Assembly: GCA_023382455.1 (NCBI GenBank)
Contig: JAHDVX010000001.1
Location: 62,001 to 126,000, forward strand
Source of the DNA: Flavobacteriales bacterium
GTDB taxonomy: Bacteria > Bacteroidota > Bacteroidia > Flavobacteriales_F > PHOS-HE28
Direction of reading: 5' to 3'
Length of the DNA stretch: 64,000 nt
Below the pieces are notes generated by a model that was given only the letters and a program-made list of their open reading frames with translations, did not search any database and was not told the origin of the DNA. Numbering within the stretch: the first letter of the stretch is position 1; each line of letters begins with the position of its first letter. Below, piece after piece: positions 1-64,000 of the stretch. Both the position numbers and the translations under genes were made by a program.

Positions 1-77
1 TTGGCGATCCGCCGTGCCGCCTCCTCGTCCTTCAGGAAGTGCTGGCCGAGGTGCTTCTTGGCGCGGACGAAGGTCAT
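1..77 (-). CDS. rsmA: 16S rRNA dimethyladenosine transferase, N-terminal fragment (partial)
   Basis: Only the first 25 codons lie in the window; the gene runs off the left edge. The reverse strand reads MTFVRAKKHLGQHFLKD, and the KKHLGQHFL block is the hallmark N-terminus of RsmA/KsgA, which dimethylates two adjacent adenosines near the 3' end of 16S rRNA during small-subunit maturation. The ATG at 77-75 overlaps the TGA of the DUF4286 gene (ATGA), so it is the last visible gene of the serS operon. The identification rests on this short but very typical motif. Confidence 0.85.
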   Translation of the reverse strand, partial: MTFVRAKKHLGQHFLKDEEAARRIA

Positions 78-382
78 GCGGTGTGGATCACCTCCAGGAG
101 GGTGCGGAAGGCCACGGCCTTCACGCCGTAGTATTTCTCGGATTCAGCCCGCAGGCGGTCGGCATGCAGCGCGGAGTAGAGCTCGTACTCCGCCAAGTCC
201 TTGCAGGTATACTGCACGGCGTAGGTCACCCCGGTATCGCCTACGCTGAGCACGCGGCAGATCCGCGCGTCCAGGAAGTGGCCGGTGGCCATCACGTCGG
301 GCAGGTGGGTGTTGCGCATCCAGGCCAGCCACATCTCGTGTACTTCCTGGTCCACGTTCACGGTGACGTTGTAGATGATCAT
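74..382 (-). CDS. DUF4286 family small protein
   Basis: A 102-residue protein beginning MIIYNVTVNVD, with conserved features of DUF4286: an N-terminal strand (IYNVTVNVD), a W-x-x-W-M segment (EMWLAWMRNTHLPDVM), and a QYTCKD / Y motif in the middle. It has no signal peptide or membrane segment, so it is presumably cytosolic. The family is common in Bacteroidota, has a ferredoxin-like (dimeric alpha/beta barrel) look and no established function. Its ATG overlaps the stop of the TPR gene by four bases, and its own stop overlaps the rsmA start by four. It is therefore translationally coupled to an rRNA-modification gene and to a TPR protein. Confidence 0.85.
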   Translation of the reverse strand: MIIYNVTVNVDQEVHEMWLAWMRNTHLPDVMATGHFLDARICRVLSVGDTGVTYAVQYTCKDLAEYELYSALHADRLRAESEKYYGVKAVAFRTLLEVIHTA

Positions 383-2256
383 GGGGCCGGGCCTAGGAGG
401 AATTGTTGTTCGGGCGTTTTCAGGTCGTCGTGGTCGCCACGCAATCGGCGGAAGCGTTCGCGCGCCTGCACGGTGAAAATGCTGCCGCTTTGTTCGAACA
501 GCAACTTCTCATACCATTTCTTCGCTTGTTCGGCATCCTTCAGGTCGTTCTCGTAGAGGCGCCCGAGGTCGTACATGGCATTGTCCACCAGGATGTCGTT
601 GGGATAGAGCTCCACCACCTTCTCCAGGTAGCCGGCGGCCTCGGTGAACCGATGGCGTGCGTGGGCGATGCGGAAGCGTTCGTACAGGATGTCGTCACCC
701 ATCTTGTCCATGGGGTAGCGGGCCTGCAGGGTGTCCAGCACGGCCAGTGCGCTGTCATACTGGTGCTGCACCACCAGCAGCTGGGCGTTGGCGAAGAGGC
801 TCAGCGGCGCGCTCACCGTGTCCGTGCCCAGGTTGTCGCTGATGAGCAGCGACAGCTCCATGGCATCGTTGGAAATGAGCTTGCTGGTGCTGGCCTTCAG
901 CACGTCGAGCTGGGCCTTGGCCCAAAGGAAATCGCCCGTGTAGAAGCTCACTTTGGCATTGCGGAGCCGCGCCTCGTGCCCCAAGGGATCACCCTTGAAG
1001 TCGAGGTCCACCTGGGAGAAAAGCAGTGAGGCATCCCAGATATCGCCGTTCAGGATTTGGATGTCGCCCAACTGGAGCTTCAGGCCGGCCTGTTCCTTGC
1101 GCCCGAGGCCCGGCATGGGGATGGCCCGCTCCAGCACCTGCACCGCGCCGGGGGAATCGTTGAGGTAATAGGCCTCCAGCCGGGCGAGCCCGCTGATGAG
1201 CTTGATGTTGGCCGGGGTACTTCCCAGCTCAGCCAGGGTTCCCAAGTAGAGCTGCTTCAACTCCTGCAGCTCCTGCGGTGCGGGTTCCGGCTGGCCGGTC
1301 ACCTGGGCGTCCTTGGCCATCACCTCCCCTATCCGGGCCGCACCGTACCACGGGAAATCGGTACCGAGCGAAACTACATAGGCGTAGCATTTCGCGGCCG
1401 TTGCCCAATCCTGGTTGTTCACGGCCATGTCGCCCAGGGCCATCACGCGCTGGCCACCCTCGTTGAAACGCTTGTCCATGGCCTTGCTCTGGACCAGGGC
1501 GCTGGCCAGGTCCTTGCGCTGGATGTACACCCAGATGAGCATCTCAGGGAAGAGCGCATTGTCCGGCTGTTTCTGGATGCGGCGCAGCAGCTCGGTGCGC
1601 AGCAGGTCCGAGCGCGGGTCGGCACTGTCGAAGTCGATGAAGCGGCCCAGGCCGTTCTGCACGGCCTGCAGGTAGGCCGGGTTCACCTGCAAGAGGTCCA
1701 GGTAATCGCTGATGGTGCCCGCCACATCACCCTTGGCGGCACGGAGGTTCGCGGTTTCGTAAAAGAAATCACTGCCGCTGCGCAGCAGTTTCCGTCCCTT
1801 CTCGTAGGTCTGCAGCGCGAGGTCGAGCTCGTTGTTGCGCGTGAAGGCGTTGGCCAGGTTGCGGATGGCGACCTGGTCGGCGGTGAGGTTCTTCAAGGCC
1901 TTGTCGAACTGCTGTTGGGCCTTGGCCGTGTCGCCCGCGAGCTTCAGGACCATGCCCAGGTCCACCAGGTAGCGGGAGGCGTCGTTCTCCTTGCGTAGGC
2001 GTTCCTTGGCCAGCTTCTCGGCCTTTTCGTAATCCTTCAGTCCGGTGTATGCCTTGAAGAGCTGCTCATAGAACATGGCCGTGGGCTGCTTGTCATAGAG
2101 CTTTTCGTAGTAAAGCGCAGCCTTGGCGTAGTCTCCCTGGCGCAGGTACTCACCTGCCAATTGCTCGTCGCTTCCCGGCTGCGCGTGCAGCACCGCTGGC
2201 CACAGCAGGAGCAGGCCCAGCAGGGCGGTCAGGCGGAAGAGCGGGCGCATGGTCAT
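379..2256 (-). CDS. Secreted/periplasmic tetratricopeptide repeat protein
   Basis: A 625-residue protein. The start at 2256 was chosen because it forms an ATGA overlap with the upstream lipoprotein gene and is followed at once by a signal peptide (MTMRPLFRLTALLGLLLLW, cleavage near HAQ). The mature part is almost entirely TPR-like helical hairpins, such as GEYLRQGDYAKAALYYEKLY and LYENDLKDAEQAKKWYEKLL. TPR proteins of this kind act as scaffolds for cell-envelope complexes; no catalytic domain is visible. It lies between a lipoprotein and DUF4286 in a five-gene operon. The function is inferred only to the level of a protein-interaction scaffold outside the cytoplasmic membrane. Confidence 0.85.
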   Translation of the reverse strand: MTMRPLFRLTALLGLLLLWPAVLHAQPGSDEQLAGEYLRQGDYAKAALYYEKLYDKQPTAMFYEQLFKAYTGLKDYEKAEKLAKERLRKENDASRYLVDLGMVLKLAGDTAKAQQQFDKALKNLTADQVAIRNLANAFTRNNELDLALQTYEKGRKLLRSGSDFFYETANLRAAKGDVAGTISDYLDLLQVNPAYLQAVQNGLGRFIDFDSADPRSDLLRTELLRRIQKQPDNALFPEMLIWVYIQRKDLASALVQSKAMDKRFNEGGQRVMALGDMAVNNQDWATAAKCYAYVVSLGTDFPWYGAARIGEVMAKDAQVTGQPEPAPQELQELKQLYLGTLAELGSTPANIKLISGLARLEAYYLNDSPGAVQVLERAIPMPGLGRKEQAGLKLQLGDIQILNGDIWDASLLFSQVDLDFKGDPLGHEARLRNAKVSFYTGDFLWAKAQLDVLKASTSKLISNDAMELSLLISDNLGTDTVSAPLSLFANAQLLVVQHQYDSALAVLDTLQARYPMDKMGDDILYERFRIAHARHRFTEAAGYLEKVVELYPNDILVDNAMYDLGRLYENDLKDAEQAKKWYEKLLFEQSGSIFTVQARERFRRLRGDHDDLKTPEQQFLLGPAP

Positions 2257-2795
2257 TGATGCAGCAGGGAATCGAGCGCTGCCCGGTAGGCCTGCCGGGC
2301 GTCGATCAGGTGCTTGGTTCGTGCGGCAAGGCTGTCCAGGTCGCTTTTCAGCACGGCCGCCCATTGCCGCTCCATGGCCAAGGCGGCCTTGCGGTCGTTC
2401 CCGTTCATGGTTCCTTGCTCCATGTCGTGGCGCAGGTCGTGCAATCTTCGGGCCGCTTGCTCCAGCCGGTCCAGTTCGCTGGTGCGGGCGGCCATCAGCT
2501 GGGGCAGGCGCTCGGCCATGGCGCGGTGGTAGTTGCCCAGAAGCCGGGCTTCCTGCGGTTGCAGCGTATCCCTGAAACGCAGTTCAATGCCCGGGCGTTC
2601 GGCCTCGAACAGGGCACCCATGTGCTTGAGCGCGACGGTGTCCATGGCATTGAGCTTGGCGGTCATGCTGTCCAGTTCCCGGCCCAGTCGCTCCACCTCG
2701 GCCAGCTCGTCGGGCCCGGCGGGATGCCCGCATGCAGTCAGCAGGCATCCCAAGGCCAACGCGTGAAGGGCCGGCACCGGTATGCCCCGCATCAT
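2253..2795 (-). CDS. Putative lipoprotein with coiled coil
   Basis: 180 residues. The N-terminus has a hydrophobic stretch ending in LLTAC, a lipobox with the acylated Cys at about residue 22, so this is a predicted lipoprotein. The rest is strongly charged and helical with heptad-like spacing (residues about 30-175), compatible with an extended coiled coil. No named family was recognised. The ATG at 2795 overlaps the serS stop (ATGA), and its stop overlaps the start of the TPR gene (ATGA). The pairing of an envelope lipoprotein with a secreted TPR protein suggests the two may interact; this is inference from gene order only. Confidence 0.75.
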   Translation of the reverse strand: MMRGIPVPALHALALGCLLTACGHPAGPDELAEVERLGRELDSMTAKLNAMDTVALKHMGALFEAERPGIELRFRDTLQPQEARLLGNYHRAMAERLPQLMAARTSELDRLEQAARRLHDLRHDMEQGTMNGNDRKAALAMERQWAAVLKSDLDSLAARTKHLIDARQAYRAALDSLLHQ

Positions 2796-4069
2796 TTTTT
2801 CACGATCAGTGGGAAACCGGTGTACGGTTGCAGGGCCTTGGGAATGCGGATGCCCTCGGGCGTCTGGTTGTTTTCCAGCAGCGCCGCCACGATGCGCGCC
2901 AGGGCCAGCGCGCTGCCGTTGAGCGTGTGCGCCAGGTGCGGCTTCTTGTCCTCACCGCGGTAGCGCAGCTTCAGGCGGTTGCTCTGGAAGGTCTCGAAGT
3001 TGCTGATGCTGCTCACCTCCAACCAGCGCTTCTGCGCGGCAGACCATACTTCCATGTCGTAGGTGATGGCGCTGGTGAAGCCCATGTCGCCGCCGCAGAG
3101 CAGCAGTTGGCGGTAAGGCAGCTCCAGCGCTTCCAGCAGGCCGCGCACGTGAACGACCATTTCCTCCAGCGCGGCGTTGCTGTGCTCGGGCTTCTCGATG
3201 CGCACGATCTCCACCTTGTCGAATTGGTGCACGCGGTTGAGGCCGCGCACGTCCTTGCCGTAGCTGCCCGCCTCACGGCGGAAACACGGCGTGTAGCCCA
3301 CGCGCTTCACGGGCAGTTGGTCGGCCCCCAGGATGTCGCCCCGGAACAGGTTGGTGATGGGCACCTCCGCCGTGGGGATCAGGTACAGGTCGTCCGCCGT
3401 GGCGTGGTACATCTGGCTTTCCTTGTCGGGCAGCTGGCCGGTGGCGTAAGCGCTGTCCGCGTTCACCAGCAAGGGCGGGATCACCTCTATGTAGCCGGCC
3501 TCCGCCGCGCGGTCCAGGAAGAAGCTGATGAGCGCCCGCTCCAGCTTGGCACCTTGGCCGGTGTACACGGGGAAGCCCGCGCCGGTGAGCTTCACGCCCA
3601 TTTCCAGGCTGAAGAGGCCGTACTCCTCGGCCAGCTCCCAGTGGGGCTTGGCGCCGGTGCCCAGCTCGGGGATGGCGCCATGCTGCATCACCACGGCATT
3701 GTCATCCGGGATTTTCCCCTCGGGAACGCGGTCCTGCGGCACGTTGGGGATGGTGCACAGGTGGTCGTGCAGGGCCTTCTCGGCAGCATCTAGCGCATCC
3801 TTCAGCCCGGCGATGGCCTCCTTCAGTTCGCCGCTGTGCGCCTTGGCCGCTTCGGCTTCGGCCTTCTTACCGGCCTTCATCAGCTCACCGATGGTGCGGG
3901 CCTGGGCGTTCATCTCGGCCTGCTTGGCATCCAGTGCATTCTGCGTACTGCGGCGCTGCTCGTCCAAGCGGTCGGCCTCGGCCAGCAAGGCATCGGCGTC
4001 CACGTTGCGCTTGCCCAGCCGCTTGCGGGCTTCTTCAGGATGGCTGCGCAAATAAGCGGTCTCCAGCAT
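2792..4069 (-). CDS. serS: Seryl-tRNA synthetase
   Basis: 425 residues, normal length for SerRS. Residues about 30-105 form the long antiparallel coiled-coil arm that contacts the tRNA-Ser variable arm. The class II catalytic domain follows: the serine/ATP-binding TAE at 233-235, motif 2 with FRRE at 263-266, and motif 3 around NGSALALAR at 384-392. It charges tRNA-Ser in the cytosol. It is the first gene of a five-gene reverse operon; the downstream lipoprotein gene overlaps its TGA. A TACCTTCG element sits 20 bases upstream of the ATG, which supports this start. Confidence 0.97.
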   Translation of the reverse strand: MLETAYLRSHPEEARKRLGKRNVDADALLAEADRLDEQRRSTQNALDAKQAEMNAQARTIGELMKAGKKAEAEAAKAHSGELKEAIAGLKDALDAAEKALHDHLCTIPNVPQDRVPEGKIPDDNAVVMQHGAIPELGTGAKPHWELAEEYGLFSLEMGVKLTGAGFPVYTGQGAKLERALISFFLDRAAEAGYIEVIPPLLVNADSAYATGQLPDKESQMYHATADDLYLIPTAEVPITNLFRGDILGADQLPVKRVGYTPCFRREAGSYGKDVRGLNRVHQFDKVEIVRIEKPEHSNAALEEMVVHVRGLLEALELPYRQLLLCGGDMGFTSAITYDMEVWSAAQKRWLEVSSISNFETFQSNRLKLRYRGEDKKPHLAHTLNGSALALARIVAALLENNQTPEGIRIPKALQPYTGFPLIVKK

Positions 4070-4088
4070 GGGGTTCGGGTAGAATGTG

Positions 4089-4096
4089 CGAAGGTA
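4089..4096 (-). promoter_or_regulatory. Bacteroidota-type -7 element upstream of serS
   Basis: On the reverse strand the sequence is TACCTTCG, a one-base variant of the Bacteroidota -7 consensus TAnnTTTG, placed 20 bases before the serS ATG. No clear -33 TTTG was found at the expected distance. The call rests on position and on recurrence of the same octamer before several other starts in this window. Confidence 0.5.
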
Positions 4097-4141
4097 AGGA
4101 GGGGCGGGGTGGCCGCGTTGGGCCGTGGGCCTTCAAAACAG

Positions 4142-6370
4142 CTATTCCCGCACAACGCGCACGGTGCGGCCATCGGCCAGGCGCAGGAGATAGAGGCCTG
4201 GTTGGAGGTCGCTCAATTCCACGTTGGTCCTGGGTCCGGAGGTGCGGCCGCTCAGCACGATCCGGCCTTGGGCATCCAGCAGCTCGAAGGGTTGCGGTGT
4301 TACATCCGTCACTTCGAGGGTGAATTCCTTCCCGGCGGGATTGGGGTAAAGACGAAGCCCGTGCCCGCTGTTGGCCGCAACGCCGGTATGGACCACCACA
4401 TAAGGCGCCGAAACCGTGGAGGCGCAGCCCAATGCATCCGCCACCACCACGGTGTAGCTGCCTTCTTCCAAGGCCTCGATGCAGAGCGTGTCGCCATCGG
4501 CGATGGGATCACCGTCCAAGTACCATTGGATCGAGCCGGAAAGGTTGGTGCAGAGTTCATCGCCTTGGGGAGTGATCACCGGCGTGGGCGCGTTTTGCGG
4601 GCAGGCCACCTGGCCTCGGTAGATGTCGCCCCAGCGGCCCACGGCCACGATGGCCCCATCCACGTATGCGGCATCGTGGATCTCGGCATTCAGGATCCCC
4701 GGCAGGATGGTGTTCCATGTCAGGCCGCCATCGGTGGTCATTTCGGTCTGACCGCCGTTGCCCACGGCATAGCCGGTGTCGGGGCTGGTGAAGAAGATGC
4801 TTACGGTGCCCTGCGAAATTCCGCCCATGAATAACCATGTGTTGCCGCTGTCCGTGGTGCGGAAGCTGCGGGTCCAGCCCAGGGTGTCGTTGAGGAAGAA
4901 CACGGTGTGCCCGCCGTTGGTGGCGGTCATTTCCTGCCAAGTGAGGCCGCCGTCCATGGTGCGCCAGTCATCGCCGTACTCGCCCACGGCATAGCCCTGC
5001 AGGGCATTCACGAACCAGAGGTCGCTGATGGTGATGTTGCCCACGTCGAGCACGTGCGTCCACGTGATGCCGCCGTTGGTGGTGCGGTAGATGCCGCCGT
5101 ACACCGCGCCGCCGGCCACGATGTGTGTGAGGGCATCGAAGCTCCAGGTGCAGCGGATGGCCACGTTGGGGCCGTTGCCGGGAATTCGCGTTGCGAAGCC
5201 GTCGGTGGTGCGCGCGAAACTGCCGCTGCCGCCGCCTAAGCAGCCTGCGCCAGTGGGCGTGAGGTGTACGCCCAATCCTCCGCCTCCGGCCTTGCTCCAG
5301 TGGCGGCCGCCGTCGGTGGTTCGCAGCAGGCCCCCTTCCATGCCGCCGGAAGTTTGCCAGCCCACGGCCACCCCCACTTGGTCATTCCGGAAGGCCACTT
5401 TGTTGAGCACGGTGTGGTATGTGCCCTCATTGGTCACCGCCCAGGTAACGCCCATGTCGTTGCTGCACTGGATGCGGCCGTCGGTGCCGAGGATGGCGCG
5501 GCCCCCGACGGAAAGTGCAATGCTCCGGTGGTCGCTGTTGCCCACTTGCGCCACGCTCCAGGTCTGCCCGCGATCGGTGCTGCGCATTACGCGGCCCCAG
5601 TTGCCGCAGGCCATCACCACATCGCCCTGCACGGCCATGTCCAGCATGGTGTAGGTGGTGGGCGAAGGGATGGAATCCCAGGTAGTGCCGCCATCGGTGG
5701 TGCGGATCACCTCGCCGCCGCTGCCCACGGCCACGCCTTCCTGCGTGTTGTAGAAGTGGAAGTCGCGCATCAGCACTTGCTGGTCGAATGGGCCTGCAGC
5801 CTGCCAAGTGAGGCCGCCGTCCACGCTTTTCAGCATCTCGCCGCCGTAGCAGCTGGCATAGCCGGTGTCGGTGTCCAGGAACTGGATCGCCGTGATGTAG
5901 TTGTACGTGGATTGCCCGCTCTGCATTACCACCCAGGTGCCGCCGCCGTCGGTACTGCGCAGGATCTTGCCGGTATCCGAGCCGATCCAGCCCAGCGTAT
6001 CATTCAGGAAGAATACGCATTGGAAGGCGCCATTGCCCAATTGGCTGGTGGTGCTGGCGGTGGCGAAACCGTCGGTGCTGATCATGATCCGGCTGCCCTC
6101 GCATACGGCGATGCCGCGCTGGCTGTCCCACATCCACAGCGCCATGGGCTTATTGAAGCTGTTCACGATGCGGCGCTCCCAATTCACCCCGCCGTCGGTG
6201 GTGCGCAGGATGGCGCCCATGGGCTTGTCCACGGCGAAGGCCGTATCGCCGTCCAGCATCTGCATGGCGAAGAATTCGCTGTACGTTTTGATCGGTGTGG
6301 TGAGTTCCCAGGTCTGGGCGCAGGCCAAGGAGGTAACGAGGGAAAGGAGCAGGGAAGAGGAAAAACGCAT
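4142..6370 (-). CDS. T9SS-exported protein with YCF48/BNR-like propeller repeats
   Basis: 742 residues from the ATG at 6370. That start is preferred over an upstream one because it directly precedes a signal peptide (MRFSSSLLLSLVTSLACAQ). The bulk of the protein is a repeated unit of the form TTDGGxTW, with at least eight recognisable copies, typical of YCF48/Hcf136-like or sialidase-type beta propellers. Then comes a short Ig-like or PKD-like segment. The C-terminus (LYPNPAGKEFTLEV through GLYLLRLADG) is a type A T9SS sorting domain. It is therefore predicted to pass the outer membrane by T9SS and stay at the surface or be released. The ligand is unknown. Confidence 0.9.
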   Translation of the reverse strand: MRFSSSLLLSLVTSLACAQTWELTTPIKTYSEFFAMQMLDGDTAFAVDKPMGAILRTTDGGVNWERRIVNSFNKPMALWMWDSQRGIAVCEGSRIMISTDGFATASTTSQLGNGAFQCVFFLNDTLGWIGSDTGKILRSTDGGGTWVVMQSGQSTYNYITAIQFLDTDTGYASCYGGEMLKSVDGGLTWQAAGPFDQQVLMRDFHFYNTQEGVAVGSGGEVIRTTDGGTTWDSIPSPTTYTMLDMAVQGDVVMACGNWGRVMRSTDRGQTWSVAQVGNSDHRSIALSVGGRAILGTDGRIQCSNDMGVTWAVTNEGTYHTVLNKVAFRNDQVGVAVGWQTSGGMEGGLLRTTDGGRHWSKAGGGGLGVHLTPTGAGCLGGGSGSFARTTDGFATRIPGNGPNVAIRCTWSFDALTHIVAGGAVYGGIYRTTNGGITWTHVLDVGNITISDLWFVNALQGYAVGEYGDDWRTMDGGLTWQEMTATNGGHTVFFLNDTLGWTRSFRTTDSGNTWLFMGGISQGTVSIFFTSPDTGYAVGNGGQTEMTTDGGLTWNTILPGILNAEIHDAAYVDGAIVAVGRWGDIYRGQVACPQNAPTPVITPQGDELCTNLSGSIQWYLDGDPIADGDTLCIEALEEGSYTVVVADALGCASTVSAPYVVVHTGVAANSGHGLRLYPNPAGKEFTLEVTDVTPQPFELLDAQGRIVLSGRTSGPRTNVELSDLQPGLYLLRLADGRTVRVVRE

Positions 6371-6504
6371 GGGGGTGAAGGTCCGGTTTTTCCGGTACAC
6401 GGTATCCTTGGGCTGGTTCATGCGGGATCGATACTCCCCATGAAACCAAGGACTGTGGAGGGGAAGATGTGGTGTGGCCGGGATTCAGCCCTGTAACCAA
6501 CACC

Positions 6505-6512
6505 TACCTTTG
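6505..6512 (+). promoter_or_regulatory. Bacteroidota-type -7 element upstream of the PTPS gene
   Basis: TACCTTTG matches the TAnnTTTG -7 consensus exactly and ends 17 bases before the ATG of the pterin synthase gene. It probably drives the PTPS/folE pair and perhaps the Bax-inhibitor-1 family gene. No convincing -33 element was seen. Confidence 0.6.
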
Positions 6513-6529
6513 TGTATCAAAGCATCTGC

Positions 6530-6949
6530 ATGGCCAAAGTCCGCATCACCCGCCGCGAGCGCTTTAGCGCCGCGCACCGCCTGGGCCGCCCGGAATGGAG
6601 CGCGGAGAAGAACCTGGAGACCTTCGGCAAGTGCTCCAACCCCAATTGGCACGGCCACAACTACGAGCTGTGGGTGACGGTGGAAGGCGAGACCGACAAG
6701 GAGACAGGCTTCGTGATCAACTTGTCAGCGTTGAGCCGTATCATGCACGAGCAGGTGATCGACCAGATGGACCATAAGAACCTGGACCTGGACGTGACCT
6801 TCCTGAAGGGGGTGATCAGCACCACGGAAAACCTGGCCGTGGCGATCTGGAAGCAGCTGGAACAGCCGGTGGCGGCCATCGGCGGGCGGCTGCATTGCGT
6901 GAAGATCCAGGAAACGGAGAACAACAGCGTGGAATATTTTGGGAATTGA
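6530..6949 (+). CDS. 6-pyruvoyl/6-carboxytetrahydropterin synthase family protein
   Basis: 139 residues from the ATG at 6530 ([16 protein letters not shown]), which aligns with the usual family start. Zinc ligands are H16, H41 and H43, and the catalytic Cys is C35 in CSNPNWHGH. The C-x5-HGH spacing is that described for PTPS-II (6-pyruvoyl-tetrahydropterin synthase), whereas QueD normally has C-x3-HGH. The enzyme acts on 7,8-dihydroneopterin triphosphate, the product of GTP cyclohydrolase I, whose gene starts four bases after this stop. The context plus motif favour a tetrahydropterin (biopterin-like) route over queuosine, but a QueD role cannot be excluded. Confidence 0.9.
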
Positions 6950-6953
6950 ACCA

Positions 6954-7628
6954 ATGGAAAAGAGCTTGCAAACAGGGGGCGTACACAGCAGGTTGGCGTC
7001 GGACGATGTGGACATCCAGGCGCCGATGGACGGTTACCAGCGGATTGACAAGTTCGATCCCAAGGCCATCGAGCGACTGAGTGCCCATTTCCTGGAGGTC
7101 CTGAAGGAGATCGGCGAGGACCCGGCACGGGAAGGCCTGCTGAAAACACCGGAACGCGTGGCCAAAAGCATGCAGTTCCTCACCCATGGCTACGAGATGG
7201 ATCCCGCGGATATCCTGCGCGGGGCCATGTTCAAGGAGGAATACAGCCAGATGGTGCTGGTGAAGGACATCGAGGTGTACAGCATGTGCGAACACCACAT
7301 GCTGCCCTTCTTCGGCAAGGCACACGTGGCCTACATACCGAACGGACATATTGTCGGGTTGAGCAAGATCCCCCGCGTGGTGGATGCCTTTGCACGGCGT
7401 TTGCAGGTGCAGGAGCGGCTGACCAATGAGATCCGCGACTGCATCCAGGAAACGCTGAAACCCATGGGCGTGGCGGTGGTGATCGAGGCTTCGCACCTGT
7501 GCATGCAGATGCGCGGCATCCAAAAACAGAACAGCGTGACCACCACCAGCGCCTTTACCGGGATATTTTTGCGCGACCACCGCACCCGCGAGGAATTCAT
7601 CAAATTGGTGGCCTCCAAACTCCATTGA
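6954..7628 (+). CDS. folE: GTP cyclohydrolase I
   Basis: 224 residues. The enzyme converts GTP to 7,8-dihydroneopterin triphosphate, the entry step of folate and tetrahydropterin synthesis. The zinc ligands C112 and H115 (in [15 protein letters not shown]) and C183 (HLCMQMRG) are present, as is the conserved TPERVAKSM segment near residues 65-73. The start at 6954 (MEKSLQTGG) was chosen because it lies four bases after the PTPS stop; an in-frame upstream codon would overlap that gene. An N-terminal extension of about 30 residues precedes the catalytic core, as is usual in the family. It is co-transcribed with the PTPS gene that uses its product. Confidence 0.97.
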
Positions 7629-7648
7629 CCTAACGGAAACCACAACCC

Positions 7649-8398
7649 ATGTTCCGCAGTTCCCTCTCCAACCTCACGCAGGACCAGCCGCTCCACAACC
7701 CGGCCTTTGTGGCCAATCCGGATGATGTGCGGGCCTTCCTGGGCAAGGTGTTCACCTACATGGCCCTCGCCTTGGCCCTCAGCGGCGGCGTGGCCTACTG
7801 GTTCGGCCATGACATGAGCCTGATCGGCCGGCTGATCAACTTCGAGACCGGCGGCATGAGCATCTTGGGCTGGGTGGTGATGCTGGCCCCGCTGGGCCTG
7901 GTGCTGCTGATGGGCACCATGATGAACCGCCTGAGCGGAAGCGCGCTCCTGGCCGTGTTCGTGGCCTATTCGGTGCTCACCGGCGCGAGCCTCTCGTTCA
8001 TCTTCCTGGCGTACACGGCCAGCTCCATCGCGGCCACTTTCTTCGTCACCGCGGCGGTGTTCGGCCTGATGGCGGTGCTGGGCTACACCACCAAGACCGA
8101 CCTCACCAAGCTGGGCAGCATCCTCTTCATCGGCCTCATCGGCATCGTGATCGCCGGGCTGGTGAACATGTTCCTCAAGAGCGACACCATGGGCTATGTG
8201 ATCAGCATCATCAGCGTGATCATCTTCACCGGCCTCACCGCCTACGACATGCAGCGCCTCAAGCAACTGGGCGGCACGGTGGTCAGCGGCACCGAGATGG
8301 CGCAGAAGCTGGCCCTGATGGGCGCCCTGAGCCTCTACCTGGATTTCCTCAACCTCTTCCTGGCCTTGCTGCGCCTGTTCGGCAGCCGCAGGGACTGA
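7649..8398 (+). CDS. Bax inhibitor-1 / YccA family membrane protein
   Basis: 249 residues with about seven hydrophobic helices between residues 30 and 240, beginning KVFTYMALALALSGGVAYW. A typical BI-1 signature follows: LSFIFLAYT, FFVTAAVFGLMAVLGYTTKTDLT and FTGLTAYDMQRLK. BI-1 proteins such as YetJ are pH-gated calcium leak channels; bacterial YccA also modulates FtsH. The protein is in the inner membrane. It lies 20 bases downstream of folE and ends just before a strong terminator, so it may be the last gene of that transcript; no metabolic link to pterins is evident. Confidence 0.93.
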   Translation: MFRSSLSNLTQDQPLHNPAFVANPDDVRAFLGKVFTYMALALALSGGVAYWFGHDMSLIGRLINFETGGMSILGWVVMLAPLGLVLLMGTMMNRLSGSALLAVFVAYSVLTGASLSFIFLAYTASSIAATFFVTAAVFGLMAVLGYTTKTDLTKLGSILFIGLIGIVIAGLVNMFLKSDTMGYVISIISVIIFTGLTAYDMQRLKQLGGTVVSGTEMAQKLALMGALSLYLDFLNLFLALLRLFGSRRD

Positions 8399-8415
8399 CC
8401 GGGCGATTGCCAGAT

Positions 8416-8459
8416 GAAACGGGCGGAAAGGCAGATACTTCCCGCCCGTTTCCTTTTTT
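8416..8459 (+). terminator. Rho-independent terminator after the BI-1 family gene
   Basis: A perfect 11-bp inverted repeat (GAAACGGGCGG at 8416-8426 and CCGCCCGTTTC at 8442-8452) with a 15-base loop is followed by TTTTTT at 8454-8459. This is the clearest intrinsic terminator in the window. It ends the PTPS/folE/BI-1 transcript and separates it from fabD. Confidence 0.9.
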
Positions 8460-8644
8460 GGTGCACGCGCCGAAGGGTATCCACGGTTGACATGGATTTG
8501 CGCAGGTAAATGATCTGGTCCGGCCCCCCTTTCCGTTAGAGCTCCACCATCTGCGGGTATCCGCGCCCTCCGTGGAAAAAGCCACCCACCGTAAATGGCC
8601 GGAGTGCCGCTCCCTGCTATTTTCACGGCCCAATTCACGCCCTA

Positions 8645-9520
8645 ATGAACGCTTATGTCTTCCCCGGCCAAGGCAGCCAGTTCCCCGGCATGGGGAAGGA
8701 GCTTTATGAGAACGACGCCAACGCCCGCGTCTTCTTTGAGCATGCCAACAACGTCCTCGGCTTCAACATCACCGACGTGATGTTCAGCGGCAGCGAGGAG
8801 GACCTGAAGCAAACGAACGTCACCCAGCCGGCCATTTTCCTGCACAGCGTGATCAAGGCCAAGACCATGGGCGATGCCTTCCGGCCGGATATGGTGGCGG
8901 GGCACTCCTTGGGCGAATTCAGTGCGCTGGTGGCCGCCGGGGCCATGGAGTTCAGCGACGGATTGAAGCTGGTGGCGGCACGTGCCAACGCCATGCAGAA
9001 GGCCTGTGAGGCCGTGCCGGGCACCATGGCCGCCATCCTGGGCATGGAGGATGAAAAAGTGGAGGAGATCTGCGCCGGGATCGACGGCGTGGTGGTGGCC
9101 GCCAACTACAACTGCCCCGGCCAGCTGGTGATCAGCGGCAGCCTGGAGGCGGTGAATGCGGCCTGTGAGGCCCTGAAAGCCGCCGGGGCCAAGCGGGCCT
9201 TGGTGCTGCCCGTGGGCGGTGCGTTCCACAGCCCGCTGATGGAGCCCGCACGTGCCGAACTGGCCACCGCCATCGCCTATACACCCATCGTAGACCCGCG
9301 CTGCCCCATCTACCAGAACGTGGATGCCACGGGCCGCAAGGATCCCGCCCGCATCAAGGCCAACCTGATCGCGCAACTGACCGCCCCGGTGCGCTGGACG
9401 CAGACCATGCGCAACATGCTGGCCGACGGGGCCACGAACATCGTGGAGTGCGGCCCCGGAAACGTGCTGCAGGGGCTGTTCAAGAAAGTGGACCGGGCAG
9501 TGGCCACGAGCGCGGCGTAG
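8645..9520 (+). CDS. fabD: Malonyl-CoA:ACP S-malonyltransferase
   Basis: 291 residues. It transfers malonyl groups from CoA to acyl carrier protein for fatty-acid synthesis in the cytosol. The GQGSQ oxyanion-hole motif is at 8-12, the nucleophile S88 is in GHSLGEFSAL, the substrate-carboxylate Arg is at about 113 (AAR), and the catalytic H195 is in GGAFHSPLM. Length and motif order are normal for FabD. It stands alone between an intrinsic terminator and the convergent CpsB-like gene, so it probably has its own promoter in 8460-8644, although no clear -7 element was found there. Confidence 0.97.
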   Translation: MNAYVFPGQGSQFPGMGKELYENDANARVFFEHANNVLGFNITDVMFSGSEEDLKQTNVTQPAIFLHSVIKAKTMGDAFRPDMVAGHSLGEFSALVAAGAMEFSDGLKLVAARANAMQKACEAVPGTMAAILGMEDEKVEEICAGIDGVVVAANYNCPGQLVISGSLEAVNAACEALKAAGAKRALVLPVGGAFHSPLMEPARAELATAIAYTPIVDPRCPIYQNVDATGRKDPARIKANLIAQLTAPVRWTQTMRNMLADGATNIVECGPGNVLQGLFKKVDRAVATSAA

Positions 9521-9552
9521 GGCTTGACCTTGAGCTCAACTGTCCAACACTT

Positions 9553-10302
9553 TTACAACGTCGGGTTCAGCAGCTTCCCGCTCTCCACCAGCTTGTGCAG
9601 GTAGGGTTCGGTGCGCGCGGCCTCCATGGCCTTGATGTGCTTCATGCCGTGGCAATCGCTGCCCACCAGTTCATACCACCCCTTGTCGATGATGCGCTCG
9701 GCCGCCTTCTTGGCCGCAGGGCCGTAGGCGCCCGCCAAGGCGATGATATTCAGCTGGAAGAGGACATTGCGGTCCTTGAGCTTTTCCATGGTACCGTGGT
9801 CGGCATACCAGAACGTGTACCGCTCCGGATGGGCCAGCACCGGCTGGAAGCCTTGGGTCTGCATCTCGAACACCATGCTCAACAGCACGGCCGGCTCGCT
9901 CACGAACGGCAGTTCAAACAGTACCATGTCCCGGCCGAAGGTGAGCACCCGCTGGGCGGCCACCTTCTGCTGCAAGGCATGGTCCAGGTAGTACTCCGCG
10001 GCGGCATCCACCTCCATGGGCAGGTTGGCCTCCTTGACGGCACGGCGGAGCTTCTCCAAGCCGCCCAGGATCACCTCCGGCGGGTTCTTGTAGCCGTCGG
10101 CCATACTGTGCGGGGTGGTGATCACCTTGCGGTAGCCCAGGTCGTGCATGGCGCCAAGCAGCTGCAGGCTGGCCTCCAGGTCCGGTGCACCATCATCGAT
10201 GCCCGGGATGAAATGCGAGTGGACATCGCACCTCAACACGCCATAGTCCAACGGCGGCATGGCCTGCCTGCCCTTGCCGAACAACTTGCCGAATACGCCC
10301 AT
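9553..10302 (-). CDS. CpsB/YwqE-like PHP-fold tyrosine-protein phosphatase
   Basis: 249 residues. The metal-binding PHP motif DVHSHFIPGIDDGA is at about residues 26-39. Further ligands are TTPHS near 63, the glutamate in AAEYY, LAHPERY near 157, and GSDCHG near 214, the full set expected of CpsB/YwqE enzymes. These manganese-dependent phosphatases dephosphorylate the tyrosine kinase (Wzc/CpsD type) that controls polysaccharide export. The start ATG overlaps the rmlB stop by one base (TGATG), placing it at the end of a nucleotide-sugar operon. No cognate kinase or Wza gene is in the window. Confidence 0.9.
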   Translation of the reverse strand: MGVFGKLFGKGRQAMPPLDYGVLRCDVHSHFIPGIDDGAPDLEASLQLLGAMHDLGYRKVITTPHSMADGYKNPPEVILGGLEKLRRAVKEANLPMEVDAAAEYYLDHALQQKVAAQRVLTFGRDMVLFELPFVSEPAVLLSMVFEMQTQGFQPVLAHPERYTFWYADHGTMEKLKDRNVLFQLNIIALAGAYGPAAKKAAERIIDKGWYELVGSDCHGMKHIKAMEAARTEPYLHKLVESGKLLNPTL

Positions 10303-11480
10303 CAGCGGTCACCGTACTGAGCCGCGTAATAATCGCGGTATGCTCCCGAAGTAACACCCTGCAGCCACGCGTCGTTCGCCAGGTACCAATCCACGGTACG
10401 CTCCAGGCCCTGCTCGAAGGTGATGGAAGGCTTCCAGCCGAGCTCACGGCCGATCTTGCCCGCATCGATGGCGTAGCGCAGGTCGTGCCCGGCGCGGTCG
10501 GTGACATAGGTGATCAGCTTCGCGCTCTCCCCTTCGGCACGGCCCAGCTTGCGGTCCATGGTGGCGCAGAGCAGGTGTACCAGGTCGATGTTCTTCCACT
10601 CGTTGTGGCCACCGATGTTGTAGGTCTCGCCGTCCGCGCCTTCATGGAAGATCAGGTCGATGGCGGCAGCATGGTCCTCCACCCAGAGCCAATCACGCAC
10701 GTTCTCGCCCTTGCCGTATACGGGCAGCGGCTTGTTGTGGCGGATGTTGTTGATCATCAGCGGGATCAACTTCTCGGGGAACTGGTGGCTGCCGTAGTTG
10801 TTGCTGCAATTGCTGATCACGTAGGGCAGCTTGTAGGTGTTGCCGTAGGCGCGCACGAAATGATCGCTGGCGGCCTTGCTGGCGCTGTACGGGCTTTGCG
10901 GGTCGTACGGGGTGGTCTCCAGGAAGAAGCCGCCATCGTGCAATGAGCCGTACACTTCGTCGGTGCTCACGTGGTAGAAGCGCTTGCCCCCGAAGTTCCC
11001 CTTCCAGTGTTCCCGGGCGGCGTTCAACAGGTTCACGGTGCCGGTCACATTGGTCTCCACGAAGGCCATGGGGTCGCTGATGCTGCGGTCCACATGGCTT
11101 TCCGCAGCCAGGTGGATCACGCCATCCGGATCGTGTTCAGCGAAGATCCGGCGCATGGCCTCCGCGTCCCGGATATCCGCCTTCACGAAGACGTGGTTCG
11201 CGGCCACTCCCAGATCTTCCAGATTACCGAGGTTGCCGGCGTAGGTGAGTGCATCGAGGTTGATGATGCGGCATTGCGGGTAGCGGCTGACGAAGCGCCT
11301 GACCACGTGGCTGCCGATGAAGCCGGCACCGCCGGTGATGAGGATGGTCCGGTTGTTCATGATATCGGCTGCATCGCTCTCCTCCCGGGCCTGTTCCATG
11401 TCCATGGGATCGAACACGAAGGTACGCGGGTCGTTCTTCTCCTGCTCGCTGTTGCTCTTCAGGTGCCGTTCCAGGCCCAT
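10302..11480 (-). CDS. rmlB: dTDP-glucose 4,6-dehydratase
   Basis: An extended SDR enzyme converting dTDP-glucose to dTDP-4-keto-6-deoxyglucose. It shows the NAD-binding GGAGFIGSH motif, STDEVYGSL, the YSASKAASD active site (YxxxK) and YGKGENVRDWLWVEDH. The core begins MNNRTILITGG at 11360. The ATG at 11480 lies two bases after the stop of the upstream dehydrogenase, so I prefer it. It adds a hydrophilic 40-residue extension of unknown role, and 11360 is a real alternative. rmlA, rmlC and rmlD are not in the window. Confidence 0.9.
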   Translation of the reverse strand: MGLERHLKSNSEQEKNDPRTFVFDPMDMEQAREESDAADIMNNRTILITGGAGFIGSHVVRRFVSRYPQCRIINLDALTYAGNLGNLEDLGVAANHVFVKADIRDAEAMRRIFAEHDPDGVIHLAAESHVDRSISDPMAFVETNVTGTVNLLNAAREHWKGNFGGKRFYHVSTDEVYGSLHDGGFFLETTPYDPQSPYSASKAASDHFVRAYGNTYKLPYVISNCSNNYGSHQFPEKLIPLMINNIRHNKPLPVYGKGENVRDWLWVEDHAAAIDLIFHEGADGETYNIGGHNEWKNIDLVHLLCATMDRKLGRAEGESAKLITYVTDRAGHDLRYAIDAGKIGRELGWKPSITFEQGLERTVDWYLANDAWLQGVTSGAYRDYYAAQYGDR

Positions 11481-11482
11481 GC

Positions 11483-12781
11483 TCACAGGCTCCAATAGGC
11501 CAGGCTGTTCACCCGGTTGCGGTAGGTGCCTTTGAGGTCCACCAGGATGCCCTTGGGCTTGAGGTGCTGCTTGAACCAGGTTTCCTCATGGCCGGCGTAC
11601 TGGTTATGGTTCACCGCCACGATGATGGCATCGTAAGGGCCTTGGATATCGGCGGCAAGTTCATAGCCGTACTCATGCTTCACCTGGTCGTTATCGGCGT
11701 GCGGGTCGGTAACGTCCACGTGGCAGCTGAAGCTTATAAGTTCCTTCACCACGTCGGCCACCTTGCTGTTGCGGATGTCGGTGACGTCCTCCTTGAAAGT
11801 GGCGCCCATCACCAGGATCCGCGCATCGGCCGGGTTGGTTCCGGCAGCGATGACGCGCTTCACGGTCTGCTTGGCCACATACCCGCCCATGCTGTCATTC
11901 ACGAAGCGGCCGCTGTCGATGATCTGCGCATGGTAACCCAATTGCTTGGCTTTGTAAACCAGGTAGTAGGGGTCCACACCGATGCAGTGGCCGCCCACCA
12001 GGCCGGGCTTGAACTTCAGGAAATTCCATTTCGTTCCGGCTGCCTCCAACACATCGTAGGTGTTGATGCCCATGCGGTTGAAGATGATCGAGAGCTCGTT
12101 GGTGAGCGCGATGTTCACGTCGCGCTGCGTGTTCTCGATGATCTTGGCCGCTTCGGCCACCTTGATGCTGGGCGCCCGGTGGATGCCGGCCTTCACCACC
12201 AGCTCATACACCTTGGCCACGGTCTCGGCGCTCTCCGCGTCGCAGCCGCTGGTCACCTTCACGATGTTCTCCAGGGTATGCTGCTTGTCGCCGGGGTTGA
12301 TCCGCTCAGGGCTGTACCCCACCTTGAAGTCGGTGATGAACTTCAACCCGCTCAGTTTCTCGAGCAACGGCACGCAGTCCTCCTCGGTACAGCCCGGATA
12401 CACGGTGCTCTCGTACACCACATGGTCGCCCTTCTTGAGCACCTGGCCCACGGTGCGCGTGGCACCCAGCAGGGGTTTAAGGTCCGGGATGTTCTGCTCA
12501 TCGATCGGGGTGGGCACGGCCACGATGAAGAACTCCACGTCCTTCAGGTCGTCGATGTTCGCGGTGAACAGGATGTCTGTTCCCTCGAAGTCCTCCTTGG
12601 AAAGCTCATCACTCGGGTCCTCACCACGGCGCATCATATCCACGCGCTGCTGGTTGATATCGAAGCCCACCACCTTGAGCTTGCGCGCAAAGGCCAGGGC
12701 AATGGGCAGGCCCACATAGCCTAGACCGATTACGGCCAACTTGGCTTCCTTCTTCTTCAATCGTTCAAAGAGGCCGCTCAT
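11483..12781 (-). CDS. UDP-N-acetylhexosamine 6-dehydrogenase (WbpA/WbpO/TviB-like)
   Basis: 432 residues from the ATG at 12781 (MSGLFERLKKKEAKLAV). The Rossmann motif is VIGLGYVGLPIA at 17-28. The catalytic Cys is C266 in GGHCIGVDPYYL, a form typical of UDP-GlcNAc or UDP-GalNAc dehydrogenases rather than UDP-glucose dehydrogenase (GGSCFPKD, as in the gene at 21710). It oxidises C6 of a UDP-HexNAc to the uronic acid using two NAD. The next genes encode WbpB- and WbpD-like enzymes, which makes UDP-GlcNAc the likely substrate. The start overlaps the end of the WbpB-like gene by 17 bases. Confidence 0.9.
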   Translation of the reverse strand: MSGLFERLKKKEAKLAVIGLGYVGLPIALAFARKLKVVGFDINQQRVDMMRRGEDPSDELSKEDFEGTDILFTANIDDLKDVEFFIVAVPTPIDEQNIPDLKPLLGATRTVGQVLKKGDHVVYESTVYPGCTEEDCVPLLEKLSGLKFITDFKVGYSPERINPGDKQHTLENIVKVTSGCDAESAETVAKVYELVVKAGIHRAPSIKVAEAAKIIENTQRDVNIALTNELSIIFNRMGINTYDVLEAAGTKWNFLKFKPGLVGGHCIGVDPYYLVYKAKQLGYHAQIIDSGRFVNDSMGGYVAKQTVKRVIAAGTNPADARILVMGATFKEDVTDIRNSKVADVVKELISFSCHVDVTDPHADNDQVKHEYGYELAADIQGPYDAIIVAVNHNQYAGHEETWFKQHLKPKGILVDLKGTYRNRVNSLAYWSL

Positions 12782-13802
12782 CCCGCTTTTGGTAAATGCG
12801 TTCAATGATATCCACCACCTTGAGGCCTTCCAAGGCGTTGGTGGTCATGGATTTGTTGTATTTCAGGGTATCCACCACGTTCTCGATGATGTAGTGGTGG
12901 TTGCTGGCACTGCCCTTGTATGCGCCGTAGTCATTGGCCGGGTTGGTGGGCGCCAACTCCGGCATGGTGTAGTCCTGCACGTGGCACACCTCCACCTGGT
13001 CCATGTATTGTCCGCCGATCTTCACGCTGCCCTTGCTGCCGATGACGGTCAGGCTGCTTTCCAGGTTCTTGTCCCACACGCTGGTGGAGTAGTTCAGGCA
13101 GCCCATGCCGCCCTTGTGGAAACGGAAGGTCACCAGGCCGCTGTCCTCGAAGGCGGTGAGGTCCTTGTGGTTGAAATCGGCGAATCGGCCCTGGATGTCG
13201 GTGATGTCGCCGAACAGCCAGTACATGATGTCCAGGAAATGGCTGAACTGGGTGAAGAGCGTGCCGCCGTCCAGGTCGGCCGTGCCTTTCCAGCCGCCCT
13301 TCTTGTAGTAGCGGTCGTCACGGTTCCAGTAGCAGTTGATCTGCACCAGGAAGATGTCACCCAGGCGTTTTTCCTCCACCATTTCCTTGATCCACTGGCT
13401 GGGCGGGCTGTAGCGGTTCTGCATCACGCCGAAGATCTGGCGGTGCTTCCGGAGGGCCTTGGAAAGCAGCTCCTCGCAATCGGCCTTGGTGAGGCCCATG
13501 GGCTTTTCGCAAACCACGTGCTTGTTGTGCTCCAGGGCGGCCAGGCTCAGCGGCACATGCAGGCCGTTCGGGGTACAGATGTTCACCACATCCACCTCCG
13601 GCACGGCCTCCAGCATGGCATGGATGTCCTTGAAGAATGGCACGTTGTAGGCCTCCAGGCCCAGGCTTTCGCGGGGCTTCACGTCGCAGAGCGCCACCAG
13701 CTCGCTGTCTGCGTTGCGGACGATCATCTCGGCGTGGCGCTTGCCGATGTGGCCGCAGCCCACCACGGCAAACCGCACCTTCTTCCCTTGATCTTCGCTC
13801 AT
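12765..13802 (-). CDS. Gfo/Idh/MocA oxidoreductase, WbpB/WlbA-like
   Basis: 345 residues. The N-terminal Rossmann domain has AVVGCGHIGKRH at about 12-23. The family motif CEKPMGLT follows near residue 97 with its conserved Lys. The C-terminal alpha/beta domain contains GGWKGTADLDGGTLFTQFSH, with the conserved His. In context (UDP-HexNAc dehydrogenase and acetyltransferase) it is best read as UDP-N-acetyl-D-glucosaminuronate 3-dehydrogenase, which makes the 3-keto sugar for transamination. The exact substrate is inferred. It sits three bases after the acetyltransferase stop in the same operon. Confidence 0.85.
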   Translation of the reverse strand: MSEDQGKKVRFAVVGCGHIGKRHAEMIVRNADSELVALCDVKPRESLGLEAYNVPFFKDIHAMLEAVPEVDVVNICTPNGLHVPLSLAALEHNKHVVCEKPMGLTKADCEELLSKALRKHRQIFGVMQNRYSPPSQWIKEMVEEKRLGDIFLVQINCYWNRDDRYYKKGGWKGTADLDGGTLFTQFSHFLDIMYWLFGDITDIQGRFADFNHKDLTAFEDSGLVTFRFHKGGMGCLNYSTSVWDKNLESSLTVIGSKGSVKIGGQYMDQVEVCHVQDYTMPELAPTNPANDYGAYKGSASNHHYIIENVVDTLKYNKSMTTNALEGLKVVDIIERIYQKRDERPL

Positions 13803-13805
13803 GGC

Positions 13806-14378
13806 TCAACGGATTCGGGTTACTTGGCCGTTCTCCAGCCGGTAGAGTTGGCCACTTTCCGGGCACTCGGCCTCACCGGAAGCATTGAACTTCAGTTTGT
13901 GGCCGTATTCGCTCATCCAGCCGGCCTGGCGGGCAGGATTGCCCACCACTAGGGCATAGGCGGGCACCGTTTTGGTAACCACTGCTCCGGCGCCGATGAA
14001 GGCGAACTCGCCGATGTCATGCCCGCAGACGATGGTGGCGTTGGCCCCGATGCTGGCGCCGCGCCCCACGCGGGTCTTGGCGTACTGGTCGCGGCGGTTC
14101 ACCGCGCTGCGCGGGTTGGTCACGTTGGTGAACACCATGCTGGGCCCCAAGAACACGTCATCGCCGCACTCCACGCCGGTGTAAATGCTCACGTTGTTCT
14201 GCACCTTCACGTTGTTGCCCAGCACCACGCCGGGGCTCACCACCACGTTCTGCCCGATGTTGCAGCGCTCGCCGATGGTACACCCGGGCATGATGTGGCT
14301 GAAATGCCAGATGCGCGTGCCCGCACCGATGGTGCTGCCTTCGTCGACTACGGCGGTGGGGTGGGCGGTCCAGTCCAT
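13806..14378 (-). CDS. Left-handed beta-helix N-acetyltransferase, WbpD/WlbB-like
   Basis: 190 residues from the ATG at 14378 ([14 protein letters not shown]). Hexapeptide repeats run from about residue 8 to 150, with the highly typical segments [40 protein letters not shown] and [11 protein letters not shown]. This pattern matches WbpD/WlbB, which N-acetylates the 3-amino group of UDP-GlcNAc3NA using acetyl-CoA. It is the first gene of the operon acetyltransferase / WbpB-like / dehydrogenase / rmlB / CpsB-like, with a TACCTTCG element 13 bases upstream of the ATG. The start was chosen by homology and by that promoter. Confidence 0.88.
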
Positions 14379-14391
14379 GGATACAGGGCGG

Positions 14392-14399
14392 CGAAGGTA
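14392..14399 (-). promoter_or_regulatory. Bacteroidota-type -7 element of the polysaccharide operon
   Basis: The reverse strand reads TACCTTCG 13 bases before the acetyltransferase ATG, the same octamer found upstream of serS, the DegT-family aminotransferase and the gene at 24355. It would drive the five-gene operon down to 9553. Confidence 0.5.
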
Positions 14400-14522
14400 C
14401 CGAAGGGCGGTATATCTTGTGGAGGGGGATTCGGTGTCTGGTAGCAATTTCGCGACCACGGGTTGAGTCCTCTAACTTGGGGGAAGGAACCATCTTCCCT
14501 GAATAATCACTACGTTCGTAGC

Positions 14523-16562
14523 ATGAACTCCTATGCAGCATACCTTCTTTCCGTAGGTCTTGCACTTGCATCTGCATGTTTCGGTCAAGGCCATGGTGAT
14601 GTACATGGAGATGGGACGTCCATTCGGAGTGATGGCCCTGAAGCAAGGACAATCTTGTTGAACAAGCCGACCAAAGAGATTGACGGTATAGCGGGAATAG
14701 GAGACGGCCTGTTCAAATACGGTGTTCCGCAACGCATCGACTTGGATTTCATCCAAGAGGCTGTTTGGAGCGGAAGCGGGGATTCAATTGAAGTTGGGAG
14801 GCTGAAGGTCAAGAGTCCGAACGCCAAGACCCTGAGTGTGTTCTTCTCTTCGATGATGCTTGCGGGCAACGCTGAACTGTTCATTCAGGGCAGCGGTGGG
14901 GTACGTCGAGGAGAGTACACCCGGGTAACCCCGACCGGCCCTGACGGGAAATTGCAGACGGCTCTTGTCCCCGGTGATGAGATAATGATCGAGTTTCGTG
15001 GAACAGCGGCAGAACGGGACAACAGCGTTGTTCGGGTGGAAAGTGTGGTACATGGCGCGGTTGACTTTTTCCGCGAGGACCGAGGGCTGCGGGATGATGA
15101 TTGCTTGGTGGACGTGGCCTGTAGTGCCGGTGATGATTGGCTTGACCAACGACGCGCCGTGGTTCTGTTCCTGAATGAAAATGGGCAAGGATGCACGGGG
15201 GTGATGTTGAATAATACCTCCGAAGACTTCACTCCATACGTCCATATTGCAAACCACTGCTATGATGGGAATACGGATCCCGACAACTGGGTCTTCTATT
15301 TTAATTATGAAAAACCCAATTGCGGCTCTGGAACGGCACCGATGTCGCAGACCGTGACGGGAGCACAGTCCATTGCGCATGACTACAATGGCGATTTTCA
15401 TTTGCTTGAACTCAATCAGGCCCCTCCGTTGAGCTATCATCCCTATTATGCAGGTTGGGACAATTCGAACACCACGCCTACCAGCGGGGCATTCATTGGG
15501 CATCCACTGACCTTCGAAAAGAAGATTGCCTTGTTCTCCTCGGTTACCACCGGCACGCTCTCCGGGTTTTCCAAGGCTATGTGGTATGCGGATATCGATT
15601 TGGGCGGAATTGAAGGTGGGAGCAGTGGTTCACCCTTGTTTGACCAGAACAAGCGGATGGTGGGGCACTTATTGGATGGTGATGCAGGCTGCGATGAGCC
15701 TAGGCAGGTAATTGGGCCGAAGCTCAGCGAGAATTGGAACGGCACTAGCTCGACAAACAGATTGAACGATTGGCTTGATCCGCAGAGCACCAGTGTATCG
15801 GTCATGGACGGTGCCTACCCGGAGATCAGGGTGAGGGTGAAGATGCTGTTGCAGGGTGCCTATGACTCTGGCAGTGGCCTCATGCGGGCCGATTTGGCGG
15901 CATCCTCCTACGTTCCTTTGACGGAACCCTATTCAACATTGGGTTATAGTCATGAACACACAGGTGGAGGGGAGTCTACGACTTCCACGGTGCTTGGAGC
16001 CACAGGCAACGGTGCGATAGTGGATTGGGTTGTCATAGAGCTTCGGCAAGCAGCGGCTCCTTATGCCGTATTCGCCACGCGGAGTGCACTGCTGAGGAGG
16101 GATGGTATTGTGGCGGAGGTGGACGGGACAACGGATGGCGTTTCATTCACGAACATGCCCACCTCAATCTACCGGGTAGCGGTGCGGCACCGTAACCATC
16201 TTGGTATCATGACGGCGGCGGCTTATGACTTGGTAACGACGGAGGTGGATTTTTCCGATGCAGGCGGCCCAACCTTGTATGGCACCGATGCTGCGTACGT
16301 TACGGGTACTGCGCGTTGCCTGTGGAAAGGTGATGTGACAATGGACGGCGTGGTAAAGTATACTGGCACAGGAAACGATAGAGATGCAATACTGGTTAGC
16401 TTGGGCAGTGATATTTATATGGTGCTAAATGGATACTACCAAGAAGATGTCAATATGAATGGATCGGTTAGCTATACCGGCCCGGCCAACGACCGAGATG
16501 AGGTGCTCGATGCAATTGGAGGATCTAATCCCAACGCAACCAGGCAGGAACAACTTCCTTAA
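14523..16562 (+). CDS. Secreted trypsin-like (lysyl endopeptidase-like) serine protease with dockerin-like tail
   Basis: 679 residues from the ATG at 14523, which starts a signal peptide (MNSYAAYLLSVGLALASACFG). A pro-region of about 180 residues precedes a chymotrypsin-fold domain. The catalytic triad is readable as H245 (ANHCYDG), D291 (GDFHLLEL) and S368 (GGSSGSPLF), an arrangement like Achromobacter lyticus protease I. The C-terminus holds two EF-hand/dockerin-like repeats (GDVTMDGVVKYTGTGNDRD, DVNMNGSVSYTGPANDRD) and ends in RQEQLP without a recognisable T9SS sorting domain. GC content is visibly below that of the neighbours. The gene at 16575 starts 12 bases later, so the two are probably co-transcribed. 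Confidence 0.88.
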   Translation: MNSYAAYLLSVGLALASACFGQGHGDVHGDGTSIRSDGPEARTILLNKPTKEIDGIAGIGDGLFKYGVPQRIDLDFIQEAVWSGSGDSIEVGRLKVKSPNAKTLSVFFSSMMLAGNAELFIQGSGGVRRGEYTRVTPTGPDGKLQTALVPGDEIMIEFRGTAAERDNSVVRVESVVHGAVDFFREDRGLRDDDCLVDVACSAGDDWLDQRRAVVLFLNENGQGCTGVMLNNTSEDFTPYVHIANHCYDGNTDPDNWVFYFNYEKPNCGSGTAPMSQTVTGAQSIAHDYNGDFHLLELNQAPPLSYHPYYAGWDNSNTTPTSGAFIGHPLTFEKKIALFSSVTTGTLSGFSKAMWYADIDLGGIEGGSSGSPLFDQNKRMVGHLLDGDAGCDEPRQVIGPKLSENWNGTSSTNRLNDWLDPQSTSVSVMDGAYPEIRVRVKMLLQGAYDSGSGLMRADLAASSYVPLTEPYSTLGYSHEHTGGGESTTSTVLGATGNGAIVDWVVIELRQAAAPYAVFATRSALLRRDGIVAEVDGTTDGVSFTNMPTSIYRVAVRHRNHLGIMTAAAYDLVTTEVDFSDAGGPTLYGTDAAYVTGTARCLWKGDVTMDGVVKYTGTGNDRDAILVSLGSDIYMVLNGYYQEDVNMNGSVSYTGPANDRDEVLDAIGGSNPNATRQEQLP

Positions 16563-16574
16563 AACATAAATAAA

Positions 16575-19106
16575 ATGAAAGCACGCTCATTATTTCCAAT
16601 GGCCTCAGTACTTGTTAGGCATAGAATTATCGCGGCCCCCTTATCCCTGCTATATGCTTCAATTACTTGTATCTATGCACAATCGGTCAACCTGGGCCTC
16701 TACCCGACTGCGACACCGGACTCCTTTGATGTGCGTGCCTTTTCCACAGGTGCAGATTTACCAGGATTTATTAGCGCCATCACTGTTTCCATACGCTGGG
16801 AAATCTCGGCCGGAGGTGTCCTTGCGAATTCGGATATTATTCCAGGCTGTGCAGGTGATCCAGCATTGAACCCTGCGGGCTTGCAAGATATTGGGGGATA
16901 TCGTTACGCCACCATGAGTTCTTTTCAAATACGTCCGCTGGGGGACAATTGCGTGTTCACTGCGGACGGTCTGACGTTGTTCAGCTTCCGTATCCATGAG
17001 CTCTCCGGATGCCGACATGTGGGGCTTGTCGGGAATGCCTATACGGGCCTGAACAACTTCGACTACTACTTGTCCGTGAACGGATACGATGTTACCGGGG
17101 ACATCATCACCGCCCCGATTTCTTCCGGGGATTGCCCACCCTGCGAACCGCCGGCGATCACGGCGGCCGGCGCGGACAGCGTGCCCTATTGCGGCCTTGG
17201 CGTGAACCTATGGGCAGAGGCCAGTGGCAGCCTTCCGGACTATGCCTGGTACCGCCCGGACGGCTCGTTGCTTTCCTGGTTGCCGCAGGCGCAAGCGCCC
17301 ACGGCCCCGGCGGGCTTGTACACGCTGGTGGTGAGCAATGCCTGCGGCGCGGACACCGCGCAGGTGGAAGCCGTGCTGGACACGAACCTGTGCGTGCCCC
17401 CGGCGATCGACAGCGCCTGGTTCGACCCTGCCTACTGGGGCACGGTGATCCATAACTACCAATTGCACGCGGCCGCTACCGGGAGCTGCTTGGGGTATGA
17501 ATGGACCATGCCATGGGGAGAAACTATACAGGCACCAGGGCTGTTGACCTTTGTAACAGTGCCGAACCCCATTGCGGGGGACTACAGGCTGGTGGCCTCC
17601 AACGCCTGTGGTAGCGATACCTTGGTGCTTTCATTGGTGCCGCCGGAACCCTGCACGGGCCCCACGATAAGTGGCGCGGCCATCACCTCGGCTGATTCCT
17701 GCTATACCGGTCCGGCGGCATTCGAGGTGTCGGTGGGCGGCGCGGGGCCCTTCACCACGCGCTGGTATGGCGTGGACGGCCAGGTAATTACCGGCTCCAC
17801 CAACTTTACCTTGCCGTATGCGCCTTGGGGTAACTACACCTTCACGGCCAGCAATTATTGCCGTACTGACACGGTGGTCGTTTTCCACGGACCTGCGGAC
17901 ACCACCGGGCTTGCGGCCTGCGAGCCGCCGCAGATCCTCTCCCTTTCGGCAAGCCCAACGGCCTGCCTCGGCGACACGGTAAACGTCGTTGCCGCCACGG
18001 CGCTCACGGGGCCGTGCCCCTCGCTGTTGTGGTCCAACGCAACGGTGCTCTCCACCTCGGGCGATACGGTGCGGGCCGTGCTGAGCCACTCCGGCCCGGT
18101 GAGGCTCACCGCCACCAATGCCTGCGGGCAAGCGGTAGCGGAGGTTCCGATGAACGTGATCACCCCGACTTTCGTCGACCGCAACCTTTGCCATGTGACG
18201 GAGCCCTTGTGGATCGATTCGCTCTTGGCCACGTCCGTCACTCCGCCCACTGGCGGGCAGTGGTGGCTGAACGGCGCTCCCCACAACGCCATTTACAATC
18301 CGGCCGTGGACACCTCCGGTATTTACCGGTACATCGTGGATACGGGCGGTGTTTCGTGCAGCGTAGTGGACTTCGGCCTGCATGAATTCCCCGGCGTGTA
18401 TGCGGGCGAGGATTCCTCCATCACCGTATGCAGCAGCGATCCGCCGTTCCCGCTCTTCGGCATGCTGGGCGGTGAGCCGCAGACGGGCGGCTCGTGGCGT
18501 TACGGCCTGTTGGCTGCCAGTAGCACGTTCGATCCGGCAGTGAATGCGCCAGGTGTGTACCGATACAATATTCAGACGTTGGGCAGTGGCGGCGGTTGCA
18601 CCGATTTTGCCTTGGTGACCGTTGCCGTGGACACTGCAAGCACGTGGTATGCGGATGCGGACGGCGATGGCTTGGGCGATCCCGCCGATACGCTGCTGGC
18701 GTGCAATCCACCCATGGACTACGTTGCCGTGACGGGTGATGCTTGTCCTGCCGTTCCGGGTACCGTGGGCGACCCTTGCGATGATGGCAACCCCGCAACA
18801 GTGAACGATACGCTGGGAACGGATTGCGTGTGTGCCGGTGACCTTGATGTCGGCATTTTCGGGAATGCCATAAACGGTGTTGCGCTCTATCCGAACCCTG
18901 GCGGCGAAGGCTTTGCGTTGTCGGGCCTCACGCAAGGTCCGGCCCTGGTGCGTGTGCTGGACATGCAGGGCCGCGTGGTGCTGGGCCGTGCATCCGTGAG
19001 CGATGGCGGATGGGTCCGCACGGCTTCCCTGGCCAAGGGCAGCTATGTGGTGGAGGTGCGCACGGGCGAAGGGCGCGTGCAGCGCCTGCGGTGGGTGAAG
19101 GAGTAG
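16575..19106 (+). CDS. T9SS type A sorting-domain protein with Ig-like repeats
   Basis: 843 residues. A signal-like segment (RRIIAAPLSLLYASITCIYAQ region, cleavage near residue 36) is followed by a cohesin- or adhesin-like domain (residues about 37-185). Then come repeated Ig/PKD-like units with the pattern GxYTLVVSNACGADT, which recurs about five times. A DADGDGLGDP-type calcium-binding (thrombospondin-3-like) segment sits near residue 695, and a C-terminal sorting domain begins ALYPNPGGEGFAL. The protein is predicted to be exported by T9SS and is probably adhesive. Base composition changes inside the gene: the first 530 bases resemble the lower-GC protease gene, the rest is GC-rich like the chromosome. 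Confidence 0.88.
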   Translation: MKARSLFPMASVLVRHRIIAAPLSLLYASITCIYAQSVNLGLYPTATPDSFDVRAFSTGADLPGFISAITVSIRWEISAGGVLANSDIIPGCAGDPALNPAGLQDIGGYRYATMSSFQIRPLGDNCVFTADGLTLFSFRIHELSGCRHVGLVGNAYTGLNNFDYYLSVNGYDVTGDIITAPISSGDCPPCEPPAITAAGADSVPYCGLGVNLWAEASGSLPDYAWYRPDGSLLSWLPQAQAPTAPAGLYTLVVSNACGADTAQVEAVLDTNLCVPPAIDSAWFDPAYWGTVIHNYQLHAAATGSCLGYEWTMPWGETIQAPGLLTFVTVPNPIAGDYRLVASNACGSDTLVLSLVPPEPCTGPTISGAAITSADSCYTGPAAFEVSVGGAGPFTTRWYGVDGQVITGSTNFTLPYAPWGNYTFTASNYCRTDTVVVFHGPADTTGLAACEPPQILSLSASPTACLGDTVNVVAATALTGPCPSLLWSNATVLSTSGDTVRAVLSHSGPVRLTATNACGQAVAEVPMNVITPTFVDRNLCHVTEPLWIDSLLATSVTPPTGGQWWLNGAPHNAIYNPAVDTSGIYRYIVDTGGVSCSVVDFGLHEFPGVYAGEDSSITVCSSDPPFPLFGMLGGEPQTGGSWRYGLLAASSTFDPAVNAPGVYRYNIQTLGSGGGCTDFALVTVAVDTASTWYADADGDGLGDPADTLLACNPPMDYVAVTGDACPAVPGTVGDPCDDGNPATVNDTLGTDCVCAGDLDVGIFGNAINGVALYPNPGGEGFALSGLTQGPALVRVLDMQGRVVLGRASVSDGGWVRTASLAKGSYVVEVRTGEGRVQRLRWVKE

Positions 19107-19114
19107 CGCCCTGC

Positions 19115-19978
19115 TTAGCGCAGGAATGGGCCGTCGGCATTTGCCGGCACCAGTTCCAACCTGCGCAGCCTTTCCACCAGCGCATCGAAGCTCGCGGGCC
19201 TGGGCTTCGCCACGCTCCAATGCACGTGCTTCAGCCATTCCTTGGCGCGGGCCTCGGAGAAGCCGGCGTTCTGCATCACCAGTTCCACCAGGTGCGGGCC
19301 CTGCCTACCAGGCAGGCGGGCGCGCTTCATGGCCTTTACCTCCTCCCGGAGCACGGCCAAGGCATTGTCGATCACCGGTCCGTGGTCGCGCAGGAAGTGT
19401 TCGCGGGCCACGATCACGAAGCCCGGCCAGGGTGCCCGCAGCTCGTCCACGCGCCGCATGATGCCCTGGTCCACATAGCTCGCGGTGACGTAGGTTTCCC
19501 AGAGGAAGATCACGGGCGGCCCATGCTGCATGCGTTCCGCAGCGCCGCGCATGTTGTGCACCACCACGAGGTCGTTGTCCGATGGCCGCCACCCCAGGTG
19601 CTCCGCGTGGATCATGGCCATGATGTGGCTGCCACTGCCCACACGGCTGATGGCGTACGGGATGCCTTTCAGTTCCCCGGGTGCGTGCAGGTGTGATGCG
19701 GCAGGCACGTGCACGCCCCAAGGGAGCGCACTGTCCACGAAGGTGCTCACCACACGGTGCGGGCCGCCACTGAGGATATCCCGCACGGCCCCCTCGGTGA
19801 CCAGTACGGCCATGTCCAGCTCGCCGTCCTTCAGCATCTGGCACATGCGCCCGGTGCCTTCGTGCACGGTGTGCCATTGCAGCTGGATGCCGGCCTCGGC
19901 GAAGCGGCGCTTTTCCGTGGCCAAGTGCCACGGCAGGTTGTAGGGTTCCGGTACGCCGGCCACCCGGACGGGGTGCAT
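19115..19978 (-). CDS. SsuA/THI5-like solute-binding-fold protein
   Basis: 287 residues from the ATG at 19978 (MHPVRVAGVPEPYNLPWHLA). It resembles periplasmic binding proteins of the NMT1/THI5/SsuA type: EKRRFAEAGIQLQWH, the DGELDMAVLVTEGAV loop, and GVHVPAASHLHAPGELKG. No signal peptide or lipobox is visible from this start and no permease or ATPase genes are adjacent, so it may be a cytosolic relative. A near-perfect palindrome (CCTGCCTACCAGGCAGG, 19300-19316) is embedded in the coding sequence and read as part of RLPGRQGP. The alternative ATG at 19999 would add only seven residues. Its partner is unknown. Confidence 0.75.
   Translation of the reverse strand: MHPVRVAGVPEPYNLPWHLATEKRRFAEAGIQLQWHTVHEGTGRMCQMLKDGELDMAVLVTEGAVRDILSGGPHRVVSTFVDSALPWGVHVPAASHLHAPGELKGIPYAISRVGSGSHIMAMIHAEHLGWRPSDNDLVVVHNMRGAAERMQHGPPVIFLWETYVTASYVDQGIMRRVDELRAPWPGFVIVAREHFLRDHGPVIDNALAVLREEVKAMKRARLPGRQGPHLVELVMQNAGFSEARAKEWLKHVHWSVAKPRPASFDALVERLRRLELVPANADGPFLR
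19300..19316. repeat. Palindromic repeat inside the solute-binding-like gene
   Basis: CCTGCCT (19300-19306), ACC, AGGCAGG (19310-19316): a perfect 7-bp inverted repeat. It lies in a loop-like, poorly conserved part of the reverse-strand protein and keeps the reading frame. The CCTGCC...GGCAGG palindrome type is a common dispersed short repeat in Bacteroidota genomes. Confidence 0.6.
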
Positions 19979-20027
19979 GCGGCCGAAGTTAACGGGCATC
20001 GTCCGGGAAACTACCTTGCCGCGCGGC

Positions 20028-20639
20028 ATGGACATCCTTCTTGCATTGGTGGTGGCCACGGTGGCCAGCTTCGTCGGTTCGCTGCAAGCGGGGCTGGTGA
20101 ACACCGCCGTGCTCGCGGCCACCCTGCGCCACGGCCGGACCACCGCACGCCATACGGCCTGGGGCGGGGCGCTGCCTGAGTTCCTCTATGCGGGCATCGC
20201 CTTCGTGGCGGCCAACCGCGTGCTGGACCTCACCCGGCATTGGGGTATCCGGCCCGAACAGATCTCCGGGGTGGTGATGGTCGGGCTCGGCCTGTACATC
20301 GCCCTGCTGATGAAACCCTTCCATGTGGAACGTGCGGCCAATGGCCGCAGCGGCTTTGTCCGTGGCCTGTTCCTGGGGTTGATGAACCCCCAGCTGATCC
20401 TGTTCTGGTGCGGGGTGCGCCTGGGCATGGAAGCGATCGGGATGCGCATGGAGGGATGGGCTGCCATGCTCGGGTTCAGCTTGGGCGCTTTTGCGGGCGC
20501 CCTCATCCTACTGCTGCTGTTGGTGCGCCTCGGTGAGCACCTGCAACAGCGGCTGTCCGGCCCCACGTTGCACAACCTCTTCCGGGCCGTGGGCGCCTTG
20601 TTGGTGGTGGTCGGGGTCTGGGTCTTCTTCAAACACTAG
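20028..20639 (+). CDS. LysE/RhtB-family transporter
   Basis: 203 residues from the ATG at 20028 (MDILLALVVATVASFVGSL). Six hydrophobic helices are evident. Conserved LysE features are present: SLQAGLVNTAVLAATLRHG near the N-terminus, GGALPEFLYAGIAF, GLFLGLMNPQLILFWCGVRLG in the middle (NP-x-x-x-x-FW) and a final FRAVGALLVVVGVWVFF. Such proteins export amino acids or related small molecules across the inner membrane; the substrate is unknown. It is divergent from the solute-binding-like gene, with about 49 bases between starts. Confidence 0.85.
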   Translation: MDILLALVVATVASFVGSLQAGLVNTAVLAATLRHGRTTARHTAWGGALPEFLYAGIAFVAANRVLDLTRHWGIRPEQISGVVMVGLGLYIALLMKPFHVERAANGRSGFVRGLFLGLMNPQLILFWCGVRLGMEAIGMRMEGWAAMLGFSLGAFAGALILLLLLVRLGEHLQQRLSGPTLHNLFRAVGALLVVVGVWVFFKH

Positions 20640-20648
20640 ACCCCCGGA

Positions 20649-21707
<1,059 letters not shown>

Positions 21708-21709
21708 GT

Positions 21710-23041
21710 TCAAGCCTTGGTATGGACGGGTACGTTCACCGGCTGGCGGCCGATGCTCACATAGTGGAAGCCCATGTCGCGCATCTCATCGAGGTCGTAC
21801 AGGTTGCGCCCGTCGAAGATGGTCTTTTCCTTCAGCAGCTCCTCCACGCGCTTCAGTTCCGGGTTTCGGAAGAGCTGCCATTCCGTGGCCACCAGGAGTG
21901 CATCAGCGCCCTTCAAGGCCTCGTATTCGTCCTTGGCATAGCTGATCTTGTCGCCGATGGTCTTGCGCACGTTGTCCATCGCCTCGGGATCGAAGGCGGT
22001 GATGGTGGCCCCGGCGCTGACCAGCGCATCGATCATGTACAGGGCGGGCGCCTCTCGGATGTCGTCGGTATCGGGCTTGAAGGCCAGTCCCCAGAGGGCG
22101 AAATGCCTGCCGCGAAGGTCGTTCCCGTAGTGGGCCTTCACCTTGTCCACGAGCGTGGTCTTCTGCCGCTCGTTCACCTTCATCACACTGTCGATGATCT
22201 GGAAGCGGTAGCCGGCATCCTCGCCGCTCTTGGCCAGGGCCTGCACGTCCTTGGGGAAGCAGCTGCCGCCGTAGCCGATGCCGGGGAAGAGGAAGCGCTT
22301 GCCGATGCGGCTGTCGCTGCCGATGCCGATGCGCACCTTGTCCACGTCGGCGCCCACGGCCTCGCAGAAGTTCGCGATCTCGTTCATGAAGGTGATCTTC
22401 ACGGCCAGGAAGGCATTGGCGGCATACTTGGTGAGCTCGGCGCTGCGCTCATCCATGAAGATAATGGGGTTGCCTTGGCGCACGAAGGGCTTGTAGAGGT
22501 CCTCCATCACCTTTTGTGCACGGGCGCTGCTGGTGCCCACCACCACGCGGTCGGGCTTCAGGAAGTCGTCCACCGCGAACCCTTCACGCAGGAATTCGGG
22601 GTTGCTCACCACATCGAAGGGCACACGGGCATGTTCGGCCACGGCGGCACGCACCCTTTCGGCGGTGCCCACAGGCACGGTGCTCTTATCCACGATCACC
22701 TTGTAATCACCGATGATCCGGCCCAGGTCCTTGGCCACGCCCAGCACGTACTTCAGGTCGGCGCTGCCATCCTCGCCCGGCGGGGTGGGCAGGGCCAGGA
22801 AGATGATCTGGGCCTGGTCCACGGCCTCCTTCAGGTCGGTGGTGAACTGCAGGCGGCCCTGCTTGATGTTACGCTCGAAGAGCACGTCCAGGTGCGGCTC
22901 ATAAATGGGGACCATGCCGTCCTTCATGCGCTGCACCTTGTCCTTGTCGATGTCGACGCAGACCACGTGGTTGCCCGTTTCAGCAAAGCACGTGCCCGTC
23001 ACCAGGCCGACGTATCCGGTTCCTACTACTGCAATGTTCAT
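21710..23041 (-). CDS. ugd: UDP-glucose 6-dehydrogenase
   Basis: 443 residues. The Rossmann motif is [12 protein letters not shown] at about 5-16, and the catalytic C261 is in [14 protein letters not shown]. The [12 protein letters not shown] and [14 protein letters not shown] segments are typical of the family. It oxidises UDP-glucose to UDP-glucuronate with two NAD, feeding the UDP-glucuronate decarboxylase encoded next. GGSCFPKD distinguishes it from the UDP-HexNAc dehydrogenase at 11483. It belongs to the same reverse cluster as the DegT-type aminotransferase upstream (56-base gap). Confidence 0.95.
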
Positions 23042-23097
23042 GGGGAAATGGGGGTGGCGCCCCGATCAGCACCGCGGGGCATGGCCAGGTCAGTGTG

Positions 23098-24225
23098 TTA
23101 ATGGTGGAAGAAGCCTTTCACGGTGGAGGTGATGTGCTTCAGTTGCTCGTTGTCCAGTTCGGTGCTCATGGGCAAGGAAAGCACTTCCCGGGTCAATTCC
23201 TCCGTTACCGGAAGCGATCCCTCGGGGCAGCGCGCACCCTTGTACGCAACTTGCAGGTGGCAGGGTACAGGGTAGTACACCATGGCGGGTACACCACGGT
23301 CCTCCAAGTGTTTCTTCAGGGCATCGCGCCTGCCGCCGGCCACGCGCAATGTGTATTGGTGGAACACGTGGTTGCTCTGTTGCCAACGCCCCGGAATGGT
23401 GAGCCCCTCAATGTCCTTGAACGCCTCGTCGTACACGGCCGCCGCGGCATTGCGTGCGCGGGCATACGCGTCCAGGTGCTTCAGTTTGATGCGCAGCACG
23501 GCGGCCTGGAGCGAGTCAAGGCGGCTGTTCACGCCCACCACCTCGTGGTAGTAGCGCTTGTCGCTACCGTGGTTGCATACGCGCCGGATCTTGTGCGCCA
23601 GCTCGTCGTCGTTGGTGAAGAGGGCGCCGCCATCACCATAGCAGCCCAAGTTCTTGCTGGGGAAGAAGCTGGTGACGCCGATGTCGCCCATGGTGCCGCT
23701 CTTGCGCTTCCCGTTGGGTCCGCTGTGTTCAGACCCGATGGACTGACAGGCATCCTCCACCACGAAGAGGTTGTACTCGCGGGCGATGGCGAGAATGGCG
23801 TCCATGTCCGCGTTCTGCCCGAAGAGGTGCACCGGCACGATGGCCTTCGTCTTGGGCGTCACCTTGCGGGCCACGTCGGCCGGGTCCAGGTTGAAGGTGT
23901 CCGGCAGCACGTCGGCAAACACCGGCACCAGGCCCAGCAAGGCCAGCACCTCCACGGTGGCCACGAAGGTGAACGACGCGGTGATCACCTCATCGCCAGG
24001 TTTCAGGCCCAGGGCCATCATCGCTACTTGCAGTGCGTCGGTGCCGTTACCGCAGCCGATCACGTGCTTCACGTTCAGGTAGGCGGCCAGTTCCTGCTCA
24101 AAAGCCTTCACCTGCGGGCCGTTGATGAAGGCGGCCGATCCGATCACCTCCGCCAGGGCCGCGTCCACTTCAGGCTTGATCTTCTCGTACTGGCCGACCA
24201 GGTCGACCATTTGAATGGGTTTCAT
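23098..24225 (-). CDS. DegT/DnrJ/EryC1 (WbpE-like) sugar aminotransferase
   Basis: 375 residues. A PLP-dependent type I fold sugar aminotransferase: GCGNGTDALQVAMMAL binds the cofactor phosphate, VVEDACQSIG carries the PLP-pyridine Asp, and the Schiff-base lysine is K191 in TSFFPSKNLGCYGDGGA. The opening IQMVDLVGQYEKIKPEVD and the INGPQV segment resemble WbpE/WlbC. Together with the WbpB- and WbpD-like genes it would complete synthesis of UDP-GlcNAc3NAcA (3-keto to 3-amino step). Substrate assignment is inference from the pathway set. A TACCTTCG element precedes it by about 48 bases. Confidence 0.9.
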   Translation of the reverse strand: MKPIQMVDLVGQYEKIKPEVDAALAEVIGSAAFINGPQVKAFEQELAAYLNVKHVIGCGNGTDALQVAMMALGLKPGDEVITASFTFVATVEVLALLGLVPVFADVLPDTFNLDPADVARKVTPKTKAIVPVHLFGQNADMDAILAIAREYNLFVVEDACQSIGSEHSGPNGKRKSGTMGDIGVTSFFPSKNLGCYGDGGALFTNDDELAHKIRRVCNHGSDKRYYHEVVGVNSRLDSLQAAVLRIKLKHLDAYARARNAAAAVYDEAFKDIEGLTIPGRWQQSNHVFHQYTLRVAGGRRDALKKHLEDRGVPAMVYYPVPCHLQVAYKGARCPEGSLPVTEELTREVLSLPMSTELDNEQLKHITSTVKGFFHH

Positions 24226-24273
24226 GCAGGTTCAGGGTTCGCTGGGCATCCGGCTTCCGCCGAAAGCAAGGGG

Positions 24274-24281
24274 CGAAGGTA
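24274..24281 (-). promoter_or_regulatory. Bacteroidota-type -7 element upstream of the sugar aminotransferase
   Basis: The reverse strand reads TACCTTCG about 48 bases before the ATG of the aminotransferase gene, likely driving the aminotransferase / ugd / uxs cluster. It is divergent from the similar element at 24341. Confidence 0.45.
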
Positions 24282-24340
24282 ATAGGCGGTGGCCTCGCTC
24301 ATGGCGGGGCACACGGACCGGGCCATGGTTCCGGCCACGC

Positions 24341-24348
24341 TACCTTCG
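24341..24348 (+). promoter_or_regulatory. Bacteroidota-type -7 element, near-leaderless gene
   Basis: TACCTTCG ends six bases before the ATG at 24355, so transcription would start at or within a few bases of the start codon. It would serve the outer-membrane protein gene and the coupled waaA. Confidence 0.5.
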
Positions 24349-24354
24349 CCTCCC

Positions 24355-25113
24355 ATGAAACGGCATCATTGGCTCCTGTTGCTGGCGGCGCTTTCCGGCG
24401 CCCCTGTCGCCCGTGCCCAAGGCGACATCCGCGACACGTCCATCACCATCGTGCCCATCACCCTGAGCTACGCCTACCAGCTGCCCAGCGGCGACCTGGC
24501 ACAGCAGTTCGGCGCCAACCACAACCTGGGCCTCAGTGCCTCGGTGAAATTCAAGAGCAACTACTCTTTGGGGCTGGAGGGGTCGTTCATCTTCGGTGAC
24601 CAGGTGACGGACCGCACGGTGCTGCAACAGATGATGACCAGCAACGGCGTGGTGGTGAACCAGGACGGTGATCCGGCCAGTATCCTGCTGTTCGAGCGGG
24701 GCTATACCGTTACGGCCTTCGCCGGCAAGGTGATCCCCGTGGTCGGCCCCAACCCCAACAGCGGCATCCTGCTGAAGCTGGGCGCGGGCTACATGAGGCA
24801 TAAGCTGCTGATCCAGCACCAGAACGATGTGCTGCCCGCCTTGGAAGGCGATTACCTCAAGGGCTACGACCGGTTGCGGGCCGGCCCGATGGGCATGTTC
24901 TTCGTGGGCTACCAGCACTTGGGCAACAACCGGTTCATCAATTTCATGGCGGGCTTCGAGATCAACATCGCGGCCACCCGGTCCATGCGGCCATACCTCT
25001 TCGACAAGGGCCGGGCGGACGACGAACGGCATGTGGACGCATTGACCGGCCTGCGTTTCGGCTGGACCCTGCCGATCTATAGACGCGCGGACAACCGACA
25101 GTACTACCGCTGA
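24355..25113 (+). CDS. Putative outer-membrane beta-barrel protein
   Basis: 252 residues from the ATG at 24355, opening with a signal peptide (MKRHHWLLLLAALSGAPVARAQ). The mature part alternates hydrophobic and polar residues with glycine/tyrosine-rich strands (TLSYAYQLPSGDLAQQFG, NLGLSASVKFKSNYSLGLEG, LLKLGAGYMRHKLLIQ), as in 8-12 strand outer-membrane barrels common in Bacteroidota. No enzyme motif is visible. Its TGA overlaps the waaA ATG by one base (TGATG), linking it to lipopolysaccharide core assembly by co-translation. Confidence 0.7.
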   Translation: MKRHHWLLLLAALSGAPVARAQGDIRDTSITIVPITLSYAYQLPSGDLAQQFGANHNLGLSASVKFKSNYSLGLEGSFIFGDQVTDRTVLQQMMTSNGVVVNQDGDPASILLFERGYTVTAFAGKVIPVVGPNPNSGILLKLGAGYMRHKLLIQHQNDVLPALEGDYLKGYDRLRAGPMGMFFVGYQHLGNNRFINFMAGFEINIAATRSMRPYLFDKGRADDERHVDALTGLRFGWTLPIYRRADNRQYYR

Positions 25114-26378
25114 TGCCATTGCTCTACGACCTGGGCATCGGGGCGTACCATGTGGGGATCCGGGCGGCGGCGGCCTGGAACCCCAAGGCCCGGGCGTGGG
25201 TGAAGGGGCGCGAAGGGATGTGGAAGCGGCTGGAGGATGCCGCGCCCCGCCTGCAAGGCTGCCTGTGGATGCACTGCGCCAGCGTGGGCGAGTTCGAGCA
25301 GGGTCGGCCGGTGCTGGAAGTGATCAAGGCGGAGCGTCCGGAACTGCCCGTGCTGCTCACCTTCTTCAGCCCCAGCGGCTATGCGGCCCGCAAGGATTGC
25401 CCGTTGGCCACGCACGTGGAATACCTGCCGCCGGACAACCCCCGCAACGCGGCACGGTTGCAGCAGCTGGTGCGTCCCAAGGCCGCCATTTTCGTGAAGT
25501 ATGAGTTCTGGTACCACCACTTGCGGGCCTTACGGAACGCCGGCGTACCCACGTTCCTGATCGCGGCGCTCTTCCGCCGGGACCAGCCGTTCTTCCAATG
25601 GTACGGTGGGGCGTGGCGGGCCATGCTCGGCTGCTTCGCGCACATCTACACGCAGGATACCGGCTCCAAGGCCCTGCTCGCCGGCCTCCGGACCGGTCCG
25701 GTGTCGGTGGGCGGCGACAGCCGCTTCGACCGCGTGGTGGGCATCGTGGCCGAAGGCGAAGAGCTGCCCTTGGCGGCGGCATTCGGGGGTGGCAAGGCGG
25801 TGCTGGTTTGCGGCAGTACCTGGCCCGCCGATGAGCAGTTGCTGGCGGAAGTATTGCCGCGCATGGGCGAACTGGCGCCGAAGTGCATCGTGGCACCGCA
25901 CGAACTGCACCAGGAGCAGCTGGCGGCGATCGAGCAGCGATTTCCGAAGCCGCTGGTACGCTGGAGCGAATTGGATGGTGCGCAGGCCACGAACGTGGCC
26001 GCCACCTTGGGCCCGGAACCGCAAGGCACCCTGCTGGTGGACCGCATGGGCCTGCTGGCCCAGCTGTACCGCCACGGCCGGGTGGCTTACGTGGGCGGCG
26101 GCTTCACGGACGGTATCCACAGCCTGCTGGAGGCGGCCGCGTGGGGCGTGCCGGTGATCTTCGGGCCGAAGCACCGGAAATTCCCCGAGGCACAGGGTCT
26201 GATCGACGCCGGGGCGGGGCGCGAGGTGCGTGATGCCGACGAGCTGCTGCTTGCCCTGGAGGATTGGTTCAGCGACCCGGAGGCCCTGCACCGGGCCTCA
26301 GCGGCAGCTGCTGCTTACGTGCAGCAGCGCACGGGATCGGCAAAGGCCGTGGCGGAGGCGGTGCTGGCAGCTATTTGA
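25113..26378 (+). CDS. waaA: 3-deoxy-D-manno-octulosonic acid (Kdo) transferase
   Basis: 421 residues. The GT-B enzyme adds Kdo from CMP-Kdo to lipid IVA, the first step of LPS core assembly, at the inner membrane. Family features: WMHCASVGEFEQGRP (catalytic Glu in GE), LTFFSPSGYAARKD, FVKYEFWYHHL, GGDSRFDRV, and VAYVGGGFTDGIHSLLEAAAWG with GPKHRKFPEA near the C-terminus. An N-terminal membrane-associated segment (YDLGIGAYHVGIRAAAAW) is present. Translation is coupled to the preceding barrel gene. Confidence 0.95.
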   Translation: MPLLYDLGIGAYHVGIRAAAAWNPKARAWVKGREGMWKRLEDAAPRLQGCLWMHCASVGEFEQGRPVLEVIKAERPELPVLLTFFSPSGYAARKDCPLATHVEYLPPDNPRNAARLQQLVRPKAAIFVKYEFWYHHLRALRNAGVPTFLIAALFRRDQPFFQWYGGAWRAMLGCFAHIYTQDTGSKALLAGLRTGPVSVGGDSRFDRVVGIVAEGEELPLAAAFGGGKAVLVCGSTWPADEQLLAEVLPRMGELAPKCIVAPHELHQEQLAAIEQRFPKPLVRWSELDGAQATNVAATLGPEPQGTLLVDRMGLLAQLYRHGRVAYVGGGFTDGIHSLLEAAAWGVPVIFGPKHRKFPEAQGLIDAGAGREVRDADELLLALEDWFSDPEALHRASAAAAAYVQQRTGSAKAVAEAVLAAI

Positions 26379-26413
26379 AAGGATCGGACGTCGTCCATTT
26401 GATCGGCCGCCCT

Positions 26414-26761
26414 TTACCTCAACTTCGGGTTCCCCTTGTGCCTGGCTTCATCCCGCTCCGTGCGTTTGGCCATCTTCTTCCGCCAGGCACCATGCAAGTC
26501 GGTGCCGGTCTGGTTGGCCAGGCACAGGGTGACGAAGAGCACATCGGCCAGTTCCTCGCCCAGGTCCTTGGCCTTGTCGCTCTCCTTCTCGCTCTGCTCG
26601 CCATAGCGCCGTGCCAGGATGCGGCCCACCTCGCCCACTTCCTCCGCAAGGATGGCCATGTTGGTGAGTTCGTTGAAGTAGCGCACGCCAATGGCGTTGA
26701 TCCAGGCGTCCACCTCCTGTTGCAGGGCGGCCACTGCGCCGGGTACTGGTTGCTTGCTCAT
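26414..26761 (-). CDS. MazG-like nucleotide pyrophosphohydrolase
   Basis: 115 residues, one MazG domain. The divalent-metal motif is readable as EEVGEVGRILARRYG followed by DLGEELADVLFVTLC (ExxE...ExxD). It hydrolyses NTPs or dNTPs to monophosphate and pyrophosphate, often as a house-cleaning enzyme. It ends convergent to waaA (35-base gap), and its ATG overlaps the dtd stop (ATGA). It therefore sits with two other quality-control or phosphatase genes. Confidence 0.9.
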   Translation of the reverse strand: MSKQPVPGAVAALQQEVDAWINAIGVRYFNELTNMAILAEEVGEVGRILARRYGEQSEKESDKAKDLGEELADVLFVTLCLANQTGTDLHGAWRKKMAKRTERDEARHKGNPKLR

Positions 26762-27210
26762 TCCTTCAGCCTGCTGTCGATGATGATGGTCACGGGCCCG
26801 TCATTGACCAGTTCCACCTGCATGTCCGCGCCGAACTCGCCGCTGCGCACGTGGCCGTGCACCAATTCGCTGAAGCGCTGTTTGGCACGCAGGTACAGCG
26901 GCACGGCCTCCTCGGGCCGGGCGGCGCGGATGTAGCTGGGGCGGTTGCCCTTGCGCGTGCCGGCCTGCAGGGTGAACTGGCTCACCAACAGCAGCTCGCC
27001 GTGTACCTCGTTCACATCCAGGTTCATCTGCCCATCGCCATCAGCAAAGATGCGCAGCCGCGCCACCTTGCCGCAGAGCCATTCCAGTTCTTCTTCCTTG
27101 TCGCCCACCTCCACGCCCAGCAGCACCAGCAGGCCGCGGCCGATGCGGGCATGCTCCGCGCCGCCGATGTGTACGGCCGCCCCGGAAACCCGCTGCACCA
27201 CGGCGCGCAT
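26758..27210 (-). CDS. dtd: D-aminoacyl-tRNA deacylase
   Basis: 150 residues from the ATG at 27210 (MRAVVQRVSGAAVHIGG), the canonical DTD N-terminus. The SQFTL motif (77-81), the KGNRPSYIRAA segment and the NDGPVTI loop (136-142) form the D-chirality-selecting active site. It removes D-amino acids, and glycine from mischarged tRNA-Ala, in the cytosol. The ATG shares one base with the stop of the upstream phosphatase gene, and its stop overlaps the MazG start. A much longer open frame upstream is not coding. Confidence 0.96.
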   Translation of the reverse strand: MRAVVQRVSGAAVHIGGAEHARIGRGLLVLLGVEVGDKEEELEWLCGKVARLRIFADGDGQMNLDVNEVHGELLLVSQFTLQAGTRKGNRPSYIRAARPEEAVPLYLRAKQRFSELVHGHVRSGEFGADMQVELVNDGPVTIIIDSRLKE

Positions 27211-28028
27211 CAGTAGCCGTGCTCCTCCAGGAAGCGCGCCTTGTTGATCAGCTTGAGCGAATCGCCCCTGCCGCCCACGGCGTTCAGCCAAGTGCCGTAC
27301 ATGGGGTTGGGCAGCATGATGAAGTAGCGTTCCAGCGTGTCGCGCAGCGCATCCACGTGCGGCTTGCCGTAGCCCACGCTGCGGTCGTGGAAGCTCTGGT
27401 CGAAGTCGGTGAGCTGGTCGCCAACCAGCAGTGCGATGTAGTGGTCCTTGGCCACAGCTGTGCGGCGGGCGGTCTTGTCGCTGGTGCCCTCCATGGGCAT
27501 CACGTGCGCCGCATCGGCCATGGGGAACCCTTCGGCGGCGAGGTTCTTGATCGTGGCGGCCTCCTCGTCGGCATCGCGGTTGCTGATGTAGTACACGGTG
27601 CAGCCCCTGCTTGCGGCGTAGTTCAGGAAATCCACCGCGCCGGGCAGCGCCTTGGCCTGGGCCAGGGCGGTCCACTGCTTCCAGTGGGCGGGTGACCAAG
27701 TGCGGCCCTGCGCGGCATCCTCCGCGTTGCTGGGGCTGTTGTCCAGCACGGTCTCGTCGATGTCCACGATCACTGCCGGCGGCAGCGTGTGCGGCCGGGC
27801 CAGGTTAGCATCCAAGCGGATGCGCGCCAGCTCATAGCCCTGCTGGTAGAGGCGGTACACTTCGGCGGAGGCGTTCTGGTAGATCACCGCGTCCACATTC
27901 TGCTGGGCCAGCCGTGCCTGGGCATCGGGGAAGGCGGCGGTCCGGATTGCCGGGGCCGTGGTGCGGCAGGCGGCCACGGACAAGGCGATGAGGGCGAGGA
28001 GCGACAGGGTCGGTACGTTCCGGGGCAT
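27210..28028 (-). CDS. 5'-nucleotidase / acid phosphatase, lipoprotein e(P4) family
   Basis: 272 residues. A lipoprotein signal peptide ends in LSVAAC (Cys about 21). The HAD-fold catalytic motif is VIVDIDETVLDNS with nucleophile D89 and acid D91; YYISNRD (motif II) and LLVGDQLTDF (motif IV) follow. The e(P4) family dephosphorylates NMN and other nucleotides at the outer membrane, allowing uptake of nicotinamide riboside or nucleosides. It is first in the operon with dtd and the MazG-like gene. A long perfect palindrome lies 44 bases upstream of its start. Confidence 0.93.
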   Translation of the reverse strand: MPRNVPTLSLLALIALSVAACRTTAPAIRTAAFPDAQARLAQQNVDAVIYQNASAEVYRLYQQGYELARIRLDANLARPHTLPPAVIVDIDETVLDNSPSNAEDAAQGRTWSPAHWKQWTALAQAKALPGAVDFLNYAASRGCTVYYISNRDADEEAATIKNLAAEGFPMADAAHVMPMEGTSDKTARRTAVAKDHYIALLVGDQLTDFDQSFHDRSVGYGKPHVDALRDTLERYFIMLPNPMYGTWLNAVGGRGDSLKLINKARFLEEHGY

Positions 28029-28071
28029 GTGGCGGGCGATGAGCCGGACAAATTAACGCATGTCCGTGCAG

Positions 28072-28106
28072 GGTCCGATGCATATCGGTCCGATATGCAT
28101 CGGACC
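28072..28106. repeat. 35-bp near-perfect palindrome (17-bp arms, 1-base centre)
   Basis: GGTCCGATGCATATCGG (28072-28088) and its exact complement (28090-28106) are separated by a single T. The octamer GGTCCGAT also recurs as a direct repeat at 28072 and 28087 and inverted at 28099. It lies between the divergent phosphatase gene (start 28028) and the antitoxin gene (start 28185). It could be an operator for the toxin-antitoxin module, a cruciform site or a REP-like element. No T-tract follows, so it is not an intrinsic terminator. Confidence 0.85.
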
Positions 28107-28184
28107 GATAATGGTCGGAGATCCCGGTTGGCGTGCCCCCATGCAGACGGGAAGGGCTAAGTTTACCCGACGAAACAGCATGCC

Positions 28185-28424
28185 ATGAGCACCGTCGACC
28201 TGCGGGCGGAGATCATGCAGTTGATCAAGGACGAACGCGACACGAGCGTCCTCGAAGCGATCCGCATACTGCTCCAAAGGGTCCGGCAAGGGCAGGAGGA
28301 CGACGACTTCACGGCGGAGGAGATCGCAGAACTGGACCGCCGCCGCGCTGAATACTTGCGCGGTGACGGAATCTCGTACACAGCTGAAGAATCCCTGCAA
28401 CGGCTACGCTCCAAGAAGCGATGA
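28185..28424 (+). CDS. Putative antitoxin of a RelE/ParE-type module
   Basis: 79 residues, highly charged and helical (MSTVDLRAEIMQLIKDERD). It resembles addiction-module antitoxin components encoded just before RelE/ParE toxins: an N-terminal helix pair, a QEDDDFTAEEIAELDRRRAEY segment and a basic tail. Its stop overlaps the toxin ATG (ATGA at 28421-28424), the usual arrangement. The open frame is intact although the partner toxin is frameshifted. A near-match TAAGTTTA to the -7 element lies 19 bases before the start. Confidence 0.75.
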   Translation: MSTVDLRAEIMQLIKDERDTSVLEAIRILLQRVRQGQEDDDFTAEEIAELDRRRAEYLRGDGISYTAEESLQRLRSKKR

Positions 28425-28716
28425 CCAAGCGTTACGAGGTGGTGGTGCGCCACCAGGTGCAACGCGAAGTAGAGGAGATTTACGACCACCAGTACGGGAT
28501 CGACCCGGCGCGGGCCGAGCGTTTCCATGCAGCATGGCAAGACTGCTTGGAACAGTTGGGGAAGAACCCGTCCCATTCGAAGCGGAAGGGACCGTACGGC
28601 CATGAGCTCCTGTACAACTGCCGTTCCGTGTTGTGTTCGAGGTGCGGGAGGCCAAGGTGATCGTGTACCAGGTGAGGCACACGAGCCGTAGGCCCAGCAA
28701 GAAGTACGGGCCATGA
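28421..28716 (+). pseudogene. RelE/ParE-family toxin, frameshifted
   Basis: The first 66 codons (MTKRYEVVVRHQVQREVEEIY onward, to GHELLYN) match a RelE/ParE toxin. After ELLYN the frame runs on only to CRSVLCSRCGRPR and stops at 28660. The missing C-terminal half is present in another frame from about 28620: LPFRVVFEVREAKVIVYQV then RHTSRRPSKKYGP, ending at the TGA at 28714-28716. Adding one base near 28618 restores a full-length protein of about 98 residues. The C-terminal strand and RHT-type motif are needed for toxin activity, so the protein is probably inactive, unless this is a sequencing error. Confidence 0.8.
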
Positions 28717-28911
28717 GGCCGAAGGGGCAAGCCGTGCTTCAGCCATCGTTGCCTCCCGGATTTGTGCGCGGGTTGTTTTTGTGATCTGTTCGTGACATGA
28801 ATGATTATCATGCACAAGGCGGCGACACGCTGGAATGGCTCGCTGCCGACGTGTTGGCCGTGCCATGGTGGATGGTGCTGTGATGACGGATCCCACGCGC
28901 CTGCGGCCCGC

Positions 28912-29110
28912 ACCTCCGCGTGAGGGATGGGAGCGGCGGCCTGCCCCGGGCGATGCGTTGCCGCCAGGCGCGCGAGGAGGCGACCGGAGGAAGCCCCCGC
29001 AGCCGCACGGGCGGCCGCAGAGCCGGGACAGCCACAGCGGACAGCCCGACCCCGGGCCCGCTTCGGCTTCCGTGGACACCAGGGGCCGAAGCGGGCACGG
29101 GGGCACGCCC
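28912..29110 (-). repeat. Dispersed intergenic element, copy A
   Basis: Read on the reverse strand, the stretch starts GGGCGTGCCCCC, contains GGGGTCGGGCTGTCCGCT, and ends near CCGCTCCCATCCCTCACGCG. The same landmarks in the same order occur on the forward strand at 54480-54650. Copy A also contains an inner hairpin (GCCCGCTTCGGC and GCCGAAGCGGGC, about 29059-29098). No plausible gene occupies 28717-29163, and the translations here look like shadows. The end positions are approximate. It may be a mobile or structured-RNA element. Confidence 0.7.
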
Positions 29111-29145
29111 TGACCCGCATCAGGATAACGGGCCATGCGCCCCCG

Positions 29146-29153
29146 TACCTTTG
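29146..29153 (+). promoter_or_regulatory. Bacteroidota-type -7 element of korAB
   Basis: TACCTTTG, an exact match to TAnnTTTG, ends 10 bases before the korA ATG. The 5' leader would be only a few bases long. Confidence 0.6.
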
Positions 29154-29163
29154 CGCCCTGAAA

Positions 29164-31086
29164 ATGGACATGATCCAACCCCCTCACCACAAGACCGTGG
29201 AGGCCCGGGAGAAAGTGGTGATCCTCTTTGCCGGGGACAGCGGCGACGGCATCCAGCTTACGGGTTCGCAGTTCACCGATACCAACGCGCTCTTCGGCAA
29301 CGATGTGAGCACGTTCCCCAACTACCCCGCCGAGATCCGCGCGCCGCAGGGCACGCTGGCCGGCGTCAGCGGCTTCCAGCTCCACTTCGGCAGCGTGGAC
29401 GTGTTCACCCCGGGCGACATGTGCGACACCCTGGTGGTGATGAACGCCGCCGCCCTGAAGGTGAACCTCCACAAGCTGAAGAAGGGAGGAATCATCATCG
29501 CCAACAGCGACGGCTTCGACAGCAAGAACCTGCGCCTGGCGGGCTACCCCGATGAGAAGAACCCGCTCACCGACGGCTCCCTGGACAACTACGCGCTGCA
29601 CACGGTGGACGTGACCAAGCTGACCCGCAACGCGCTGGAGGGCACCACCCTGGGCATGAAGGAGAAGGACCGCAGCAAGAACATGTTCGTGCTGGGCTTC
29701 ATCCACTGGATGTATGGCCGGAAGATCGAGGGCCCGGAGAAGTTCCTGGAGGCGAAGTTCAAGGCCAAGCCGGAATTGCTGGAAGCGAACCGGAAGGTGC
29801 TGCGCGCGGGCTACAACTACGGCGACACCAGCGAGACCTTCACCACGCGCTTCGCGGTGAAGCCCGCGCCCATGCCCAAGGGCACCTACCGCAACATCAC
29901 CGGCAACCAGGGCGTGGCCATCGGCCTGATCGCCGCCGCCCAGAAGGCCGGGCTGGAGCTGTTCTACGGCAGCTACCCCATCACCCCGGCCAGCGACATC
30001 CTGCACGAGCTTTCGCGCAACAAGCATTTCGGGGTGAAGACCTTCCAGGCGGAGGACGAGATCGCTGCGGTTTGCTCGGCCATCGGTGCCAGCTACGGCG
30101 GCGCGCTGGGTGCCACGGCCAGCAGCGGACCGGGCATCGCGTTGAAAGGCGAGGCCCTGGGCCTGGCCGTGATGCTGGAGATACCCTTGGTGGTGGTGAA
30201 CGTGCAGCGCGGCGGCCCCAGCACCGGCATGCCCACCAAGACCGAACAGGCCGACCTGTGGCAGGCCATCCACGGCCGCAACGGCGAAGCGCCCATTCCG
30301 GTGATCGCCGCCAGCAGCCCCACCGATTGCTTCGAGATGGCCTACGAGGCCGTGAAGACCGCCGTGGAGCACATGACGCCGGTGATCCTGCTCACCGACG
30401 GCTACATGGCCAACGGCGCCGAGCCCTGGCGCTTCCCCGAGGCCAAGGACCTGCGGCCCATCGTGCCGCCCTTCGCCAAGCCGCGCGAAACGGACGAAGC
30501 CGAAAGCGGGACGCTGAGCGCAGCCGAAGGCAGGGTGCTGAGCGAAGTCGAAGCATTCCTGCCGTACGAACGCGATGAGCGCGGCGTGCGCCCCTGGGCC
30601 ATACCCGGCATGAAGGGCCTGCAGCACCGCATCGGCGGCATCGAGAAGGAGGACAAGACCGGCAACATCAGCTACGACCCGCTGAACCACCAGCGGATGG
30701 TGGACCTGCGGGCGGAGAAGGTGGCCAAGATCGCGGACGGCTTCCGGCCTATCCGCCTGGACAGCGGGCCGGAGAGCGGCGAGCTGCTGATCGTAGGCTG
30801 GGGCTCCACCTACGGCGCCATCCGCACCGCCGCGCTGGACCTGCAGAAGGAGGGCCACAGCGTGGCCCACGTGCACCTGCGGCACTTGTTCCCTTTCAAC
30901 AACGGCCTGCGCGGCCTGCTGCAGCGCTACCGCAAAGTGCTGGTGCCCGAAATGAACAAGGGCCAGCTGCGCCAATTGCTGCGCGCCGAATATCTGGTGG
31001 ACGCCCAGGGCTTGAACAAAGTGCAGGGGCTGCCCTTCACCGCGCAGGAGATCCGTAACGCCGTACTTGAACTGTTGGCCCGATGA
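29164..31086 (+). CDS. korA: 2-oxoacid:ferredoxin oxidoreductase, fused gamma-alpha subunit
   Basis: 640 residues from the ATG at 29164. The N-terminal gamma domain (about 15-200) begins VVILFAGDSGDGIQLTG. The alpha domain follows with GNQGVAIGLIAAAQKAGLE, GSYPITPASDILHELS and FQAEDEIAAVCSAIGASYGG. The C-terminal part contains ELLIVGWGSTYGA and HLFPFNNGLRGLL. With KorB it oxidatively decarboxylates 2-oxoglutarate (or a related 2-oxoacid) to an acyl-CoA and reduces ferredoxin. Residues about 446-466 (ESGTLSAAEGRVLSEVEAF) look like an in-frame insertion made by a dispersed DNA repeat. The stop overlaps the korB start (ATGA). Confidence 0.93.
   Translation: MDMIQPPHHKTVEAREKVVILFAGDSGDGIQLTGSQFTDTNALFGNDVSTFPNYPAEIRAPQGTLAGVSGFQLHFGSVDVFTPGDMCDTLVVMNAAALKVNLHKLKKGGIIIANSDGFDSKNLRLAGYPDEKNPLTDGSLDNYALHTVDVTKLTRNALEGTTLGMKEKDRSKNMFVLGFIHWMYGRKIEGPEKFLEAKFKAKPELLEANRKVLRAGYNYGDTSETFTTRFAVKPAPMPKGTYRNITGNQGVAIGLIAAAQKAGLELFYGSYPITPASDILHELSRNKHFGVKTFQAEDEIAAVCSAIGASYGGALGATASSGPGIALKGEALGLAVMLEIPLVVVNVQRGGPSTGMPTKTEQADLWQAIHGRNGEAPIPVIAASSPTDCFEMAYEAVKTAVEHMTPVILLTDGYMANGAEPWRFPEAKDLRPIVPPFAKPRETDEAESGTLSAAEGRVLSEVEAFLPYERDERGVRPWAIPGMKGLQHRIGGIEKEDKTGNISYDPLNHQRMVDLRAEKVAKIADGFRPIRLDSGPESGELLIVGWGSTYGAIRTAALDLQKEGHSVAHVHLRHLFPFNNGLRGLLQRYRKVLVPEMNKGQLRQLLRAEYLVDAQGLNKVQGLPFTAQEIRNAVLELLAR
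30514..30553 (+). repeat. Tandem CTGAGCG-type repeat inserted in korA
   Basis: CTGAGCGCAGCCGAAG (30514-30529) and CTGAGCGAAGTCGAAG (30538-30553) are two units with a 24-base period. The CTGAGCGnAGnCGAAG motif is a widespread dispersed repeat in environmental bacteria and normally sits between genes. Here it is translated in frame as TLSAAEGRVLSEVEA within an otherwise well conserved subunit. Confidence 0.75.
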
Positions 31087-32117
31087 GCACCGTGCAACCT
31101 GCGGCCCCCGCGCCGAAGAAGATCGATTACAGCAGCGACCAGCAAGTGCGCTGGTGCCCCGGCTGCGGCGACTATTCCATCCTGAAGCAGGTGGAGAGCG
31201 TGCTGCAGGTGAAAGGCCGCCCCAAGGAGGAGATCGTCTTCATCAGTGGCATCGGCTGCTCCTCACGCTTCCCGTACTACCTGGACACCTACGGCATGCA
31301 CGGCATCCACGGCCGCGCACCCGCCATCGCCAGCGGCCTGCGCAGCGTGCAGCCGGACCTGAGCGTGTGGATGATCACCGGCGACGGCGATTCGCTCAGC
31401 ATCGGCGGCAACCACCTGATCCACCTGCTGCGCCGCAACGTGGACATCAACGTGCTGCTCTTCAACAACGAGATCTACGGCCTTACCAAGGGCCAGTACT
31501 CGCCCACCTCGCCCGAGGGCGCCATCTCGCGCAGCACGCCCATGGGCAGCACCGACCATCCGTTCAATCCGCTGGCGCTGTGCAAGGGCGCCGACGGCAC
31601 GTTCATCTCCCGCACCATCGACCGCGATCCGAAGCACATGCGCGAAGTGCTGCTCCGCGCCGATGACCACCGGGGCACCAGCCTGGTGGAGATCTATCAG
31701 AATTGCAACGTGTTCAACGACGGTGCCTTCGAAGTATTCACCGAAAAGGACAGCAAGCCCTTCCACACCATCTACGTTGAACAGGGCAAACCACTGGTCT
31801 TCGCCAACGGCGCCAAGGGCATCAAGCTGGACGGCATGACGCCCGTGATCGTTGACCTCACCAACGGCACCCATTCACAGGACGACCTGTGGGTGCACGA
31901 TGAACGTGACCCCTTCAAGGCCAGCCTGCTGGTGCGCTTCTTCGACGATCCCCGCAAGGAAGGCGCACTGCCCCGGCCCTTCGGCGTATTCTTCGTGAGC
32001 GACCGCCACACGCACGAAACGAAGATGAACGCCCAAGTTGCGCTGGCCAAACAGAAGCAAGGCGACGGCGACCTGGACGCCCTGCTGCGCGGCAAGCAGA
32101 CGTGGACGATCGGGTGA
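31083..32117 (+). CDS. korB: 2-oxoacid:ferredoxin oxidoreductase, beta (TPP-binding) subunit
   Basis: 344 residues. The thiamine-diphosphate motif GDGDSLSIGGNH (100-111) runs through to NNEIYGLTKGQ (128-138). WCPGCGD (C25, C28) and SGIGC (C59) provide the family cysteines that bind a 4Fe-4S cluster. It is the catalytic partner of KorA. Translation is coupled (ATGA at 31083). The C-terminal about 100 residues follow the usual family layout. An inverted repeat without a T-tract lies just after the stop, and a VapB-like antitoxin gene comes next. Confidence 0.95.
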   Translation: MSTVQPAAPAPKKIDYSSDQQVRWCPGCGDYSILKQVESVLQVKGRPKEEIVFISGIGCSSRFPYYLDTYGMHGIHGRAPAIASGLRSVQPDLSVWMITGDGDSLSIGGNHLIHLLRRNVDINVLLFNNEIYGLTKGQYSPTSPEGAISRSTPMGSTDHPFNPLALCKGADGTFISRTIDRDPKHMREVLLRADDHRGTSLVEIYQNCNVFNDGAFEVFTEKDSKPFHTIYVEQGKPLVFANGAKGIKLDGMTPVIVDLTNGTHSQDDLWVHDERDPFKASLLVRFFDDPRKEGALPRPFGVFFVSDRHTHETKMNAQVALAKQKQGDGDLDALLRGKQTWTIG

Positions 32118-32129
32118 GGGGATCGTTGC

Positions 32130-32158
32130 CGCAGGGTCCCGAAGGCGGTGACCCTGCG
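32130..32158. repeat. Inverted repeat between korB and the antitoxin gene
   Basis: CGCAGGGTC (32130-32138) and GACCCTGCG (32150-32158), 9-bp arms with an 11-base loop, no T-tract. The same arm sequence (CCGCAGGGTC / GACCCTGCGG) occurs inside mfd at 51612-51668, so this is a dispersed palindrome and not only a korB terminator. It could still act as an RNA 3'-end stabiliser. Confidence 0.65.
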
Positions 32159-32175
32159 ACAGCTTCAAGATGGCC

Positions 32176-32183
32176 TAACTTCG
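32176..32183 (+). promoter_or_regulatory. Bacteroidota-type -7 element of the VapBC-like module
   Basis: TAACTTCG ends four bases before the antitoxin ATG at 32188, giving an essentially leaderless transcript. Confidence 0.45.
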
Positions 32184-32187
32184 CACT

Positions 32188-32391
32188 ATGAGCACGGCCG
32201 ACCTCTTCTTGAAGATCAACGCGCTGCCCGCCGAACTGCAAAAGGAGGTTGGCGTGTTCGTGGACAAGCTCCTGCAAAAGCTGCAAAAACAGCCCAAGAA
32301 GCGGGAAAGGCCATTGGCCATGTTCAAGGGAAAGATCCACGTGGCGGATGATTTTGACGCGCCATTGGACGACTTCAAGGACCTTGCATGA
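32188..32391 (+). CDS. DUF2281-like (VapB-type) antitoxin
   Basis: 67 residues. The pattern MSTADLFLKINALPAELQ, then VFVDKLLQK, a basic linker KKRERPLAMFKGKIHV and a terminal DFDAPLDDFKDL is typical of the short DUF2281/VapB-like antitoxins encoded immediately upstream of PIN toxins. The acidic C-terminus would fold over the toxin. Its TGA overlaps the ATG of the PIN gene (ATGA at 32388-32391). The open frame is intact while the toxin has an internal stop. Confidence 0.8.
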   Translation: MSTADLFLKINALPAELQKEVGVFVDKLLQKLQKQPKKRERPLAMFKGKIHVADDFDAPLDDFKDLA

Positions 32392-32780
32392 CCCGGCGAC
32401 TTCTGCTGGACACCCATATACTCCTATGGGCATGAGAGGACGGTTCCCGCTTGGGGAGCAATGGGCGGAAACTGCTGGCCGACCCTGACCAGCCCGTGGT
32501 GGTGAGCATCGTTTCCCGTTGGGAGCTTGCCGTCAAGAAATCTGTCGGCAAGCTTTCGCTCGACATTCAACTGGAGGACCTGATCCGCTCGTTGGGCCTG
32601 TTCGGCTTCGAGCTGCTCCCCGTGCTGCCCGCCCACATACTGGTGCTTGCAGGCCTCTCATTGCAGCACCGCGATCCTTTCGACAGGACCCTCATAGCCC
32701 AGGCCATCCACGAAGAACTCTACCTGCTTACCGCAGACCCCCTGCTGCAGGGGTATGATGTACGGACCATTAAGCTCTGA
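32388..32780 (+). pseudogene. PIN-domain (VapC-type) toxin with internal stop
   Basis: Translation from 32388 gives MTRRLLLDTHILLWA, the classic PIN N-terminus with the first metal-binding Asp. It then meets TGA at 32433-32435 and continues in the same frame with EDGSRLGSNGRKLLADPDQ, VSIVSRWELAVKKSVGKL, the HRDPFDRTLIAQA motif and LLTADPLLQGYDVRTI. Without the stop the protein would be 130 residues, normal for VapC. A single base change restores it. A short fragment could start at the TTG at 32451, but it would lack the first catalytic Asp. Confidence 0.85.
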
Positions 32781-32891
32781 TCCTTCGCAATCGCCCATTC
32801 TGTCGCAAGCGTTTACGTCCCGCCCAACCAGTGTTTCCATGACACAGACGGGGCCACTTGTAATCTTAACTAGCATCACGTGCTCAACGCA

Positions 32892-34082
32892 TCAATGCGC
32901 ATGTCCCCCGCTGCCTTTGGTCATTTGGCTGAGGAGGTAGTAGGCACCGTTCATCACCACTTTGGCATCGGGGGCAAGCAGGTCCAGGGGCTTGATCTCG
33001 GTGTAGCCCTGGTCGGTGGCGCCGATGGCCACTTGCACTTGGCGGAAGGTGTTGGGTTCGTGCTCCACGTAGATGTAGTGGTCGTCGCCGTTGCCTACAA
33101 TGGCGCGCTCGGGCAGGCAGAGGGCGCTGTCGCTGGAGGTCTGGATGCGGGCATCGATGAACATGCCGGGCAACAGTTGGTCCTGCACGTTGCTCATGCG
33201 GGCATGCACCAGGATGGCCTGTTGGCCGGGCTCGAAGGCCTTGTTCACGCCGAAGATCTCCGCCTCGTGGGTGCCATGCGGGTCCTTGGCGATGCTGAAG
33301 GTGACCTTCTGGCCCACGTGCACCTTGCTGATGTCCTGCTCGAACACGGTGAGGTCGATGTGCAGGGCCTTGTTGTCGGTGATGGAGAACAGGGGCTTGT
33401 TGGGCTCGATGTACTGGCCCATGGTCACGCTGATGTGGTGGAGGCTACCGGCGATGGGGGCTTTCACAAAGAAGCTGGTGCGCATGGTGCCCGGGGTGAG
33501 TTGGCGGGCATCGGTGCCGAGGAGGCCCAACTTTTCGGCCATTCCTTTTTGGCGAGCCTCGGCGGAGCGGAGGGCGGCCTCGGCCTCTTGGAAGGTGCGC
33601 TGGGCATTGATGTTCTCGGTGCGCAGGGCGCGTTGGCGTTCCATATTGGCGCGCTTCAGGTCCAGGTCGGCGCTGGCCTCTAGGTAGTCCTGTTGCAGTT
33701 GCAGGAATTCGGTGCTGGCCACTTCGAGCAACACTTGCCCTTGGCCCACGGCCTCGCCTTCCCTTACGGGAATGCGGGATACGATGCCACCGATCAAGGC
33801 GCTTACCTGGGCCTCGTTCTGCGGCGGCAGGGTGAGGCGTCCGTTCACTTTGAGGGTGCTGCGCAGGTCGCGGTGCTCCAATGGGCCGGTGCTGAGGGCG
33901 ATGGCCTTGGCTTGTTCGGGCGTCAGCTCCACTTCGGGGCCATGGGCGTTTTCGGTGGCAGCCTCCTCTGCGGCCACGGGCGTGCGGTTGCACGATGCCA
34001 GCAGAAGCAGGATCATGAACGGGATGAACAGGACTGCGGCCTGTTTCGGGGTGATGTGCGTTTTCATGTCGGGTCGGCTCAT
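32892..34082 (-). CDS. cusB: RND efflux periplasmic adaptor (CusB/CzcB-like) lipoprotein
   Basis: 396 residues. The ATG at 34082 overlaps the stop of the RND gene (ATGA), which fixes the start. A lipobox LLLLASC gives an acylated Cys at about 31. The adaptor fold is clear: a beta-barrel/lipoyl half (LTLPPQNEAQVSALIGGIV, REGEAVGQGQVLLEVAS), a helical hairpin (about 130-190), the second lipoyl half (VKAPIAGSLHHISVTMGQYI) and the membrane-proximal domain. It bridges the inner-membrane pump and the outer-membrane channel for export of monovalent or divalent metals. The C-terminal GGHAH could bind metal. The specific metal is unknown. Confidence 0.92.
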   Translation of the reverse strand: MSRPDMKTHITPKQAAVLFIPFMILLLLASCNRTPVAAEEAATENAHGPEVELTPEQAKAIALSTGPLEHRDLRSTLKVNGRLTLPPQNEAQVSALIGGIVSRIPVREGEAVGQGQVLLEVASTEFLQLQQDYLEASADLDLKRANMERQRALRTENINAQRTFQEAEAALRSAEARQKGMAEKLGLLGTDARQLTPGTMRTSFFVKAPIAGSLHHISVTMGQYIEPNKPLFSITDNKALHIDLTVFEQDISKVHVGQKVTFSIAKDPHGTHEAEIFGVNKAFEPGQQAILVHARMSNVQDQLLPGMFIDARIQTSSDSALCLPERAIVGNGDDHYIYVEHEPNTFRQVQVAIGATDQGYTEIKPLDLLAPDAKVVMNGAYYLLSQMTKGSGGHAH

Positions 34083-37000
34083 CGGCCGCTGAGGTAATTG
34101 AGTTGGAGGATGGAAAGGTCCAGGGCCAGCAATGCCCCGATGCGTCCGTTGCGCAGGTCGTAGGCCTGGCCCAGGGTCTGGATGTAGGTGGTGTAGCCGA
34201 TCTCGCCGGCCTGGTAGTTGCGCGTGGCATTGTTCAGCAGGGCCTCGGAGAGGGCGGCTCCTTGTTGGTCGTAGAAGGCGCTTTCCCGTTGGCGTTGACG
34301 GAGGTCTTCCACGGCGGCGGCCCATTGGGCGGTAGTGCTTCGCATGGCTGCCAGCCGCTCTTGTTCGGCAATGCGCGCATTGAGCATGGCGGCCTTGGCG
34401 AGCCCGCCTTGGCCGGTCTTGAGCAAGGGTACCGATAGGCCCACGGTACCGCCCCAGTAGGGGGCCAGGCCGTCGAGGCTTTGGCTGAAGGCGCCCAACT
34501 TGATCGAGGGGGTCCATTGGGCGCGGGCGAGTTTGGCTTCGGCCCGGCCCAGCGCTTGCAATGCGGTGAAGGTTCGCAGCTCGGGGTTTGCGGCGGTGGG
34601 CAGGGAATCCAGTGCTGGTGGCTGCAGGGGCGTGAGCGGTGGCAGGGAGCCAATGGCGGGCGTGCCGGTCCATTGGCACAGGAGGGCCTCGGCGGCAACG
34701 GCTTCAGCATCTGCGGCCTGCCTGGCCAGTTTTACCCGTTCCCATTCGGCGTGGGCGCTGAGGCTTTCCAAGGGCGGACTTTCGCCCACCTGCACCTTGC
34801 GTTCGGCGAAGGCGGCGAAGTTGCCGTAGAGGCTGTCGAGCATGGTGTAGAGGCGTTGCCGCTCGCGTGCGGCCTGCAGCCCCAGGAAGGCCGAGGCGGC
34901 CTCGTGCTGCACTTGGGCCCGGGTAAGGGTGGCGCGCCCGCGGGCCAAGGCGATGCGTTGCTGCTGGACCTGAGCCCTGCGTACGATGGTGTTCGGTGCC
35001 TCCAGGCCGGTGGCCGCGCTGAGGTTGTGGTCGTTCACCGAGGAGTTGATCTGGCCGAACTGGTATTGAAGGTCCAACGGGGCCAGGGTGAACACGGTGG
35101 CCTTCAGCGCTTCTTCGCGCTCCACGCCGGCCTGTGCGGCCACCATGCCGGGATGGCCTTGGAGGGCCAATTGCACGGCCTGTTCCATGGTGAGCGGGGC
35201 CTGGCCATTGGCGGTGGGCGCGGCCGCCAGGAGCAGCAGCAATGTGGCGGTGGCCGGAGCGGTGCCGATGTTCCTGCGCCTGGCTGAGCCGAAGAGCTTG
35301 TAGAGCACGGGCAGCACGAAGAGGGTGAGCAGGGTGGAGGTGATCAAACCGCCGATCACCACCGTGGCCAAGGGGCGTTGCACCTCGCTGCCGGCGCTCT
35401 GGCTGATGGCCATGGGCAGGAAACCGAGGGATGCGACCATGGCGGTGGCCAGCACGGGGCGCAGGCGGTCGCGGGCGCCGTGGGTGATGCGTTCCATCAG
35501 GTCGGTGCCGCCCCGGCGTTCATCCTCTTCGAAGTAACTGATGAGCACAATGCCGTTGAGCACGGCCACGCCGAAGAGGGCGATGAAGCCCACGCCGGCG
35601 CTGATGCTGAAGGGCATGCCGCGCAGCCAAAGGGCGAGCACGCCGCCCACGGCCGCCAACGGCACGGCACTGAAGATCAGCAGGGCCTTGCGCGTGCTGT
35701 TGAAGGCCATGAACAGCAGGAAGAAGATGAGCAGCAGGGCCACGGGCACGGCCAAGCCCAGTCGGGCCTTGGCCTCTTGCAGGTTCTGGAAGGTGCCGCC
35801 GTAGGTGATGTAATAGCCGGGGGGCAGGGCAAGCTTCGCATGGAGGCGCGCCTGTATATCATGCGCCACGCTTTGGATGTCGCGGTCGCGCACGTTGGCC
35901 TCCACCACGATGCGGCGTTCGCCATCCTCGCGGGTCACCTGTGCCGGGGCGCTTCGGAAGGTCACGTCGGCCACCTCGCGCAAGGGTACCTGGTCCCCTG
36001 CATCAAGCGGTACGCGGAGGTCCTTCACCATGTCGATGTCGGCTGCGCGGTATCCGGCCATGCGCACCACCAGGTCGAACTTCCGCTCGCCTTCGTATAC
36101 CGTGCCGGCCTTGCCCCCGGCCAGTGCCGTGGTGAGCACCCGGTTGGCCTGGGCCACGGTGAGGCCATACTGCGCAAGGCGGCCACGATCATACTTCACC
36201 ACCAATTGCGGCATGCCCACCACCTGTTCCACCTTCAGGTCGGTGAGGCCGGGGATGTCCGCGATCAGCCCCGCGATCTCGTTGCCCTTCTTGTACAGCA
36301 ATTCGAGGTCCTCGCCGAAGAGCTTGATGGCGATGTCGCTCTTCACCCCGGCGATGAGTTCATTGAAGCGCATTTGGATGGGCTGTTCGAAGCTCAGGTT
36401 CACGCCGGGCACCACGTTCATGGCCTGCTCCATCTTTTCGGCCAGTTGCGCCGAGGTGCGCGCGGTGGTCCATTCCTTTTTGTCCTTCAGCACAATGATC
36501 AGGTCGGCGCTTTCGATGGGCATGGGGTCGGAGGGGATCTCACTGGTGCCGATCTTGCTCACTACTTCCTTCACCTCGGGGAAGCTGTCCAGCAGGATGT
36601 GCTCCAGTTGCGTGCCCACCATCATGGTCTGCTCCAGGCTGCTTCCTTGACGGATGGTGTAGTTGGTGGCGAAGTCGCCCTCATCGAGCTCGGGGATGAA
36701 TTCCCCACCGAGGCTGTTGAAGAGCAGGCCCGCGCCGATCAACAGCAGCAAAGCGGTGCCCACCACGGCCTTGGGCGCGTTCAGCGCCTTGCGCAGCAAG
36801 GGGGTGTATGCGTTCTGCAGGCGGGTCACCAAGCGGTCGCTCAGGCTGTCGTGGGCCTGCACGCGTTTGCTCAGGACCAAGGAGCTGATGAAGGGCACCC
36901 AGGTAAGGCTGAGCAGCAGCGCGCCGATGATGGCGAAGCTTACGGTGAAGGCCATGGGCTTGAACATTTTGCCCTCCACGCCGGTGAGGGCGAAAATGGG

Positions 37001-38380
37001 CACGTACACGATGAGGATGATGACCTGCCCGAACACGGCGCTGCGCATCAGGCGCGAGGAGCTGCGCACCACTTCGCCGTTCATGGCGCGCTGGTCCAGC
37101 ACTTGGCCGGCGAAGCGGCCGTGGAGCAGGAAGAGCACGCCTTCCACGATGATCACGGCGCCGTCCACGATCAGGCCGAAATCCAGGGCGCCCATGCTCA
37201 TCAGGTTGGCGGTCTGGCCGAAGAGGTTCATCAGACCGATGGCGAAGAGCATGCTCAGGGGGATCAGGGAGGCCACGATGAGGCCCGCGCGCAGATTGCC
37301 CAGCACCAACACCAGCACCAGCACCACGATCAGTGCGCCCAGCCCCAGGTTCTCCTCCACGGTGGCAGTGGTGCGGGCGATCAGTTTGGACCGGTCCACG
37401 AACACGTCGATGGCCACGCCGGGGGGCAGTGACGTGCCGATCTGGGCCATGCGCTCCTTCACGCCGTTGATTACCTGCATGGCGTTGCCGCCCTTGATCA
37501 TCAGCACCACGCCGCCCACGGTCTCGCCCTGTCCGTTGCGCATCATGGCGCCGAAGCGCGGGGCGAAGCCCAGTCTTACCTCGGCCACGTCCTTGATGCG
37601 GATGGGGCTGCCTCCCTTGGTGCGAATGGCCAGCCCGGCAATGTCGTCCGTGGAGGTGATCAGGCCTTCGCCGCGGACGTAGTACAGGTTGGGGCCTTTT
37701 TCGATGTAGCTGCCCCCGGTGTTGGCGTTGTTTTCCGCCAGGGTGTTGTACACATCGATCAGGGTGAGGTCCATGCTGAGCAGTTTGGCGGGGTCCACCG
37801 CCACTTCGTATTGCTTGAGCTTTCCGCCGAAGCTGCTCACGTCCACCACGCCGGGCACGCCCAGTAGTTGGCGGCGCACGATCCAATCCTGGATGGTGCG
37901 CAGGCGCATGGCGTCGAATTCGTCGCGGTGGGCGCTGTCCACGGTGAGGGAGTATTGGTAGATCTCGCCCAGCCCGGTGGTGGGCGGCAGCATGCCGGGC
38001 CTGCCGAATTCGGAGGGAATGTCCTCCTCGGCGGACTTCAGCCGCTCGGCCACCAGCTGCCGGGCCAGGGCGGTGGGCACGTTGTCCTCGAAGACGATGG
38101 TGATCACGCTAAGGCCGCTGCGGCTCACGCTGCGCAGTTGCACCAGGTCCGGCAGGTTCTTGAACTGCAGTTCCAGCGGGAAGGTGATGAACTGCTCCAC
38201 CTCCTGCGTGGCCAGGGTGGGCGCTGAGGTGATCACCTGCACCTGGTTGTTGGTGGCGTCCGGAAGGGCGTCCACGCTCAGGCGGGACACGGACCAAATG
38301 CCCCAGCCCAGGAAGATGGCCAGCAGCACGCCGGTGATGGTCTTGTTCTCCACGGAGAACCGGATGATGCGTTCGATCAT
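34079..38380 (-). CDS. cusA: CusA/CzcA-type heavy-metal RND pump fused to a TolC-like outer-membrane factor
   Basis: 1433 residues, about 400 longer than CusA. Residues 1-1035 are an RND transporter: MIERIIRFSVENKTITGVLL, DALPDATNNQVQVIT, repeated 4- and 6-helix bundles, and a GLIVDGAVIIVEG helix. After LPVLYKLFGSARRRNIG a hydrophobic segment (TATLLLLLAAAPTANGQA, about 1043-1060) that looks like a signal peptide leads into an outer-membrane-factor (TolC/CusC) helical domain to the C-terminus (LTMEQAVQLALQGHPG, GEIGYTTYIQTLGQAYDLRN). Such fusions are known in Bacteroidota. ATG 38380 is preferred by family alignment; ATG 38392 would add four residues. Confidence 0.93.
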   Translation of the reverse strand: MIERIIRFSVENKTITGVLLAIFLGWGIWSVSRLSVDALPDATNNQVQVITSAPTLATQEVEQFITFPLELQFKNLPDLVQLRSVSRSGLSVITIVFEDNVPTALARQLVAERLKSAEEDIPSEFGRPGMLPPTTGLGEIYQYSLTVDSAHRDEFDAMRLRTIQDWIVRRQLLGVPGVVDVSSFGGKLKQYEVAVDPAKLLSMDLTLIDVYNTLAENNANTGGSYIEKGPNLYYVRGEGLITSTDDIAGLAIRTKGGSPIRIKDVAEVRLGFAPRFGAMMRNGQGETVGGVVLMIKGGNAMQVINGVKERMAQIGTSLPPGVAIDVFVDRSKLIARTTATVEENLGLGALIVVLVLVLVLGNLRAGLIVASLIPLSMLFAIGLMNLFGQTANLMSMGALDFGLIVDGAVIIVEGVLFLLHGRFAGQVLDQRAMNGEVVRSSSRLMRSAVFGQVIILIVYVPIFALTGVEGKMFKPMAFTVSFAIIGALLLSLTWVPFISSLVLSKRVQAHDSLSDRLVTRLQNAYTPLLRKALNAPKAVVGTALLLLIGAGLLFNSLGGEFIPELDEGDFATNYTIRQGSSLEQTMMVGTQLEHILLDSFPEVKEVVSKIGTSEIPSDPMPIESADLIIVLKDKKEWTTARTSAQLAEKMEQAMNVVPGVNLSFEQPIQMRFNELIAGVKSDIAIKLFGEDLELLYKKGNEIAGLIADIPGLTDLKVEQVVGMPQLVVKYDRGRLAQYGLTVAQANRVLTTALAGGKAGTVYEGERKFDLVVRMAGYRAADIDMVKDLRVPLDAGDQVPLREVADVTFRSAPAQVTREDGERRIVVEANVRDRDIQSVAHDIQARLHAKLALPPGYYITYGGTFQNLQEAKARLGLAVPVALLLIFFLLFMAFNSTRKALLIFSAVPLAAVGGVLALWLRGMPFSISAGVGFIALFGVAVLNGIVLISYFEEDERRGGTDLMERITHGARDRLRPVLATAMVASLGFLPMAISQSAGSEVQRPLATVVIGGLITSTLLTLFVLPVLYKLFGSARRRNIGTAPATATLLLLLAAAPTANGQAPLTMEQAVQLALQGHPGMVAAQAGVEREEALKATVFTLAPLDLQYQFGQINSSVNDHNLSAATGLEAPNTIVRRAQVQQQRIALARGRATLTRAQVQHEAASAFLGLQAARERQRLYTMLDSLYGNFAAFAERKVQVGESPPLESLSAHAEWERVKLARQAADAEAVAAEALLCQWTGTPAIGSLPPLTPLQPPALDSLPTAANPELRTFTALQALGRAEAKLARAQWTPSIKLGAFSQSLDGLAPYWGGTVGLSVPLLKTGQGGLAKAAMLNARIAEQERLAAMRSTTAQWAAAVEDLRQRQRESAFYDQQGAALSEALLNNATRNYQAGEIGYTTYIQTLGQAYDLRNGRIGALLALDLSILQLNYLSGR

Positions 38381-38480
38381 GAATGCGCACATTGTGCCCG
38401 GTGAGGGCGATCAAGAAATGAAAGGAGGAGAAACGGCACGCGGGGCAGGGCCTCACCGCGCAGGGGCGCTCAGCGCCGGT

Positions 38481-38846
38481 TCAGGCCTTGGGCGGGTTCC
38501 ACTTGGAACCGCTGAAGGAGGCGAAGTCCGTCTCGGAATATTCGGGGGCCAGTTGCATGGCGGCCGTTGGAACCTGCAAGGCCGGTTGCGGCGCGGTGAG
38601 CACAACGGCCATGCCGCTGCAAGCGCAGAATTCATTGTGACAGCCGTCGTCAAAGGGGCTGTGGTCGTGCTCCTGATCGGGCACATCATCGTGGTGATGA
38701 CCCGGCCCGTCGGGATCATGGTGGCCGAAGTCGCTGTGATGCTCCAGCAGGTGCGCCACCACCTGGGGCACGCGCACCCATTCGTGCATTTCCGTGGCGC
38801 TCCAAGCATAGAGCACCAGGGTGAGCAGGAAGAGGGCGCGGGGCAT
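38481..38846 (-). CDS. His/Cys-rich hypothetical protein of the metal-efflux operon
   Basis: 121 residues from the ATG at 38846, preceded within 7-14 bases by TACCTTTG. A short N-terminal hydrophobic stretch (PRALFLLTLVLYAWSA) may be a signal peptide or anchor. Residues about 36-80 contain more than ten histidines plus acidic residues and three cysteines (HHSDFGHHDPDGPGHHHDD, HNEFCACSG), a likely metal-binding linker. It lies 100 bases upstream of the RND gene in the same direction. A periplasmic metal sensor or buffer for the pump is plausible but unproven. Confidence 0.7.
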   Translation of the reverse strand: MPRALFLLTLVLYAWSATEMHEWVRVPQVVAHLLEHHSDFGHHDPDGPGHHHDDVPDQEHDHSPFDDGCHNEFCACSGMAVVLTAPQPALQVPTAAMQLAPEYSETDFASFSGSKWNPPKA

Positions 38847-38852
38847 CAAAAG

Positions 38853-38860
38853 CAAAGGTA
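38853..38860 (-). promoter_or_regulatory. Bacteroidota-type -7 element of the metal-efflux operon
   Basis: The reverse strand reads TACCTTTG, ending six bases before the ATG of the His-rich protein gene. Transcription would start at or next to the start codon. Confidence 0.6.
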
Positions 38861-38938
38861 GGAGAACGAAACCACACCAGGAACTGGCCCGATCCAGGTG
38901 GAAGGCGGCCTTTACAACCTTCCGGGCGCACGCCTCCC

Positions 38939-39370
38939 CTACTCCACCACCATGCGGGCCAGGAGGGCCCTCACCTTGATGCGGTCCGTCATGCCGGAAA
39001 TGCGGTACTCCGTGCGCGCGGTGAAATTGATGATGAGGTCCAGGTCGTCCGCCACGCCGAGCGCCACGGGCCTGCCGCCGCTCCAAGCGATGGCCACATG
39101 GGTAAGCGTGGGTAAATTCCGGAACGTGTGGCGCGCAGGCAAATAACCCGTCATGGCCTCCCGCGCGGTGGCCATGCGGTCACCGGTCACCGTCGTGAAG
39201 GGAGCATGGCCCCGCAGCAATTGCCAAGCCAGTGCATTGGCCGAGGCCGAGGTGTAATGCCCCTCCGGAAGCCGCTTGAAAACGTGGAGGCTGTCCAACC
39301 GCTGGGCATGCGCACGGAGCGCCGCAACCAAGGCCAAAGCGGGAAGGACCGTGCGGAGCCACTGGGCCAT
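38939..39370 (-). CDS. Hypothetical secreted protein
   Basis: 143 residues. A signal peptide (MAQWLRTVLPALALVAALRAHAQ) is followed by a small domain with no motif I recognise: RLPEGHYTSASANALAWQLL, TAREAMTGYLPARHTF and DDLDLIINFTARTEYRI. The C-terminal half could form a beta sheet. TAGCTTCG ends four bases before the ATG, supporting this start. It lies upstream of, and in the same direction as, the metal-efflux operon, but the latter has its own -7 element, so co-regulation is uncertain. Confidence 0.65.
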   Translation of the reverse strand: MAQWLRTVLPALALVAALRAHAQRLDSLHVFKRLPEGHYTSASANALAWQLLRGHAPFTTVTGDRMATAREAMTGYLPARHTFRNLPTLTHVAIAWSGGRPVALGVADDLDLIINFTARTEYRISGMTDRIKVRALLARMVVE

Positions 39371-39374
39371 GGCA

Positions 39375-39382
39375 CGAAGCTA
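39375..39382 (-). promoter_or_regulatory. Bacteroidota-type -7 element upstream of the hypothetical secreted protein
   Basis: The reverse strand reads TAGCTTCG, matching TAnnTTCG, four bases before the ATG at 39370. Confidence 0.4.
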
Positions 39383-39416
39383 CTGAGGCGGCATGAAAGA
39401 AACGGACGGTTCAAGG

Positions 39417-39456
39417 GTGCGAGAGTGCGAGAGTGCGAGAGGAGCGGCCCTCGCAC
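39417..39456 (+). repeat. Short tandem repeat (GTGCGAGA x3) with inverted arm
   Basis: GTGCGAGA occurs three times head to tail at 39417-39440, followed after nine bases by CTCGCAC (39450-39456), the complement of the unit, so the transcript could fold as a hairpin. The 401-base gap 39371-39771 shows no gene. The only other item seen is a weak promoter-like pair: TTGAC at 39666 and AACTTTG at 39689. Confidence 0.7.
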
Positions 39457-39665
39457 ACTAGCAATCTGAACTTTTGCACCACATCGTTCTTCCACCGGAT
39501 GGAAAAAGAGAACGGATCTTCCTCACCGGCTCAATAGCGAACAAGCTGATCGTTCGAAGAGCCGGCATGCCTGATGGGAAATGCACCGATCGCATAAGGT
39601 GGAAGATTGCCCCAGCACCTAAATCCGGTCCAAGTAACCCGGAGCAGACAATGCCTGGGGCATCC

Positions 39666-39695
39666 TTGACACATTCCTCCCCATTCCCAACTTTG
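39666..39695 (+). promoter_or_regulatory. Possible promoter of the glycosyltransferase gene
   Basis: TTGAC at 39666-39670 and CAACTTTG ending at 39695 resemble a -33 TTG and -7 TAnnTTTG pair (first base C instead of T) with about 19 bases between them. It lies 76 bases before the ATG at 39772. This is a weak call based on spacing only. Confidence 0.3.
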
Positions 39696-39771
39696 CGCGC
39701 TTCCCGGAGCATGGCCCCATACCTCATGGCCTGCCCCGAACCGGTTGCCGCGCTCCCGCATCGGACCATTC

Positions 39772-40944
39772 ATGCACCAGGACGGACCAACCAGGACCTT
39801 GGACCTTTTGTACCCCTCCTTGGGCGACTCCCATGACATCCGTACCTGGAGCGGTGTCGTCTACTTCATTGCCAAAGCACTGGAAAGCAACGGTACCCGC
39901 GTTCATCGGTTGAATGAACTGGGGCAAAAGCGGCTCCTGGTCAACAAGGCGATGAACCGGTTATCCGGCATGATCGGATCGAGCCTGTCGCTGCCCACTG
40001 AACGCTCACTGCCCATGGCCGAGCGTTTCGCCGCCTCCATCACCAGGCGTTTGTCCAAGGGAGACTACGATGCCGTGTTCTCCCCGAGCAGTATTCCCGT
40101 GGCGCTGCTGCGCTCCGGCCAGCCCAAGGTGCTCTATACGGATGCCACGTTCGCGGACCTCCTCGAACAATACCCTGAACTGGAGGAATATCCTGAAGCC
40201 TTCGTGGAAACCGGACACGAACTGGAACGCACGGCATTGGCCAATTGCGACCTGTGCATCTATGCATCACAATGGGCGGCCCGCTCCGCAGTGAACCGCT
40301 ACGGTGCCGACCCTTCCAAGGTGCGGGTGGTGCCATTCGGCAGCAATCTGGAACTGAAAGTGCCGGACGAACTGGTGTACCGGGCCATCGATGCACGGCC
40401 CACGGACCGTTGTGAACTGCTCTTCCTGGGTGTCCATTGGGAACGGAAAGGTGGGCCGCTGGCCGTCCGTGTGGTCCAGGAATTGAACCGGGCCGGGCTT
40501 GCCTCCACCCTGACCGTGATCGGCTGCCAACCTGCTGCCGGTACGGACATGACGCATGTGCGGGTCCTTCCCTTCATCGACAAGACCATGCCCATGGGGC
40601 AGCGCCGGTTGATCAACCATTTTCTCCGGTCCCATTTCCTGATCCTTCCCTCCCTGGCCGAATGCTATGGCATCGTGTTCGCCGAGGCGAGTTCCTTGGG
40701 AGTGCCCAGCTTGGCACGTGAAGTGGGCGGCGTGCCTGAAGTGGTACGGTCCGGCCACAACGGGTTTCTCTTCCCCCCGGATGCTGGAGAGTCCCCTTAC
40801 GTGGACCGCATCCTGGCCCTGATGGCCGACCGGGATGCCTACCGGGACTTGGCGATGTCCGCGATACGGGAGCATTCAGAACGGTTGAACTGGTCGGTGG
40901 CGGGGGCACGCCTGATGGCCGAGACCGCTGCGCTGGTGCACTGA
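39772..40944 (+). CDS. Family 4-type glycosyltransferase (GT-B)
   Basis: 390 residues from the ATG at 39772 (MHQDGPTRTLDLLYPSLGDS). The C-terminal Rossmann half shows the GT4 signature: LLFLGVHWERKGGPLAVRVV, then LILPSLAECYGIVFAEASSLGVP with the E-x7-E donor-binding motif, and GNGFLFPPD-like AHNGFLF. It would use a nucleotide-sugar donor at the cytoplasmic face of the inner membrane, probably for polysaccharide or glycolipid assembly. No other glycosyltransferase is adjacent. The in-frame TTG at 39745 is a less likely start. Confidence 0.88.
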   Translation: MHQDGPTRTLDLLYPSLGDSHDIRTWSGVVYFIAKALESNGTRVHRLNELGQKRLLVNKAMNRLSGMIGSSLSLPTERSLPMAERFAASITRRLSKGDYDAVFSPSSIPVALLRSGQPKVLYTDATFADLLEQYPELEEYPEAFVETGHELERTALANCDLCIYASQWAARSAVNRYGADPSKVRVVPFGSNLELKVPDELVYRAIDARPTDRCELLFLGVHWERKGGPLAVRVVQELNRAGLASTLTVIGCQPAAGTDMTHVRVLPFIDKTMPMGQRRLINHFLRSHFLILPSLAECYGIVFAEASSLGVPSLAREVGGVPEVVRSGHNGFLFPPDAGESPYVDRILALMADRDAYRDLAMSAIREHSERLNWSVAGARLMAETAALVH

Positions 40945-41073
40945 TCTCTCCTCGGCTGCGGAACCAACCCGGCGTTCGTTTCTCCAGCACGATCCGCGCA
41001 CACCCCGGGCCAAGCCCATCGAACCTGACGATCGCCGTTCCTGGCGGGCCCGGGCCATTCCGATCTTCGCGCC

Positions 41074-42351
<1,278 letters not shown>

Positions 42352-42357
42352 CCGTGA

Positions 42358-42759
42358 TCACCGGCCCAGCAGGCGCCCCAACCGTTCCAAGCGCTCCCGC
42401 TCGGCCTTGTTTGTCCGTGCAAAGGCCTCGCTGATGGCCGTGGCCGTCTCCAATACCAGGCGTTTCATACCGGCATCGTAACTGGAGGCATGGGTGCGGA
42501 AGTCCTCGGCGAACCGGTTGTACGCCTCCTCACTGTCCATCGCCTCGCCCATGGCGAAGTCGAAGCTTATCCCGATGTAGTGCGCGGCATCGGTGCCGAA
42601 CTCGTCGCGGCTCGCTTCCAAAGGCAGCCACTTTCCCTTCACCAACGCCTTCAGCCGTTCCACTTCCGCAAGGCGCACCTTGCCGTCGCCGGCGGCCACG
42701 CTGTAGAACAGGTATCCCAAGCTGGTGTAGATATCGATGTATGTGCTCGCGTTGCTCAT
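42358..42759 (-). CDS. TerB-like helical protein (hypothetical)
   Basis: 133 residues from the ATG at 42759 (MSNASTYIDIYTSLGYLFY). It is all-helical with the pattern LGYLFYSVAAGDGKVRLAEVERLKALV, reminiscent of TerB/DjlA N-terminal domains that bind metal through acidic residues. Conserved acidic positions (AGDGKV, DEFGTDAAHY) fit, but the resemblance is moderate. Cytosolic. No neighbour gives a function; it is convergent with the CoA-transferase gene. Confidence 0.65.
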   Translation of the reverse strand: MSNASTYIDIYTSLGYLFYSVAAGDGKVRLAEVERLKALVKGKWLPLEASRDEFGTDAAHYIGISFDFAMGEAMDSEEAYNRFAEDFRTHASSYDAGMKRLVLETATAISEAFARTNKAERERLERLGRLLGR

Positions 42760-42853
42760 ACCACAAAACAAGGCGTTTGGGGCAGCTCCGGCCTGACGAT
42801 GGTCACCTGATGTATATCGTGCGGCCAGGTCGCGACTTCATCGTGCGGCCGCC

Positions 42854-43324
42854 TCAATCCATCGCCTTCTCCAACAGCTTGCCGGCGGCATCGAAAGCCA
42901 CTTTCCATTCCGGTTGGCCCATCTGTTTCAGTTCCACTACATAGCTTACCATGCCTTCCATGGTGATCCGCTCCACATCGTCGGTGCGGAAGCCGGGGAA
43001 ATCGGCGGCGATGGCCTTGGCGACCTCCTCGGGGAGGTCGCTTGCGGAGATTTCCTCCTCATGGCGCAACTCCTTGCCATCGGCATCATACCACACTTCG
43101 TGGTCGCGGAAAAGCAGGCCGGTCTCGAACTCCACCTTGTACTGAGTGCCCCTCAGCTTCCACTCCACATCCATGGCTTTTGGATGGTTCTTGTTGAAAG
43201 CACCGAGCACCGGTGCGGGCAACTGTGCAGGTGCAAGCTTCTGCGCGTTGGCGAGGTTGAAAGAAAAGATGACGGCGACACCCGCCGTTGCCAAGGCTCT
43301 TGAAATGGCGATCGTGGTTCTCAT
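42854..43324 (-). CDS. Secreted PepSY-like domain protein
   Basis: 156 residues from the ATG at 43324, which opens a signal peptide (MRTTIAISRALATAGVAVIF, cleavage near NAQ). Two PepSY-like (BLIP-fold) halves follow, with the family pattern VEWKLRGTQYKVEFE, EVWYDADGKELRHEEEIS, LPEEVAKAIAADFPGF and VELKQMGQPEWKVAFDAAGKLLE. Such periplasmic proteins are often encoded next to two-component systems in Bacteroidota. Here the histidine kinase gene lies 79 bases upstream in the same direction, suggesting that it is a regulated target or a signal modulator. Confidence 0.8.
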   Translation of the reverse strand: MRTTIAISRALATAGVAVIFSFNLANAQKLAPAQLPAPVLGAFNKNHPKAMDVEWKLRGTQYKVEFETGLLFRDHEVWYDADGKELRHEEEISASDLPEEVAKAIAADFPGFRTDDVERITMEGMVSYVVELKQMGQPEWKVAFDAAGKLLEKAMD

Positions 43325-43403
43325 GGTATGCGTGCTTATCTGGAACAAATGGAGTGCAACACTTGGGAAAGAACTGGGAAGCCTCTGCCCCTTGGGACCT
43401 CCT

Positions 43404-44666
43404 TCAGCGTACATCACCTTCGGTCACTTCAAGCACATGCCCCTCCGAAAAACGGTACGCGATGCGCAGGCCATACAGGTCGGCGATCGCCTTGGCGATG
43501 GCCAAGCCGAGGCCGGTGCCCGCGTCGGCGGTTGTCTCCTTGTGGAAGCGCAGGAAGATCCGTTCGGCATCCAATGCTTTCCCCGCCGCAGCGTTCGCGA
43601 CCCGGATTCCTTGCGGCATCACTTCCACCGCCACCCATCCGTTGGGCATATTATGCACGATGGCGTTCTTCACCAGGTTGGTGATCAGGGTGCGCGCCAA
43701 GGCCGGGTCCATCGTCCAATGCAGGTCCCCATCCACGCGGAGCGAAAGTTGCACCTGCCTGTGTTCGGCCAGGTCTGCGAACTCTTCCACCACCTCTCCT
43801 ACAAGGGCGCGCAGGGATATGGATTCCGAATGCTCGAACTGGTGGTTCTCGATGCGGGCAAGCAGCAACAACGCACGATTCAGGCGCACCAGGCGCTCGA
43901 GCGAGGCGATCACCTCACCAATGGCGATCATCCTTTCCTCTTCGGTCATACTGCCCTCACCGATCAACTCCAACCTGTTGACGGCCACTGCAAGCGGAGT
44001 CTGCAACTCATGTGCGGCATTGCCGGTAAAGGCGCGCTGCTGCACGTAGGCTTCGGCCGCATGGCGCACCAGGGTATCGGCTGCCTGCTTCAGTTCCCGG
44101 AACTCAGTGATGCTCGTAGGCACCTCGCGCAGGCCGTTATCCCGTCCAAGCCGAAACTCCTTCATAGCGGCAAGAATGCCATGGAATGGCCGCCACATGC
44201 GCCCGAGCACGGCACGATGCACCGCAATAAGCGTGAGCACCACCACGGCATAAAGTCCCAGCAGGGCCCACAGCAACTGTTCGAGCAGGTCATCCTCCTC
44301 CACGGTACTTGCATAAACCTGCATTCGGAAAAGCCTCCCGCCCTGCTCAACCCCCTTCGTCATCAGTCGTACACGCTCCACTTCCCTTTCCGCCGGCACG
44401 TACAGCAGCGTGTCGGAGAAATGCTTCTTCACCTTTCCCGACGCAGGTTCCAGGGCAAAACCGTGCAGGCCCAGATCGCGCACCTGCACCAGGGAGCTGT
44501 CCTGTTCCATGCGGTGCAGGATGAGTTCCTGCTGGTCCTCCAGCCCATCGTCGATGCTTTCGCGCACGGCATGGCGCGCCACCAGGAAGAAGACTGCTGA
44601 CCAAAGCGCGATCACCGGCAGGAGCGCCAGGGAGAGGCGCAGCAAGGAGCGGTGAAGCAGCCTCAT
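43404..44666 (-). CDS. Membrane sensor histidine kinase
   Basis: 420 residues. Two transmembrane helices (about 12-31 and 129-149) bracket a periplasmic sensor loop of about 95 residues. The HisKA dimerisation helix carries the phospho-accepting H219 in GNAAHELQTPLAV. The ATPase domain has the N-box NLVKNAIVH and GTGLGLAIAKAI near the end. It phosphorylates the response regulator encoded immediately upstream; its ATG overlaps that stop (ATGA). The ligand is unknown. The periplasmic PepSY-like neighbours are candidate inputs or outputs. Confidence 0.93.
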   Translation of the reverse strand: MRLLHRSLLRLSLALLPVIALWSAVFFLVARHAVRESIDDGLEDQQELILHRMEQDSSLVQVRDLGLHGFALEPASGKVKKHFSDTLLYVPAEREVERVRLMTKGVEQGGRLFRMQVYASTVEEDDLLEQLLWALLGLYAVVVLTLIAVHRAVLGRMWRPFHGILAAMKEFRLGRDNGLREVPTSITEFRELKQAADTLVRHAAEAYVQQRAFTGNAAHELQTPLAVAVNRLELIGEGSMTEEERMIAIGEVIASLERLVRLNRALLLLARIENHQFEHSESISLRALVGEVVEEFADLAEHRQVQLSLRVDGDLHWTMDPALARTLITNLVKNAIVHNMPNGWVAVEVMPQGIRVANAAAGKALDAERIFLRFHKETTADAGTGLGLAIAKAIADLYGLRIAYRFSEGHVLEVTEGDVR

Positions 44667-45340
44667 GCCTCCACCAGTTTGTAGCCGATCCCGTACACGG
44701 CTTGGATCTCCACGGAAGCACCCGCCTGTTTCAGACGCTTACGGAGATTCTTGATCTGGGAGTAGATGAAATCGAGGTCAGCGGATTCATCGGCATGGTC
44801 GCCCCATACGTGTTCCGCCAAGGATCCTCGAGAGACCAGGCGGCCTTTGTTGAGCAGGAAGTAGGTGAGCATGTCGAACTCCTTCCTGTGCAGGGGTAAC
44901 TCCAGGCCGTCCACCGTTACCCTTCGCTGCTCGGGATCACACATGAGGTTCGCGACACTGATCGTGGCTGCCCCGCCAAAGGCCTTCCGCCTCAGTACGG
45001 AACGGACCCGGGCATGGAGCTCGGCGATATGGAAGGGTTTGGTGAGGTAGTCATCAGCACCCAGGTCGAGGCCGGCAAGCTTGTCGTCCAGCGAGTCCTT
45101 GGCGGAAATGATGATGACGTTGGCCGCCATGCCATCATGCTTCAACTGACGCAGCACATCAAGGCCGCTTCCACCGGGCAGCATGATATCCAGTAAAATG
45201 ACATCGTACTGGTGATCCGCCGTCTTGTGCAAGGCCGTGGCGCGGTCCTTGGCGACCTCCGCCACGAAACCCTCCCGCTCCAACGAGCGCGTGATCACCT
45301 CCGCGAGGCCGGGTTCATCCTCCACCACGAGCACCTTCAT
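44663..45340 (-). CDS. OmpR-family response regulator
   Basis: 225 residues. The receiver domain (1-120) has the acidic pocket VVEDEP, phospho-acceptor D51 in ILLDIMLPGGSG and K101 in DDYLTKPF. A winged-helix DNA-binding domain (about 128-222) ends in SQIKNLRKRLKQAG and AVYGIGYKL. It pairs with the overlapping histidine kinase. TAGCTTTG lies four bases before its ATG, so the transcript is near-leaderless. Divergent to it is the PepSY-like/SdiA-regulated protein gene, a plausible target. Confidence 0.95.
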   Translation of the reverse strand: MKVLVVEDEPGLAEVITRSLEREGFVAEVAKDRATALHKTADHQYDVILLDIMLPGGSGLDVLRQLKHDGMAANVIIISAKDSLDDKLAGLDLGADDYLTKPFHIAELHARVRSVLRRKAFGGAATISVANLMCDPEQRRVTVDGLELPLHRKEFDMLTYFLLNKGRLVSRGSLAEHVWGDHADESADLDFIYSQIKNLRKRLKQAGASVEIQAVYGIGYKLVEA

Positions 45341-45344
45341 GCCC

Positions 45345-45352
45345 CAAAGCTA
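45345..45352 (-). promoter_or_regulatory. Bacteroidota-type -7 element of the two-component system
   Basis: The reverse strand reads TAGCTTTG, an exact TAnnTTTG match, ending four bases before the response-regulator ATG. Confidence 0.55.
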
Positions 45353-45468
45353 CCGGAGCGATACTGGAAGGAAATGGGAGCTTGGCCCCTGCTGCCGGGT
45401 CCTCCGGAAAGATCTCCCAAATGCTCCCCGGATCTCGTGCGATCTTGCAGCCGCAAATCCTTCATTCC

Positions 45469-46731
45469 ATGCAGATGCGCCGCCTCCTTCCCTGCCTTGC
45501 CGTACTGACACTGGCCACACCATCATTGGCCCAGGAAGTGAAGCCCGAGGACGACCGTACCTTGAACGCATTGGTGCTGGCCCGCTGTCCCGGGGCCGAT
45601 ATCGTGCGGGTGGAACGCTCCGGATCGGGACTGGTGGAGGTGGAATACCTGTGCAACGGCGAGCTGACCGAGGCGGGGATCAGTGAAGGGAAGGTGCTGT
45701 ATGAGCAGCGGGAGGCCAAGCCCGGCGAGCAGGTGATGGACCGCATCCGCAAGAAACTGGCGAAGGACCACCCGGGCTGGCTGCTGGACGAGATCGAACT
45801 GGTGACCACGCCCGACACGGCCTTCCTGAAGGCGGAAGTGATGCGCGAAGGCGTGGAGCTGAACGTGTTCTTCACCACGGACGGCAAGAAATACAAGCCC
45901 GTGGCGCTGCTGGCCTCGGACCAGTGGACCCTGAACGACCTGCGCACCGTGGAACTGCCGCAATTGGGCTACGACCTGCTCGAGCCCGACAGCACCTATG
46001 AACTTCCCGACCTGCTTCGCGAGGTAAGCGGCATCGCCTTGGCCGATGACCATACCGTGTTGTGCGTGCAGGATGAACTGGCGGCGGTGTTCACGTACGA
46101 CCTTCGGGAGGAGCGCATCACCCGGGTGATGCGCTTCGATGATATCGGCGACTTCGAGGACCTGCTGCTCAACGGGGACCGGATCCTGGTGCTGCGCAGC
46201 GATGGCCGCGTATACGAGCTGGACCGCCGAAGCGGCAAGCTGCGGAAGGAATGGAACGCCGACCTGCGATCGCTCAACTACGAAGGCATCTTCCAGGACC
46301 CGCAAACCGGGGCGGTCTGCGTGGTGGCCAAGGAGCCCCCCGTGGCCGGCCATGTGGACGAACGCCCTGTGGAGCAAGTGGATGCCGAAGGACACAGCAG
46401 CCTCTGGCGGAACCTGGGCGCCACGGAAGTGGAGCAGGCCTTCGCACGCGAGTTGCCGGGCCTGGCGCGCCGCAAGGTGTTGTTCCAGCCTTCCGCAGCC
46501 GCCATCCATCCCATTACGGGCGCCTTGTTCGTGCTCTCCGCCAGCGACCGGCTGCTGGTAACCTACCAGGCCGGCACGTGCACCGTGACCCCCCTTCCGG
46601 CAGAGGTCTTCTTCAAGCCCGAGGGTCTGGCCTTCTTCCCCAACGGCGACCTGTTGATCAGCAGCGAGGGCGACAAGAAGGGCGTGGCCAAGGGAAGCAT
46701 GATGCGCTTCGGCTTCAGGCCGGCCAAGTGA
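45469..46731 (+). CDS. Secreted PepSY-like plus SdiA-regulated-domain protein
   Basis: 420 residues from the ATG at 45469 (the one at 45475 is also possible). A signal peptide (MRRLLPCLAVLTLATPSLAQ) is followed by an N-terminal PepSY-like region (about 25-165: VEVEYLCNGELTEAG, RIRKKLAKDHPGWLLDEIEL). The SdiA-regulated beta-propeller domain comes next (YELPDLLREVSGIALADDH, VMRFDDIGDFEDLLLNGDR, FFKPEGLAFFPNGDLLIS). It is predicted periplasmic or outer-membrane associated. It is divergent from the response regulator gene and shares the PepSY theme with the gene on the other side of the two-component system. Confidence 0.85.
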   Translation: MQMRRLLPCLAVLTLATPSLAQEVKPEDDRTLNALVLARCPGADIVRVERSGSGLVEVEYLCNGELTEAGISEGKVLYEQREAKPGEQVMDRIRKKLAKDHPGWLLDEIELVTTPDTAFLKAEVMREGVELNVFFTTDGKKYKPVALLASDQWTLNDLRTVELPQLGYDLLEPDSTYELPDLLREVSGIALADDHTVLCVQDELAAVFTYDLREERITRVMRFDDIGDFEDLLLNGDRILVLRSDGRVYELDRRSGKLRKEWNADLRSLNYEGIFQDPQTGAVCVVAKEPPVAGHVDERPVEQVDAEGHSSLWRNLGATEVEQAFARELPGLARRKVLFQPSAAAIHPITGALFVLSASDRLLVTYQAGTCTVTPLPAEVFFKPEGLAFFPNGDLLISSEGDKKGVAKGSMMRFGFRPAK

Positions 46732-46818
46732 GCAACCCGTCCGGACGTCATCATTCCGGCCGGGGCAAAGGCTCAGGGCATGCTCACGGCAAGGCCCTAT
46801 CTTGTCGACTGAACCGCC

Positions 46819-47232
46819 ATGTCCGGGACCCACTCCACGATCGACAGCCCTTTCCCGGATGACCGGCGCGCATCCGTGATCCGGTGGTTCACGGCGCAAG
46901 GCTTCACCAGGGCCCGTTTTGACCACGGCAAACTGCGTATCACCACCGGACGGATGGATGAGACCCTCGTGTTCAAGCTGAAGGAACGGCCCGGCCATGA
47001 CACCTTCTTCAAGGAAACGGGTGAAGGGGCCTTGATCGTCTTCGAGGTGAAGGCCGACGGCAGGCGCGTGGTCTGGGAAGGCTACTGCCCGTTGCTGCTG
47101 TTCGGCATCTGGGGCAGGAAGCTGGCGTTCAAGGCCGGTGCACGTGCCCCGTTCCGCTACCGCGATGAGGGCCATCGCCTTGCCATGGCTTTCTCCGCCT
47201 ATGTACAAAACCCGGGAAACACAAATCGGTGA
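46819..47232 (+). CDS. Hypothetical protein
   Basis: 137 residues, no signal peptide, no membrane helix. Segments such as RRASVIRWFTAQGFTRARFD, RMDETLVFKLKERPGHDTFF and GYCPLLLFGIWGRKLAFKAG are not part of a family I recognise. Codon use and GC match neighbouring real genes. The start at 46819 is the first ATG after a short leader. It lies three bases before the DUF1697 gene, in the same direction, so the two are likely co-transcribed. Confidence 0.6.
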   Translation: MSGTHSTIDSPFPDDRRASVIRWFTAQGFTRARFDHGKLRITTGRMDETLVFKLKERPGHDTFFKETGEGALIVFEVKADGRRVVWEGYCPLLLFGIWGRKLAFKAGARAPFRYRDEGHRLAMAFSAYVQNPGNTNR

Positions 47233-47235
47233 GCC

Positions 47236-47799
47236 ATGGCCACCACCTTCCTCCTCCTCTTCCGCGGCGTGGGCGGCCCCGTGCAGCTGCCCGTGGCCGA
47301 ACTGCGCGCGGCGCTCACCAAGGCCGGGTTCAAGCAGGCCACCACCTACATCAACAGCGGCAATGCACTTGTGCGCAGCACGCTCTCCCGCGAGGAAACG
47401 CTGGCCAAGGTGGCGGAGATCTGCCGGAAGAAATTCAACTACGAACGGCCCATCTTCATTCCCACGGCGGCGGAATGGGCCGAAGTGGTGAAGTACGATC
47501 CCTTTCCCCAGAAAGCCGAAGGCAAGCACGTGCATGCGGTGCTGCTGGCGGAAAAGCCCAAGCCCGAAGCGGTGAAGGCCTTGCGGGCGCTGGCCGTGGA
47601 CGGTGAAGCATTAACGCTGCACCAGAAGGCCGTCGGCCCCTACCACCTGTGCTACCTGCACACGCCGCACGGCTTCGGCACCAGCAAGCTGGCCGAGAAA
47701 TTCGACAAGGGCATCGGCGCGGTGAACACCGCGCGCAACTGGAACACGGTGCTGAAGATGCACGAGCTGGCGCAGAAGTTGGAGATCAAGGCCACATGA
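47236..47799 (+). CDS. DUF1697 domain-containing protein
   Basis: 187 residues. It has the DUF1697 pattern: an opening FLLLFRGVGGPVQLPVAELR, TTYINSGNALVRS, the central FIPTAAEWAEVVKYDPFP region, and the conserved KFDKGIGAVNTARNWNTVLK near the C-terminus. The family is cytosolic, about 180 residues, widespread and of unknown biochemical function. It is convergent with the T9SS protein gene. Confidence 0.88.
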   Translation: MATTFLLLFRGVGGPVQLPVAELRAALTKAGFKQATTYINSGNALVRSTLSREETLAKVAEICRKKFNYERPIFIPTAAEWAEVVKYDPFPQKAEGKHVHAVLLAEKPKPEAVKALRALAVDGEALTLHQKAVGPYHLCYLHTPHGFGTSKLAEKFDKGIGAVNTARNWNTVLKMHELAQKLEIKAT

Positions 47800-47816
47800 T
47801 CCCGGCCTCCGATCAC

Positions 47817-49439
47817 TCACTGCTTCATGAACCGTGCCGTGGCCACCGTTCCGTTGTACTCGCTCCGTAGCAAGTAGAGTCCGGGCGCCAAGTGCTGCAC
47901 GTCCACTTCCGCGCGCGTGCCCTGCCCGTGCATGGCATGCACCAAGGACCCGGTGGCATTCATGAGCGTCACGTTGCCCAACACTCCTTCGGCGCCGGCA
48001 TCCAGGAACAGCCGTGTGGTGGCCGGGTTCGGGTACGCGTGCAACAGCGCGGGCCGATCCCGTTCCGCCACGCCCACTCCGCCGCCAAGCGTGCCATTGG
48101 CGAAGATCTTGGCGCCGAGGATCCGGGTGTTCTGCAAGGTGAGCCAAATGCTCACGATGCCGCCCGCGCCGTCCGGGAACTGGTACTGCCGGTGGTAGGA
48201 CGGGTTGTCGATCGGGGTGCAGAAGGCCACGGGCCCAGGCCAGGCAGGGGTACCGTCCGCGTTCATGCGCATGGCGGAAAGCCCGTCCACGTTGCCGTCG
48301 ATGGTGGCGATGACGCTGCCGTTCAGCGAGGGCACCAGGCCGGTGGTGGGGATGTAGGTGTTGAGGTGCATCACCAGCACGCCATTGGTGTCGAGCAGGG
48401 CATTGCCTGCGGCATCAAAGCGCTGCATGTACACGTCGTGGCTGGAAGCGGGCGGCCTGCTGTCCCCCCAGACCACGGTGGTGATGCCATCCTCCTGGAC
48501 CATGCTCACTTGGCCTTGGTTGCTGGCATAGTTGCACACGGGCACCGGTGAAGGGTTGAAGAGCAAGGCGCCGGTGGTGTCCATGGCCACCAGTTGCACC
48601 TTGTACGCCGTGTTCACGTACGCCAAGCGCATGGAAGCATCCTCGGCCGCGACCATTTTGTGGTTGCCATTGAAACCGGTGGAACCTGCGTTCGTCTGCA
48701 CGTTCGCGGGCCAGGCATTTGCCCCGCTGCTGTCCACCCGCATGGCGTGGTATCCGGCCCCGATGCCGTTGCCGTCGCGCCAGTGCACCAGCACGCCGTC
48801 CGCCCCGTCCGGCAACAGGTTGAACGGTCCGTACGTGGCACCGGGTATGGCATGGCCGTCCGGCTCCCAAAGCAGGTCGCCGCTGGCCGTGATGCGGGCC
48901 ACATTGATGCCGCTGGCGCCACCGAAGTAGATGTCGTACCAGCCGATCACGGCCCCGTCGCTGGTGGGCACCAGGGCCAGTTCACCAAGGGTCAGTACCG
49001 GCGGACCACCCTGGGTCACCGTCACCGGGGCATTCCAGATCGGGCTGCCTTCCATGTCCAAGGCGATGGCCCGGAGCGTATCATACGTTCCCGAGAGCGC
49101 ACCGATCGTCACCAGCAACACGTTGCCATCGCCCATCATCCCTGCGGTGAACTCGCGGACCGCACCGGTATCCTCGTGGTGGATGAGCCGCCCATCGGGT
49201 TCCCACAGGGCATGGCCGTCGGCATCCAAGCGCTGGCCGTATACCTCGTAGTTCTGCCCGTCGGTGCGTTTGTCCTTCCAGAAGGCGAACCAGCCGCCGG
49301 CGCCATCGCCGAAGGCGACCAGGTTGTCCGGCACCCCGCCTGCGGGCGCGATCACCATGGGTGCGGCGGGATCGGTGCTCCATTGGGCGCTGAGGCCGCA
49401 GGTGGTGAGCGAGAGCAGGAGGGTAATGACGGGTTTCAT
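47817..49439 (-). CDS. T9SS type A sorting-domain protein
   Basis: 540 residues from the ATG at 49439, which starts a signal peptide (MKPVITLLLSLTTCGLSAQ). The body contains repeated tryptophan-rich strands typical of beta-propeller surface proteins (GWFAFWKDKRTDGQNYEVYG, LWEPDGRLIHHED, VVWGDSRPPASSHDVYMQRF). The C-terminus (LLHAYPNPATTRLFLDAGA through HLAPGLYLLRSEYNG) is a type A sorting domain, so export by T9SS is predicted. The ligand or activity is unknown. It stands alone, upstream of a MITE-like element. Confidence 0.88.
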   Translation of the reverse strand: MKPVITLLLSLTTCGLSAQWSTDPAAPMVIAPAGGVPDNLVAFGDGAGGWFAFWKDKRTDGQNYEVYGQRLDADGHALWEPDGRLIHHEDTGAVREFTAGMMGDGNVLLVTIGALSGTYDTLRAIALDMEGSPIWNAPVTVTQGGPPVLTLGELALVPTSDGAVIGWYDIYFGGASGINVARITASGDLLWEPDGHAIPGATYGPFNLLPDGADGVLVHWRDGNGIGAGYHAMRVDSSGANAWPANVQTNAGSTGFNGNHKMVAAEDASMRLAYVNTAYKVQLVAMDTTGALLFNPSPVPVCNYASNQGQVSMVQEDGITTVVWGDSRPPASSHDVYMQRFDAAGNALLDTNGVLVMHLNTYIPTTGLVPSLNGSVIATIDGNVDGLSAMRMNADGTPAWPGPVAFCTPIDNPSYHRQYQFPDGAGGIVSIWLTLQNTRILGAKIFANGTLGGGVGVAERDRPALLHAYPNPATTRLFLDAGAEGVLGNVTLMNATGSLVHAMHGQGTRAEVDVQHLAPGLYLLRSEYNGTVATARFMKQ

Positions 49440-49562
49440 CGCTTGGGCTTTGCCCCAAAGCAAGCTCCGGCCAGTGCATCCCGCCTTGAGATCCGAGGCA
49501 ATGGTCGGTTTCTTGAGCAAGCGGTCAGATCACCGACCATGCCGCCACGGACGGCGCCCCTA

Positions 49563-49725
49563 ATACCATTTCGCATTAAGGGATAGGCTAGAGATGCGAA
49601 GAGATTTTTTCGCAGGGCGATACGGCGGGGTCGTTGGGTAGCCGGAGCTACGGAACGATCTCGACGGAGAAGCCATGCGGAAAAAGCACGAGCAGATCGG
49701 CCTATGCTTTAGTGCGAATTGGTAT
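49563..49725. mobile_element. MITE-like element with imperfect terminal inverted repeats
   Basis: The ends are imperfect inverted repeats of 26 bases: left ATACCATTTCGCAT then TAAGGGATAGGC (49563-49588), and right (49700-49725) reading, when reversed, ATACCAATTCGCAC then TAAAGCATAGGC. Inner segments are also complementary (TTTTTTCGCA with TGCGGAAAAA; GTCGTTGGGTAGC with GCTACGGAACGATC), so the whole 163 bases can fold into one long imperfect hairpin. No open frame is present. The right end coincides with the stop codon region of the pirin gene. A non-autonomous transposon remnant or a structured RNA is likely. Confidence 0.75.
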
Positions 49726-50597
49726 CAATCCTCCAGCACGCCGAACTTGCCCCGGGCGAATTCATCCATCGCCTCCTGGATCTCGTCGTGCGTGTTCATC
49801 ACGAAGGGGCCATATGCCGCGATGGGCTCATCGATCGGTTCACCGCTCATCACCAGTACCACGGCGTCGGTAGTGGCCTTCACGGTGAAGTCGGTGCCAT
49901 CGCCCGCCATCAGCACGAAGTGGTCCACGGGCACGTCCGTGCCGTTCACCTGCACGGTGCCTTCGACCACCAGCAGTGCCGTGTGCCAGTTCTCGGGCCG
50001 GTGCACCTTCACCTCCCCGCCCGTCTTCAGGCGCAGGTTCAGCAGGTCCAGCGGGGTGAAGGTGCTGGCGCGGCCCTTGGTGCCCGCGTACTCGCCGGCG
50101 ATCACTTCCACTTCGCCCAGGCCATCGGCCAAAGCGTGGCGCGGCATGGCGTCCTTCGTGATCGCCTGGTACTTGGGCGCGCTCTTCTTGTCCTTGGCGG
50201 GCAGGTTCACCCAAAGCTGCACCACGTGGAAATCGCCGCCCGCGCGGCTGAAGGCTTCCTCGTGGTACTCCTTATGCAGCACACCGCTGGCGGCGGTCAT
50301 CCATTGCACCTCGCCCTCGCCGATCACGCCACCGCCACCGCTGCTGTCGTGGTGCGCCACGCGGCCCTTGTAGGCAATGGTCACCGTCTCGAAGCCCTTG
50401 TGCGGGTGCACGCCCACGCCGCGCGGCGTTTCCGAGGGCGTGAAGGCCACCGGCGCGTTGTAATCCAGCAGGATGAAGGGGCTCATGCGGCGCATGCTGA
50501 CGCCGCCGCCGGGAATGAAGTTGTGTACGCGGAAGCCGTTGCCCACCATGTGGGGCGCGGGTGGCGCGATGATGCGTTCGATGCTTCTGGTTTGCAT
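49725..50597 (-). CDS. Pirin family protein
   Basis: 290 residues from the ATG at 50597 (MQTRSIERIIAPPAPHMVG). It is a bicupin: the N-terminal cupin has the metal ligands in GVGVHPHKGFETVTI (two His) and the following His and Glu near MTAASGVLHKEYHEE. Residues about 155-290 form the second cupin. Pirins are iron-binding proteins; some have quercetinase activity, others modulate metabolism or transcription. The role here is not indicated. It is divergent from mfd. The last codon abuts the MITE. Confidence 0.93.
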   Translation of the reverse strand: MQTRSIERIIAPPAPHMVGNGFRVHNFIPGGGVSMRRMSPFILLDYNAPVAFTPSETPRGVGVHPHKGFETVTIAYKGRVAHHDSSGGGGVIGEGEVQWMTAASGVLHKEYHEEAFSRAGGDFHVVQLWVNLPAKDKKSAPKYQAITKDAMPRHALADGLGEVEVIAGEYAGTKGRASTFTPLDLLNLRLKTGGEVKVHRPENWHTALLVVEGTVQVNGTDVPVDHFVLMAGDGTDFTVKATTDAVVLVMSGEPIDEPIAAYGPFVMNTHDEIQEAMDEFARGKFGVLED

Positions 50598-50759
50598 GGT
50601 CGATCGTTTTTTCCGGAGGTCCGGTGCATCGGTGTGGTCAAGTGCCGTGCCAGATATTTTCCATGGCAAATATCCGCCGAAATGGGGTGGATGGCGGAAA
50701 GGGCTGCCGATCTGTCCGAACAAGGTATGCGCCAAGACCGCATGCGATTCAGCCAAGGC

Positions 50760-50767
50760 TACCTTTG
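50760..50767 (+). promoter_or_regulatory. Bacteroidota-type -7 element upstream of mfd
   Basis: TACCTTTG, an exact TAnnTTTG match, 63 bases before the mfd ATG at 50831. Confidence 0.5.
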
Positions 50768-50830
50768 CACCCGTTCCCGGAACCCGGTGCCGCCAATTGC
50801 GGCATCGGGCTTTCCGGGTTCCATGCGTGC

Positions 50831-53800
50831 ATGACCAACACCGCTTCCGCCCCCGTCCGCACCGCTGCGGACCTCCTTGAACTGTACCGCCATGATGACC
50901 GGATAACCCGCGTGGCCGAAGGCCTGAAGGAGCACGCCGCCCGCGTGCACATAGGCGGCACCCTCGGTTCGGCGCGGGCACTGATCGCTTCCGTGATCAC
51001 GGAGAAGCTGGGCGGTACGCACCTATTCGTGCTTAACGACCGGGAAGAGGCTGCGTATTTCCTGAATGACCTGCAGGCCTTGCGCAGCAATGCCAGTAGC
51101 GTCGACCCACCGGGTCGACAACCTGGCGACAACCGCGAAGCCCAAGTCCTGTTCTACCCTGCCCCCTCCCGCTCGCCCTACGACCCCGACGGACACCACG
51201 ATGCCGAGCGCGTGACCCGGACGGAAGTGCTGGAGATGCTGTCCTCGGCTTCGCCCGGACGGGCAGGAGGCTTGGCGATCGTCACCTACCCCGAGGCCCT
51301 GGTGCCGCTGGTGGTCACCAAGGAGGTGATGCAGAAGAACACGCTGGCCATCAAGCGCAGCGAGGAACTGCCCATCGACACCTTGGAGGAATGGCTGCAC
51401 GAAACCGGTTTCAGCCGCGTGGACTTCGTGTACGAGCCGGGGCAATTCAGCATCCGCGGCGGCATCGTGGACGTGTTCAGCTACGGCAGCGACAAGCCCT
51501 TCCGCATCGAGCTTTTTGGCGATACCGTGGAGAGCGTGCGCCGCTTCGATCCCCAGGACCAGCTCACCGTGGAGTTCCTGAAGGAGGCCGTGATCGTGCC
51601 GGACATGGAGTCCGCAGGGTCCTCTTCGAGTGACCCTGCGGGAGCGAGAGGGGGGAGTGACCCTGCGGGAGCAAGGCAACAGAACTTTTTCGCGCAATTG
51701 CCCGATGATACCACGCTTTGGCTCCAGGACCTGCAAGCCATCGGCGATGCGGCGAAGGCCAGCCTGAAACGCCTGGAGGAAGCCTACGCCCGCCTGAACG
51801 AAAAGGAGAAACAGCCCGTGCCCGCCAAGTTCCTGGCCACCGACAGCGAGCTGGTGAAGGCGACGTTGGGCTTCCGGAAGGTGTTCTTTCGATCAGACGA
51901 TCAGAAAATCAGAAAATCAGAAAATGAAGGGGGAAAACGATCATCTGATCATCTGATCATCCCATCTTCTGATCAGTGCGTGGGCTTTGCCTTGAAGCCT
52001 CAACCCTCCTTCGCCAAGGACTTCAAGATCCTGAGCGGCGACCTGCACAACAAGCGCAACGCCGGCTACACCAACATCATCGCCTGCAACAGCGCCAAGC
52101 AGAGCGAGCGCCTCTACGCCATCTTCCAGGACATGGAGCACGAGGTGAGCTTCACCCCGCTGATGCTCGACCTGCACGAAGGTTTCGTGGACCCGGAACT
52201 TCGGCTCGCGCTCTACACCGACCACCAGATCTTCGAGCGCTACCACCGCTACCGCCTCAAGGAAGGCTTCCGCCGCAACGCGCAGGCACTCACCCTGAAG
52301 GAACTCACCCAACTGAAGCCCGGCGACCTGGTGGTGCACATCGACCATGGCATCGGCGTGTTCAGCGGCCTGGAGACCATCGATGCGGGCGGCAGCAAGC
52401 AGGAGGCCATCCGCCTGAAATACCGCGACAACGACATCCTCTACGTCAGCATCCACAGCCTGCACCGCGTGAGCAAATACAGTGGCGAGGAAGGCGGCGC
52501 CGCGCCCAACATCAGCAAGCTGGGAAGCCCCGCCTGGAAGAACCTGAAGGAGAAAACGAAGGCCAAGGTGAAGGCCCTGGCCTTCGATCTGATCAAGCTC
52601 TACGCGCAGCGCAAGGACAAGCCGGGCCATGCCTTCGCGCCCGATACCTACCTGCAGGCCGAGCTGGAGGCCAGCTTCATCTACGAGGACACGCCCGACC
52701 AGGAAAAGGCCACGCTTGACGTGAAGCGCGACATGGAAAAGCCCGTGCCCATGGACCGCCTGGTCTGCGGCGATGTCGGCTTTGGCAAGACCGAGGTGGC
52801 CATCCGCGCCGCCTTCAAGGCCGCCACCGACGGCAAACAGGTGGCCGTGCTGGTGCCCACCACCATCCTCGCGCTGCAGCACTACAAGACCTTCCGCGAC
52901 CGCATGAAGGACCTGCCCGTGCGCGTGGACTACATCAACCGCTTCCGCAGCAGCAAGGAACAACGCCAAACGCTGAAGGACCTCCAGGATGGCAAGATCG
53001 ACATCCTGGTGGGCACGCACCGCTTGGTGGGCAAGGACGTGCAGTGGAAGGATCTCGGCCTGCTGATCATCGACGAGGAACAGAAGTTCGGCGTGAACGT
53101 GAAGGACAAGCTGAAGGCGCTGCGCGCCACGGTGGACACGCTCACCCTCACCGCCACGCCCATCCCGCGCACGCTGCAGTTCAGCCTCATGGGCGCCCGC
53201 GACCTCAGCATCATCAGCACCCCGCCGCCCAACCGCTACCCCATCACCACCATCCTGCAACCGTACGACGAGGTGACCATCCGCGGCGCCATCGAGTACG
53301 AGCTCTCGCGCGGCGGACAGGTGTACTTCCTGCACGACAAGGTGAAGAACATCGAATTCATCGCCGACATGATCCGCAAGCTGGTGCCCGGCGTGAAGGT
53401 GGGCGTGGGCCACGGACAGCTGGAGGGCAAGCAGCTGGAGCAGGTGATGATGGACTTCATCGAGGGCGAGACCGACGTGCTGGTCTGCACCACCATCGTG
53501 GAGAACGGCCTGGACATCCCCAACGCCAACACCATCATCATCAACGAGGCACAGAACTTCGGCCTGAGCGACCTGCACCAGATGCGCGGCCGCGTGGGGC
53601 GCACCAACAAGAAGGCCTACTGCTACCTGCTTGCGCCCAGCCCACACCTGCTGCCCGACCTCAGCCGCAAGCGCCTGCAGGCCATCGAGCAGTTCAGCGA
53701 CCTGGGCAGCGGCATCCACATCGCCATGAAGGACCTCGACATCCGCGGCGCAGGCGACCTGCTGGGCGCGGAGCAGAGCGGCTTCATCAACGACATCGGC

Positions 53801-54379
53801 TTCGAGACCTACCACAAGATCCTGGAAGAGGCCGTGCGTGAACTGAAAAATGAGCACTTCAAGGACCTCTTCGATGACGCGCAAGAAGGCAGCCATGCGC
53901 TGGCCCGAGGTTCACGTCGCGACCAGAGCGACGATTGCATCATCGAGGGCGACCTGCCCATGCTCATCCCCAACGACTACGTGCAGGAAACCGCCGAACG
54001 CCTCGCGCTCTACCGCCGCTTGGCCGACATCAACAACGAAGAAGAGCTGCAACGCTTCGCCGCCGAAGTCACCGACCGCTTCGGGCCCATCCCCCACGAG
54101 GTGAACGAGCTGATGGAGGCCATCCGCCTGCGCTGGCTGGGCCAGCAGATGGGCCTGGAAAAGATGCTCATCAAAAAGGGCGACATGCGCGGCACCTTCA
54201 TCGCCGACCAGGAGCACCCCTTCTTTTCCAGCGACAAGTTCCAGCACCTGCTGCGCGCCATGCAAACCCACCCGGACCGCTACAAGATGTTCGAGCGCAA
54301 GGGCACCCTGCGGATCTCCATCGCCAACGTGAAGACGATCGCGCAGGCGAAGAAGGCGGTGGAGGGGATGTTGGGGTGA
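50831..54379 (+). CDS. mfd: Transcription-repair coupling factor
   Basis: 1182 residues from the ATG at 50831 (MTNTASAPVRTAADLLELY); an upstream in-frame extension overlaps the promoter and is unlikely. The UvrB-like N-terminal region covers about 1-430. The RNA-polymerase interaction domain follows (LKPGDLVVHIDHGIGVFSGL). The helicase core has Walker A in VCGDVGFGKTEVAIRAA, DEEQ in LLIIDEEQKFGV, and RMRGRVGRTNKKAYCY. The TRCF C-terminal domain completes it. It removes stalled RNA polymerase and recruits UvrA. Three in-frame repeat insertions lie in the N-terminal region (residues about 88-99, 260-285 and 354-383). Confidence 0.96.
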   Translation: MTNTASAPVRTAADLLELYRHDDRITRVAEGLKEHAARVHIGGTLGSARALIASVITEKLGGTHLFVLNDREEAAYFLNDLQALRSNASSVDPPGRQPGDNREAQVLFYPAPSRSPYDPDGHHDAERVTRTEVLEMLSSASPGRAGGLAIVTYPEALVPLVVTKEVMQKNTLAIKRSEELPIDTLEEWLHETGFSRVDFVYEPGQFSIRGGIVDVFSYGSDKPFRIELFGDTVESVRRFDPQDQLTVEFLKEAVIVPDMESAGSSSSDPAGARGGSDPAGARQQNFFAQLPDDTTLWLQDLQAIGDAAKASLKRLEEAYARLNEKEKQPVPAKFLATDSELVKATLGFRKVFFRSDDQKIRKSENEGGKRSSDHLIIPSSDQCVGFALKPQPSFAKDFKILSGDLHNKRNAGYTNIIACNSAKQSERLYAIFQDMEHEVSFTPLMLDLHEGFVDPELRLALYTDHQIFERYHRYRLKEGFRRNAQALTLKELTQLKPGDLVVHIDHGIGVFSGLETIDAGGSKQEAIRLKYRDNDILYVSIHSLHRVSKYSGEEGGAAPNISKLGSPAWKNLKEKTKAKVKALAFDLIKLYAQRKDKPGHAFAPDTYLQAELEASFIYEDTPDQEKATLDVKRDMEKPVPMDRLVCGDVGFGKTEVAIRAAFKAATDGKQVAVLVPTTILALQHYKTFRDRMKDLPVRVDYINRFRSSKEQRQTLKDLQDGKIDILVGTHRLVGKDVQWKDLGLLIIDEEQKFGVNVKDKLKALRATVDTLTLTATPIPRTLQFSLMGARDLSIISTPPPNRYPITTILQPYDEVTIRGAIEYELSRGGQVYFLHDKVKNIEFIADMIRKLVPGVKVGVGHGQLEGKQLEQVMMDFIEGETDVLVCTTIVENGLDIPNANTIIINEAQNFGLSDLHQMRGRVGRTNKKAYCYLLAPSPHLLPDLSRKRLQAIEQFSDLGSGIHIAMKDLDIRGAGDLLGAEQSGFINDIGFETYHKILEEAVRELKNEHFKDLFDDAQEGSHALARGSRRDQSDDCIIEGDLPMLIPNDYVQETAERLALYRRLADINNEEELQRFAAEVTDRFGPIPHEVNELMEAIRLRWLGQQMGLEKMLIKKGDMRGTFIADQEHPFFSSDKFQHLLRAMQTHPDRYKMFERKGTLRISIANVKTIAQAKKAVEGMLG
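51101..51119. repeat. Palindrome inside mfd (insertion 1)
   Basis: GTCGACCCACCGGGTCGAC: two perfect 8-bp arms with a 3-base centre, translated as SVDPPGRQ in a loop of the UvrB-like region (about residues 91-98). The frame is kept. Confidence 0.7.
51612..51668. repeat. Palindromic/tandem repeat inside mfd (insertion 2)
   Basis: CCGCAGGGTC (51612-51621) pairs with GACCCTGCGG at 51632-51641, and the right arm occurs again at 51659-51668 (27-base period). The stretch is translated as Ser/Gly/Ala/Asp-rich residues (SSSSDPAGARGGSDPAGAR). The same arms form the intergenic palindrome at 32130. Confidence 0.75.
51890..51976. repeat. AT-rich short-period repeat inside mfd (insertion 3)
   Basis: About 87 bases made of repeated AATCAG / GATCAGA units (51890-51925) and then GATCATCT units (51940-51976) that are largely complementary to the first half, so the region can fold back on itself. 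It is translated in frame as a charged 29-residue insert (RSDDQKIRKSENEGGKR and SSDHLIIPSSDQ). It is AT-rich compared with the flanks. Confidence 0.75.
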
Positions 54380-54456
54380 GTGAGTTTCACTCCGGGAATA
54401 AGCGAAGCGGCGCTCCGCAGGATGGATGCCATCCGAAGAGCTGAGGAGGCAGGTGT

Positions 54457-54650
54457 CATCCCGAGGGTAGCCGAGGGATGGGCGTGCCCCCTCGCAAAAG
54501 CCTCGGGGTCGGGCTGTCCGCTGTGGCCGGCTTGTCAGGGCCAGCAGCCACGGCGCTCCGGGGTCTGCTCGTTCCTCGCAGCCTCCTCGCTGCTCGTGGC
54601 TGCAAGGCCCTGCCTGCGCCGGGCCGCCGCTTCCATCCCTCACGCGGGAC
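54457..54650 (+). repeat. Dispersed intergenic element, copy B
   Basis: After a small inverted repeat CATCCC / GGGATG (54457-54480) the element reads GGGCGTGCCCCC, then GGGGTCGGGCTGTCCGCT, and ends near CCGCTTCCATCCCTCACGCG. These are the same landmarks, in the same order, as copy A at 28912-29110 on the other strand. An inner pair GCAGCCACG / CGTGGCTGC can form a stem. It fills the 289-base gap between mfd and the island gene at 54669, which contains no gene. Confidence 0.7.
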
Positions 54651-54668
54651 CCCTACCGAACATACACC

Positions 54669-55382
54669 TCACGTTCTACGACGACTGACCCGTGGCTTGT
54701 CCTTACGGTTGCGCGATTCTATGTCTACTGACCATTCACTCTTTCTTTCACGAGACTCCCGTACCTTGGGAACACGTTTTCGCTTCTGCTGCTCAATGGG
54801 CTCTTCATCTGGTATCCTTGTTTGAATCCCAGCGACCTTCATTGTCCTAAATGCCTTTTGGATGGCTTCTCTCGTATCCTTCGGAATCGTTCCGTAACGC
54901 CCTAAAAGTTCCAACGCTAGTTCCTCGCCTTGCACGCGGGTCATCTTGCCGTTCCTCACCCTCTTGAACAATCCTTCAACTTGACCAACTGCACCGGCAT
55001 CAGCATGCACACTTAACACCTTTCCAGCTTGCTTGGCCTTTCGCACAAAGGCGATCGAAAGAACCTTCTTGGCCACATGCTTGCCGTCATTTGCCAGCTC
55101 CTTCACGCCATTCTTAAAGTCCGGGTATTGCGCAACAGCCTCATAAACAATCTTGGCAGTTGCTAGGACAAGAGCTACCCCGATAGCAGATCCCTCTTCA
55201 ACATGGACTTTTAGCCCAACATCCCGATCCTCGTAGCGCTCGTATGCTGAAACGCGTAATGCGTAGAAAGCCTCCCAAGCAATCTTCTCCAATTCATCAG
55301 GATCCGAGAAGTTCCCCTCAATGTGGAACTCCGCTCGTGAGAGTTCCACATCGTCCGTGTCCTTGGGCGCTTTACTTGCCAT
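54669..55382 (-). CDS. Unknown island protein with basic C-terminal tail
   Basis: 237 residues from the ATG at 55382 (MASKAPKDTDDVELSRAEFHI). Lower GC than the chromosome. The central pattern VHVEEGSAIGVALVLATAK, followed by YPDFKNGVKELANDGKHV, resembles a recurrent arrangement (GS, hydrophobic helix, Y-x-x-F-x-x-G, helix) I associate with accessory proteins of unknown role. The hydrophobic stretch at about 66-82 could be a weak membrane helix. The last 45 residues are strongly basic (KRKRVPKVRESRERK). It lies 32 bases after the next gene in the same direction and is probably co-transcribed. No function can be assigned. Confidence 0.65.
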   Translation of the reverse strand: MASKAPKDTDDVELSRAEFHIEGNFSDPDELEKIAWEAFYALRVSAYERYEDRDVGLKVHVEEGSAIGVALVLATAKIVYEAVAQYPDFKNGVKELANDGKHVAKKVLSIAFVRKAKQAGKVLSVHADAGAVGQVEGLFKRVRNGKMTRVQGEELALELLGRYGTIPKDTREAIQKAFRTMKVAGIQTRIPDEEPIEQQKRKRVPKVRESRERKSEWSVDIESRNRKDKPRVSRRRT

Positions 55383-55414
55383 AGTGAAAATGGTGGTCAC
55401 ATGGCCCGTTCGTC

Positions 55415-56179
55415 CTAACGAGCACTTGGCCCAACCCTAGGGCGGTGCTGCTGGTTGGGGTTCAGCTGAATCGCTCCGGCCCGGCTTATGGTCTTGAGCA
55501 ACAGTCGAATCTCATCCAAAGTTGGTTCGAGAGCATCCATGATTTCCTTCCTCTCCAACTGCGCGTAGGTGACCTCTGTTTTCTTGAAGGCATCAATAGC
55601 AATGCAGTATTGGGCGTTGATCGTATGGGTCGTGGAAAAATGAGCTTCCAGATACCGATACATAAGGCTCGTGAACATCCCTAGTTCTGCAGGACTAAAT
55701 CCGTCCTTCTTGGCAACGAACCAAGTGCATCCTACTTGGTCAAAACCATCTTTGTTGAACGTGAAAATGTGGCTTATGTCCACTTGGACATTGAACCCCT
55801 TGACAACGAACAGGACTTTCCGCTTTGGGGTCCTCGGGAATTCAAGATCCTTGACGGGCCTCAACCTTTTGAGGTCAGAACTCGTGTACTGAGCTAGGAT
55901 GTCAATATTCCTCGTGTACGTGTCCTTGGTCTGCTTGCGAATTGACTTTGATCGCTTATCACACAACTCGGATATTTTATCCGTTGCGTAGCGTATGTCA
56001 TTCTCCCTGAAACTCTTGTTCAAGGCCGAGATGCTGGTGATCCAATAATCTCCACCGCCAGACTCTGCTCCCGGTTCTTTCGGCTTGGGGGGGCGATTAA
56101 GGCGGTTCACAAAACCTAGCTTGCCTTTATCTCCTTTGCTGCGGAATTCAGCAATCGTCTTGATGGTCAGTTTCTGCAT
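55415..56179 (-). CDS. Unknown island protein
   Basis: 254 residues starting MQKLTIKTIAEFRSKGDKG. Lower GC and codon use unlike the chromosome suggest transfer. Features: a basic helical N-terminal part with YWITSISALNKSFRE and ISELCDKRSKSIRKQTKDTY, then a beta-rich middle (KVLFVVKGFNVQVDISHIFTF, GCTWFVAKKDGF) and a helical tail. No signal peptide, membrane helix or known catalytic motif is visible. It is encoded just upstream of the basic-tail protein in the same direction, forming a two-gene unit. No family was recognised. Confidence 0.65.
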   Translation of the reverse strand: MQKLTIKTIAEFRSKGDKGKLGFVNRLNRPPKPKEPGAESGGGDYWITSISALNKSFRENDIRYATDKISELCDKRSKSIRKQTKDTYTRNIDILAQYTSSDLKRLRPVKDLEFPRTPKRKVLFVVKGFNVQVDISHIFTFNKDGFDQVGCTWFVAKKDGFSPAELGMFTSLMYRYLEAHFSTTHTINAQYCIAIDAFKKTEVTYAQLERKEIMDALEPTLDEIRLLLKTISRAGAIQLNPNQQHRPRVGPSAR

Positions 56180-56650
56180 GATTGAACAGTTTTCAGGACA
56201 ACAACCAGCCTACGTCTCAAGTGCTGCGATCAACGAGACCAACACCATTCAGGTGAGAGTATGCGCCCCAGCAACCTCCTCGTTAACGGCCCATTGTGAC
56301 TGCAACTCCCCAACCTGTTCCTATTCGACCATCGAGTCTCTCGAAGCTCGGAAACTTATACAGGCCACTCTGAGCAAGTGATAAAGAATGTGGATGAATT
56401 GTCATAAGAATGGGCAGTTCATCCTGACTTATCCACGATCGATTGTCAACTCGTATCAAATGACCGTAGTGCATGCTGCACGTAGCCTGCGGCTATGCAC
56501 GTTGGTGGCCTTGGACACCCCGAAAGCGCAGCCAAGGGCTGCGATGATCCTATGTTGTCGCAAATGGTCGCGGACTGCACGCAAATCCGGAACTTCCATG
56601 TGCGAGTGCTACTTTGAGCCGCTATTGCACCGCCCCCTGCCCTCGACCTG
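56180..56650. other. 471-bp gap without recognisable gene
   Basis: AT-richer intergenic sequence between the divergent island operons. Short open frames here lack coding character. A small hairpin (TAGCC, 3-base loop, GGCTA) lies at 56483-56495 next to a GTGCATGCTGCAC stretch. Promoters for both the 56179 and the 56651 gene must lie here, but no clear -7 element was found. Confidence 0.5.
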
Positions 56651-57163
56651 ATGGCCGCTTGGATAGATCATTTGAATGAGAACTCGGCCGCCATCCAAGC
56701 GGTCTCCACGATCGTTCTTGTGCTCATCACAGGGTGGTACGCCAAGCTCACGAGGGACTTGTCCCGTACAGCCCACGACCAGCTCGAAGAGTCGAAGGCC
56801 ACCCGCAAGGCACAGGAGAAGGAGCGGTCGGCCGTGCTCAAAGAACTGCTGCTCCGCATGAACGAGCGTCTGGCTCAAATCCCCGAGGATGACTATCCCA
56901 AGCAGCAGGACATTCAGAGCCTGTTGGATGAATACGACAAGTACAGACTGGATCTGACACGCAGCTCCAGTCTTGAGCAGCAGGAGCTTGGAGGTCACAT
57001 CGACAAGATCCTGCATGCACTATCCTCGCTCAAGGAAGTAACAAGAGGGGTGAGGGCATTGACCGGCGACCAAGCCGTGGCATCCGCGCGGCTGCCTGTT
57101 CTAACGCTCAAAGAGTGTTGTGCCGATGCCCTGAAGTACCTTTCGCAGGATCAACCCAAATGA
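56651..57163 (+). CDS. Membrane-anchored coiled-coil protein coupled to the Beta-family gene
   Basis: 170 residues. One N-terminal transmembrane helix (IQAVSTIVLVLITGWYA, about residues 14-31) is followed by a long charged, probably coiled-coil helix (RTAHDQLEESKATRKAQEKE, about 38-75). A helical C-terminal domain comes after it. The topology predicts a small outside part and a cytosolic body. No family was recognised beyond the general type seen in accessory islands. Its TGA overlaps the ATG of the Beta-family gene (ATGA at 57160-57163), so the two proteins are made together and may form a membrane-tethered complex. Confidence 0.75.
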   Translation: MAAWIDHLNENSAAIQAVSTIVLVLITGWYAKLTRDLSRTAHDQLEESKATRKAQEKERSAVLKELLLRMNERLAQIPEDDYPKQQDIQSLLDEYDKYRLDLTRSSSLEQQELGGHIDKILHALSSLKEVTRGVRALTGDQAVASARLPVLTLKECCADALKYLSQDQPK

Positions 57164-58254
57164 TGGAAAGATTCGACCACCGGCACTACGTCCCCATGCT
57201 TCGTGCGCGGCAGGGAGAGTTCGGCGCGCTCTCTGAGATAGGCGTTCCGAGCAAGTCCAAGATGACGCCCTTGTTCGACGTTCCCGCAGCGCCGTGGGAT
57301 TTCGACAAAGACGCCCCATCAAAGCCCATACATGAGTACCTGCCTGCGTTCCCGGAGAAGATCCGGAAAAGCTGGGGGCATGGATTCTGTTTCGTCGACC
57401 TCTTGGACTTGGAGGGGGAATTCATGCCTGATGGTGGTCATCCGGTGTCCTCCTTCTTCAAGCAGGCGACTGATGAGGATATGAATGCCATCCCCGTCGT
57501 GGGCCTTCAACGAAGCCAGCAATACCTTATCGCTGTTCGAGATACAGTGCGGCGGGACGGCCGCGGCGTTTGTGTCCGGGTTGATAATAGTGACTTGGAG
57601 AACCCCGGCTCGTTGAGCAATGGGTTGAACGACTTGTTGACGTTTCTTGGCCTCAAGCGGGAGCAATGCGACTTGATCTTCGACTTGAAGACGATAACTC
57701 CTGAGACAAGAGGCCCCATCGTATTTGCCATGAATACGATCCTCGGGCTGCTGCCCGGAATCGAGAACTGGCGTACACTGACCTTAGCCGGTTCATCATT
57801 CCCGGACAGCATGATGGACGTTCCTGCGCACACGTTCCATCAACTTCCCCGCGTTGAATGGGAGATCTGGTCCGCTATCACCACCCGTGGTGGCGTACCC
57901 CGGCTCCCAACGTATGGCGATTACGGCGTAGCCAGTCCCAGTTCCATGGGTGAAGGGGTCGATCCGCGCATGATGCGGATGAGCGCCAATCTGAGGTATA
58001 CGCTTGAGCCTACTTGGCTTCTACTGAAAGGGCGCAATGTCCGGGACCATGGCTACGAGCAGTTCCGGGAGCTGTGTAAGCTGCTGGTGGGAAGCGAGTA
58101 CTTCCGAGGTCAAGATTTCAGCTGGGGCGACAACTTCATCTTTCAAGCATCCCAAGAACTGGCCGGACCGGGGAATGCCTCTACATGGCGCAAAGTGGGG
58201 ACATCTCACCACTTGGCTCTTGTGAAGCATCAGATCGCCAATTTGTTCGGCTGA
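57160..58254 (+). CDS. Beta family protein (PF14350-like)
   Basis: 364 residues from the ATG at 57160, which overlaps the upstream stop. The N-terminus HYVPMLRARQGEFGALSEIG with KSKMTPLFDVP is the typical opening of the T4-like Beta family. Later features include GVCVRVDNSDLENPG, CDLIFDLKTITPETRG, WRTLTLAGSSFPDSM and LPRVEWEIWSAITTR, consistent with a TIM-barrel-like fold. The biochemical function of the family is unknown; members occur in phages and bacterial accessory islands, and relatives (sce7725 family) are found next to sce7726 genes. Here an sce7726 gene lies convergent, with 3' ends overlapping by 74 bases. Confidence 0.85.
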   Translation: MMERFDHRHYVPMLRARQGEFGALSEIGVPSKSKMTPLFDVPAAPWDFDKDAPSKPIHEYLPAFPEKIRKSWGHGFCFVDLLDLEGEFMPDGGHPVSSFFKQATDEDMNAIPVVGLQRSQQYLIAVRDTVRRDGRGVCVRVDNSDLENPGSLSNGLNDLLTFLGLKREQCDLIFDLKTITPETRGPIVFAMNTILGLLPGIENWRTLTLAGSSFPDSMMDVPAHTFHQLPRVEWEIWSAITTRGGVPRLPTYGDYGVASPSSMGEGVDPRMMRMSANLRYTLEPTWLLLKGRNVRDHGYEQFRELCKLLVGSEYFRGQDFSWGDNFIFQASQELAGPGNASTWRKVGTSHHLALVKHQIANLFG

Positions 58255-58795
58255 CCAACTTTTGGCGAACAAGGTCCCGCAGGGAGTCCAACGGGGTCTC
58301 TTCTGCCAACACACGCCATAGCACCCTGCGGGGCTTTGAACGAAGCCCTTTAGCAAGTCCTTGTTCACTCAGCAAGTCCAAGACCTCTTCCTTCCATAGA
58401 AGCTGGACCAAACAATCAGCTTTTACATCCGGATTGCGCTTGGGCTTCCTCCGCTCTTTCAGCCGTGGCTCACCGTTCTTGCGCGGTTGAGCTTCCATGA
58501 TACCCCACCATTCCGGCACTTGGGCTTGCACAGCCTCAAGGTATGAGGGGCCGATCACGATCGTGACCGTATCGAACACCTTGGAATACGTTTCCTGCTG
58601 TTGTGGTAAACGACACAGCGTATCGCGCTCGCTCTTGATCTCGAAACCGTGCAGCGCACCGTTCACGACCGCCATATCGATACGGACCGTTCCTTGGCAC
58701 ACCCCCAACTCATCCACGATCAACGTGTCATGCTGCCCTCCGTAACGATCGGACAGGCGCTGCCTCAACACCTTTCTGATGTCTAGGTCCCGCAT
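58181..58795 (-). CDS. sce7726 family protein, putative PD-(D/E)XK-like nuclease
   Basis: 204 residues starting MRDLDIRKVLRQRLSDRYG. The segment IVDELGVCQGTVRIDMAVV, then HGFEIKSERDTL, is diagnostic of the sce7726 family. It also carries the arrangement E29, D40, E52-x-K54 that fits a PD-(D/E)XK nuclease active site. The C-terminal half is basic (KERRKPKRNPDVK), compatible with nucleic-acid binding. Nuclease activity is inference; the family is uncharacterised. It overlaps the 3' end of the Beta-family gene on the other strand by 74 bases. An 18-bp palindrome lies about 87 bases upstream of its start. Confidence 0.85.
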   Translation of the reverse strand: MRDLDIRKVLRQRLSDRYGGQHDTLIVDELGVCQGTVRIDMAVVNGALHGFEIKSERDTLCRLPQQQETYSKVFDTVTIVIGPSYLEAVQAQVPEWWGIMEAQPRKNGEPRLKERRKPKRNPDVKADCLVQLLWKEEVLDLLSEQGLAKGLRSKPRRVLWRVLAEETPLDSLRDLVRQKLVSRTNWRSDASQEPSGEMSPLCAM

Positions 58796-58881
58796 CGTTC
58801 AAATCCTTACGACCAAAGGAAGGTTGCGCATCTTCTTGTACACCAAGATCTTATCGTCCTATTCCCAACACTCGACTGTGT

Positions 58882-58899
58882 GTTACTCGTACGAGTAAC
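58882..58899. promoter_or_regulatory. 18-bp perfect palindrome, candidate operator
   Basis: GTTACTCGTACGAGTAAC is fully self-complementary with no spacer. It lies between the sce7726 gene (start 58795, reading away) and the end of the XRE regulator gene (58959), the geometry of an operator upstream of sce7726. Dimeric HTH proteins typically bind such sites. The XRE protein encoded next door is the obvious candidate; this is inference. Confidence 0.6.
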
Positions 58900-58958
58900 G
58901 TTCTCGCGCCTAAAGTAGCAAGCGGGCTTTGACGCTTGGCATTTCAACTCACGCCCCC

Positions 58959-59342
58959 TCACCCCAACTTCTTCTCCAACAGATCCAGCAGCCGCTGGTT
59001 CATCGCCTCCAAGTTCTTCACTTGCGCTTCGTGTTTGGCATCGTAGCGGTCCATCAGCTTCTCCACGAACTCTTCGGGGACCAGATGCCCGATGTGGCCG
59101 TAGTTCGCATACGCGCCGCCTGAGTTGTTGGACACGTTGAACACGATCGGCTCCGAGTTCAGCAGCTCATCCGGGCTTACTTCCAGGACTTCCGCGATCT
59201 TTTGCAGCCGTTCCACATCCATTTTGGTCTCCCCGCTTTCCAGTCGCTGGTAGGTGCTGGGCGAAATGCCCAACCGCTCGGCCATGTCCTCATGGCGCAG
59301 CTTTTTCTGTTCGCGTAGGAAGCGGATCTTCTGGGTGACCAT
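58959..59342 (-). CDS. XRE-family helix-turn-helix regulator
   Basis: 127 residues from the ATG at 59342 (MVTQKIRFLREQKKLRHEDM). The HTH_3 domain covers about 5-60, with LGISPSTYQRLESGETKM as the recognition region. A linker with NVSNNSGGAYANYGHIGHL leads to a C-terminal coiled coil (VKNLEAMNQRLLDLLEKKLG), suggesting dimerisation. It is divergent from the type III methyltransferase gene with 150 bases between starts, like a controller protein of restriction-modification systems. The palindrome at 58882 downstream may be one of its targets. Confidence 0.9.
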   Translation of the reverse strand: MVTQKIRFLREQKKLRHEDMAERLGISPSTYQRLESGETKMDVERLQKIAEVLEVSPDELLNSEPIVFNVSNNSGGAYANYGHIGHLVPEEFVEKLMDRYDAKHEAQVKNLEAMNQRLLDLLEKKLG

Positions 59343-59379
59343 CTGCAAGGGTTTGAAGCTTGGATCGGAGGTTATGGCC

Positions 59380-59387
59380 CAAAGCTA
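59380..59387 (-). promoter_or_regulatory. Bacteroidota-type -7 element of the XRE gene
   Basis: The reverse strand reads TAGCTTTG, an exact TAnnTTTG match, 37 bases before the ATG at 59342. Confidence 0.45.
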
Positions 59388-59491
59388 TCGCACAGAACGG
59401 TTGCAGCCTCCAGGTCCTGGTGTCCGCCCCCGGTTGTTGCCATTGGGCACCCGCTTGCCCCCGGCGTTCTTAGCCGGGCTGCGATACGGGC

Positions 59492-61108
59492 ATGCCCACA
59501 CTCCATTGGATCGGCAAGGACAAGGTTATCAACCACCACCGCGAGGTGCCTTTCAAGGTGCTGGAACACGGCTATGGGTTCAGCGCGGAACAGGGCCGCA
59601 CCAAGGAGGCCACCCGCAGCGGCAACATGGTGGTGCATGGCGACAACCTCGAAGCCCTGAAGGCCCTGCTGCCCCGCTACGAGGGCCGCGTGAAGTGCAT
59701 CTACATCGATCCGCCCTACAACACCGGCAACGAGGGCTGGGTGTACAACGACAACGTGAACGACCCCAAGATCCGCCGCTGGCTGAACCAAGTGGTGGGC
59801 AAAGAGGGTGAAGACCTGAGCCGGCACGACAAGTGGCTCTGCATGATGTACCCCCGCTTGGTGCTGCTCCACAAGCTGCTTCGTGAGGGTGGAATCATCT
59901 TCGTCTCAATCGACGATTCCGAAGTCTTCAACCTCAAATTCCTAATGGATGAAGTCTTCGGGTCCTCAAGTTTCCAGCATCAAATCATCTGGAAGAACAA
60001 GTATGGTCCTGGAGCCTTGACCAAGGGGATTGGAAGCGTCCATGAGTATATCCTGTGCTACTCCAAGGGTCCTCTCTCAAGCATTCAAGCTAACCTGTCG
60101 GAAGAAGAAATCGCGAAATACACGGGACGCGATGACAACTACAACACACGTGGTGGGTACATCACCCAGCCGCTGGCAACCACCAGCAAAGACGATCGCC
60201 CTAATCTGGTATACCCTCTTGTCCATGAAGGGGAAGAGATATGGCCAGACAAGCAATGGATCTGGTCGCGTGAACGGGTTATGGAGGCCTATACAAACGG
60301 GTGGCTCCAGCTGCGAAAAACAAAGGGTAAATGGAGTGTCCGCTTCAAACAGTACCTGAAGGATGAACAAGGTCAACTGCGGAGGGCGAAGCCCATATCC
60401 ATTCTGAACGGCCCTTTCAATCAGGATGGGACCGCTGAACAAGTTGCCATCTTCGGTAAGAAGACCTTCGATAACCCCAAGCCATCAGAGTTGGTGAAGT
60501 ATCTGTGTTCATTCATCCTGAACGACAAAGACGATCGTGACGGGATATACCTCGACTCCTTCGCGGGCAGTGGCACCACGGCCCACGCGGTGCTGAACCT
60601 GAACAAGCAGGACGGCGGCAACCGCAAGTTCATCCTGGTGGAGATGGAGGACTATGCCGAGACCATCACCGCCGAGCGCGTGAAGCGCGTGATGCAGGGC
60701 TTCGGCACAGGAAGCAAAAGCGTAGAGGGCACCGGCGGCGCATTCGACTTCTACACGCTGGGGCCGCGCCTTTTCGATGAGCAGCACAACCTGAACGAAG
60801 CCGTGGGCGTGGAGCGGATCCGGGAGTACGTCTGGTACACGGAAACGCGCTCCGAACTCGGGGACAACACCGGGCACCTTGCACCGGACGACACGTCCTA
60901 CCTGCTGGGCACTCACGACGGCACGGCCTACTACTTCGTGTACGAGCCGGACCGCCGCACCGTGCTGGACCACGACACACTGGCGCTGCTGCGCACCAAG
61001 GCCGAGCACTACGTGATCTACGCCGACAACTGCATCCTGCCGCGATCCTTCCTTGAAGCACACCACATCACGTTCAAGAAGATCCCGAGGGACATCAGCC
61101 GATTTTGA
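59492..61108 (+). CDS. mod: Type III DNA adenine methyltransferase (Mod subunit)
   Basis: 538 residues. An N6-adenine methyltransferase of the beta class: the catalytic DPPYNTG (73-79) precedes the AdoMet-binding FAGSGTT (357-363), with the target-recognition region between. Mod recognises the asymmetric site for both methylation and restriction. Bases about 59885-60540, which encode the target-recognition region, are visibly more AT-rich than both flanks, as expected if this segment was exchanged. The last about 160 residues would contact Res. It starts at the ATG at 59492, divergent from the XRE gene, and res follows 92 bases later. Confidence 0.93.
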   Translation: MPTLHWIGKDKVINHHREVPFKVLEHGYGFSAEQGRTKEATRSGNMVVHGDNLEALKALLPRYEGRVKCIYIDPPYNTGNEGWVYNDNVNDPKIRRWLNQVVGKEGEDLSRHDKWLCMMYPRLVLLHKLLREGGIIFVSIDDSEVFNLKFLMDEVFGSSSFQHQIIWKNKYGPGALTKGIGSVHEYILCYSKGPLSSIQANLSEEEIAKYTGRDDNYNTRGGYITQPLATTSKDDRPNLVYPLVHEGEEIWPDKQWIWSRERVMEAYTNGWLQLRKTKGKWSVRFKQYLKDEQGQLRRAKPISILNGPFNQDGTAEQVAIFGKKTFDNPKPSELVKYLCSFILNDKDDRDGIYLDSFAGSGTTAHAVLNLNKQDGGNRKFILVEMEDYAETITAERVKRVMQGFGTGSKSVEGTGGAFDFYTLGPRLFDEQHNLNEAVGVERIREYVWYTETRSELGDNTGHLAPDDTSYLLGTHDGTAYYFVYEPDRRTVLDHDTLALLRTKAEHYVIYADNCILPRSFLEAHHITFKKIPRDISRF

Positions 61109-61131
61109 ATGCAAAAAAGTGAATAGTGGCA

Positions 61132-61188
61132 GGTGTTTGGTGAATGGGCAGCCGCCCTCCAGTCACCAATCACCTCTCACCAATCACC
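61132..61188. repeat. TCACCAATCACC short repeats between mod and res
   Basis: TCACCAATCACC occurs twice (61162-61173 and 61177-61188), preceded by the partly complementary GGTGTTTGGTGA (61132-61143). The arrangement of tandem short units plus an inverted arm resembles those at 39417 and inside mfd. It fills most of the 92-base mod-res gap and could fold as a hairpin affecting res expression. Confidence 0.65.
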
Positions 61189-61200
61189 AGTCAACCACCC

Positions 61201-63801
61201 ATGGAACTCAAACCCTACCAGCAGCGGGTACTCGACGACCTGGACGCCTACATGCAGCGGCTGATGCGCGTGGGCGACCCGGCGGCCGTGTTCAACGACC
61301 TGTGGGCGGAGAAGGTGGGGGCGTACAATCCGCTCAGCGGCACGGGCATGCGGCCGTACCAGGACAATGTGCCGGGCGCGCCGCACCTGTGCGTGAAGGT
61401 GCCCACCGCTGGCGGCAAGACCTTCATTGCGGTGAACGCCTTGAAGAGCATCTACGACCACGCTTCGCCGGAGCTGCCGCGCGTGGTGCTGTGGCTGGTG
61501 CCGTGGAGCAACCTGCTACAGCAGACGGTGCGCAACCTGGCCGATCCCGCACACCCTTACCGCCAGCGGCTGAACCTGCTCTTCGGCAACCGGGTGGCCG
61601 TGCTGGAGAAAGACGCGCTGCTGCAAGGCACGGGCTTCAACCCGGTGGCCGTGCGCGACCAGCTCACCATCGTGGTGATGAGCTTCGCCAGCCTGCGCGC
61701 CCGCCGCAAGGAGGACCGCAAGGTGTACCAGGAGAACAGCCAGTTGGGCCCATGGGCGGACGTATTCGCCGACGACGCCCACCAACTGAAGGACCATGAG
61801 CCCACGGCCGCGATCAACGTGATCCGCCACCTGCGGCCTGTGGTGGTGGTGGACGAGAGCCACAACGCGGAGAGCGAACTGAGCGTGAAGATGCTGGCCG
61901 ATCTGAACCCGTCGTTCATTCTGGACCTCACCGCCACCCCGCGCGAGAACAGCAACATCATCAGCCTGGTGCCCGCGCTGGAACTGAAGCGGGAACACAT
62001 GGTGAAGCTGCCGGTGATCGTACACAACCTGCACGACAAAACGGAGGTGGTGCAGAACGCGCTGGACCTGCAACGCAAGCTGGATGCCCTGGCCATCGAA
62101 CAGCACAAGGCGGGCGGGCGCTACATCCGGCCCATCGTGCTCTTCCAGGCCGAGCCGCGCACCCGCGACGACAACACCACCTTCGACAAGCTGAAGCAGC
62201 AACTGCTGAAGCTGCGGATCCCCGAGGAGCGCATCAAGATCAAGACCGCCGACCGCGATGAGCTGAAGGGCATCGACCTGATGGACCCGAAGTGCCCGGT
62301 GCGCTACATCATCACGGTGAACGCGCTGAAGGAAGGCTGGGACTGCCCTTTCGCGTACATCCTCGCCTCGCTGGCCGACCGCAGCAGCGCGGTGGACGTG
62401 GAACAGATCCTCGGGCGCGTGCTGCGCCTGCCTTACGTGCGCGCACACCAGCACGAACTGCTGAACATGAGCTACGTGCTCACCGCCAGCACGAAGTTCC
62501 AGGCCACGCTGGAAGGCATCGTGAAAGGGCTTCAGCAAAGCGGTTTCAGCGAACACGACTACCGCGCCGCGGACCTTTCCAGCACGTCTACGGCCCCTGC
62601 TTCCACTGCGGCCGAACTGGACTTCGATGAGATCGACACCGCGCGGGTGAGCTACGACCCCGAAGGCGGAACGGCCGTGTCGCCGGGCTCGCAGGTGGAA
62701 GCCATCACCGCTGCGGCCGCCGCCGAGAACAAGGCGTTGCAGGACCGGTTGACCGCCGACGGCGACGAGATCCCCGACCCATTGATCACCGAAATGCCCG
62801 GAATCGTGAAAGGCCAACCCATGCGCGAGGAGCATGCCAAGCAAGTGCGCAAATTGAAACTGCCCCAGTTCGTGGTGAAGGTGCCCGGCTCGCTCTTCAC
62901 CGGCAAGGACGAAAGTTGGCAACCGCTCAGCCAGGAATTGCTGCTGCACGGTTTTGACCTGGCCAAGGAGGACACCAAGATCGACTTCGACGCCGTGGAC
63001 CCCGAGCTGGCCAGCATCGACGTGACTGGGCAGACAAGCACGAGCCTGCCGATCGCGATCACACGCATAAGCGGCAACCTGCTGAACGACCCGCAGGTGC
63101 AATACCTGTTGAGCAAGCCGCAGGACAGCCGCATCGAGGACGTGGCCCACGCGCTGATGCGGGCCGTGGGCGGCGTGCCCCCGATCGCGGACCCGCACCT
63201 GGTGGCCTACATCAAGCGCGTGATGGCGGACTGGGACGGCGAGCGGCTGAAGGACGCGATCGTGCAGAAACACAAGTACGCCCGATTGATCCAGCTGAAG
63301 GTGCGGTCCCTCGCCGATGCCCATGCCGAGCGGGAATTCAAGCACCGGGTGCAGGTGGGCACCATCCGCACGGAGCCGCTGTGGGGCTTCAGGAAGGTGC
63401 TGGTGCCCGGTGAATTGGCACCACCGTTGGCCGGTTCACTCTACGAACGCGAAGGGGCCATGGGCGAGTTCGAGTCGAAGGTGGTGCAACAGCTCGGCGG
63501 CCTGCCGAACATCGCGTGGTGGCACCGCAACCTCACGCGCGGCAAGGGCTTCCCGCTGAACGGCTTCAAGTACCGGCACTACCCGGATTTCATCCTCGGC
63601 ACGAAAAGCGGCAAGGTGCTGCTGATCGAGGCCAAAGGCGAACAGCTGATCGGTGAGGACAGTGATGCGAAGGCGCGTCTCGGCCGCGAGTGGCAGCAGC
63701 TCTCCGGCCCGGATTTCCGCTACTTCATGGTCTTCGACAAGCGCAAGGTGGACGGTGCGTACACGCTGGCCGAGGCCAAGGGACTGGTGGGCGGGATGTG
63801 A
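61201..63801 (+). CDS. res: Type III restriction enzyme, Res (helicase-nuclease) subunit
   Basis: 866 residues from the ATG at 61201 (MELKPYQQRVLDDL). SF2 helicase motifs: Walker A PTAGGKT (68-74), DESH (218-221), TATPRENSN after it, and the motif VI region EQILGRVLRLPYVRAHQHEL. The C-terminal PD-(D/E)XK nuclease has PD at 795-796 and EAK at 810-812 (HYPDFILG, LLIEAKGEQ). With Mod it cleaves DNA carrying two unmethylated, inversely oriented sites after ATP-driven movement along DNA. All catalytic motifs are intact, so the system looks functional. Confidence 0.94.
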   Translation: MELKPYQQRVLDDLDAYMQRLMRVGDPAAVFNDLWAEKVGAYNPLSGTGMRPYQDNVPGAPHLCVKVPTAGGKTFIAVNALKSIYDHASPELPRVVLWLVPWSNLLQQTVRNLADPAHPYRQRLNLLFGNRVAVLEKDALLQGTGFNPVAVRDQLTIVVMSFASLRARRKEDRKVYQENSQLGPWADVFADDAHQLKDHEPTAAINVIRHLRPVVVVDESHNAESELSVKMLADLNPSFILDLTATPRENSNIISLVPALELKREHMVKLPVIVHNLHDKTEVVQNALDLQRKLDALAIEQHKAGGRYIRPIVLFQAEPRTRDDNTTFDKLKQQLLKLRIPEERIKIKTADRDELKGIDLMDPKCPVRYIITVNALKEGWDCPFAYILASLADRSSAVDVEQILGRVLRLPYVRAHQHELLNMSYVLTASTKFQATLEGIVKGLQQSGFSEHDYRAADLSSTSTAPASTAAELDFDEIDTARVSYDPEGGTAVSPGSQVEAITAAAAAENKALQDRLTADGDEIPDPLITEMPGIVKGQPMREEHAKQVRKLKLPQFVVKVPGSLFTGKDESWQPLSQELLLHGFDLAKEDTKIDFDAVDPELASIDVTGQTSTSLPIAITRISGNLLNDPQVQYLLSKPQDSRIEDVAHALMRAVGGVPPIADPHLVAYIKRVMADWDGERLKDAIVQKHKYARLIQLKVRSLADAHAEREFKHRVQVGTIRTEPLWGFRKVLVPGELAPPLAGSLYEREGAMGEFESKVVQQLGGLPNIAWWHRNLTRGKGFPLNGFKYRHYPDFILGTKSGKVLLIEAKGEQLIGEDSDAKARLGREWQQLSGPDFRYFMVFDKRKVDGAYTLAEAKGLVGGM

Positions 63802-63818
63802 GCCATCTTCGTAACACC

Positions 63819-64000
63819 ATGTCGAAGAAGAGCAAACCGGCCGATGCTGTGAAAAGCCGCGCCCGTTTGGTTGGTAAGCGCGCCACTAAACGGGTCCCGG
63901 CCAAAAAGGCTGGCAGCCGCAAGAAAGCAGCGGACAAAGCCCAACCGCCGCAGAAGCTCTTCCATGCGAAGGAGTGGTTCGGCGCCTTTCCGGAACTGGT
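63819..64000 (+). CDS. Start of an unknown gene downstream of res (partial)
   Basis: Translation from the ATG at 63819 stays open to the window end (60 codons). The first about 45 residues are Lys/Ala/Arg-rich (KRATKRVPAKKAGSRKKAA), a disordered basic tail that could bind nucleic acid, followed by KLFHAKEWFGAFPEL. It lies 17 bases after the res stop in the same direction, so it probably belongs to the same operon. The family cannot be recognised from this fragment. Confidence 0.6.
   Translation, partial: MSKKSKPADAVKSRARLVGKRATKRVPAKKAGSRKKAADKAQPPQKLFHAKEWFGAFPEL

What the first reader, a model, noticed from the sequence alone, without database searches (positions are those of the whole stretch)
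56651..58899. Membrane coiled-coil / Beta protein / sce7726 putative nuclease group with its own operator candidate
A one-helix membrane coiled-coil protein is translationally coupled (ATGA) to a Beta-family protein, and an sce7726-family protein lies convergent. Seen in the sequence: the coupling, the E29/D40/E52-x-K54 arrangement in sce7726, and an 18-bp palindrome upstream of it. Known: the Beta and sce7726/sce7725 families are uncharacterised and occur in accessory islands. Inference: a membrane-tethered sensor plus nuclease could form an anti-phage or plasmid-control system, next to a type III restriction system.
Basis: partly seen in the sequence, partly recalled or inferred. Interest (0 to 1): 0.7.

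Follow-up and report, generated by a model that had tools for sequence, protein, structure and literature searches.

The report
Membrane variant of phage-P4 gop-beta-cII defence
Three bacterial genes here are laid out like a known anti-phage module of the satellite virus P4: two of them (a barrel-shaped protein and a predicted DNA-cutting enzyme) form a gene pair kept in the same tail-to-tail layout across many bacterial phyla, and the third, a membrane protein, sits where other bacteria carry quite different toxin genes.

Summary
A 170-aa protein with one N-terminal membrane helix overlaps (ATGA) a Beta protein (PF14350, E 9.6e-76); an sce7726 protein (NF033832, 177.7 bits) is convergent, with an 18-bp palindrome upstream of it. 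The reading "uncharacterised families" is out of date. P4's own cII is annotated as sce7726 family, P4 beta is PF14350, and P4 gop is a small membrane protein. The window repeats the gop>beta><cII layout of P4, shown by others to block lambda and P1 (PMC9122126). Beta is also component C of PD-lambda-2 (PMC9519451). sce7726 is a high-confidence PD-(D/E)xK fold with invariant E29/D40/E52/K54/Q66; Beta is a TIM barrel. In loci found by sce7726, Beta was adjacent in 152/154 with enough sequence. All 161 pairs are convergent and 157 overlap at the 3' ends. Starting from Beta, 23/27 loci have cII. The gene upstream of Beta varies: HTH-peptidase with HigB (= PD-lambda-2), FRG, PIN-like, gop, membrane proteins, or nothing. 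The window's membrane gene is genus-restricted and not a sequence homologue of gop. Verdict: a lineage-specific variant of a known defence kind. The wider result is that gop-beta-cII, PD-lambda-2 and probably sce7725/7726 share one modular beta-cII core.

The parts
56651..57163 (+). ORF170: small membrane protein, one N-terminal helix (about 13-31) and a helical, possibly coiled-coil cytoplasmic part; proposed effector in the position of P4 gop
   Evidence: no Pfam or PADLOC gop match, no BLASTP similarity to Gop
57160..58254 (+). Beta protein (PF14350; PADLOC PD-Lambda-2_C and beta), predicted TIM barrel; start 57160 or 57163
58181..58795 (-). cII / sce7726 family protein, predicted PD-(D/E)xK nuclease (E29, D40, E52xK54, Q66xxxY70)
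58181..58254 (.). 74-bp antiparallel overlap of the 3' ends of Beta and cII; this overlap is conserved across phyla
58882..58899 (.). 18-bp perfect palindrome GTTACTCGTACGAGTAAC between the XRE gene and cII; operator role unproven
58959..59348 (-). XRE-type regulator, probably of the neighbouring type III RM system and not part of the core
   Evidence: absent beside cII in L017
59492..63801 (+). Type III restriction-modification Mod (59492-61108) and Res (61144-63801): neighbouring defence system

Best explanation
The locus is a chromosomal anti-phage module of the P4 gop-beta-cII kind. Its conserved core is the convergent pair Beta (TIM-barrel regulator/sensor) and cII/sce7726 (PD-(D/E)xK nuclease). 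ORF170, coupled to Beta, is a membrane effector in the slot where P4 has gop and other bacteria have HigB plus an HTH-peptidase, FRG or PIN-like proteins. Proposed working: Beta binds and restrains both the upstream effector and cII. A phage product or ligand changes Beta, releasing the nuclease against nucleic acid and the membrane protein against the cell envelope, so infection aborts. Shown here: families, folds, motifs, gene order, linkage, effector swapping. Shown by others for relatives: gop-beta-cII protects against lambda and P1; gop is toxic without beta; PD-lambda-2C is needed for defence. Inferred: ORF170 toxicity, Beta restraining cII, the trigger, abortive outcome in this host.
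For: P4 carries gop(133 aa)>beta(355 aa)><cII, cII annotated sce7726, and gop-beta-cII is a tested defence system. Window Beta matches PADLOC PD-Lambda-2_C (4e-57) and beta (1.3e-9); sce7726 matches the PADLOC cII model (2.9e-32). Linkage: Beta beside cII in 152/154 assessable loci, 161/161 convergent, 157/161 overlapping; 96/97 overlapping after 70% clustering, 84 of 96 in one phase. From the Beta side 23/27 loci in three phylum samples have cII, all convergent, and the four without it have an HTH/peptidase-type gene upstream. Paired divergence r 0.56 versus null maximum 0.19. Full PD-lambda-2 A-B-C plus cII in L025. cII fold: pLDDT 94, best PDB hit E 2.7e-5, weaker hits include known PD-(D/E)xK nucleases. 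cII is almost never without Beta, while Beta can lack cII, as expected if cII needs Beta.
Against: ORF170 has no sequence similarity to Gop, does not match the PADLOC gop model, and was found only in two genomes of its genus. Most pairs have no coupled upstream gene (70 of 98 tree rows), so an upstream effector is not obligatory. P4 beta is a very long branch. In PD-lambda-2, C is not needed to neutralise the toxin, which argues against Beta as a simple antitoxin. Enrichment of other defence genes around 18 loci was weak against matched controls. No functional data exist for this locus.
Confidence: 0.6

Rival explanations
1. Two-gene system: Beta and cII alone are the functional unit (nuclease plus inhibitor/targeting partner). 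ORF170 is a lineage-specific passenger or regulator that is not required.
For: About 70 of 98 tree rows, E. coli Rac-type prophages (93 of 5426 complete genomes) and Gordonia/Mycolicibacterium phages carry the pair with no gop-like gene.
Against: ORF170 overlaps Beta by ATGA in both genomes and is under purifying selection. Many other loci place a known effector type in the same position.
Confidence: 0.25
2. One reading: ORF170 is a membrane-tethered sensor that signals through Beta to the sce7726 nuclease.
For: Membrane anchoring with a predicted cytoplasmic helical part; translational coupling to Beta.
Against: The equivalent position is occupied by toxins/effectors (Gop, the PD-lambda-2 HigB/HTH-peptidase operon, FRG), and membrane proteins are the exception there.
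Confidence: 0.15
3. Not defence: a plasmid/prophage maintenance (addiction) or superinfection-exclusion module retained without benefit to this host.
For: Often on prophages and plasmids, scattered (2 of 45 same-genus genomes), toxin-antitoxin-like partners.
Against: Two experimentally tested relatives protect against phages. Here it is chromosomal, beside a type III RM system.
Confidence: 0.15
4. The conserved 3' overlap is a by-product: cII's variable tail simply reads through into antisense of Beta's conserved end, with no regulatory role.
For: cII residues after about 190 are unconserved and low-confidence; the overlap length varies from 8 to about 140 bp; P4 has a 27-bp gap instead.
Against: Overlap in 96 of 97 non-redundant loci with one dominant phase; both proteins have conserved residues inside it.
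Confidence: 0.5

Closest known systems
P4 satellite gop-beta-cII defence system (Rousset et al. 2022, PMC9122126)
   Same: Same order and orientation: small membrane protein > Beta (PF14350) convergent with cII (sce7726); similar sizes
   Different: ORF170 has one helix rather than two and no sequence similarity to Gop; Beta 23% and cII 28% identical to P4's; in the window Beta and cII overlap by 74 bp, in P4 a 27-bp gap with a terminator separates them
PD-lambda-2 (Vassallo et al. 2022, PMC9519451)
   Same: Beta is component C (PADLOC PD-Lambda-2_C, E 4e-57)
   Different: No HigB (A) and no Xre-peptidase (B) in the window; the published three-gene system has no cII, although some relatives found here carry A-B-C plus cII
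sce7725/sce7726 pair (NF033831/NF033832)
   Same: sce7726 nuclease family; sce7725 profile aligns end to end with Beta (hhalign probability 82%, E 1e-5)
   Different: sce7725 pairs are co-directional and their sce7726 is about 300 aa; the window pair is convergent and its sce7726 is 204 aa
SPO1766-type fold (PDB 3dnx) and PD-(D/E)xK nucleases NucS, XPF, Bax1, Can2
   Same: Core fold and active-site order of cII
   Different: Low sequence identity (7-19%) and different partners

Membership tests
gop-beta-cII system | Beta homologue | tested here: met
   PF14350 E 9.6e-76; PADLOC beta 1.3e-9
gop-beta-cII system | cII homologue | tested here: met
   PADLOC cII model 2.9e-32; tblastn to P4 cII 2e-13
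gop-beta-cII system | gop homologue by sequence | tested here: not met
   No BLASTP alignment; PADLOC gop model does not match ORF170 at E 1, though it matches P4 Gop at 4.8e-70
gop-beta-cII system | Small membrane protein directly upstream of Beta, cII convergent | tested here: met
gop-beta-cII system | First gene toxic without Beta; whole locus protects against phage | not testable with these tools
   needs experiment
PD-lambda-2 | HigB-like A and Xre-peptidase B upstream of C | tested here: not met
   ORF170 is the only gene directly upstream on the strand
PD-lambda-2 | Component C | tested here: met
   PADLOC PD-Lambda-2_C 4e-57
sce7726 family (NF033832) | Score above curated cut-off | tested here: met
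   177.7 bits versus 70
PD-(D/E)xK nuclease superfamily | Acidic residues plus ExK on a helix-three-strand-helix core | tested here: met
   E29, D40, E52, K54, Q66 invariant in 85 sequences; model order H-EEE-H-E and PDB fold hits
PD-(D/E)xK nuclease superfamily | Metal-dependent nucleic-acid cleavage | not testable with these tools
   needs assay
sce7725/sce7726 pair | sce7725 (NF033831) partner | tested here: not met
   The window's Beta has no NCBIfam match at 0.1

The most novel reading that the evidence does not exclude
Beta and cII are the common core of a large modular immune family that unites gop-beta-cII, PD-lambda-2 and sce7725/7726. A TIM-barrel protein senses infection and controls a PD-(D/E)xK nuclease encoded tail-to-tail with it, plus an interchangeable upstream effector, here a previously unseen membrane protein. 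The conserved 3' overlap ties expression of the two genes together.
Probability: 0.4. Interest if true: 0.75.

Novelty: new variant of a known kind. Interest (0 to 1): 0.56.

Why it matters
gop-beta-cII and PD-lambda-2 are listed as separate systems with unknown mechanism. Showing that they share one core, that cII is a predicted nuclease almost always tied to Beta, and that the effector slot is swappable gives one testable model for both. It also gives a function hypothesis for the many 'beta family', 'sce7725' and 'sce7726' proteins now annotated without one. The stand-alone pair in E. coli Rac-type prophages makes it testable with coliphages.

Tried and rejected
ORF170 as a Gop homologue: rejected by sequence. 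Relatives of ORF170 in 395 genomes of the phylum and in IMG/VR: none. XRE gene 58959-59348 as part of the system: not conserved beside cII in L017. Palindrome as operator: unique in the genome but not conserved; undecided. Solved-structure search by sequence for Beta and cII: nothing meaningful. Genome scan with the Beta alignment was not possible, being too diverse, so sce7726 was used and the Beta side was checked through phylum samples. An early reading that G101/G105 lack cII was wrong: an overlap filter had hidden it. Defence-island enrichment of 18 loci against matched control stretches: BREX, IetA and AriAB-type neighbours seen, but only a few hits on both sides, so not counted as evidence. 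Literature on mechanism of sce7726 or sce7725: none found.

Full report
WHAT IS THERE. ORF170 (56651-57163, +) runs into Beta (57160-58254, +) with an ATGA overlap, and sce7726 (58181-58795, -) is convergent with Beta. Beta is PF14350 at 9.6e-76 and sce7726 is NF033832 at 177.7 bits against a cut-off of 70. ORF170 has one hydrophobic helix near residues 13-31. Its coiled-coil character is only marginal by a simple heptad test. ORF170 is a real gene: the one same-genus genome found to carry the set (G409, L017) has a 54% identical copy in the same place with the same overlap, and substitutions are strongly non-synonymous-poor in that frame only. The 18-bp palindrome exists and is unique in the genome, but is not seen in the relative.

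WHAT IT IS. PADLOC models name Beta as PD-Lambda-2_C (4e-57) and beta (1.3e-9), and sce7726 as the cII model (written 'cll') (2.9e-32). Phage satellite P4 has gop (133 aa, membrane) > beta (355 aa) convergent with cII, and the RefSeq record calls cII an sce7726 family protein. [quoted passage not shown] PD-lambda-2, whose third gene is a P4-antitoxin relative, protects against lambda and needs that gene for defence though not for neutralising the toxin (PMC9519451). So the window is a P4-type module and its families are not uncharacterised.

LINKAGE. An sce7726 alignment was scanned against 84,980 species genomes and IMG/VR; the best 80 loci of each were kept. Beta was adjacent in 76 and 76. 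Six of the eight exceptions are cut off by the end of the sequence (at most 187 bp left after cII), leaving 152 of 154. With nine further loci, 161 of 161 pairs are convergent and 157 overlap at the 3' ends. In 97 sets non-redundant at 70%, 96 overlap, median 56 bp, and 84 of the 96 overlaps have the same phase. These loci were picked by closeness to the query, so the rate may fall in more remote relatives. The Beta side was therefore checked independently. Among 395 genomes of the window's phylum 7 have Beta and all 7 have sce7726 (26 of 395 overall; Fisher 2e-9). With samples of two more phyla, and leaving out two contig-edge fragments, 23 of 27 Beta loci have a convergent cII, counting one Beta gene split by inserted genes (G392). 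The four without it have an HTH/peptidase-type gene directly upstream (the peptidase reading of the shortest of these, in L251, is by eye). Beta and cII distances correlate (r 0.56, null maximum 0.19).

THE UPSTREAM SLOT. The gene directly before Beta changes: HTH-M78 peptidases (the largest class; with a HigB toxin before them in L025 and L031, and in L025 matching PADLOC PD-Lambda-2 A at 2.7e-41 and B at 4.3e-162), FRG-domain proteins (L028, L042, L051), PIN-like proteins by eye (L067, L083, L087), P4 gop, a multi-helix membrane protein (L179), ORF170, or nothing. On a Beta tree the labels need 11 changes. L025 therefore has a complete PD-lambda-2 operon plus cII, joining two systems that are catalogued apart. 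Other sce7726 genes, about 300 aa, are co-directional with sce7725, whose profile aligns with Beta over its full length (hhalign probability 82%, E 1e-5). This suggests, but does not prove, that sce7725 is a Beta relative.

FOLDS. cII: pLDDT 94; the best PDB hit is 3dnx (E 2.7e-5, probability 1.0); weaker hits include Bax1, NucS and XPF nucleases. E29, D40, E52, K54 and Q66 are invariant in 85 sequences and Y70 is at 99%, the classic PD-(D/E)xK order with a QxxxY helix. Beta: pLDDT 96.5; hits are almost all TIM barrels of unrelated function with low TM-scores. Conserved D79, R139, D174 and D253 lie in or at the ends of barrel strands, which suggests a ligand or catalytic pocket (inference).

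HOW IT MOST LIKELY WORKS. cII is almost never found without Beta, whereas in the phylum samples Beta occurs without cII only when another upstream module is present. This is the pattern expected if Beta controls both. The proposal is that Beta restrains cII and the upstream effector and releases them on infection; ORF170, like gop, would act on the membrane. Steps shown: identity, folds, layout, linkage. Steps taken from published relatives: protection, gop toxicity, need for component C. Steps inferred: everything about ORF170's activity, Beta-cII control, the trigger, and abortive outcome.

LIMITS. No function was measured. The membrane gene is restricted to two genomes of one genus. Enrichment of other defence genes near the pair was weak in a small matched test. 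The neighbouring type III RM system and its XRE gene are probably a separate system. Presence of sce7726 in 2 of 45 same-genus genomes shows that the module is accessory.

VERDICT. A new variant of a known kind. The member in the window is of moderate interest. The modular beta-cII core is the more important result, and can be tested directly in E. coli, where a stand-alone pair occurs in 93 of 5,426 complete genomes.

Noticed in passing
window 54669-55400 and 55415-56179 (-): Two adjacent hypothetical ORFs (243 and 254 aa) without Pfam, PADLOC or NCBIfam matches, directly beside the module; possibly another unknown two-gene system.
   Followed up: no
window 58959-59348 (-) with 59492-63801 (+): XRE regulator divergent from a type III Mod/Res pair, matching a PADLOC RM control-protein model (9e-8); looks like an RM control gene.
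   Followed up: partly
L025 6001-9138: Nitrospirae genome with a complete PD-lambda-2 A-B-C operon and a convergent overlapping cII.
   Followed up: yes
L082 500-3327: Melainabacteria cII overlapping tail-to-tail with a 727-aa trypsin-like protein instead of Beta.
   Followed up: no
L189 2524-4932: On Acinetobacter plasmid pNDM-AP_882 an IS30 element abuts a shortened Beta gene, with cII intact beside it.
   Followed up: no
L012-L014 and L022: In G392 the Beta gene is split by inserted genes, with cII kept downstream.
   Followed up: no
L192-L207: A second sce7726 subfamily of about 300 aa is co-directional with sce7725, often followed by a cysteine-rich ORF of about 140 aa.
   Followed up: partly
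window 46114-46133: A second perfect palindrome (20 bp) inside ORF 45382-46731.
   Followed up: no
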